A stretch of DNA of 31,802 bases from a virus. This document shows positions 1 through 31,802 of this stretch, piece after piece. The DNA lies in IMG/VR virus record IMGVR_UViG_3300046323_000344, positions 1 to 31,802 of that record; one strand, 5' to 3'. The translations under genes and the position numbers were made by a program. The number at the start of each line of letters is the position of its first letter. Position 1 is the stretch's first letter. The notes under the pieces are model-generated. The model searched no databases. It saw only the letters and a program-made list of their open reading frames with translations, and had not been told where the DNA came from.

Positions 1-9
1 CGTTATGCC

Positions 10-162
10 TCATTTTAAAGAACCATTGCGGTTAAAAAGAAAACAACGTAAAATCCAAAGTTTTAAACGATATCTTCTTTTTAATTTTACCCACCAATGA
101 TCTTTTTCCATATCGGTAAGCATTTTTTGAACTATTTTACTTTTGTAAATTCTTGGTTTCAT
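10..162 (-). CDS. Small basic hypothetical protein (50 aa)
   Basis: Open frame read on the minus strand from ATG at 162 to TGA at 10-12. It is rich in Lys, Arg and Trp (contains HWWVKLKRRYRLKLW), so it is strongly basic and could bind nucleic acid, but no family is recognised. It is the last gene visible in the leftward operon that starts near 1982. A 136-nt spacer separates it from the previous gene. Judged on frame, start and placement only. Confidence 0.45.
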   Translation of the reverse strand: MKPRIYKSKIVQKMLTDMEKDHWWVKLKRRYRLKLWILRCFLFNRNGSLK

Positions 163-298
163 AATATTAAATCAATATTATAGTTTTTGTCTTTCAATTC
201 CGAGTTTAACCGAAAGACTATGATTTATTTTCACGCAACAGACGTAAGAGCAAGCGACCGTTATATCCCAGCTTCGAGCAACTTTCTGGCGAAAGCTA
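163..298. other. Intergenic spacer in the leftward operon
   Basis: 136 nt between two leftward genes. The only structure seen is an imperfect hairpin, AGCTTCG (270-276) against CGAAAGCT (290-297), just after the stop of the upstream leftward gene. It has no T-run, so it is not a convincing terminator. No clear TAnnTTTG box was found on the minus strand here. Confidence 0.3.
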
Positions 299-496
299 CT
301 ATGTCTGTAATAATTTTACATTTTCGCAACGCTTCCAGTCTAAGTCATCGGCTCCATTGTCGTCAAAACTGGCAAGTTCATTTATTGCTATTATTCTTTC
401 TTCAAAACCAATAGAAACAATATCATATTCTTTTCCTTTATACTCACATTTCATTTGTCCTGTGAATCCTGTTTTGTCAAATTCTTCTATTGTCAT
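299..496 (-). CDS. Hypothetical protein (65 aa)
   Basis: Small acidic protein beginning MTIEEFDKTGF and containing a DDNGADDLDW stretch. No family recognised. Its start overlaps the end of the preceding leftward gene (477-632) by 20 nt, which is typical of translational coupling in this operon. It lies downstream of the ERF recombination gene on the same strand. Confidence 0.5.
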   Translation of the reverse strand: MTIEEFDKTGFTGQMKCEYKGKEYDIVSIGFEERIIAINELASFDDNGADDLDWKRCENVKLLQT

Positions 497-632
497 AATT
501 TAATTTTTCAATTATTTTCTCGTATTTTAAAATCAGCCTTTCGGTTTCTTTTAACTCTTTTTTCAAATCGTGAACTAAATTTTCCATGTGTTGACGTCGT
601 TTTAAATTCCTTATAATTTCTTTAGGCGTCAT
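477..632 (-). CDS. Small coiled-coil hypothetical protein (51 aa)
   Basis: ATG at 632, TGA at 477-479, minus strand. The product is almost entirely charged helix (for example LKKELKETERLILKYEK), consistent with a short coiled coil. It fits the gap between the 148-aa protein (stop at 637-639) and the 65-aa protein (start 496), leaving no intergenic space, which supports it as a real gene. Function unknown. Confidence 0.5.
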   Translation of the reverse strand: MTPKEIIRNLKRRQHMENLVHDLKKELKETERLILKYEKIIEKLNYDNRRI

Positions 633-636
633 AATT

Positions 637-1083
637 TTAAAATTTTATGTTGATGCTATCTTTTCTCGGGATGGTACCAACTTTAGGAACCTCATTCCCG
701 TAAGCATCTATAAACGATTGTTTTTGAGCTAATTTTAATAGTTCTATACGGGCGTTCAAATCCGCTTTTAATAAACAATATACCTCGTCTTCTTCATAGT
801 TAATCGAGTTACCACCGTTTACAGGCGTAAAATCAACTCCTAAAATAGATTGTTTTTCGGGTAATATATGTTTACGAAATTCAGTAACTGCACTCGATAC
901 AACCTCGTTTAAACGAACCAAATTAGCGCCAAACTCCATAATGTCAACATTACCGTTTTCAAGGACATTGTCTACCATACGTTTCCCAGTCATAACAGCT
1001 TCTTTTTTAGAAAACGAACTGTCATATAGAGAGGAAAATTGTTCCTCTCTAATATTCATAAATAACTCTTTACTTTGTCCCAT
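637..1083 (-). CDS. Hypothetical protein of the recombination operon (148 aa)
   Basis: The chosen start is ATG at 1083 (MGQSKELF), which overlaps the 3' end of the ERF gene by 14 nt; a GTG at 1101 in the same frame would add six residues. The middle is helical (MEFGANLVRLNEVV) and the C-terminal half contains GVDFTPVNGG and a DAYGNEVPKVG segment. I recognise no enzymatic motif. Its placement directly after the annealing protein suggests a recombination or replication accessory role, but that is inference from position only. Confidence 0.6.
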   Translation of the reverse strand: MGQSKELFMNIREEQFSSLYDSSFSKKEAVMTGKRMVDNVLENGNVDIMEFGANLVRLNEVVSSAVTEFRKHILPEKQSILGVDFTPVNGGNSINYEEDEVYCLLKADLNARIELLKLAQKQSFIDAYGNEVPKVGTIPRKDSINIKF

Positions 1084-1561
1084 AACTTTTTTCTTGTTCA
1101 CTTGTTAGACTATATTTCGTTTTAACCTGTTCGATCGTATAATTGCCTTCTTTGGCTCTCTTTAATATTTCGTCGTTTGCTTTAGGTTTTTGAACTGCTT
1201 TTTGTGCGTCGTCGTCCTCACTACCTATTCCACATATTGAACTTAACGAATACCTACGTGCGTAAGATATACCGCTACCGTAAGCCTGAGCATCGTTTTG
1301 CTTTGAACAAAAGATTTCCGCAAGACTTTCAAACACTTCACCCGATTCATGCATTAAAACTGTCTTAACAAAGTTTTTACCTTCGATATTAACAAGGGGT
1401 TGCAATAATACTATACCGTTGTTATTTAACGCTGGCACGATAGCCTCAAGAACATCGTTTAAACTTGAGTATTTATTCTTAAAAAAAGGATTTACAGACC
1501 CCTTTTTAGGAGTCTGCATTTCTTTTTGAGCCTTAACTAAGGCAATTGCCAAGTTTTTCAT
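1070..1561 (-). CDS. erf: ERF-family single-strand DNA annealing protein
   Basis: 163 aa. ERF-type recombinases anneal complementary single strands during phage recombination and replication. Family hallmarks are visible in order: an N-terminal helix (LAIALVKAQKEM), then FFKNKYSSLNDVLEAI, the NNGIVLLQP segment, VLMHESGEVF, and the signature GSGISYARRYSLSSICGI followed by an acidic EDDDA. The length is short but complete for the core domain, with a Lys-rich tail. It starts with an ATGA overlap on the 44-aa gene upstream and sits one gene from a possible SSB-like protein, as annealing proteins often do. Confidence 0.9.
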   Translation of the reverse strand: MKNLAIALVKAQKEMQTPKKGSVNPFFKNKYSSLNDVLEAIVPALNNNGIVLLQPLVNIEGKNFVKTVLMHESGEVFESLAEIFCSKQNDAQAYGSGISYARRYSLSSICGIGSEDDDAQKAVQKPKANDEILKRAKEGNYTIEQVKTKYSLTSEQEKSYGTK

Positions 1562-1692
1562 AAGTATTTTGTTAAAATTTCGTTTCGCTCTTTTATTTCC
1601 TCGTAAGTCAAACTTCCAAACATTGAAAGAATTTCCTCTAATTCAGCCAATCTAACTAAATCAGCTCTTAATTTTCTATTTTCCTCTTCCAT
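1558..1692 (-). CDS. Small helical hypothetical protein (44 aa)
   Basis: ATG at 1692, TGA at 1558-1560. A charged helical peptide starting MEEENRKLRADLVRL and ending ILTKYL. Its stop overlaps the ERF start codon (ATGA) and its start lies 2 nt after the stop of the upstream gene, so the frame fits the operon without gaps. Likely a real small protein; role unknown, possibly an accessory of the annealing protein. Confidence 0.5.
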   Translation of the reverse strand: MEEENRKLRADLVRLAELEEILSMFGSLTYEEIKERNEILTKYL

Positions 1693-1694
1693 GA

Positions 1695-1982
1695 TTAAAG
1701 AAGAAAATCTTCATCATTAGGTATTTCGTTCGACGCTACTGCATTAGTTTGAAAGTCACTAACCTTAAGGTTACCGAAGTAATTCTTTTCCTCTTTGGTA
1801 GCGTCTTTAAAAGTAGTTTGCAAGCTTGCATCGTTACCATACTGGTCTTTCTCATCATTTACCCATACGTTTAGGTTTAGGTATATCTTACCGTTTTTAG
1901 CTTTAGAGAAAGCTTTATTTCCTGCTTTAGCAAGTTCTAATAACTTAGAGAAGTCGATACTTCCATACAATAATTTTGACAT
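1695..1982 (-). CDS. Possible SSB-like phage protein (95 aa)
   Basis: First gene of the leftward operon. The middle has an alternating beta segment (GKIYLNLNVWVNDEKDQYGN) resembling small OB-like proteins. The protein ends in NDEDFLL, an acidic-hydrophobic tip that recalls the C-terminal tail by which bacterial SSB recruits partners. Neighbourhood with ERF supports a single-strand DNA role. The family is not firmly recognised, so the function is inference. A TAnnTTTG box lies 30 nt upstream of its ATG. Confidence 0.5.
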   Translation of the reverse strand: MSKLLYGSIDFSKLLELAKAGNKAFSKAKNGKIYLNLNVWVNDEKDQYGNDASLQTTFKDATKEEKNYFGNLKVSDFQTNAVASNEIPNDEDFLL

Positions 1983-2012
1983 AATTTTTTGTTTTAATGA
2001 TTAATAACTCTG

Positions 2013-2020
2013 CAAATGTA
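2013..2020 (-). promoter_or_regulatory. Leftward promoter -7 box (TACATTTG)
   Basis: Read on the minus strand this is TACATTTG, a perfect match to the Bacteroidota -7 consensus TAnnTTTG, followed by an AT-rich leader of 30 nt to the ATG at 1982. It would drive the recombination operon. No convincing -33 element could be assigned by eye. Confidence 0.6.
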
Positions 2021-2067
2021 TATATAAACTTTTGAATAAAAAAACTTTTTTATCTAAATTTAATAAC

Positions 2068-2075
2068 TATATTTG
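2068..2075 (+). promoter_or_regulatory. Rightward promoter -7 box (TATATTTG), probably leaderless
   Basis: TATATTTG matches TAnnTTTG and lies exactly 4 nt before the ATG at 2080. Initiation is normally a few nt downstream of this box, so transcription would start at or next to the start codon. It is back-to-back with the leftward box at 2013-2020, making 1983-2079 a divergent control region. Confidence 0.65.
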
Positions 2076-2079
2076 CAAC

Positions 2080-2319
2080 ATGGAACGAATTAATAGTAAT
2101 ATTTTATCGGAGTCAATTATAAGAACGTTAAATGATAAAGCTTGTTTTTTAGATAAAAACAATATTGTTTGGAAAGTTATAGACGGTAAATGGATAGGAA
2201 AAAGAAGTGTTTGGACTTTTGACTTTAGAGCCTGTTGGCTTGAAGATACCAATTTAGAAAATGTAAAATCTTGGTGGTGTGGTAAAGAGTCTAATTATAG
2301 AGAAATATTTAATAGATAA
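2080..2319 (+). CDS. Hypothetical early protein (79 aa)
   Basis: First gene of the rightward early operon. The start at 2080 (MERINSN) is preferred over an upstream in-frame ATG at 2032 because the promoter box at 2068-2075 would lie inside the longer frame. The product is Trp- and Cys-rich near the C-terminus (FRACWLEDTN, SWWCGKES). No family recognised; as the first early gene it could act on the host, but that is a guess. Confidence 0.55.
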   Translation: MERINSNILSESIIRTLNDKACFLDKNNIVWKVIDGKWIGKRSVWTFDFRACWLEDTNLENVKSWWCGKESNYREIFNR

Positions 2320-2327
2320 TAAATAAT

Positions 2328-2504
2328 ATGAAGCAAATTGAGATTATTCAGAAAAAATGCAAGGACTACGACCTTAACGTATATGAGGTGTTAAGAGAGG
2401 CTAAAGTACCCAGTAACACGGTATTCAATTGGTCCAAGAAAAACCCGAAGCCGTTTGACACATTAGAAAAAATTAATAAAGCAATTGAAAAACTAAAAAA
2501 ATGA
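2328..2504 (+). CDS. Small helix-turn-helix protein (58 aa)
   Basis: ATG at 2328, TGA at 2502-2504 overlapping the next ATG (ATGA). The sequence VYEVLREAKVPSNTVFNW followed by a helix LEKINKAIEKLKK has the layout of a minimal Cro/CI-type HTH: helix, turn, recognition helix with SNTVFNW, then the 'kI..al' helix. It may be a transcriptional regulator of the divergent control region. The HTH call is from pattern only; no match was computed. Confidence 0.55.
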   Translation: MKQIEIIQKKCKDYDLNVYEVLREAKVPSNTVFNWSKKNPKPFDTLEKINKAIEKLKK

Positions 2505-2713
2505 GTGAAGACCAACTTAAGGATGTTATAGTCCAAACTGAAACGTTTAAAGCGTTTCCAATTTTCAAACAGTCGCTAATTTTGAAAAGAAAAAATCTAA
2601 CACACTTATTAGACTTATTAGGACAGGCTGATAGATTAGGAATAGGGTATTTAAAGCAAAATCCATATTTAATGAGAAGCGATTTTGAATTGATTAAAGA
2701 GATATTAAAATGA
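2501..2713 (+). CDS. Hypothetical protein (70 aa)
   Basis: Small, mostly helical protein (MSEDQLKDVIVQ...), coupled by ATGA to the HTH gene upstream and overlapping the next gene by 4 nt. No motif recognised. Confidence 0.5.
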   Translation: MSEDQLKDVIVQTETFKAFPIFKQSLILKRKNLTHLLDLLGQADRLGIGYLKQNPYLMRSDFELIKEILK

Positions 2714-3009
2714 AATACAAGCAGATTGAAGTGATTGAAACGCTACGTAAACATCCAACAAGCCCATTATGGAATAAAGTTATAAGTAACTGGACTGATG
2801 AAGATAAAAAAGAATATTTAAAGCTGAAATACGGTATCGTAACAACAAAAAAGAAAAATCTTTCCGATAAAAAAGTAGTTAGAATTTCAGACGGTACAAT
2901 ATACAGTTCGATAAGCGAATGTGCTAAAATGAATAATATTATATACCAAGTCGTATATAATAATGTTATTGGATCAATTGTTAAACCTAATTTTAAATAT
3001 TATGAATAA
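2710..3009 (+). CDS. Small protein with NUMOD1-like DNA-binding segment (99 aa)
   Basis: The N-terminal half is basic and helical. The C-terminal segment KVVRISDGTIYSSISECA followed by KMNNIIYQVVYNNV resembles NUMOD1, the small DNA-binding repeat found at the ends of homing endonucleases. No nuclease motif (GIY-YIG or HNH) is present in the frame, so this may be a stand-alone DNA-binding protein or the remnant of a homing endonuclease. It is coupled to both neighbours by short overlaps. Confidence 0.5.
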   Translation: MKYKQIEVIETLRKHPTSPLWNKVISNWTDEDKKEYLKLKYGIVTTKKKNLSDKKVVRISDGTIYSSISECAKMNNIIYQVVYNNVIGSIVKPNFKYYE

Positions 3010-3475
3010 AAATGAAGCTGCTAAACTAATAGCAAACAAAACACACGCAATTTTTAATGATAATAATGATTATGAATTGCTCAGAGAAATTTTATCTTTA
3101 GCTTTCCCTGATGATGATTGTACTGAAGATTATAATTTTTATGCCGATGAATTTGATGAAAAAACATACTGCTGTAATAGAAATACTCAAGGGCAATGGG
3201 CAAATATAGGTGGTTATATAGCTGATTTAGAAGTTATAAATTTATCGGGTATTGACCATGCTTACTACGATAATTCCAAAGGATCTATCTATCAATTTTG
3301 CGAGAATCAAAAGCTGAATGCTTGGGAATTTGAAATTATAAAAAGAGTGGTTAGATGCAGGAAAAAAGGAGAATTTATTTCAGATTTAGAAAAGACTATA
3401 AAAGTAATTGAGATATATTTAAGCGAACAAAAGCACTTATATAAAAATCAATACGAAAAGTTAAATGGAAAATAA
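3002..3475 (+). CDS. Hypothetical protein (157 aa)
   Basis: Start chosen at the ATG at 3002 (MNKNEAAKLIANKTHA), overlapping the previous stop by 8 nt; an upstream in-frame start at 2963 would overlap 47 nt. The product is acidic in the middle (FPDDDCTEDYNF), with a C-terminal helical region. No family recognised. Confidence 0.55.
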   Translation: MNKNEAAKLIANKTHAIFNDNNDYELLREILSLAFPDDDCTEDYNFYADEFDEKTYCCNRNTQGQWANIGGYIADLEVINLSGIDHAYYDNSKGSIYQFCENQKLNAWEFEIIKRVVRCRKKGEFISDLEKTIKVIEIYLSEQKHLYKNQYEKLNGK

Positions 3476-3719
3476 AGCTTGTTTAGAATGTGAACAATTG
3501 TTTAATCATAAAAAAGAATGCTCGAATAATATGGATATAACTAAGTGTACCGGTATTAATTGCCCAATTAAAGAACAATGTAGACGCTTCACCGCTAAAG
3601 ATAGCGATAAAAACCAATCCTATTTTGCAGAACCACCGATTGAAAACGGCAAATGTGTTATGTACTGGGGGGTCGATAATGACGGGATTTTACAACAACT
3701 TAAAAATATAATGAAATGA
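3465..3719 (+). CDS. Cys-rich hypothetical protein (84 aa)
   Basis: Seven cysteines in 84 residues, including CLEC near the N-terminus and CTGINCPIKEQC, spaced as in metal-binding knuckles. It could bind zinc or an Fe-S cluster; the actual family is not recognised. It overlaps the preceding gene by 11 nt and the next by ATGA. Confidence 0.5.
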   Translation: MENKACLECEQLFNHKKECSNNMDITKCTGINCPIKEQCRRFTAKDSDKNQSYFAEPPIENGKCVMYWGVDNDGILQQLKNIMK

Positions 3720-3961
3720 AAAAGAAACAAATTAACATGCATAAGCTGTTTTGTCTTATGAGCCTTCTTCTCGAAAACTTAGATGAACTAAAAGTAACTA
3801 ATCCAAGAATGATACAATTAAAAGCCGATTTAACAGAAATGTGTGAGTTACTTAATGATGAATGCAAAGACACATACACGGTACAGAAAAGTACTTATTT
3901 CCAAGATATTTCAAATAAGATAAACACAATCATTCGTAAAAACTTTAATCCTGAAATGTAA
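3716..3961 (+). CDS. Hypothetical protein (81 aa)
   Basis: Helical protein (MSLLLENLDELKVTNPRM...) with a charged C-terminal part; no motif recognised. Linked to the neighbours by ATGA and TAATG overlaps, so it is translated as part of the early operon. Confidence 0.5.
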   Translation: MKKKQINMHKLFCLMSLLLENLDELKVTNPRMIQLKADLTEMCELLNDECKDTYTVQKSTYFQDISNKINTIIRKNFNPEM

Positions 3962-4167
3962 TGAAACAGACAAAACAAAAATCATTAATCGAAAGCACCG
4001 TCCAAACAATTATAGGCTTAGGTACGTCGATATTAATACAGGTGATACTATACCCTATATTAGGTATTCCAGTAACGTTCGCAGAAAATATAATAATAAC
4101 GTTGGTATTCTTTACGGTATCGATAGTAAGAGGGTATTTTGTTAGACGAATATTTGAAAAGATATGA
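3961..4167 (+). CDS. DUF7220-like membrane protein (68 aa)
   Basis: A short cytoplasmic N-terminus (KQTKQKSLIEST) is followed by two hydrophobic helices (about residues 15-36 and 41-58) and a basic C-terminus (RGYFVRRIFEKI). This layout, including SLIEST and the closing FVRRIFE, matches the DUF7220 family of small phage membrane proteins. Function in that family is unknown. Start codon overlaps the upstream stop (TAATG). Confidence 0.65.
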   Translation: MKQTKQKSLIESTVQTIIGLGTSILIQVILYPILGIPVTFAENIIITLVFFTVSIVRGYFVRRIFEKI

Positions 4168-4310
4168 AACAATCAAACTTAACACGAATTAAAAGAGTCT
4201 TAGAGTTCTATCGTAAACGTGGTACCAACTCAGAAATAGCTAATAATGTTTACAGAAAAATTTTAAATATAAAATATGAAATCTTTAATGACCATAGCGC
4301 AGGATTGTAA
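4164..4310 (+). CDS. Small basic hypothetical protein (48 aa)
   Basis: ATG at 4164 overlaps the previous TGA (ATGA); TAA at 4308-4310, 35 nt into the next gene. Sequence begins MKQSNLTRIKRVLEFYRKRG and contains TNSEIANNVYRKIL, basic and helical and perhaps a DNA-binding helix pair. The long overlap with the following frame lowers confidence. Confidence 0.4.
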   Translation: MKQSNLTRIKRVLEFYRKRGTNSEIANNVYRKILNIKYEIFNDHSAGL

Positions 4311-4494
4311 TATGCGATACAACGATCTAAAATCGAGTATTAAGAATCTAAATTTAGAACCTGCAAAAAGAGAGGGCAGGCGTATTTTCTTTGACAAAAT
4401 ACAAGAAGATTATATCCACCAAATACTATATTTTGAAGGAAAAATTACTGAAATAACTTTAGAATCGAAAATAAATTATGATAATAATATCTAA
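4276..4494 (+). CDS. Putative HTH DNA-binding protein (72 aa)
   Basis: The N-terminal half reads like a MerR/excisionase-type winged helix: MTIAQDCNMRYNDLKSSIKN, then a short strand with GRRIFFDKIQED. Last gene before the promoter at 4500-4507. Possible regulator; target unknown. Confidence 0.5.
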   Translation: MKSLMTIAQDCNMRYNDLKSSIKNLNLEPAKREGRRIFFDKIQEDYIHQILYFEGKITEITLESKINYDNNI

Positions 4495-4499
4495 TTGAT

Positions 4500-4507
4500 T
4501 ATCTTTG
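4500..4507 (+). promoter_or_regulatory. Promoter -7 box (TATCTTTG) in front of a folded leader
   Basis: TATCTTTG matches TAnnTTTG just after the stop of the upstream gene. The predicted transcript starts near 4512 and runs into the hairpins at 4520-4603 before reaching the gene at 4623, giving a leader of more than 100 nt. Confidence 0.5.
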
Positions 4508-4519
4508 CTGAGTAATTTA

Positions 4520-4603
4520 GTGAGATTTATTACAACCTAAAATATTATAAGAATCCGATACGGAAAGCGAAATCTCACATCACGCTGACTGTATCGGATT
4601 TTA
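4520..4603 (+). ncRNA. Structured leader or small RNA ending in a terminator-like hairpin
   Basis: AATCCGATAC (4552-4561) pairs with GTATCGGATT (4591-4600), a perfect 10-bp stem followed by T residues; inside it AGCG (4566-4569) can pair with CGCT (4583-4586). The loop also contains AAATCTCAC (4570-4578), the exact complement of GTGAGATTT (4520-4528), so an alternative or pseudoknot pairing exists. This may be an attenuator for the downstream genes or a free-standing RNA of about 90 nt. The structure is seen; the role is inferred. Confidence 0.45.
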
Positions 4604-4622
4604 CATTTTAAAAAAATAAATT

Positions 4623-4835
4623 ATGAAAGCATTTGAGTTAACAAAAACAAATTACGAGTTCGACACTCATAACGAATCAGGAGAATTTAAAGAATACATA
4701 GAATATGTATTTGAAGGTAAAAATACTATATACTTAGTATTCAAAAAAGGATTTACAAACGAAAATCCAATAAAACATATTAAAAAATATTATATGAGTA
4801 GAGGTTGGATTAAAGTTAAATTTTTTAAACAATAA
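4623..4835 (+). CDS. Hypothetical protein (70 aa)
   Basis: Begins MKAFELTKTNYEFDTH and reads as an alpha/beta small domain (EYIEYVFEGKNTIYLVF). Preceded by the folded leader at 4520-4603. No family recognised. Confidence 0.5.
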   Translation: MKAFELTKTNYEFDTHNESGEFKEYIEYVFEGKNTIYLVFKKGFTNENPIKHIKKYYMSRGWIKVKFFKQ

Positions 4836-4873
4836 TATTTAATTCCCAGCTATGGATTGATTAGCAAATAATT

Positions 4874-5071
4874 ATGAAAGAAGTACGTATAGAAATTTCA
4901 GAAATTAGAAGAATTGCTGGAATTGAAAAAGTTTCGATGAGTTTTGTTTTGAATGTTCAAAAATATTTAGAACAAAAAAGACAAAATGAATTATTTATTA
5001 GAGCAAATGTTATTTACGATGGTTACCCTTCGGCACTTGAAAAAATAGCTATGAATACTGAAAAACAATAA
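4874..5071 (+). CDS. Hypothetical protein (65 aa)
   Basis: MKEVRIEISEIRRIAGIEKV followed by a helix with KYLEQKRQNELF. It ends 2 nt before the primase-helicase and is presumably co-transcribed with it. No motif recognised. Confidence 0.5.
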   Translation: MKEVRIEISEIRRIAGIEKVSMSFVLNVQKYLEQKRQNELFIRANVIYDGYPSALEKIAMNTEKQ

Positions 5072-5073
5072 TT

Positions 5074-7314
5074 ATGGAAAATCATTATTTACAAAAATTA
5101 GCTGAATCAGGATTTTCAATTATACCATGTAATGAAAATAAAGCACCCTCTGGAGCTTGGAAAAAATATCAAACCGATGCAAGGACTAAATTAGAAGTTA
5201 AAAATCTAAATAGTACTAAGTATGGTATAGTTACAGGATATAATAACCTTGAGGTTATAGATATTGATTGTAAAACTTTGTCTACATTAAAAGAACAAAA
5301 AGAGTTTTGGGATGAATATTTAGGATTTTTAATGGACAATATCGATGACTTCGACAAAAAGTTTGTTATAAAAAAAACACTAAATAAAGGGTTTCATATT
5401 CTTTATAGATGCAAAAACATTCAGGGTAATACAAAAATTGCTAAATTAAAAGGAAGTACTGAAGCCTTAATAGAAAGCCGAGGGATTGGCGGTATGGTAA
5501 TAGCTTATGATGATACTTTAAGTAAAATAAACTATCACGAAATTAAAGAAATAAGCGAAGATGATAGAGAAATTCTTTGGAGTTGTTCAAGAACTTATAA
5601 CTATATTAATGAAGTTGCAATTGAACCTATAAAAAATAAAATTGAATTTCAAGAAAATGAAATAACCTGTTGGGATGACTTTAATGCTAAAACAGATATT
5701 TTCGACATTATAAATAATGATTTTACTATTGTTGCAAATCATAATAAAAAATATGTTGTAAAGCGTCACGGTTCTGCAAGCCCACATTCTGGGTATGTTT
5801 ATAAAGAAGATAATAGGCTATATCTTTTTAGTACTGGTACTATATATCCACATGAAAAACAAATAACTCCTTTCATTGCTTACGCATGGAAATACCATAA
5901 CGGAGATTTTTCTAATACAGCTAAAGACTTATATAACAAAGGTTTCGGTTCACGTTTAAAGTCTAAGATTAAAGAGCTAAAACAATCAATAGTACATGAA
6001 GATCCTAAAATAAATTCCAAAGACTTAGTATTCCCTATTGATATATTCCCTATTGATATACAAGAATATATATTGGAATGCAATTCTAAGTTAGATAGTA
6101 GCGTTGAATATATGGGTTGTTCTTTACTATGGTTAATTTCTGTTTGTATAGGAAATTCTATAAACGTTGAGGTAAAAAAAGGGTGGATTGAAAACTTAAC
6201 AGTTTGGATTTCAATTGTAGGTAAAGCAGGTTTAGGTAAAACTCCTTCAATATCTAATATAGTATTCCCATTAACTAAAATAAATGCTAAGGAAATAAAG
6301 AAGTATATTAAAGAAAGCGAAAAGTATGATTACTATATTAACCTACCTAAAAAGGAAAAAGACGAACATAGCGAAGTTAGTAAGCCTATTAAAACACAAT
6401 TCATTGCTAATGATATTACACTTGAGGCACTTGTTGATTTACATCAGGAAAGCGATAATGCAGTAGGAGTATTTAAAGATGAACTTGCAGGATGGCTTAA
6501 AGATATGAATAAATACCGTGAGGGTTCAGACCTTGAGTTTTGGCTTAGTACATGGAGTGGGAAATCAGTTAACCTAAACAGGTTAAGTAGGAAAGGTTCG
6601 TTTGTTGAAAAGCCTTTTATACCTGTTTTAGGGGGTATTCAACCGAGTATTTTTAATACTTTTTATACTGACGAAAATAAAGATAATGGATTCATGGATA
6701 GAATGTTATTGTGTTATCCTGATTTAAAAATTGATAAGTATAATGAAAACGAAATAAGCGACGAAATACTAACATGGTATAAGGAAACCGTTATTTCATT
6801 TTACGATACAATTAAGGGTATTATTAAACGTGATGATGAAGGCGAAATATTATCTTTAACGGCTAAATTTTCAGATGAAGCAAAAATAGAATGGAAGCGT
6901 ATGTTTAACGAGATGACAGATATACAGAACGATGAAGAGGAAAATGAGTATTTAAAATCGATGTTCCCGAAACAAAAATCATACGTCCCACGTTTTGCGT
7001 GTTTAATACATGTTTTTGATGAGTTTTTTACCGAAGGTGGTAATACATTACTAATTTCAAAAGATAGCGTCTTAAAAGCTGAAAAACTAAGTAAATATTT
7101 CATTGCTACGGCTAAAAAGATAAAAGTAAATTCAGTTGATGTTTCAAAACTGAAAAACACTATTACTGCTAATAAAGGTAAAAATGAAAAAGAAAAGTTA
7201 TTTGAGATATGGAAAGTCAACGGCAAATTTAATCGTAGTGAAACTGCTGAACTTTTAGGAATTTCACGCAGGAGTGTGCAAAGTTGGGTTAAAGAGTTTG
7301 AAATTGCACAGTAG
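5074..7314 (+). CDS. Bifunctional Prim-Pol primase / DUF3987 helicase
   Basis: 746 aa replication protein. The N-terminal Prim-Pol domain has GFSIIPCNENKAP, the metal-binding pair in VIDIDCK (D63, D65), GFH (106-108) and ESRGIGG (134-140). The C-terminal DUF3987 ATPase has Walker A GKAGLGKT (383-390), Walker B FKDELAGWL (D469, E470) and LGGIQPSIF near residue 530. A helix-turn-helix (AELLGISRRSVQSWVKEF) closes the protein. Together it should prime and unwind DNA at the phage origin. Its last codons already carry copies of the repeats in the downstream origin-like region, so the HTH may recognise them. Confidence 0.9.
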   Translation: MENHYLQKLAESGFSIIPCNENKAPSGAWKKYQTDARTKLEVKNLNSTKYGIVTGYNNLEVIDIDCKTLSTLKEQKEFWDEYLGFLMDNIDDFDKKFVIKKTLNKGFHILYRCKNIQGNTKIAKLKGSTEALIESRGIGGMVIAYDDTLSKINYHEIKEISEDDREILWSCSRTYNYINEVAIEPIKNKIEFQENEITCWDDFNAKTDIFDIINNDFTIVANHNKKYVVKRHGSASPHSGYVYKEDNRLYLFSTGTIYPHEKQITPFIAYAWKYHNGDFSNTAKDLYNKGFGSRLKSKIKELKQSIVHEDPKINSKDLVFPIDIFPIDIQEYILECNSKLDSSVEYMGCSLLWLISVCIGNSINVEVKKGWIENLTVWISIVGKAGLGKTPSISNIVFPLTKINAKEIKKYIKESEKYDYYINLPKKEKDEHSEVSKPIKTQFIANDITLEALVDLHQESDNAVGVFKDELAGWLKDMNKYREGSDLEFWLSTWSGKSVNLNRLSRKGSFVEKPFIPVLGGIQPSIFNTFYTDENKDNGFMDRMLLCYPDLKIDKYNENEISDEILTWYKETVISFYDTIKGIIKRDDEGEILSLTAKFSDEAKIEWKRMFNEMTDIQNDEEENEYLKSMFPKQKSYVPRFACLIHVFDEFFTEGGNTLLISKDSVLKAEKLSKYFIATAKKIKVNSVDVSKLKNTITANKGKNEKEKLFEIWKVNGKFNRSETAELLGISRRSVQSWVKEFEIAQ

Positions 7315-7541
7315 TTTTGCACAGTAGATTGTAGCGTTCATAAGGGTTAACAAGTAAAAGTGTGCAAAATGCACAGTTGCACACTTAGATAATATATATT
7401 TTATATTTGAAAAAATATAAGTTATTTAAAAAAAAGTGTGCAATTTGCACAGTTCGGCTCTTAAGCCTTATGAATGCTACAATCTACTGTGCAAAAAGTG
7501 TGCAAAACAATAAAAAAACAAAGTGTGCAATTTGCACAGTT
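7273..7541. other. Probable replication origin: iterons within a long inverted repeat
   Basis: Eleven exact copies of TGTGCAA or its complement TTGCACA, plus one near copy (7369-7375), lie in about 270 bp. Exact copies: 7275-7281, 7304-7310, 7317-7323, 7361-7367, 7377-7383, 7437-7443, 7445-7451, 7488-7494, 7499-7505, 7524-7530, 7532-7538. Two form the palindrome TGTGCAATTTGCACA (7437-7451, 7524-7538). A 35-bp inverted repeat with two mismatches frames the centre (7316-7350 against 7461-7495), and a nearly pure A/T stretch (7388-7435) sits inside. Between primase and helicase genes, this is the expected layout of an origin with initiator sites and an unwinding element. No gene lies in 7315-7554. 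Confidence 0.7.
7316..7495. repeat. Long inverted repeat, 35-bp arms, 110-bp loop
   Basis: Arms 7316-7350 and 7461-7495 are reverse complements at 33 of 35 positions. Each arm carries an iteron core at its outer end (TTTGCACAGTAGATTG on the left). The structure could extrude as a cruciform or fold in single-stranded DNA. Confidence 0.85.
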
Positions 7542-7554
7542 AAAATAAAAAACC

Positions 7555-8778
7555 ATGAATAAATATATTTTAAGAGATTATCAAGTACAAAACGCTAAAG
7601 AATCAACCGAAATATTAAACCGATTAGGAATAGTATATCTGCAACATGAACAACGTAGCGGAAAGACATTAACAGCCCTTAAAATAGCTTCAAACGTAAA
7701 CGCAAACAATGTTTTGTTTTTAACTAAAAAGAAAGCTATTAGTTCAATAATCGGAGATCATAAAGATTTTAACTTTAATTTCAATTTAGAAGTTACAAAT
7801 TATGAAAGCCTACATAAAGTAACAGGTTCATTTGATTTAGTAATATTAGACGAGGCGTCAAGCTTAGGAGCATATCCGAAGCCTAGTATAAGAACAAAAC
7901 TGATAAAACAAAAGTTCGCAAACCATAAACTGATATTACTTTCAGGAACGCCAGCGAGCGAGAGCTACTCGCAATGGTTTCATCAATTTTGGGTTTCTAA
8001 TAAAAGTCCTTTCAAAAATTACATAAACTTTTATAAATGGGCAAAAGATTACACGACACCATCATTCATATACACCACGTACGGACAAAGCAATGATTAT
8101 TCAAAAGCTAAAATTGATTTGATTGATAAAGTAATACAATCTTACGTTCATAAATTTTCACAAAAATCAGCAGGTTTTGAAAATGTAATTATAAAACATT
8201 TGCATTTCATAGATATGCTACCAATAACCTATAGAATAATCGATAAACTGAAAAAAGACAATATCGTAATTGGTAAGGAAAATAACATAATTGCAGATTC
8301 ATCAGTAAAGTTAATGAGTAAGGTTCATCAACTCGGAACAGGGACAATTATTTTTGATAGCGGAGACAAAGCTATTATAGACTATTCTAAGGCATTATTT
8401 ATTAAAAACAATATCAAAGGTAAGTTAGCTATACTTTATTACTTTAAAGAAGAATTAACTATGCTTATTGATGTGTTTGGAGATAATATAACTAATGACT
8501 TAGAAGAGTTCAATAAAACCGATAAACATTTTGTCGGTCAGCAGTATTCTTGTGCAATGGGAGTGAATCTAAGTAAAGCAGATAATTTAATATATTTGAA
8601 TTTTGGATTTTCTGGAACAAATTTCGTCCAAAGCATCGACAGATTAACAATATTAAGCAGAAAAGAAACTAATGTGCATTTTATTTTAGCTAATAAAACA
8701 CTTGATTTACAAATTTTAAAAACTATTGAAAATAAACGTAACTTTACTATAAAAATGTATGAGCAGTTTTCAAGCTAA
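7555..8778 (+). CDS. SNF2/DEAD-like superfamily 2 helicase
   Basis: 407 aa, the compact phage form of an SF2 helicase. Motifs in order: Q-like RDYQVQNA (7-14), Walker A EQRSGKT (32-38), DEAS box in LVILDEASS (D99, E100), motif III LSGTP (129-133), and a degenerate motif VI QSIDRLTILSR (359-369) preceded by MGVNLSKADNLIYLNF. It likely unwinds or remodels DNA in replication or recombination. Its start is directly after the iteron region and its end overlaps the VRR-NUC gene by 20 nt, a common phage helicase-nuclease pair. Confidence 0.85.
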   Translation: MNKYILRDYQVQNAKESTEILNRLGIVYLQHEQRSGKTLTALKIASNVNANNVLFLTKKKAISSIIGDHKDFNFNFNLEVTNYESLHKVTGSFDLVILDEASSLGAYPKPSIRTKLIKQKFANHKLILLSGTPASESYSQWFHQFWVSNKSPFKNYINFYKWAKDYTTPSFIYTTYGQSNDYSKAKIDLIDKVIQSYVHKFSQKSAGFENVIIKHLHFIDMLPITYRIIDKLKKDNIVIGKENNIIADSSVKLMSKVHQLGTGTIIFDSGDKAIIDYSKALFIKNNIKGKLAILYYFKEELTMLIDVFGDNITNDLEEFNKTDKHFVGQQYSCAMGVNLSKADNLIYLNFGFSGTNFVQSIDRLTILSRKETNVHFILANKTLDLQILKTIENKRNFTIKMYEQFSS

Positions 8779-9022
8779 GATTATTAAAGAATACGAAAAC
8801 AAAGGCTACATCGTTTGGAACGTTATTAAACTTTCAGATGCGGGTTTTCCCGATTTAGCATTATTCAAAGACGGAAAAACAATCTTTATAGAATGTAAGG
8901 AAGGTAACGATACTATTAAACCATTGCAAAAATATAGAATAGACCAATTGATTAAACAAGGGTTTGAAGCTTATTGCATACATAAAGAGAAAGGAGTTAT
9001 ATATGGCATTAAAAAAACCTAA
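8759..9022 (+). CDS. VRR-NUC domain nuclease
   Basis: 87 aa, the size of a stand-alone VRR-NUC domain. PD-(D/E)XK-type residues are visible: an N-terminal helix (SSFQAKIIKEYENKGY), GFPDLALF, IFIECKEG with the catalytic E-C-K, then LQKYRIDQLIKQGFEAYCI. Such proteins act on branched or junction DNA. Overlaps the helicase gene, supporting joint action on replication or recombination intermediates. Confidence 0.85.
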   Translation: MSSFQAKIIKEYENKGYIVWNVIKLSDAGFPDLALFKDGKTIFIECKEGNDTIKPLQKYRIDQLIKQGFEAYCIHKEKGVIYGIKKT

Positions 9023-9146
9023 ACCACCAACAATCCAAGAACTAGAAGCAGAGAAACGAAAGCTACTACAAGGTGGTAATCCAAAAAGACTACAGCAGCT
9101 TATTGACTACCTAGATTATTTTTATTACGGAATTGAAAAAAAATAA
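9003..9146 (+). CDS. Small hypothetical protein (47 aa)
   Basis: Start at ATG 9003 (MALKKPKPPT) is chosen because AAAGGAG, one of few clear Shine-Dalgarno sites in the window, lies at 8990-8996; an in-frame ATG at 8964 would overlap the nuclease much more. Pro/Lys-rich head, then a helix (IQELEAEKRKLL) and an aromatic tail (YLDYFYYGIEKK). Function unknown. Confidence 0.5.
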   Translation: MALKKPKPPTIQELEAEKRKLLQGGNPKRLQQLIDYLDYFYYGIEKK

Positions 9147-9178
9147 TTAAAAACTATTGCATATCTAAATATAATAAC

Positions 9179-9186
9179 TATATTTG
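9179..9186 (+). promoter_or_regulatory. Promoter -7 box (TATATTTG) of the packaging region
   Basis: Perfect TAnnTTTG match in an otherwise non-coding 63-nt gap, 23 nt before the ATG at 9210. It marks the start of the late packaging block. Confidence 0.6.
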
Positions 9187-9209
9187 CGTATAACTTTAAA
9201 CTAAACACC

Positions 9210-9317
9210 ATGAGCAACGTACAACGTTTTTATCTTTGGCTACAAAAAACAGGTAATATATACCTAGCCGACAATGAGCAGGTAACAAAAGCATTTCACA
9301 AAATAGCAACTAAATAA
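9210..9317 (+). CDS. Small hypothetical protein (35 aa)
   Basis: ATG at 9210, TAA at 9315-9317; MSNVQRFYLWLQKTGNIYLA... It follows the promoter at 9179-9186 with a short leader and ends 2 nt before the next ATG, which supports it as a real gene despite its size. Function unknown. Confidence 0.45.
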   Translation: MSNVQRFYLWLQKTGNIYLADNEQVTKAFHKIATK

Positions 9318-9319
9318 CC

Positions 9320-9529
9320 ATGATAACAGAAATAAGCTATTTTAAGGTACATTTAAGCGTCGATTACGACATGAACGGTACTTACTATCCAAAAACACGT
9401 TTTGAGCCAGCAGAGTATTCCGATTTGATTATAAACGGTATATACGTAGGAGATAGTAATATCGATATACAGAATATGCTACTCGAAACGCAAATAGATG
9501 ACATTATAAGCCTTATCACCAATGATTAG
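9320..9529 (+). CDS. Hypothetical protein (69 aa)
   Basis: Beta-rich start (MITEISYFKVHLSVDYDMNG) and an acidic C-terminus (IDDIISLITND). Located just before the small terminase subunit; no family recognised. Confidence 0.5.
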   Translation: MITEISYFKVHLSVDYDMNGTYYPKTRFEPAEYSDLIINGIYVGDSNIDIQNMLLETQIDDIISLITND

Positions 9530-9596
9530 GTACTATGCAGGACTTTTTATTGTTATTATATTTGTAATATCAATTATATTACTTATCTTTGCGTAA
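9522..9596 (+). CDS. Possible single-helix membrane mini-protein (24 aa)
   Basis: ATG at 9522 overlaps the upstream stop and TAA at 9594-9596 overlaps the next ATG (TAATG). The product is one hydrophobic helix (GLFIVIIFVISIILLIF). The same DNA contains the promoter box at 9584-9591, so AT-rich promoter sequence could produce this frame by chance. Confidence 0.25.
   Translation: MIRYYAGLFIVIIFVISIILLIFA
9584..9591 (+). promoter_or_regulatory. Promoter -7 box (TATCTTTG), 4 nt before the TerS ATG
   Basis: TATCTTTG matches TAnnTTTG and is separated from the ATG at 9596 by exactly 4 nt, the same spacing as at 2068-2075 and 10044-10051. Predicts leaderless transcription of the terminase genes. 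Confidence 0.55.
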
Positions 9597-10003
9597 TGCA
9601 TCCATCAAGAATATTTAAGTCACCAGACGAATTAGAACACGCTTGGACTCTTTATAAAGAGAGTCTTAAGAAAGAAGCCCTAGAATGGGTGAAAGTTCAG
9701 TATGTAGGTAAGGAAGGACAAAGAATGGAAGACGCTTTTAAACTACCTTACACAATGGAAGGGTTCAGCGTATATTGTTATAAAAATCACGGGGTTATCA
9801 AACATTATTTTATTAATACTGATAACTATTACAATGACTTCTGTACTATCTGTTCACATATAAAAGAGGAAATTCGACATAATCAAATAATGGGTGGCCT
9901 ATTAGGTATATATAATCCTAGCATAACACAACGATTAAATTCCCTAGTTGAAAAATCGGAAGTAACAGAAAAGAAAGAACAGCCTTTGTTCGGAGATGTT
10001 TAA
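9596..10003 (+). CDS. Terminase small subunit (TerS)
   Basis: 135 aa. Recognises the phage DNA end and loads the large terminase. The sequence follows the TerS type common in Bacteroidota phages: HPSRIFKSPDELEHAWTLYK, WVKVQYVGKEGQR, KLPYTMEGF, a DNYYNDFCTICSHIKEEIR helix and the closing GGLLGIYNPSITQRLNSL, ending in PLFGDV. Its last codons read ATGTTTAA, the same nine bases with which the large subunit gene begins at 10504, which suggests TerS and TerL overlapped before the endonuclease gene was inserted. Confidence 0.8.
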   Translation: MHPSRIFKSPDELEHAWTLYKESLKKEALEWVKVQYVGKEGQRMEDAFKLPYTMEGFSVYCYKNHGVIKHYFINTDNYYNDFCTICSHIKEEIRHNQIMGGLLGIYNPSITQRLNSLVEKSEVTEKKEQPLFGDV

Positions 10004-10043
10004 AATAAAGGTACTTTTTCAATTAGGTATAAGTATTGTTTCG

Positions 10044-10051
10044 TATATTTG
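10044..10051 (+). promoter_or_regulatory. Promoter -7 box (TATATTTG) of the homing endonuclease
   Basis: TATATTTG ends exactly 4 nt before the ATG at 10056. It gives the endonuclease its own, probably leaderless, transcript and also reads into TerL. Confidence 0.6.
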
Positions 10052-10055
10052 TTTT

Positions 10056-10511
10056 ATGGAAAAAATATACTATGTTTACTCGCATTTGAATCCAATAACA
10101 AAAAAAGTTTTTTACATTGGTATTGGTAAAAACGATAGGGTTATAGACGCAGGAGCTAAAAGGAACAAAGCTTGGAAAAAAGAAGTTTATAATGCGGGAG
10201 GTTTTTTATTTGAATTTCTACATATTGGTATTTTTAAATCAGAGGCTTTGGAATTAGAAAGATTTTATATAAAAAAAACAGGGCTAATTAACTTAACTAA
10301 TATTGTTGGTGAAGAAGGTAATAGTACAGCTTTTAAGAAAGGATTAATTCCTTGGAACAAAGGATTAATTGGGTTGCAATCATGTGTATATAAAAAAGTA
10401 ATTATAAACGGTATTACTTATGATTCTGTTGCTGAATGCATTAAATTGTTAAATATAGGAAAATCTACATTTTATAGATGGGTTAAGAAAAATAAAGTTA
10501 TTTATGTTTAA
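10056..10511 (+). CDS. GIY-YIG homing endonuclease with NUMOD domains
   Basis: 151 aa from ATG 10056; an in-frame ATG at 9996 is rejected because the promoter box lies between. GIY-YIG nuclease core: YVY (6-8), FYIG (19-22), R28, the metal-binding Glu in ALELERFYI (E68) and N82. Next comes a NUMOD3-like FKKGLIPWNKGL (93-104) and a C-terminal NUMOD1-like helix-turn-helix (YDSVAECIKLL, then IGKSTFYRW). Such enzymes cut cognate genomes lacking the insert and spread their own gene. Inserted between TerS and TerL and overlapping the TerL start by 8 nt; the TerL coding gap lies 74 nt beyond its stop. Confidence 0.9.
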   Translation: MEKIYYVYSHLNPITKKVFYIGIGKNDRVIDAGAKRNKAWKKEVYNAGGFLFEFLHIGIFKSEALELERFYIKKTGLINLTNIVGEEGNSTAFKKGLIPWNKGLIGLQSCVYKKVIINGITYDSVAECIKLLNIGKSTFYRWVKKNKVIYV

Positions 10512-11737
10512 ATATACAACTGCAATTAAAAAACTTCGTGCGATGACTGCACGTAAAAAAGTAATACAAGGCGGAACATCCGCTGGGCAATAGCCCCCTT
10601 ATTTAGTTAAGGGGGCAATTTGGAAAAACCTTTGGAATACTACCTATACTAATTGATAAAGCTACTAAAACTTCAAAGCTTAAAATTACTATTGTAGCCG
10701 AAACGTTACCTGCAGTCAAAGAGGGTGCATTGGATATATTTAAAACCGTAATGCAAGATACAGGGCGATGGATTGAAAACAATTGGAATGCATCCAGCTT
10801 ATCATATAAGTTTTGTAATGATAGTAGAATCCAATTCAAATCATTTGATACCGTAGGTAAAGCCAAGTCAAGTGGTAAGAGAGATATTCTTTTCTTAAAC
10901 GAGGCCAATCATATTCCATTCGATATTGCTGATGCTTTAATGATTAGATCCAAAGAAACATGGATTGATTTTAATCCTGACAATGAATTTTGGGTTCATA
11001 CTGAAACACTCCAAGAACCTAATAGTGAGTTTCTATTACTTACGTACCACGATAATGAAGGATTACCACCTGAAACCTTAGAAGACCTCTTAATTAAACA
11101 AACAAAAGCTTTTTTTGATGTTGATAAAGATTGGAATGACGCTAATAACATAAAAAATAGTTATTGGGCTAATTGGTGTTATGTATATATCTTAGGCGAG
11201 ATAGGGAACTTGGAAGGCGTAATTTTTAATAATTGGAAAATAATAGATAACATCCCACCTGAGGCAAGACTTCTTGGGTATGGAGTTGACTTTGGTTATA
11301 CCAACGACCCTACTGCAATTGTTGAGATATATAAGTATAACGACACCCGTATATTGAACGAAATTTGCTATCAAAAAGGATTATCAAATAAACAAATAGC
11401 GGATAAAATACCAACGTTAAACCCAGCCTATTGCGATAGTGCCGAACCTAAGTCAATAGCAGAGTTGCAGGACTTAGGAATAAATGCATATCCAGTGCGT
11501 AAAGGTTCCGATAGTATTAACTTTGGTATTCAATTAATGCAAGAACAAAACTATTTAGTTACCGAAAATTCAAGGAATTTAATTAATGAGCTTAGAAAAT
11601 ATGCATGGGCAGTTGATAGAAAAACAGGATTGAAAACAAATAAACCTATCGAAACATGGAACCATATTTTAGACGCCACACGCTATCACGAAATGGAGTC
11701 AATAGGGTATGAAAATAATTCATTATGCGTAAAATAA
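10504..11737 (+). CDS. terL: Terminase large subunit with an interrupted reading frame
   Basis: Packaging ATPase/nuclease in two frames. The first (10504-10587) encodes 28 residues ending QGGTSAG; after one more codon (CAA) it meets TAG at 10591. The second, in frame with 10622, starts GGA-AAA-ACC (GKTFGILPILID) and runs to TAA at 11735-11737. Joining GGG (10585) to the codon after GGA (10622) gives 398 aa with an intact Walker A GGTSAGKT (23-30), Walker B ILFLNEA (E121) and nuclease aspartates in GVDFGYTND (D250), CDSAEPK (D299) and LDATRY (D378). No other lesion is seen. The internal ATG at 10730 cannot be the true start, since it would omit the P-loop. Decoding probably needs translational bypass; loss of function is the alternative. 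Confidence 0.85.
10585..10624 (+). other. Coding gap: putative translational bypass element in terL
   Basis: GGG (10585-10587) and GGA (10622-10624), both Gly codons one tRNA could read, flank 34 nt with a stop in every frame (TAG 10591, TAG 10604, TAA 10608). The gap is nearly all hairpin: GCCCCCTTA (10593-10601) pairs with TAAGGGGGC (10608-10616), loop TTTAGT; past an A-A mismatch AAT (10589-10591) pairs with ATT (10618-10620), bringing the Gly codons together. GGGCAAT is directly repeated at 10585-10591 and 10613-10619. A CAA-to-CAA jump (10588 to 10616) is also in frame but would insert Gln-Phe-Gly into the P-loop. Gap and hairpin are seen; bypass is inferred. Confidence 0.65.
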
Positions 11738-12168
11738 CAGAACTTAAAGCAGGCGATTTTATAGACCTGCAGGAATATGCAAAGGCACTTTCAATCGAAA
11801 GTGAAGATTCAATTAATATAATAGAAAAATTTTACTTACTTTTGATGGATAGAATGCCGTCAACAGAAAAAGAATGTTTCGAAATAGTTGAGGAATACGC
11901 AAAACAAATTGAACAAGTCAAAGAAGATTTTGAATGGATATTCAATCCGCCACCTTTACCTAGTACAACTGAATCAAATTTAAATACAACAGGCGATGAG
12001 TATAGAAAAGAGTTCGCTACTATTTACGGGGGTTGGGTAGAATTGGTTTATTTAATATCTAGAGGAGATGTTTTAAGACATTCCGAGATTATGGAAATGA
12101 AATGTCAGGACTTTTTATTTTGGGGTAATTATTTATTACATAAGAAATTCGTAGAAAATATAAAATGA
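11725..12168 (+). CDS. Hypothetical phage structural/assembly protein (147 aa)
   Basis: Acidic helical protein that overlaps the terminase by 13 nt. It begins RKITELKAGDFIDLQEYAK and ends MKCQDFLFWGNYLLHKKF. The first segment and the closing FLFWGNYLL resemble small tail-assembly chaperone-like proteins, but this is a weak resemblance. ATGA overlap with the next gene. Confidence 0.55.
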   Translation: MRKITELKAGDFIDLQEYAKALSIESEDSINIIEKFYLLLMDRMPSTEKECFEIVEEYAKQIEQVKEDFEWIFNPPPLPSTTESNLNTTGDEYRKEFATIYGGWVELVYLISRGDVLRHSEIMEMKCQDFLFWGNYLLHKKFVENIK

Positions 12169-12614
12169 TAAGTAAAATAACAGATTACATAATTGAAAGG
12201 TTTGAAGAGGATGAAATGGTACATACTATCTCTTTGTCACCTATTGACTTAATCGATACTAAAAAGGAAAATATATATCCATTAGTTGCAATTAGATTCA
12301 ATGCTAAGACAGCAGACGACGACGTGTTACTATATGATTATACTATTCACATATTGAAGCAAAGAGATAGTAATCGAAAAGTAAAGCCTTCGAAAATAAT
12401 GGAGGAATCAAATTGGATTGATAATCTAAACGAATGCGATTCAATAGCAATGAAATTCATTAATTACATAAGAAGGTTCGACATTAACAGCAACATAACT
12501 ATTAATACAATATCGGAGTTGGAACCGTTATCGGAGTTCGGGGGTGCGAACTTAGACGGGTTTGTTTTTGATATTGTATTGAGTAGTCCCAACACAGGAT
12601 ATTGTGGAATATAG
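12165..12614 (+). CDS. Possible tail completion/terminator-like protein (149 aa)
   Basis: Opens with an amphipathic helix (SKITDYIIERFEEDE), then alternating strands (IYPLVAIRFN, VLLYDYTIHILKQRD), a DNLNECDSIAMKFINYIRR helix and C-terminal strands. This order, its size and its place beside gp10-like genes suggest a neck or tail-terminator protein. No specific signature was recognised. Confidence 0.45.
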   Translation: MISKITDYIIERFEEDEMVHTISLSPIDLIDTKKENIYPLVAIRFNAKTADDDVLLYDYTIHILKQRDSNRKVKPSKIMEESNWIDNLNECDSIAMKFINYIRRFDINSNITINTISELEPLSEFGGANLDGFVFDIVLSSPNTGYCGI

Positions 12615-13026
12615 CGAAGTTGAAATAAAAGCTATTGCGAAAAAAATTGTCGACGCTTCAAAAAAGACCGCTCATGTTGACACGGGATATTTAAAAAGAA
12701 GTATATATTATGTTATTGATGAACGTGGGAAGTTAGAATTTGGCGAAGTATTTTACGGCCAATTTTTAGATAACTCCGATTTAAAAGAGAATATAAAAAA
12801 AATGCTCCCGAGTGATATTCCCTATTCATTAATATGGACAGATGAAAACGGAACACCATACGAGGCAATAAAAAAAACAGCGTCGGGAAGGATAGTACAA
12901 AAAACGGTAACGCCTAAAATTAAGCAAAAGAAACTAAGTATCGGAGGAATTAAGAATTTCTTAAAAGGATTGAAAAATGGCGAAACGAAGGAGCAAAGCA
13001 CAGATAACAGCGGACAAGATAATTAG
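12604..13026 (+). CDS. HK97 gp10-like head-tail/neck protein (140 aa)
   Basis: GTG start at 12604 overlaps the upstream stop by 11 nt. It contains the family hallmark VDTGYLKRSI after a helix (IKAIAKKIVDASKKTA), then a GEVFYGQFLD segment as in gp10-type proteins ('vdTG.Lr.si ... Y..f.e.GT'). The C-terminus is Lys- and Gln-rich. The downstream gene begins inside this one by 50 nt. Confidence 0.6.
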   Translation: MEYSEVEIKAIAKKIVDASKKTAHVDTGYLKRSIYYVIDERGKLEFGEVFYGQFLDNSDLKENIKKMLPSDIPYSLIWTDENGTPYEAIKKTASGRIVQKTVTPKIKQKKLSIGGIKNFLKGLKNGETKEQSTDNSGQDN

Positions 13027-13309
13027 AAAAAACCTCGATATTTTAGGAGAAAAAATACAAAAGGAAACTAAAAAAATCACGAGGGTTTTAACAGGTAGGC
13101 TAAAGAAGTCGGTTAATTTCAGAGTTGAAAAAGACACTCAGTTAGTAATGACACAACAATCATACGGTAAAGATGTTAGACCTGCGGGGAAAAATGAAGG
13201 TGAATTAAATGCACTTATGATAACTGTTAAAAAAGAAATACCAATAGCTACCGAAATAATGATTAAAGAGATAAAAGAAAGTATTTTATATCCGTTTAAA
13301 AATAAATAA
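12977..13309 (+). CDS. Second gp10-like neck/tail protein (110 aa)
   Basis: Basic N-terminus (AKRRSKAQITADKIIRKN) and the same helix-then-TG layout as its neighbour: KKITRVLTGRLKKSVNFRV. It may be a diverged paralogue or partner of the upstream gene. Overlaps it by 50 nt and ends with a TAATG coupling to the next gene. Confidence 0.5.
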   Translation: MAKRRSKAQITADKIIRKNLDILGEKIQKETKKITRVLTGRLKKSVNFRVEKDTQLVMTQQSYGKDVRPAGKNEGELNALMITVKKEIPIATEIMIKEIKESILYPFKNK

Positions 13310-14448
13310 TGGCAATAACACCCACAACAATAACAAGTCAAGACCAAGTCTATTTAACTGGGTCGCCTATAAACTTAAGAATTAGAAACCTTGCAGGATC
13401 CAATACTATAAAATCAGCTGTATGTGAGTTGTATATATGGAGTGGTAACTTAAATGCCCCTCCTACATTGCCAAGCTATACACTTGTTGCAGATAAAGTA
13501 TCTAAGTTAGATAACTATATCAATTTTCAAATAGCAGAAATATTACGAAGTCACATTGTAGGTACGAAATTCGCTTGGGTTTCAGGCAATGACGCTCCTA
13601 GTATAGCAGGTGAAGGAGTATTTTTTCAAACTAAATATCAGGTTACAAATGATTCAAATATAGAATCAGCTATTTCAAGTACAACCAATTTCGCGACGCT
13701 TGGATATAGATATGACTTTGAGCAGGTTGGAGATGTAGGTAAGCCACAACCATACTTAAGCCTATTGCCTATCAACTATTCAAGAAACTATACAGATAAG
13801 ATAAAGTATTTTAAACGCGCTTTTGATTTTACAAAGACATTGGGCACAGCAACAACCGAAAATGTAATTTCAAGCGTTGTTAATCCATTAACAACTTGCA
13901 AACCTCAATTAGGCGATAAGTACTTAGTAGTTTATATTAACCGCTTAGGCTTATGGGATTACTTCACACCGTATGGTAAGGCGGTTAAGAATATAAAAGT
14001 AAACACGGATACTAATCCAAGATTATACAGAAACCCAAATAGTATAAATAATAACATTATCCATTCAAAAAGCAGGAAGATAGATAATTCAGAGCAAACG
14101 TACATCATTAATACGGGCGATTTAAACGAAACAATGACTGAACAAGTTGAAGAAGTTATATATTCGCCTTTAGTTTACTTAATGGAATATACAGGCGAAG
14201 TATATACAACTGTTAACTTAGGCCTTACAGTTGACACTACAACGGTAACAGTTGACAACACAACATATACAGTAGACAATGATACCGTAACGACATTAGA
14301 CTTAGGTTACTACTCAACTTACAAGCAAATTCCTGTTACCTGTGAAAATCAAAGTTTCACTAAAAAAACAAGACTAAACGATAAAGGAAAGATAAATTAT
14401 GAACTAAATTTCAACGTGACAATTGGAAGGATAAATAATTTAAGATAA
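13309..14448 (+). CDS. Putative tail/baseplate structural protein (379 aa)
   Basis: Beta-rich protein with a Gly/Thr/Asn-rich composition and a VELYIWSG-like strand (CELYIWSGN, about residues 39-47) followed by PSYTL and INFQIAEILRSHI. This pattern is familiar from uncharacterised tail proteins of Bacteroidota phages. A Thr/Val-rich repetitive stretch (VDTTTVTVDNTTYTVDN) lies near residues 305-325. Coupled to both neighbours by TAATG. Confidence 0.55.
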   Translation: MAITPTTITSQDQVYLTGSPINLRIRNLAGSNTIKSAVCELYIWSGNLNAPPTLPSYTLVADKVSKLDNYINFQIAEILRSHIVGTKFAWVSGNDAPSIAGEGVFFQTKYQVTNDSNIESAISSTTNFATLGYRYDFEQVGDVGKPQPYLSLLPINYSRNYTDKIKYFKRAFDFTKTLGTATTENVISSVVNPLTTCKPQLGDKYLVVYINRLGLWDYFTPYGKAVKNIKVNTDTNPRLYRNPNSINNNIIHSKSRKIDNSEQTYIINTGDLNETMTEQVEEVIYSPLVYLMEYTGEVYTTVNLGLTVDTTTVTVDNTTYTVDNDTVTTLDLGYYSTYKQIPVTCENQSFTKKTRLNDKGKINYELNFNVTIGRINNLR

Positions 14449-16688
14449 TGAATTTACAAACAGAAGTATATATTTCAATAGATAATGAAAACTTTTACAA
14501 AGTCGATTTAGCGAAAAATGAATCTATAAATATGAAGTATGTATTGAAAGATACAACTGACTTAAGTAAGATATTTTCACCGTTTAGCTTATCATTTACT
14601 TTCCCAGGCACGCTAAACAATCAAAGGATTTTCGGTTTTGTAGGGAATACAAAAGTTTTCAAAACAAAAACAGATAATGTTTTCCCTTGTAAAATATATT
14701 CCAATGGTTTAATTTCTCAAACAGGAAAATTAAAACTTACCGAAGTCCGAGAGGAATTTGGTTTAGTAAAATCATTCACGGCAAACTTCACTACTACAAT
14801 GATATCTTTACAAACAAGGATGGGTAACGACCTTATCAATGACTTGCCTGCTTCACCTGTAGAGATTAATTGGCTCCCAAATGATGTGTATAGTTCTTTA
14901 AGTTCGGTAAAGCTACATCCCTCAGGTGTGAAGTATTACGTTCCTTTAATTTCAAGAAGTAGAATATTTCAAAGGCGATTGAATACTGGCAACAATTATC
15001 TTGACAATGTATATTTTGTAAACGGTGCGAATCCGTTAAATAATCAGACTATAAAGTCCTCAGAGTTAAGGCCTGCAATACAAGGGCGTGCAATTATTGA
15101 TTTAATTAAAGCGAAATACGGTTTAAATATCGAAATGCCTTTAGAAACAAAACAAGAATATAACGATTGGTATTTATATTGTAACGCAGAAATTACAGCT
15201 ACAAATAAATTATCGACAGTCGATATAATTAACAACTTCACCCTATCGGTTATAAGCCAAAATATTGACCGTGGTGGCGATGGGTTGCCAGCTAATCCTA
15301 GATATAATACAGTTGTTAATTTAACTACCAACACGGTAACGGTAACGCAAAACAATTCTTTTTACCCTACAAGATGGGGTGGTGATTTTCAGTTGACAGT
15401 AAGGTTAAACAGCATTATCATATTGGATGATTCGTCAACAGGTGACTTCTTAGTAACTGTAAGGCGTTCAGATGACAGGATATTGTTTAACGAAACTATT
15501 TCGAAAGTTAATAACGTTGCAACTGTTGAAATAAATATTACAGATGAAATGTTCATTTCTAATGTTTTAAGTTTTAAAATCGAGGTTTCACCAAAACAAA
15601 TTTCTTCTTGGGGCACGATGGATATCTTCACTATACAAGAATACTATCATACCTATAAATTTTTTGGATTTAATTCATTAGAAAGAAAGAAATGGAGGTA
15701 TGCAAGTTTTTCAAATAACAATAGTGTTGCTTCAGGCGGTGGTATAATAGACTTATTCAAAGCTATTCCCGAAACAAAATGTGTAGACTTTCTAAATTCA
15801 TTTTTCAAAACGTTTAATATATCAATATTCGACGCTTCACCAAATGATGACAAACTTTTTTGGCTAACACCAACAGACTTATTAGTTGAAAACAATGCCT
15901 ATTCTAAAAAAGTAGTCGATTATACGCCTTATATAGTATCGCAATCAGTTAATAAAAGCCTACCTGCTGACTTTAATTACTACAATTTCAAACATTTAAC
16001 ATCAAAATATAAGTCAAACGTAGATTTTAAAAGCACTTTTGGAGTTGAGTTTGGACAAACAACATACCCAGCGGTTAAGCCAACCGAAAATCTAAACGAA
16101 TTTAAAGTAGAAACAGGATTTTCAATACTTGAAGCGTTACCTATATCGGGTATGGCGGACGAATTTACGTCTTATGGTTTTGGCTCAGATGCTCCCGAAA
16201 CGTTATCAGGTGGTGAAAAAAGATATAAGCCCAATACCAATGAGTTGACTATTTTTTTTAACGCAGGATTAAGGAATTTATCAGGCGATAAAAGACTTGG
16301 GTTTCAAAAGACATTAGGCGTTGGGGCACTTACTACAGCTGCTTTAAATTCATATATAAAAACAAGCCCTGTACACCCTAATGGTTTTAGTTTTGGTTTT
16401 AGTTTAATACATGAGAGTACTATACGATCATTATACTATGATTTTTATAAGGTACTAACGGAAAGATTATTGAACCCAAACACGTTAAACCAATCCTTTG
16501 AATTAGAATTGCCTGCGAGTGAATTGGTATTGAATTACGCAACGACCTCGCAAGGGCAATCATTGGTTCCCGATGGTTTCAGATTACAAAATGAAATAGT
16601 ATTGCAGGAAAATAGATTTTCGGTAATCGATGCGACAATTGATATAACAACAGGGAAAGCAAAAATGAACTTATTAAATTTTACATAA
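14448..16688 (+). CDS. Putative tail hub/baseplate protein (746 aa)
   Basis: The N-terminal block reads DLSKIFSPFSLSFTFPGTLN, then IFGFVGNTKVF, PCKIYSNG and GKLKLTEV, the layout of large baseplate or hub proteins in Bacteroidota siphophages ('SKtftlPgT.nN ... F ... G.l.L'). The rest is beta-rich with no enzymatic motif seen. It sits directly before the tape measure gene, consistent with a tail-tip component. Confidence 0.55.
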   Translation: MNLQTEVYISIDNENFYKVDLAKNESINMKYVLKDTTDLSKIFSPFSLSFTFPGTLNNQRIFGFVGNTKVFKTKTDNVFPCKIYSNGLISQTGKLKLTEVREEFGLVKSFTANFTTTMISLQTRMGNDLINDLPASPVEINWLPNDVYSSLSSVKLHPSGVKYYVPLISRSRIFQRRLNTGNNYLDNVYFVNGANPLNNQTIKSSELRPAIQGRAIIDLIKAKYGLNIEMPLETKQEYNDWYLYCNAEITATNKLSTVDIINNFTLSVISQNIDRGGDGLPANPRYNTVVNLTTNTVTVTQNNSFYPTRWGGDFQLTVRLNSIIILDDSSTGDFLVTVRRSDDRILFNETISKVNNVATVEINITDEMFISNVLSFKIEVSPKQISSWGTMDIFTIQEYYHTYKFFGFNSLERKKWRYASFSNNNSVASGGGIIDLFKAIPETKCVDFLNSFFKTFNISIFDASPNDDKLFWLTPTDLLVENNAYSKKVVDYTPYIVSQSVNKSLPADFNYYNFKHLTSKYKSNVDFKSTFGVEFGQTTYPAVKPTENLNEFKVETGFSILEALPISGMADEFTSYGFGSDAPETLSGGEKRYKPNTNELTIFFNAGLRNLSGDKRLGFQKTLGVGALTTAALNSYIKTSPVHPNGFSFGFSLIHESTIRSLYYDFYKVLTERLLNPNTLNQSFELELPASELVLNYATTSQGQSLVPDGFRLQNEIVLQENRFSVIDATIDITTGKAKMNLLNFT

Positions 16689-16689
16689 A

Positions 16690-18705
16690 ATGGCAGACGA
16701 AACTAGCAAGGAAAAGGTTATTATTGATTTTAGCACGAATGCGAATGCTATAAAAAAAGACACGGATAATCTAAGGGCATCAATTGATACAACGGTAACG
16801 TCAACGGATGAGCAGACAAAAGCGATTGAGTTGCAAGATGTAGCTTACAAAACGCTTAAGACCCAATTACGTGAGGCTAATAACGAACTTACAAAGTCTA
16901 TTCAATTATATGGCGAAACCTCACAACAAGCTGTTAATGCTGCGAAAGGTGTTGCCAACTTAAAAGACCAGATAGGTTTTGCGAAAGACTTAAGCGAGTC
17001 TTTTAATCCCGACCAAAAGTTTAAGGCGTTGGGTGCAGCTACACAGGTTGCAGGTACTGGATTACAGGGAGTGACTGCGGGAATGGCTCTGTTTGGTGGT
17101 GAAAGTGAAGACACGCAAAAACAATTATTGAAAGTGCAGGCTGCAATGGCTTTTAGCGATGCTATATCTAATCTTTCAAATGTAGCAGACCAATTAGCTG
17201 TTTTAAAATCAGTACTTTCAAATACTTGGACAACATTAACCACAGCAAAAGCAGTTGACACAACAGCAACAGCATTAAATACAACAGCAGTTGGTGCAAA
17301 CACAGCAGTTGTTGTAGCGGAAACGGCAGCAGTTGAAGGTTCTACATTTGCAACCACAGCGGCAACAGTTGCAACCAATATTTGGAACGCAAGTTTAGCA
17401 ATTGCACTTGCACCTGTAACTTTAATAGTTGCAGGAATAGCAGCCTTAGTTTTAGGAATTGGATATTTAACTGGGGCGTTTGGCGACTTTTCTGGAGAAG
17501 CAGCAAAAGCAACAGCAGCAAATATGGTTCTGAACCAACAGATGGACAATTTAAAATTAAATGCTGCGAAAGCAAATGAACAGATGGCATTTAGTTCTCA
17601 ACATAGTTTAGCAATGGCAAAAGCGCACGGAAAAAGCACGGACGCAATTAGAAAATTAAGTGAGGAATTAATAAACCAAGAGGTAGCGGAAAAACGAGTT
17701 AATGCGGTTAAAGCTCAATCTATTTTCTTAGAAGCTAGGAGAGTTGCAGGATTAGAAGACGCAACCGACGCTCAAAAGAAAACGTCTCAAGAAGCTTATA
17801 AATTATTTCAAGAACAAAACGGAATCTATAATGATTCTTTAAAAGCACGTCGACAATTAGCATCAGATAACCAAATAGCTATTGCTCAGGAAGAAACTGA
17901 TGCACGTATAAAAGCAGATGAGAGAGCAGAGGAAAATAGAAAAAAAGATGAAGAAAAAAAGAAACAAGAACGGGAAAATGAAAAAAAGCATCGAGAAGAC
18001 TTATTAAAAGATGCAGATGAATTTTTCAAAAATGCAGCAGAAAAGCAAAAGGAAAAAAACGATTTAGATGCTCAATTACAAAAAGACCAATTAACTACTT
18101 TAGCGGATGGACTAAAAGAATTTCGAGATTTTGAAAGCGAAGATGCTACTGCTAAAATTGAAATAGATGAAGCCGTTGCAAAAAATAAAGAACAGGTAAC
18201 TGCTAGAATGAACGCTAACACAGACACTCTTTTAAAAGGATTAGCTGCAGGAGCAATAAAAAATAAAGCTATACAGAAAGCTGCTATTTTAGCAGATAGT
18301 GGGATAAACTTAGGGAAAACAGTAATGAATACTGCGACCGCAATTGGGCAGGATTTAAAATTAGGTTTCCCTCAAAATATAGCTCCTATTGCGTTAGACG
18401 TAGCCGTCGGTGCAATGTCAACAGCTTCAATCATACAAGGTACTGCAACAGCATTAAAAGCAGTCGGGGGTGGCTCAGCACCGAGCGCACCGAGTTTGCC
18501 AAGCGCACCCTCAGGGATAGGAGCGACACCTCAAACAGGGTTCCAAGCTAGTAGCGAAAATCAAATTGCAACATCAATAGCGAACGCACAACAGCAACAG
18601 CCTATCATTAAAGCTTTTGTCGTAGGTAGCGAAGTTACAACACAGCAGAATTTAGATTCTAACTTAGTGAAGCAAAATAGTTTTGGGGGCGTAAATATTT
18701 ATTGA
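16690..18705 (+). CDS. Tape measure protein (671 aa)
   Basis: Sets tail length and is threaded through the tail. The N-terminal part is helical (VAYKTLKTQLREANNELTKS, then AAKGVANLKDQIGFAKDL), followed by an Ala/Thr-rich region and a strongly hydrophobic segment around residues 228-262 (LAPVTLIVAGIAALVLGIGY). Next is a long charged coiled coil (about 400-480, rich in Lys/Glu) and a Gly/Ser/Pro linker with APSLPSAPS before the C-terminus. At the usual 0.15 nm per residue it predicts a tail near 100 nm, a siphovirus. Confidence 0.8.
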   Translation: MADETSKEKVIIDFSTNANAIKKDTDNLRASIDTTVTSTDEQTKAIELQDVAYKTLKTQLREANNELTKSIQLYGETSQQAVNAAKGVANLKDQIGFAKDLSESFNPDQKFKALGAATQVAGTGLQGVTAGMALFGGESEDTQKQLLKVQAAMAFSDAISNLSNVADQLAVLKSVLSNTWTTLTTAKAVDTTATALNTTAVGANTAVVVAETAAVEGSTFATTAATVATNIWNASLAIALAPVTLIVAGIAALVLGIGYLTGAFGDFSGEAAKATAANMVLNQQMDNLKLNAAKANEQMAFSSQHSLAMAKAHGKSTDAIRKLSEELINQEVAEKRVNAVKAQSIFLEARRVAGLEDATDAQKKTSQEAYKLFQEQNGIYNDSLKARRQLASDNQIAIAQEETDARIKADERAEENRKKDEEKKKQERENEKKHREDLLKDADEFFKNAAEKQKEKNDLDAQLQKDQLTTLADGLKEFRDFESEDATAKIEIDEAVAKNKEQVTARMNANTDTLLKGLAAGAIKNKAIQKAAILADSGINLGKTVMNTATAIGQDLKLGFPQNIAPIALDVAVGAMSTASIIQGTATALKAVGGGSAPSAPSLPSAPSGIGATPQTGFQASSENQIATSIANAQQQQPIIKAFVVGSEVTTQQNLDSNLVKQNSFGGVNIY

Positions 18706-18738
18706 TAAAATAAATATGATTCATATAAAATAATTTAC

Positions 18739-18746
18739 TATATTTG
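18739..18746 (+). promoter_or_regulatory. Promoter -7 box (TATATTTG) before the head genes
   Basis: TATATTTG in the 138-nt gap after the tape measure gene matches TAnnTTTG. It would transcribe the folded leader at 18760-18830 and the protease/capsid block. Confidence 0.55.
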
Positions 18747-18759
18747 TTAAAATAAATAA

Positions 18760-18830
18760 CTGTATGAAGTTGTACAGCACTCAAAAAAATATAATATCCC
18801 TTTCTGCTTAATTGCGGACAGGGATATTTT
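18760..18830 (+). ncRNA. Folded leader or small RNA with terminator-like hairpin
   Basis: A short hairpin, CTGTA (18760-18764) with TACAG (18773-18777), is followed by AATATCCCT (18793-18801) paired with AGGGATATT (18820-18828), with an inner CTGC/GCGG helix and a T-run. It ends 13 nt before the protease ATG. A 15-codon frame (18764-18811) overlaps it. Either an attenuated leader or a small RNA of about 80 nt. Confidence 0.4.
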
Positions 18831-18843
18831 GCTTTAAAAAAAT

Positions 18844-19866
18844 ATGAAAAGATATAAAATAGAAACAGGATTAGACTCGAAAGGACTTTTAAAAGTTTCA
18901 TTTGTCGATGAACCTGCTATACAATCTACTCTACTTTATTTTTCAGAGGAAAAAATTAACTTTATATTTCAAGATGAAGAAAAGAAAATAATATACGCAC
19001 CCGCTTTAATTCCTGACTTAGATATTTTTAGAAAAAATATTAATGGTGAACAAGGAACTGTTTTTTTTGATAAAGAAACAATTTTAAAATTACACATGGA
19101 CGGTTGCCGTAATGGATACGATCAAAACATCAATCTTAACCATGATACGGAATCCAATTTAGAAGGTGTATTTTGTTTTGAAAATTGGATTATTGAAGAC
19201 GCAGTACAAGATAAGTCTTTTAAACTAGGTTTTGATTTACCAATTGGCACATTAATGAAAGGGTATAAGATTGACAATGAGAACGTTTGGAACGATATTA
19301 AAGAAGGAAAAATAACAGGCTTATCAATTGAAGCTTTATTGATGCCCGTAGAAAACGAAACAGTAAATTTAAAAAAAGAGAATATGAACAAAAAAACGAT
19401 TATTGAAAAAATAGTCGCACTTTTTGCAGACGAAAAAACAGAATATGCCTCAGGTATTTTCGGAAATTCGCTTGAAAATGGGGCGGTTGTTTCGGATGCC
19501 GAAGGGAATCCAGTTGCCGATAAAGAATTTGAATTTGAAGGCAAAAAATACAAAACAGATGCTGAAGGCAAAGTTTCCGAAGTTGAAGAAATGGAAGCTG
19601 AACCTATGGTAGAAGAAGCACCTGTAGAAGATGACAAAGACGCTAAAATTTTAGAATTAGAAACTAAAATAGCGGATTTAGAAGCTCAATTGACACAAGA
19701 AAAAGCTACTAAGATGTCAAAAGAAAATGACTTAGAAGCTCAGGTTTTGAAATTAGAAACAGAATTAATCGACGCTAAAAAAATAAAAGCGAACCCAGTA
19801 CAAGTTGAATTATCTTACGATAAAATGACAAACGCACAAAAAGTAAAATTTAACAGAAACAACTAA
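18844..19866 (+). CDS. XkdF-like prohead protease fused to scaffold-like domain
   Basis: 340 aa. N-terminal protease region of XkdF type: YAPALIPDLDIFR (51-63), a candidate catalytic His in INLNHD (H100), then DLPIGTLMKGYKI (131-143) and a candidate nucleophile in GLSIEA (S161). The C-terminal half is acidic, with a long coiled coil (about 268-325), typical of capsid scaffolds. It lies directly before the major capsid gene, as expected for a maturation protease/scaffold. An in-frame ATG at 19384 (residue 181) could give a separate scaffold of 160 residues. Confidence 0.8.
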   Translation: MKRYKIETGLDSKGLLKVSFVDEPAIQSTLLYFSEEKINFIFQDEEKKIIYAPALIPDLDIFRKNINGEQGTVFFDKETILKLHMDGCRNGYDQNINLNHDTESNLEGVFCFENWIIEDAVQDKSFKLGFDLPIGTLMKGYKIDNENVWNDIKEGKITGLSIEALLMPVENETVNLKKENMNKKTIIEKIVALFADEKTEYASGIFGNSLENGAVVSDAEGNPVADKEFEFEGKKYKTDAEGKVSEVEEMEAEPMVEEAPVEDDKDAKILELETKIADLEAQLTQEKATKMSKENDLEAQVLKLETELIDAKKIKANPVQVELSYDKMTNAQKVKFNRNN

Positions 19867-19871
19867 AAAAA

Positions 19872-20906
19872 ATGGCAGTATCATTTACAGGCGTAAAAAC
19901 CGCGCAAACAGAATACACGGATGTAATACAAGAAGTGTATGCAGACTCACCAACCTTCAGAGGTGAGACAATCGAAATTTCAGAGGGTCACAAATCAGGG
20001 ATGGACATTTACGAAAGTTCCGCAAGTGTAACTTTCTCAGCAGCTAACTACGGTTCAGTAACTGCGGATAACGTAGCTTTGTCTACTCAAAAATCAGTTG
20101 TTAATCTTAAGACATTTAATGTTGAAGGAATTATTGATGAGAGTTCTTTATTAAATACTAAGTTTGAGAAAACAATGGCAGCAGGAGCTTACAATGTTAT
20201 TTCAGATGAGTTCGACAAAAAAGTATTAATTCAAATCCAACCAGCAACAGGGGCTAAACTTGAAAGCGGAGTTTGGAATGGAGCAACTGCTGCAACAAAA
20301 GCATTAATCGCAGGATTAACACCGGGTGCAGCACAAGGTTCAGTATCAGCAGGTGCGCAAACATTAGTGGCCGCAATGCCTACTACATTCTTTGACTCAG
20401 TGCCTGCAACAATGATTTACAACGACTCACAATCAAAAGCAGTACCGGGTGCAGGATTGGGAGATTATAAAAAAGTACTTACTATTGCAGCGGTTACTAC
20501 GGCTACAATCGTAGCGGAATACGTTAAAATTTATAATACTATTCCAGACGAAATCCTTGTTAAAACAGGTGAAGAAGCTCCAGTTATCTACGCTCCTAAA
20601 GGTGATTATAAATTAATCAAATCAGTTAACCGTGTACAAGGTGCAGCGTTACAAGAGAACTTTGTTGGAACAAGCTTTAACGATATGTATTTTAATGATA
20701 TCAAAATCATTTTTGTTGACTTAGTAGGTTTTAGAATTGTAGCTCCAAAAAGTAACTTGAAGTTAGTTATGGACTTAAATAGTGATTCTTCACAATTGAT
20801 TATTGAAAAAGAGGCAAACGCTTCAACTCGTAGAATCGTGAAAATTATCAACTCAATGACTACATGGGTTGTATTGCAAAAATGGAATGTCCTTTACGGA
20901 GGTTAA
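19872..20906 (+). CDS. Major capsid protein (344 aa)
   Basis: HK97-type capsid protein judged by position after the protease/scaffold, size, alpha/beta composition and N-terminal layout (TEYTDVIQEVYADSPTFRG, then EISEGHKSGMDIYESS). The late segments IPDEILVKTGEEAPVIYAPK, KIIFVDLVGF and a C-terminal strand region fit capsid A and P domains. It is followed by a strong terminator, typical of a highly expressed capsid gene. Confidence 0.8.
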   Translation: MAVSFTGVKTAQTEYTDVIQEVYADSPTFRGETIEISEGHKSGMDIYESSASVTFSAANYGSVTADNVALSTQKSVVNLKTFNVEGIIDESSLLNTKFEKTMAAGAYNVISDEFDKKVLIQIQPATGAKLESGVWNGATAATKALIAGLTPGAAQGSVSAGAQTLVAAMPTTFFDSVPATMIYNDSQSKAVPGAGLGDYKKVLTIAAVTTATIVAEYVKIYNTIPDEILVKTGEEAPVIYAPKGDYKLIKSVNRVQGAALQENFVGTSFNDMYFNDIKIIFVDLVGFRIVAPKSNLKLVMDLNSDSSQLIIEKEANASTRRIVKIINSMTTWVVLQKWNVLYGG

Positions 20907-20927
20907 TATAAAAAAAATTCTAACAAA

Positions 20928-20953
20928 GACCCTCTCGATTGAGGGGGTTTTTT
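20928..20953 (+). terminator. Rho-independent terminator after the capsid gene
   Basis: CCCTC (20930-20934) pairs with GAGGG (20941-20945) around a TCGATT loop, extendable by G/T pairs, then six T residues. Canonical form; 13 nt before the next ATG. Confidence 0.8.
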
Positions 20954-20966
20954 AATACTAAAAAAT

Positions 20967-21485
20967 ATGTGTGGAACAACTTTGACAGCGTCAAGAAAAA
21001 AAACAGGGTTCGTAAAACCTAAAGGGTATAAAGCTATATCTTTTGCTACATGGAGTAGTGCGAACGTAATACAGAATACAGCAACAGGGGTGGTTCTTAT
21101 TCCTGCAGGGATTACAGCTATTTATCGTTTTGAGGTAAAAAATACAGCGGATAACTATATCGAAACAGCAACTAAAGACATTACTACAATGACTGGGCAG
21201 GTTGCAGGGACAGGAACATTTGCATTAATGTATTGCGACAGGCTTAAAAACGTAGCGGATGCCGAAGCGTTATTTGATGGTGTTTTCAATGTTTTCTTCG
21301 AAGGAAATGACGGAAGCATAATCGTAGCTGGAGCAGTTAATGGAGCGGATGTACTTACTATTGTAGAGTCTACAGATGCGCAAGGGTTCTTGTTTACAAT
21401 CTCTACAATGGAACCGACTTTTGCTTATACATTAGCACCTGCAGCAGTAACGGCTTATAATTCAGCATTAGTAGCTACTGCATAA
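20967..21485 (+). CDS. Small structural protein, possible tail tube (172 aa)
   Basis: Beta-rich, Ala/Gly/Thr-rich protein (TGQVAGTGTFALMYC; VNGADVLTIVESTD) right after the capsid terminator. Size and composition would suit a major tail tube or a head decoration protein, and no other tube candidate is obvious in the window. The identity remains inference. ATG at 20967 overlaps a GTG at 20969 in another frame. Confidence 0.45.
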   Translation: MCGTTLTASRKKTGFVKPKGYKAISFATWSSANVIQNTATGVVLIPAGITAIYRFEVKNTADNYIETATKDITTMTGQVAGTGTFALMYCDRLKNVADAEALFDGVFNVFFEGNDGSIIVAGAVNGADVLTIVESTDAQGFLFTISTMEPTFAYTLAPAAVTAYNSALVATA

Positions 21486-21808
21486 TGAAAGTTTTAAAAT
21501 TAAATACACCCTTTGAGTTGAGCGCAGTTGTAAGGACTGCGCCTGACTATGGGGACGTATTAGTTTTCAAGGCTATCAATGAATTTTCACAAGTTGAAAT
21601 AGTTCAAACATTAGTCTGGACAAAAAGAAATGATAGATTATCTTTTATTTTAGCCTCAAATATTGATTTTGTTGCAGGAAATAAATACGAAATATCAATT
21701 TCAAACAATTCAAAGGTCATTTATTTAGGTAAAATGATAGTTGTAAAAGAAATTACGGACATTCAAAACTACTCACAATCGAAACAAACGACACCAAGGT
21801 TCATTTAA
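21485..21808 (+). CDS. Small structural protein (107 aa)
   Basis: Beta-rich, with TAATG coupling at both ends. Sequence begins MKVLKLNTPFELSAVVRTAP. Its position between capsid-region and portal genes suggests a virion component; no family recognised. Confidence 0.45.
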   Translation: MKVLKLNTPFELSAVVRTAPDYGDVLVFKAINEFSQVEIVQTLVWTKRNDRLSFILASNIDFVAGNKYEISISNNSKVIYLGKMIVVKEITDIQNYSQSKQTTPRFI

Positions 21809-23097
21809 TGACATTTTCAGCTTATATGCCCTCAATTACTGAGGTCGTAGTAGGCACGAAATACATATTAAATGGAACAAATAACGAAAATTACAAGCTT
21901 TTTAGCGATGCGTATGATGACAGCGTCACTAATAGTGCGTGCATTAACGATATTGTTAATTTAATTATTGGCGAAGGATTAATCAATAAAAATATTGGTG
22001 GTAAAAATCCAAATATTTATATATCTAAAAAAGACATTAGGCTTATTGTAATGGATTTTAAAAAACAGGGGGCGTTTACTTCGCAAATTGTTTGGGGTTT
22101 AGAAAATAAACCAGCTAAAATCTTTCACTTACCTATTGAATCAACAGCTTTGAATATCGATAAAGATATGAATGTTGACGGATATTGGTATAGCTACGAT
22201 TGGAGCAAAAAGTATAAATATACACCTCAATTTTATTCTGACTTTAACGGTGAAAAACCTGAAAACGGAATAAATATAATTAGAGTAATAAGACCCACGA
22301 ATGAGCCTTTATTTCCGAAGCCTGACTGGTATTCAGCTTTAAGATGGGCACAAGATGAGGGACTTATGGCACAGCATTCTTATAGAGATATTAAGACTGG
22401 ATTCTCAGGAAAAAAAGTAGTGAATTGGGTTGGTGGACGTGGATTAAGTGACGAACAAAAAAACACTGCAGCAAAAGAATTAAGAGATAAATTTAGCGGG
22501 ATAGACGGACAGGACACCATTGTTTCAATAGGTAATACTGCAGAAAATGCAGTTGTAGTTGACAATATAGACCCACCTAATGTTAATGCTACTTATGTTA
22601 ACTATACAGAGGAATCAGAAAGGAAATTATTAATTGCGCATTCATACCCTGCGATATTATTAGCGGGATCTAAAACAGGTTTCAGCTCAAATGCGGATGA
22701 AATTGCCGTAGCTACTAAGTCTGTTTTCAGACGTGTAATTAATCCTATTCGTGAAATTATTTTAGATGGATTACAGGAAGTATTCAATAAAATTGATTCG
22801 TCAATTATTTTAGATTTTAAAGATTTTGAAAGTGAAGAGTTAGACAATAACGGAACTGAAAATGTAATCGGAATAAACGAACAGACTTCGGAACAACAGA
22901 ACGCAAGTGCACAGGCTAATCTAAGAGGTTCAGTTGGTGGAGTTCAATCGTTATTAGAGATACAAGCATCATACGCACAAAAACTAACAAGCTATGAAAG
23001 TGCGATAGCAATGATTAACTTGATTTTTGGATTTAGTGAAGATGAAGCGAGAAAATTGTTAGGAAATCCTAAAATAGAAACACCACCAATAGTATGA
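21808..23097 (+). CDS. Portal protein (429 aa)
   Basis: Forms the dodecameric vertex through which DNA enters. Portal-like order: an N-terminal helical region with ACINDIVNLIIGEGL, KIFHLPIESTALNI, the YSYDWSKKYKYTPQFY segment, a PKPDWYSALRWAQDE helix, then RDIKTGFSGKKVV and an ALLAG-type stretch ILLAGSKTGFSSNADEI. The C-terminal half is helical (ANLRGSVGGVQSLLEIQ). Normally portal follows terminase, but here it lies downstream of the capsid gene. Confidence 0.75.
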   Translation: MTFSAYMPSITEVVVGTKYILNGTNNENYKLFSDAYDDSVTNSACINDIVNLIIGEGLINKNIGGKNPNIYISKKDIRLIVMDFKKQGAFTSQIVWGLENKPAKIFHLPIESTALNIDKDMNVDGYWYSYDWSKKYKYTPQFYSDFNGEKPENGINIIRVIRPTNEPLFPKPDWYSALRWAQDEGLMAQHSYRDIKTGFSGKKVVNWVGGRGLSDEQKNTAAKELRDKFSGIDGQDTIVSIGNTAENAVVVDNIDPPNVNATYVNYTEESERKLLIAHSYPAILLAGSKTGFSSNADEIAVATKSVFRRVINPIREIILDGLQEVFNKIDSSIILDFKDFESEELDNNGTENVIGINEQTSEQQNASAQANLRGSVGGVQSLLEIQASYAQKLTSYESAIAMINLIFGFSEDEARKLLGNPKIETPPIV

Positions 23098-23570
23098 GCC
23101 AAGTTACATTATTAATACAGCCGAGTGACGTAGTAGCGTTAACGCAATTTGACGGGAATATAGATACTGACAATCTAAAACCAATGATTTTTATCGCACA
23201 AACAACGCATTTAAAATCATTTTTAGGCTTGAAATTGTATAATAAAATATACAATGATTTTGTCGATGTTAATTTAGCAGGTGAGTATCTTATCATTTAT
23301 GAAGATTATATAAAAGACTATTTATCCTATTATACCAGTTCTTTATATGTAGATTTTGGAAGTTATAAAGTTTCTGAAAATGGAATACATAAAATAGCAG
23401 GCGAAAATATGACATCAATTGATAGTTCAGAGATAGAAAAATTAAGCTTGAAATACATGACGCTTATAGCAGGCGTACAAGCTAACTTTTTAGAATATGT
23501 TTCAGATAAAAACTTACCCGAGTTGACAGATAAAACATTAGAGGTGGAGGACTCTTTTCCATGGCGATAA
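23094..23570 (+). CDS. Head-tail connector-like protein (158 aa)
   Basis: Helical protein of the type found next to portal genes (DUF6712-like head completion proteins): LIQPSDVVALTQFDGNID, then MIFIAQTTHLKSFLGLKLYN and a C-terminal helix region. The end (LEVEDSFPWR) overlaps the fibre gene by 10 nt. The DUF assignment is from memory of the layout and not certain. Confidence 0.55.
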   Translation: MSQVTLLIQPSDVVALTQFDGNIDTDNLKPMIFIAQTTHLKSFLGLKLYNKIYNDFVDVNLAGEYLIIYEDYIKDYLSYYTSSLYVDFGSYKVSENGIHKIAGENMTSIDSSEIEKLSLKYMTLIAGVQANFLEYVSDKNLPELTDKTLEVEDSFPWR

Positions 23571-24049
23571 TTCAAAATATAAATGTATCTACCGCTAATG
23601 ATGGTTTGGGAGATACGTTAAGAAATTCACAAGTTAAAGCAAACGAAAACTTTTCAGAATTAAATACAAAAAAAGTCGAGGTTGTTTCGGGGCGTGGATT
23701 AAGCGAAGAAAACTTTACTACTGCAGAAAAATCTAAACTTGCAGGACTCGCTACCGATGCAGAAAAAAACGTACAAGCTAATTGGAATCAATTAGATGAC
23801 ACTCAAGATGACTATATTATTGGGAAGCCTGCAATACCTACGGGGTTCAGCGAAGTTTACGAGGAAATATTTTTATCTTCAAATACAAACACGTTTACGT
23901 TACCTGTTGGGGCGGTACCTCAATTCATATCAATTGATAGGGGGGTTCGATATAAGTCAATAGATTGGACAGTATTTGGTAATGTCGTTACCATTTTAGG
24001 TGATGCGTTATCAGATGCGGATGTGTATATAGTAGGGTTACAATCATAA
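23561..24049 (+). CDS. Short fibre/baseplate protein (162 aa)
   Basis: Contains the phage fibre stalk motif FTTAEKSKLAGLATDAEKNV (about residues 52-71), known from trimeric tail-fibre stalks ('LT.AEK.KL.gIe..A..Nv'), after a DGLGDTLRNSQVKANENF segment found in fibre N-termini. The C-terminal part is beta-rich. Probably a trimeric accessory fibre or adaptor for the next protein. Confidence 0.6.
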   Translation: MAIIQNINVSTANDGLGDTLRNSQVKANENFSELNTKKVEVVSGRGLSEENFTTAEKSKLAGLATDAEKNVQANWNQLDDTQDDYIIGKPAIPTGFSEVYEEIFLSSNTNTFTLPVGAVPQFISIDRGVRYKSIDWTVFGNVVTILGDALSDADVYIVGLQS

Positions 24050-24059
24050 AAAAAGAAAC

Positions 24060-26810
24060 ATGGGTAAAGCAATATTTGACAAAGGAATTAAGATAACAAA
24101 CGGGCAGGACGTTACAACTGCCCCAACATTTTTAACTGCAACAAGCACCAACGGGACAATTGAGAAAACAGAGCCGTTGCAATTTGCAGGTAATTCAGCG
24201 GGTGCAATATCGGGTTTTGAAATTACGAACAACGGTAACGGAACTGTTAATATAGCGACAGGAATAGCGATATTAAGAAGTGCGAATAATTCTACTTCAC
24301 CATTGGTGAAATATACTATTTCAGCGCAAACAAACATTAGCTTAACCGATAACGCTAACAACTTTTTATTAGTTAATTATAACGGTGGAACGCCTAATAT
24401 ATTGGTTACTACTAATCCAAACGATATAAACACTACTACTAATTCAATCATATACGTAGTTTCAAGGGTAGCAAACACCTTAGATTATATTGCTTTAATT
24501 GGACAAAATGTAGATGCAAATGCAAAGTTAAGACGTAGATTCTTAAATAGCGAGGGACTTACAAGGTCACAAGGAGCTATATTAACAACGTCTAACCGTA
24601 ACCTATTAGTTACAGTAGGATTATTCTATTCGGGACTTATTGAGGTTACAACACCCGCCTTTGACACATCGGGCGCAGATACGTTTACACAAGCATATAT
24701 AAATGGTACTTGGGTACGTACTGCAGGACTTTCTCAGATTAATAACACACAATATAGCCTAGCAGGGACGTTAACAACATTGCCAAACAATAGTTATAGA
24801 GTTGACTACGTATATATTTTAGCGGACAATCCAAGTAAGTTATATACTATTTTAGGAGATGCACATTATAATAACTTAAGTGATGCGAGATTATCGCCCG
24901 TTCCTGCAAGTTTGCCAACTGAATTGCAGTATCTTGGCGCAAGAGTAGGGCGTGTTATAATTCAGAAAAACGCTTCGACAATGGAAGTTTCAAGTGAATT
25001 TACAACGATATATGCATCAGCAACAGCAACGTTACACAATGACTTAGGTGGTTTAAACGTAGGTGATTATCAGCACTTAACCGTTGCAGAAAAATCTACA
25101 ATATTCGACCCTAAAACAATAAAAATAGCTTTTTTAGGTGACTCAATTACTGCGGGTTCAGGTTCTACAGGGGGAGCTACAAGTTACGCAGATATTTTAA
25201 ATAATTTATTTTCTTTTCAAACATATACTAAGCTAGGGGTTAGTAGCGCAACAGCAAAACCGACTACCCCAAGACCTCAACTTAGTACTCAAGTGAGCGC
25301 AATTCCTGTTGGGACTAATTTTATCACAGTAATGATTGGGATAAATGATTGGTCAGAAAATACAGTAATCGGAGATGTGAATGCTGTATTAGCAAAAAGT
25401 TACGGAGCTTTAGACCAAAATCTATCCTTTTCTGAAGCATTCAGATACAACATGGAAACTATAAAAAATAATTTTCCTGATGCACAAATAAGAGTTATTT
25501 TACCAATAAAACACGGGTCAGGATGGGTAAGAGATTTAGACTTTAAATTCTATATTGATGCAGAAATACAAATTAGTAATTTTTTATCTATTCCTGTAAT
25601 AAATGCATACGATGCTTCTTTATTAGCAAAAAACTCTCCTTATGTTCCTGATGGCATACACCCAAATGATATAGGTTACAATATGTTATCAGAAGTTGTA
25701 AAAAAAGGTATAATAGACAATAAAACAACTAAGCAAGACAATTCATTTTACAACTTATTAGTAGGTTCTAGTGTAAAAAATGGTTCTACGGATGTTGTTC
25801 AAATTACAGGTGGGGGGTCTACAACGGGTAGATTTTCAATAGGTAGTTTATATACAAGTGGTAGGTTCACACAAATAACACCATCAATTATAGGGGGCAC
25901 GCCTAACATACAAGCGTATTTACAAGGCACAGGAACGGATAGATTAAGTTTACAAGGACTTGGAGGAAACCTATTGGTAGGCAGTCTTTCAGATAACGGT
26001 TCAGGTGACAAATTGCAAATTAATGGAGGAATTTCATCTAGTAGTAGATTTTCAATAGGTGGTTTTTCGGCAGGTGGTAGATTTATGCAATTCACACCAT
26101 CATTAACTAGTGATGCACCTAATATTCAAGGGTATAACACAGGTTTTGGACAGGATTATATAAGTTTACAAGGACTTGGTGGTAAATTATTTATAGGCAG
26201 TCTTTCAGATAACGGTTCAGGGGCTGATGTTCAGATTAATGGTTCTATATATACAACATCACCTACCACAAGCGCAGGAGGTTACGACATTCTTACAAGG
26301 AATACAAGTACAGGACAAGTTGAGAAAGTGGCTAGTAGTGGATTGACAAATAATGTACTATCTAATACTACAAGAATAACGCATACAGGTACTACATCAT
26401 ATACCAATCTTGTGACTATTAATATACCAGCAAATTTTATTACAGAAGGTGGTTTATATAATATAATTGTAGGTGCATCCAGAGGCGGTGCAAATGCAAC
26501 AGGAAGTGCAACTTTAAATGCTTCTTTTGTTTCAAATACAGACCAAAATGACTTTATAAGAGGCGTGCAAATAGGGACTGGAAATAATTTTAAAGCAAAT
26601 GTAATTCGTACAGTCGTTTTCAGAAGTGGAAACAGAGAGATGTTTAGTAATTCAGGCGGATTTTACTCAGATTATAGCTCAATACAAACTAATGCTACAT
26701 CGTCTTTTGATATAACTGTATCTAATAATCTATATGTAGGGATTATTTTGGCAAATGCATCAGATATTGCTTATTTAGATTATGTGTCAATTGTAAAAAT
26801 ATCACAATAA
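24060..26810 (+). CDS. Tail fibre / receptor-binding protein with SGNH hydrolase domain
   Basis: 916 aa. A beta-rich N-terminal part (1-350) carries a second stalk motif (QHLTVAEKSTI), then an SGNH/GDSL hydrolase: block I IAFLGDSIT (nucleophile S362), block III IGINDW (N429) and block V PDGIHPND (D531, H534). The C-terminal part holds two copies of a 72-residue repeat (SLQGLGG, GSLSDNGSG, INGGIS or INGSIY, RFSIGG) and a beta tip. SGNH domains on fibres usually remove acetyl groups from surface glycans, so it probably modifies or opens the host envelope. Confidence 0.85.
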   Translation: MGKAIFDKGIKITNGQDVTTAPTFLTATSTNGTIEKTEPLQFAGNSAGAISGFEITNNGNGTVNIATGIAILRSANNSTSPLVKYTISAQTNISLTDNANNFLLVNYNGGTPNILVTTNPNDINTTTNSIIYVVSRVANTLDYIALIGQNVDANAKLRRRFLNSEGLTRSQGAILTTSNRNLLVTVGLFYSGLIEVTTPAFDTSGADTFTQAYINGTWVRTAGLSQINNTQYSLAGTLTTLPNNSYRVDYVYILADNPSKLYTILGDAHYNNLSDARLSPVPASLPTELQYLGARVGRVIIQKNASTMEVSSEFTTIYASATATLHNDLGGLNVGDYQHLTVAEKSTIFDPKTIKIAFLGDSITAGSGSTGGATSYADILNNLFSFQTYTKLGVSSATAKPTTPRPQLSTQVSAIPVGTNFITVMIGINDWSENTVIGDVNAVLAKSYGALDQNLSFSEAFRYNMETIKNNFPDAQIRVILPIKHGSGWVRDLDFKFYIDAEIQISNFLSIPVINAYDASLLAKNSPYVPDGIHPNDIGYNMLSEVVKKGIIDNKTTKQDNSFYNLLVGSSVKNGSTDVVQITGGGSTTGRFSIGSLYTSGRFTQITPSIIGGTPNIQAYLQGTGTDRLSLQGLGGNLLVGSLSDNGSGDKLQINGGISSSSRFSIGGFSAGGRFMQFTPSLTSDAPNIQGYNTGFGQDYISLQGLGGKLFIGSLSDNGSGADVQINGSIYTTSPTTSAGGYDILTRNTSTGQVEKVASSGLTNNVLSNTTRITHTGTTSYTNLVTINIPANFITEGGLYNIIVGASRGGANATGSATLNASFVSNTDQNDFIRGVQIGTGNNFKANVIRTVVFRSGNREMFSNSGGFYSDYSSIQTNATSSFDITVSNNLYVGIILANASDIAYLDYVSIVKISQ
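25944..26221 (+). repeat. Internal DNA repeat in the fibre gene, 216-nt period
   Basis: AAGTTTACAAGGACTTGG occurs near 25946 and 26162, and GGCAGTCTTTCAGATAACGG near 25980 and 26196; both are 216 nt (72 codons) apart. The near-identity at DNA level indicates recent duplication or exchange in the fibre. Confidence 0.75.
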
Positions 26811-26822
26811 AAAAATAAATAT

Positions 26823-27086
26823 ATGTTCGAAATAAATGAAATTAGTTTAGGATTACCTGCAAAAGTAGGAAAACAATTATTGGTACGTCCTATCATGGAA
26901 CACACACGAGTTAACACGTGTTCGGTATATTACGAGGTGCGTACATCGGATAACGAAACAATAGCAAATGGTAATATGCAACTTACAGCAGAGCAATACG
27001 ATGCTTGGAGTGACGACAACACTTTTATTGAGAATATCGTGTTACAAAATTTAGGATTAACTTTAAAAACAATAGAAAATGAGTAA
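26823..27086 (+). CDS. Hypothetical protein (87 aa)
   Basis: Beta-rich small protein (VYYEVRTSDNETIANGNMQL; LTAEQYDAWSDDNTF). It overlaps the holin by 8 nt. Probably a fibre-associated or assembly protein by location; not recognised. Confidence 0.5.
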   Translation: MFEINEISLGLPAKVGKQLLVRPIMEHTRVNTCSVYYEVRTSDNETIANGNMQLTAEQYDAWSDDNTFIENIVLQNLGLTLKTIENE

Positions 27087-27279
27087 ATTTTTAAGCCTTA
27101 ACTGGCAGGACTTCGGAAAAGGTATGTTAATGGCAGTATTAACACCTGTATTGGTAATCATTCAACAATCAATTGAACAAGGTTCTTGGATATTTGAATG
27201 GAAAATAATAGGCTTATCGGCTATCGGTGGTGGATTAGCTTATTTAATCAAAAACTTTTTCACGAAACCAATTGAATAA
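27079..27279 (+). CDS. Putative holin (66 aa)
   Basis: Two hydrophobic helices (about 15-30 MLMAVLTPVLVIIQQ and 44-60 IIGLSAIGGGLAYLI) with a short loop and a Lys-containing tail, the size and topology of class II holins. It is followed by an XhlA-like gene and an endolysin, completing a lysis cassette. Confidence 0.65.
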   Translation: MSKFLSLNWQDFGKGMLMAVLTPVLVIIQQSIEQGSWIFEWKIIGLSAIGGGLAYLIKNFFTKPIE

Positions 27280-27283
27280 TTTG

Positions 27284-27291
27284 TATTTTTG
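27284..27291 (+). promoter_or_regulatory. Promoter -7 box (TATTTTTG) before the XhlA-like gene
   Basis: TATTTTTG fits TAnnTTTG and lies 6 nt before the ATG at 27298. It could give a nearly leaderless lysis transcript. The T-rich context makes chance occurrence more likely than at the other boxes. Confidence 0.4.
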
Positions 27292-27297
27292 TATTTG

Positions 27298-27600
27298 ATG
27301 GAAAATAAACTTTTATTAGAAAAAATAGATAGGTTGGAAAGTCATTTCAAAGTTTACAAAACGGATATGCAGGACGTTAAAGACGTCCTGAAATCCGTAG
27401 AAACTTCTTTAATAGGGAGCAACCTAAACGGCAATAAAGGGATAATTCATTTATTGGACGATATTGATAAGCGAGTTCACAAGATTGAGGAAAAACAAAT
27501 ATTGTATGAAGAAGCATTTTCTAATTATAAATGGGGGGTGCGTAGTCTGGTTTTAGGAGTTGGTAGTTTAATATGGTGGTTCTTTACAAAAAACAAATGA
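27298..27600 (+). CDS. XhlA-like holin-associated protein (100 aa)
   Basis: Start at ATG 27298 (MENKLLLEKIDRLES); an upstream TTG gives a doubtful extension. An N-terminal coiled coil (KIDRLESHFKVYKTD, DDIDKRVHKIEEK) is followed by one C-terminal membrane helix (LVLGVGSLIWWFF), the XhlA/haemolysin arrangement that assists holins. Its stop overlaps the endolysin start. Confidence 0.6.
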   Translation: MENKLLLEKIDRLESHFKVYKTDMQDVKDVLKSVETSLIGSNLNGNKGIIHLLDDIDKRVHKIEEKQILYEEAFSNYKWGVRSLVLGVGSLIWWFFTKNK

Positions 27601-28046
27601 GTTTAAACAACGATGGTTACAAGTTAATAACAGATTTTGAGGGATTGAAATTAAAGCCTTATTTGGATTCAGTTAAAATTCCGACTATTGGATATGGCAA
27701 TACCTATTATAAAGACGGTAGGCGTGTAACCATGTTAGATAAGGAAATAACGCAAAAAGAAGCGTTTGAGATGTTTAAAGAAATAGCAAACCGTTTCGCA
27801 AAAGCCGTAAGCAAATCTTTGAAGCAACCAGTTACACAAAATCAATTCAATGCATTGGTATCTTTAGCCTACAATATAGGTACAGGTTCGTTTATAGGTT
27901 CTACATTACTGAAAAAAGTAAATGTAAACCCAAACGACCCAACTATACCAAACGAGTTTAAAAGATGGAATAAAGCAGGTGGTCAAGTTTTGAAAGGTTT
28001 GACAAATAGACGAAATTACGAGGCAGAAATTTATACTACTAAATAA
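27597..28046 (+). CDS. Endolysin, T4-type lysozyme (GH24)
   Basis: Hydrolyses the peptidoglycan glycan strand. Start at ATG 27597 (MSLNNDGYK), overlapping the upstream stop; 149 aa. The catalytic triad of T4 lysozyme is present with correct spacing: E15 in DFEGLK, D24 and T30 in LDSVKIPTIGYGN (E-8-D-5-T). Later motifs: QFNALVSLAYNIGTGSF and the C-terminal GLTNRRNYEAEIY. No signal peptide, so export depends on the holin. Confidence 0.9.
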   Translation: MSLNNDGYKLITDFEGLKLKPYLDSVKIPTIGYGNTYYKDGRRVTMLDKEITQKEAFEMFKEIANRFAKAVSKSLKQPVTQNQFNALVSLAYNIGTGSFIGSTLLKKVNVNPNDPTIPNEFKRWNKAGGQVLKGLTNRRNYEAEIYTTK

Positions 28047-28047
28047 T

Positions 28048-28395
28048 ATGGCAAATCTAATTGCAGACCATAAAAAAGGCGATACTTGGGACGGGTTTTC
28101 ATTCTTGTTTGAAGAACTTGTTAACGATGTTTACGTACCTTTCAATCTTACAGGCGTTACTGCTTTAATTCAGTTCAAGACTAATCCATTAGGAAATGCA
28201 GTATTTGAGTTCAAAACAAGCGATGGTACTATTACCATTCCTACGCCGTTAACAGGACAGATATATATGATGCCACGAGTTATGAATTACGAGGCACTTA
28301 CATATTCGTTTGATGTTCAGCTAACTTTATTAGACGGTACAGTTAAGACTTATGTAAATGATAATTTCAGAATAGTACAAGATATATCGAGATGA
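28048..28395 (+). CDS. Baseplate/fibre-associated Ig-like protein (115 aa)
   Basis: Beta pattern FNLTGVTALIQFKTNP, then FEFKTSDGTITIP and YSFDVQLTLLDGTVKTYV, like the N-terminal domains of upper-baseplate (BppU-type) proteins. Coupled to the next fibre gene by ATGA. Family-level call only. Confidence 0.5.
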   Translation: MANLIADHKKGDTWDGFSFLFEELVNDVYVPFNLTGVTALIQFKTNPLGNAVFEFKTSDGTITIPTPLTGQIYMMPRVMNYEALTYSFDVQLTLLDGTVKTYVNDNFRIVQDISR

Positions 28396-28805
28396 GAATA
28401 ACAGCTACACAAAATATAAGTCAAATAAGTGTTTTAACTTCGCAAGATGTTACTTCACAAACAATTACAGTTGCACAATTAGGTGAGAGAGGTTACTCGG
28501 CTTATCAAATTGCTGTATTTAACGGATTTGTAGGTACAGAACAGGATTGGTTAGATAGTTTACAAGGCGGTAGCGGTGGAGGAACTAATAGAGTGTTCCA
28601 AGAAGTACCAACAGGACTTATAAACGGAGTTAATGCAACTTTTACAAGTGTCAATAATTTCGTATCGGGTTCATTAGAAGTCTTTCTGAACGGTTCTCTA
28701 CAAAAAATAGTAAATGATTATCAGGTAGTAGGGAATAATACAATAAACCTAAATTTTTCACCTTTTACAAACGAAAATTTATTAATTAATTATATAAAAT
28801 TATAA
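28392..28805 (+). CDS. Fibre protein with C-terminal beta module (137 aa)
   Basis: Contains GYSAYQIAVFNGFVGTEQDW (34-53), a stalk-type motif widespread in phage fibres. The C-terminal module (69-137; TGLINGVNATFT, SGSLEVFLNGSLQK) recurs at the end of the next gene. Virion surface role inferred from composition and motif. Confidence 0.6.
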   Translation: MRITATQNISQISVLTSQDVTSQTITVAQLGERGYSAYQIAVFNGFVGTEQDWLDSLQGGSGGGTNRVFQEVPTGLINGVNATFTSVNNFVSGSLEVFLNGSLQKIVNDYQVVGNNTINLNFSPFTNENLLINYIKL

Positions 28806-28806
28806 A

Positions 28807-29640
28807 ATGGCAACAACACAACAGGCACAAAGGCAAATAGCCGACGGGGCAATTAATGATGCAAAAGTACAGGCTGGAGCAGGAATTGCATCCTCTAAAT
28901 TAGCAGACGGGGCAAACTTCATCAAAAAAGATGGTACCGTAACAATGACGGGGGCTTTAAATATGGGTTCTCAATTGATTACCAATGTACTTACACCCTC
29001 AGCAGGTACAGATGCGACAAATAAGAACTACGTAGACACAGCTATTACAAACGTTACAACCTTATTTACAGCAAAAGGAACTGTTAGATTAGCTACAACG
29101 GCAAATGGTACATTGGCCACAGCTTATGCAAATGGGCAAACAGTTGACGGACTTACTTTGGTTACTGGTGATAGAATTTTGATTAAAAATCAAACGGCAC
29201 AAGCTGAAAACGGACTATATACCGTAAATGCATCAGGCGCACCTACAAGAACAACCGACATGGACACATGGGGTGAAGTACCGGGCGCATGGGTAACGGT
29301 GCAAGTTGGAACGGCCAATGCGGATACTGTATGGTTATCTACTGCGGATGCAGGTGGGACGTTAAATACAACGGCAATTACTTTTACCAACCCAATAGGT
29401 GCAGCGGGATTAAGCGCATCCAATTTCGTTACAAAAGAAATTCCATCAGGATCAATAAATGGGGCAAACGTCACTTTTACTTTGGCAAACACACCAACGG
29501 CAGGTACTGAAGAAGTATTTTTAAATGGAGTTTTACAGGAAAGTGGAGCAGGAAATGATTATACTATTACAGGTGCAGTTATTACCTATCTTTCAGCACC
29601 GTTAACAGGTGAAAAATTAAGAGTTAATTACAGAAAATAG
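28807..29640 (+). CDS. Tail fibre protein (277 aa)
   Basis: Phage fibre elements in order: GTVTMTGALNMGSQLITNV (the 'mtG.L.mgs..I.nv' repeat), TDATNKNYVDTAI, a repeat domain with VRLATTANGTLATAYANGQT, DRILIKNQTAQAENGLYTV and TTDMDTW, and a C-terminal module (about 210-277) shared with the upstream gene. Probably trimeric fibre or spike component. Confidence 0.7.
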   Translation: MATTQQAQRQIADGAINDAKVQAGAGIASSKLADGANFIKKDGTVTMTGALNMGSQLITNVLTPSAGTDATNKNYVDTAITNVTTLFTAKGTVRLATTANGTLATAYANGQTVDGLTLVTGDRILIKNQTAQAENGLYTVNASGAPTRTTDMDTWGEVPGAWVTVQVGTANADTVWLSTADAGGTLNTTAITFTNPIGAAGLSASNFVTKEIPSGSINGANVTFTLANTPTAGTEEVFLNGVLQESGAGNDYTITGAVITYLSAPLTGEKLRVNYRK

Positions 29641-29646
29641 TAGATA

Positions 29647-29979
29647 ATGGCAATTACACAGATAGCCGATAGACAACTATACACAACCCCGTCAGGTGGC
29701 GGGGTTTCTATAATTAGTGCAAATGCAATTATTGATTTTGGTAACGAAAATAATAGTGCGTTTATAACAATTAGCAACGCAGTTCTGACAAATTCAAACA
29801 TATTAGGATATTCTTTTATTCCGCAAGATACTGCTGAAACATCGTTAGAAGATTTTAGTCTTAACGGGGTTTCTTTTAGTATTCAGAACATAATTGACAA
29901 TGTAAGCTTTGATATTGTTGGAACGGCAGTAAACGAGGCAAGTGGTAATTATACCGTAAAATATTTAATAACTAAATAA
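29647..29979 (+). CDS. Small fibre-region structural protein (110 aa)
   Basis: Beta-rich protein with Asn/Ser/Thr content (FITISNAVLTNSNILGYSF); starts MAITQIADRQLYTTPSGGG, like other fibre-associated proteins of the cluster. Function not recognised. Confidence 0.5.
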   Translation: MAITQIADRQLYTTPSGGGVSIISANAIIDFGNENNSAFITISNAVLTNSNILGYSFIPQDTAETSLEDFSLNGVSFSIQNIIDNVSFDIVGTAVNEASGNYTVKYLITK

Positions 29980-29981
29980 AA

Positions 29982-31454
29982 ATGAGTACAAAAATTCAAG
30001 GCGGTTCGAATACCGCAGGCGTTGCAAATGTTGATGTAAACTATCAGTTAAAAACGGTCACCGAAACAGATGCTTATACTAATGGCAATTATGTAGGGGC
30101 GGTTCGTTCGTTTGGTGAGGTCGATGGGGGTTATTTGACTGGAGCCGTTAAATTGAAGCCTATCGAGATTGATAGCGATTACCGTCAAAGAATTTCGCAA
30201 GATTTTCTTGTGGATGAAGAAAATTTCAATTACACCGCACAAAATACAGGTAAGCACAATCTAGCTACTACTACTATGACTGCTTCTTTTACAGCAGGAC
30301 AGTTGACGCTTAATAGTGGTTCAATTACAACTACAACAACAGGGGCAGTATTGTCTACTTACGCTTATGCTCCTATTATAGGGACTACGACAATGTCATT
30401 AGATACTGAGCTTGGTTTTAGTGCACAACCATCGGCCAATGTTTTCGTAGAATGGGGTATAGGTATTGCAGGGGCGCAAACAGTAGCGCCTACAGATGGT
30501 ATATTTTTCAGATTGAACTCAGCAGGGTTACAAGGGATATCTTCTTTTAATGGTACTGAGGTTTCAACAGGGATATTCCCTTTAATTGCAGGAACAGGAA
30601 CATGGGCTTATACTAATAATAAAAGATACCAATTCATATGTTACCAATCCACAGTTGAAGCTGTTTTTTGGGTAAATGATGGAACGGGTGCAGTTATGTT
30701 AGGTTCGATTCAATTGCCTGCAGGACAGAGCAGAATGAGTATGTCAAATGCTGCACAAGTGTTTTTTAAACAAAGAATTACAGGTGGTGCAGCAGGGAGT
30801 GTTTTACAAACAGTAATCGGTGCGTATTCTTTACGTATTGGCGGGGTGAATTTCAGCACACTACCTAGTACAAGTGGTAACCGTATGTTTGGGTCTTATC
30901 AAGGATTAAGCGGTGGTACAATGGGGTCATTAGCGAATTACGCAAATAGTGCGAACCCAACTGCTGCAGTTCCTACTAATACAACTGCTGCTTTAGGTTC
31001 AGGATTAGGGGGTCAATTTTGGGAAACAGATACGCTTGCAGTTACAACTGACGGTATTATAAGTAGTTTTCAAGTTCCAGTGGCAACAGTGAATATATCA
31101 GGGCGTAGGCTTTGTATTCGTTTTGTAAAAATTCAATCGTTTTGCCAAACAGCGTTAACAGGTGGTGGTTATGTTGCTCAATGGTCTTTAGCCTTTGGAC
31201 ATACAGCAGTATCATTAGCAACCGCAGAGGCTGCAACAACTAAAGCGCCAAGACGTGTAACTTTAGGGATTCACGGAGTACCGTCAGCACTTGCGGTCAA
31301 CTCTACTTTAGGTGATATTGTGATGGATTTTGGTGACGCTCCTGTTTTTGTGAATCCATCGGAATTTGTACAAGTAGTAAAAAAGAAAGTGGGTACAGCA
31401 CCAACGGCTGGAGTTATTGGGCATATGATAACAATTACATACGGTTGGGAATAA
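29982..31454 (+). CDS. Large virion surface protein, probably fibre/spike (490 aa)
   Basis: Gly/Ala/Thr-rich beta protein opening STKIQGGSNTAGVANVDVNY, a start seen in Bacteroidota phage structural proteins. A jelly-roll-like stretch with NGTEVSTGIF, YQFICYQSTVEAVFWVNDG and a C-terminal domain with VPSALAVNSTLGDIVMDFGD follow. No catalytic motif seen. Position at the end of the fibre cluster suggests an outer fibre or head surface component. Confidence 0.5.
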   Translation: MSTKIQGGSNTAGVANVDVNYQLKTVTETDAYTNGNYVGAVRSFGEVDGGYLTGAVKLKPIEIDSDYRQRISQDFLVDEENFNYTAQNTGKHNLATTTMTASFTAGQLTLNSGSITTTTTGAVLSTYAYAPIIGTTTMSLDTELGFSAQPSANVFVEWGIGIAGAQTVAPTDGIFFRLNSAGLQGISSFNGTEVSTGIFPLIAGTGTWAYTNNKRYQFICYQSTVEAVFWVNDGTGAVMLGSIQLPAGQSRMSMSNAAQVFFKQRITGGAAGSVLQTVIGAYSLRIGGVNFSTLPSTSGNRMFGSYQGLSGGTMGSLANYANSANPTAAVPTNTTAALGSGLGGQFWETDTLAVTTDGIISSFQVPVATVNISGRRLCIRFVKIQSFCQTALTGGGYVAQWSLAFGHTAVSLATAEAATTKAPRRVTLGIHGVPSALAVNSTLGDIVMDFGDAPVFVNPSEFVQVVKKKVGTAPTAGVIGHMITITYGWE

Positions 31455-31485
31455 ATCAATCTTTGGCACGCTAATTGTTATATAT

Positions 31486-31802
31486 ATGGAAAGACTAAAA
31501 AATTATGAGCAACTTATTCAACAAAATTTCGTTAATTTTATTCGGGGGAAAAAAATTAACGCCGTCGGAATTTTAATATTACTTACTTCATGTGGTACAA
31601 GAACCGCAGAAACTAAGTTCACACATATTAAAACCGATTCAATTAGTATTAACAATAAACGCACGCTATCTAATAGCGTGCGTTTTAATGATATATTATC
31701 TGTAAAAGCTAGAGATAGTAGTAAGCCTTTAATTGTTAACGGTATATCGTACGAAAACGCTTTAATTACGTATGATAAGAGTATTGTTAAAGAGAATAAA
31801 GA
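31486..31802 (+). CDS. Spanin-like lipoprotein, cut by the window end
   Basis: Starts ATG 31486; frame open to the window edge (105 codons). An N-terminal charged region (about 1-25) precedes a short hydrophobic core and lipobox ILLTSC (cysteine 36), then a soluble region with DSSKPLIVNGISYENALITY. A lipoprotein next to holin/endolysin genes is most likely an outer-membrane spanin component. It contains a perfect 12-bp hairpin in the coding sequence (31657-31685). The missing 3' end prevents a firm call. Confidence 0.5.
   Translation, partial: MERLKNYEQLIQQNFVNFIRGKKINAVGILILLTSCGTRTAETKFTHIKTDSISINNKRTLSNSVRFNDILSVKARDSSKPLIVNGISYENALITYDKSIVKENK
31657..31686 (+). terminator. Terminator-like hairpin inside the lipoprotein frame
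   Basis: AAACGCACGCTA (31657-31668) and TAGCGTGCGTTT (31674-31685) form a perfect 12-bp stem with loop TCTAA and end in four T. It looks like a rho-independent terminator but lies within an open frame, so it may attenuate late transcription or be an accidental palindrome. Confidence 0.45.

Follow-up and report, generated by a model that had tools for sequence, protein, structure and literature searches.

Established natural bypassing comprises phage T4 gene 60 and the byps of yeast mitochondria, with few other cases beyond candidates (PMC5009743). The T4 gene 60 insert has been proposed to interrupt an endonuclease target (PMC5009743), and sliding of T4 type is highly processive within ~56 nt on gene 60 constructs (PMC11194080). 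In Magnusiomyces capitatus, byps are found in 12 mitochondrial genes as many short skipped inserts, several with imperfect codon matches, and are read by relaxed mitoribosomes in a manner said to be context-independent (PMC5009743). Candidates include the terminase gene of Streptomyces phage Hau3, with a proposed bypass of a much shorter gap tied to a UUA codon and no hairpin or homing endonuclease gene (HEG) cassette described in the review, and a 29-nt hop in the adhesin gene plaA of Prevotella loescheii, reported without follow-up and with no HEG or hairpin family described (PMC5009743). For cluster O mycobacteriophages, the literature mentions a possible bypass next to an inserted HNH gene. 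The free-standing HEGs of the T4 seg/mob group, which home without an intron, lie beside the genes they target, at conserved codons, and co-convert the flanks; their protected alleles need not break the reading frame (PMC2988022).

The window analysed here, one IMG/VR virus record of 31,802 bases, carries a large terminase gene (terL) whose Walker A motif, GGTSAG^KT, is divided by a 37-nt hairpin gap (Table 1). Read directly from the letters, terL starts with ATG at 10504 and runs through GGC GGA ACA TCC GCT GGG (10570-10587), after which CAA (10588-10590) and TAG (10591-10593) close the zero frame two codons past GGG. The reading is open again from GGA at 10622-10624, followed by AAA ACC TTT (GKTFGILPILID...), to the stop at 11735-11737. 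Further stops (TAG 10604, TAA 10608) shut 10588-10624 in all three frames, and a scan of the window gap found no ATG, GTG or TTG after the last in-frame stop and before GKT. Skipping 37 nt gives MFKYTTAIKKLRAMTARKKVIQGGTSAGKTFGIL..., which resembles uninterrupted relatives, and the junction peptide predicted for bypassed TerL is VIQGGTSAGKTFG. An earlier note, made from the sequence alone, had reported this halt and resumption, the exact GGTSAGKT obtained on skipping 37 nt and the closure of every frame in the gap, and the letters bear it out on each point. It had also seen that a hairpin fills almost the whole gap: the stem of SL2 (GCCCCCTTA/TAAGGGGGC) pairs 10593-10601 with 10608-10616 in 9 bp around the loop TTTAGT, and the gap folds at -18.2 kcal/mol; among 300 versions shuffled by mononucleotide, no fold was as good.

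No second terL copy was found in the window; a query made of an intact relative matched two pieces, at this locus only. Downstream of the gap, terL part 2 matched Pfam Terminase_3C (E 4e-14) and the PHROG terL family (E 2e-28) and was 80% identical to the gene of contig L002. In part 1, ~14 of 19 synonymous and 10 of 62 nonsynonymous sites differed from the nearest intact relative. The HEG that the earlier note had placed beside terL lies directly upstream, in an ORF open from 9996 (9996-10511) whose likely start is the ATG at 10056 and whose stop overlaps the terL start. Its product matched Pfam GIY-YIG weakly (E 0.019), was 68% identical to a HEG in the same position of contig L084, and had no match among INPHARED phages.

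Table 1. Features of the split terL locus, in window coordinates.
Feature	Position	Strand	Basis
Terminase small subunit, gene before the cassette	9596..10003	+	PHROG 606 E 8e-9; Pfam GP3_package E 4e-6, below cut-off
Mobile cassette, inferred extent: HEG, recoded terL 5′ end and hairpin	10004..10624	+	
GIY-YIG homing endonuclease, 151 aa	10056..10511	+	phrog_314 homing endonuclease E 5.9e-10
terL part 1, codons 1-28, MFKYTTAIKKLRAMTARKKVIQGGTSAG; last codon is the take-off Gly	10504..10587	+	sequence; relatives
SL1, predicted 5′ stem-loop over the GGTSA codons (GGCGG/CCGCT)	10570..10584	+	RNA fold
Take-off codon GGG (Gly)	10585..10587	+	sequence; comparison of inserts
37-nt coding gap (CAA...GGA); landing codon is its last 3 bases	10588..10624	+	sequence
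5-nt spacer CAATA, take-off codon to hairpin	10588..10592	+	comparison of inserts
In-frame TAG, second codon past take-off	10591..10593	+	sequence
Gap hairpin SL2, GCCCCCTTA / TTTAGT / TAAGGGGGC, 9 bp	10593..10616	+	fold; covariation in homologues
3′ spacer AATTT	10617..10621	+	comparison of inserts
Landing codon GGA (Gly)	10622..10624	+	sequence; comparison of inserts
terL part 2, K29 (Walker A Lys) to stop; remaining ATPase and nuclease domain	10625..11737	+	

Relatives of terL part 2 in IMG/VR mostly carried an uninterrupted GGTSAGKT, and several had a different insert in the same place. Two DNA-pattern scans, the second of which left out nine non-terminase chance matches, together with further protein-based scans of IMG/VR brought the dereplicated terL genes that carry an insert to 88, and 49 of their inserts are distinct. 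The comparison with gapless relatives proposed in the earlier note could be drawn against 193 uninterrupted genes, and the inserts all sit at the same point, the Ala/Gly codons of Walker A that precede KT. Gap lengths range from 32 to 44 nt and leave 0, 1 and 2 modulo 3 in 27, 12 and 10 inserts; since all three residues occur, no fixed frameshift explains the inserts. Their layout runs from a take-off codon through a spacer, a C-rich arm, a loop, a G-rich arm and a second spacer to a landing codon and then GKT. The first spacer, which often ends in TA, measures 5 nt in 35 of the 49 and 6 nt in 12; the hairpin has 8-12 bp, with one exception of 6, and lies 1-8 nt from the landing codon. The leader before the gap is 27-28 codons long and conserved as in intact TerL.

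Two registers were found. In the Ala register the gap follows the Ala codon and precedes GKT (GCN ... GCN/GTN GGN AAR), and in the Gly register, to which the window belongs, one codon later (GGN ... GGN AAR). Because the hairpin keeps its spacing in both, the codon before the gap appears to be a functional take-off codon. In every one of the 49 inserts the landing codon can pair with the take-off tRNA if G.U is allowed at codon position 2. Take-off and landing codons are synonymous in 39; the other 10 land on GTA or GTT, so that the Ala register goes from GCN to GCN or GTA/GTT, and the Gly register from GGN to GGN. The Gly take-off and landing codons named in the earlier note therefore hold for the window and are incomplete for the family, in which Ala-to-Ala jumps occur as well. 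An initial rule of a final A in every landing codon was rejected, as GCT, GCG, GTT and GGT landings were found. The landing frame contains a stop in 40 of the 49 inserts and is open in 9, and the zero-frame stop is the first codon after take-off in 4, the second in 25, later in others and absent in one. In the L414-L488 families the gaps measure 32 and 35 nt; these inserts come from higher-GC phages, make exact GGA-to-GGA jumps in which only 1 nt separates the hairpin from the landing codon, and are closest to the T4 codon pair. In L063 (2971 onward) and L083, the 3′ part of the 42-nt inserts shares the frame of GKT and encodes GDDNAGKT or GGDNAGKT; the Walker-A-like stretch of L063 is preceded by an ATG and is possibly an alternative start or a coincidence.

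DNA searches of INPHARED phages returned no cassette homologue, and the best terL protein match there was 50% identical; matches in Pseudoalteromonas B8b and Rhodobacter phages look like chance, and the seven matches from a scan of genome contigs with the same pattern were due to chance. Outside terL, the studied loci contained no similar hairpins other than the same inserts read from the opposite strand and two exceptions, one terminator-like and one an in-frame GC hairpin. The window has a GC-rich hairpin, CCCCGTCAGGTGGCGGGG, at 29684-29706 inside an ORF (29647-29979), apparently as in-frame coding sequence.

SL2 covaries across the inserts. In an ungapped alignment of the 42-nt class (12 rows), 99% of cells pair, and 18 are changed on both sides, against a shuffled mean of 5.7, with none of 500 shuffles as high; the covariation score is 0.42, compared with 0.10 or less for slid positions of the helix. 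In the tetraloop class (15 rows), 9 of 11 pairs are changed on both sides and 35 cells are double-changed against 11.5 after shuffling (again 0 of 500 as high), with a score of 0.63 compared with at most 0.22. The shuffle control ignores relatedness and the slid control allows for it, the structure itself having been chosen on these sequences. Tetraloops occur in 19 inserts (GCAA, GUAA or GAAA in 17, UAAC in 2), G.U pairs in 42, the sense strand folds better than the antisense in 47 of the 49, and the orientation is constant, C arm first and G arm second. Loops, G.U pairs, strand bias and fixed orientation point to an RNA function in the mRNA sense. The G-rich arm upstream of the AATTT spacer could in addition act as a Shine-Dalgarno-like element.

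Codon usage before the gap differs as well. GGY encodes the first Gly in 100% of the distinct alleles with an insert versus 55% of intact ones, and TCY encodes Ser in 94% versus 21%, a bias that makes a small upstream stem, SL1, possible. Its core of four pairs can form in 46 of 49 insert alleles versus 20 of 175 intact alleles, a difference that descent of the cassette could partly explain, and individual folds gave a clear SL1 in 3 of 5 sequences tried.

The linkage to endonucleases extends across the relatives. Among alleles with enough flank, a HEG lies directly upstream of terL in 25 of 81 with the insert compared with 5 of 173 intact (odds ratio 15, Fisher p 8e-10, uncorrected for relatedness). 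These HEGs are of GIY-YIG type in the window, L084, L458 and L479 and of HNH/NUMOD4 type in L054, L083, L090, L201, L341, L414 and others. Closely related pairs delimit what has moved. L084 and L112 share 94% identity on either side of a block that begins just before the terL start and ends with the last base of the insert, and within this block they differ by the HEG and by a terL 5′ end that has diverged strongly; L201/L199 and L054/L053 have the same border pattern. Without a HEG, L030 and L045 are 99.9% identical past the insert and ~80% over the terL 5′ end. Much of the divergence in the first 27 terL codons is synonymous. This border pattern indicates that the moving unit consists of the HEG, when present, the recoded terL 5′ end and the hairpin; in the window, which has no near-identical empty relative, the cassette borders were drawn by analogy with L084 and L112. 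On the terL tree, insert presence changes 17-21 times in a sampling directed at inserts, and the distribution is patchy.

Among the five intact alleles with an upstream HEG, L184, L288 and L315 have AGT and not TCN as the Walker A Ser codon, and L330 has TAASKT. Either change may be a second way to evade cleavage by the endonuclease. Elsewhere in the window, a small ORF at 2710-3009 has a NUMOD1-like C-terminal half (ISDGTIYSSISECAKMNN...) and is possibly the remnant of another homing endonuclease.

Purifying selection on both halves of terL is strong. The pN/pS of part 2 is 0.07 among insert-bearing genes versus 0.11 among intact genes, and that of part 1, pooled over comparisons with the nearest intact relative, is 0.22. 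Such low values indicate that both halves are kept as protein in insert-carrying phages.

The explanation that we consider probable from these sequence comparisons is translational bypassing of a mobile HEG cassette, akin to T4 gene 60/mobA and yet a separate family. The number of distinct inserts, their covariation, gap lengths in all residues modulo 3, pairable codons, selection on both halves and transfer of the HEG and cassette support it; they lead us to infer that the gap is bypassed, what SL1 and SL2 do, which site the endonuclease targets and that the insert confers immunity. The cassette would act on the P-loop codons of terL, which are conserved; in the copy that belongs to the cassette, the hairpin insert interrupts this target and would block self-cleavage, and terL would stay functional if ribosomes skip the insert. 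The presence of the insert would be explained because it interrupts the HEG's conserved target codons. In the window, the P site of a ribosome that has reached codon 28, GGG, would hold peptidyl-tRNA-Gly; SL2, beginning 5 nt downstream, would hinder the A site and the peptidyl-tRNA would release. The ribosome might then slide across 37 nt, aided by SL1 re-forming behind it, until the anticodon re-paired with GGA 10622 and decoding restarted at AAA to give GGTSAGKT. All gaps, at 32-44 nt, are shorter than the ~56-nt processive range of T4 (PMC11194080). Several features count against the proposal: the ten GTA/GTT landings are non-synonymous and pair through G.U only, the adjacent A-site stop of T4 is absent, the 27-28-codon leader has no room for a nascent-peptide signal of T4 type, and the landing frame is open in nine inserts. 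Matched take-off and landing codons could also be partly inherited from the ancestral terL sequence.

The earlier note had advanced a candidate bypass resembling that of T4 gene 60. Comparative data favour the bypass, and the resemblance is partial, in that the stop is not adjacent to take-off (GGG CAA TAG) and its position is inconstant. With T4 gene 60 and mobA (PMC5009743, PMC11194080, PMC2988022) the terL inserts share a stop-containing gap, pairable codons, hairpins, an essential phage gene, an adjoining HEG and an insert that plausibly immunises against the endonuclease. They differ in having gaps of 32-44 nt in the terminase P-loop and not one of 50 nt in a topoisomerase gene, Ala or Gly jumps, no constant stop directly after take-off, one strong hairpin, mostly 5 nt from take-off and in many cases capped by a GNRA loop, endonucleases of GIY-YIG or HNH type, and dozens of divergent variants. 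In T4, moreover, the nascent-peptide signal lies ~25-30 aa before take-off (PMC5009743), and the TerL leader is only 27-28 aa long. Because stop position, leader room and Ala jumps differ, we file the terL inserts apart from the gene 60 element. The byps of Magnusiomyces are similarly numerous, short and imperfectly matched, whereas the terL inserts occupy one site in phage terL with a conserved context and HEG linkage. Hau3 is alike in the kind of gene, plaA in coming from Bacteroidota, possibly the host phylum here, and seg/mob in the behaviour of the HEG, although the terL insert, unlike the protected alleles of seg/mob, splits its target and needs recoding. No description of this family was found in the largely non-subscription literature covered, and the inserts are likely a new natural family of T4-like "ribosome hop".

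RNA splicing is the main rival to bypassing: the 32-44 nt element would be a minimal intron, self-acting or removed with the help of protein, and mobilised by the endonuclease. Precise removal regardless of length modulo 3, a covarying RNA hairpin and a HEG association with an interrupted target site, as is typical of introns, would all fit such an element. No Rfam family, group I included, matches the window, however, in line with the earlier remark that 37 nt is unlike a group I intron, and there is no constant exon-intron boundary, Ala-type inserts ending in GCA or GTA before GGA and Gly-type ones in TTT before GGA. As these boundaries vary while one codon-pairing rule covers all 49 inserts, we judge splicing unlikely; we know of no self-splicing intron nearly as small as these elements. 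Were it to operate, no known mobile intron would be smaller than this lone covarying hairpin, which homing endonucleases would spread and some new mechanism would cut precisely out of phage mRNA. A group I or II intron was rejected on the length of 37 nt and the lack of a catalytic core and of an Rfam match in the window, and an intein, an in-frame protein insert, on the stops in all frames of the gap.

It is very unlikely that frameshifting, stop readthrough or internal initiation accounts for the family, with the insert partly translated or terL restarting inside it. Nine inserts have an open landing frame, the 40-nt class for instance through one +1 shift, and in six a start codon shares the frame of GKT, as in L063, where the ATG would give MKLVVGDDNAGKT; but the landing frame is stopped in 40 inserts, 43 have no such start, and the window has neither an open frame nor an in-frame start before GKT. 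Purifying selection on part 1 as protein also speaks against this group of readings, and residues translated from an insert would fall inside the P-loop. A terminase-null or switch state, in which the insert disables or regulates terL and another copy or DNA-level excision supplies the function, we hold to be highly improbable. Near-identical intact and interrupted alleles do coexist in nature (L030/L045, L201/L199), yet these pairs differ in terL codons 1-27 too and so represent cassette replacements and not simple excisions, part 2 is constrained as strongly in insert as in intact alleles, and the window has a single terL. The metagenomic source and the short hairpin might suggest an assembly artefact or a chance palindrome, a reading to which we give practically no weight and which the comparative data have refuted already. 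The 88 alleles come from many separate metagenome assemblies and are therefore not an assembly error; a second contig, L082, has the window's own insert, and since 48 other covarying inserts occupy the same site in other phages, chance is excluded too.

If bypassing is indeed at work, 49 natural variants at one site of an essential gene expose its rules through evolution, and the parts played by codon pairing, spacer, hairpin and gap length could be read from the family and then probed in small reporters. The combination of a HEG with bypassing would then be a recurring route for a selfish element into an essential gene, and split phage terminases may be wrongly called broken. Apart from terL, the window encodes a large tail-fibre-like protein (24060-26810) in which several structural PHROGs match residues ~350-550 only, which suggests a mosaic fibre whose middle forms a domain of its own.
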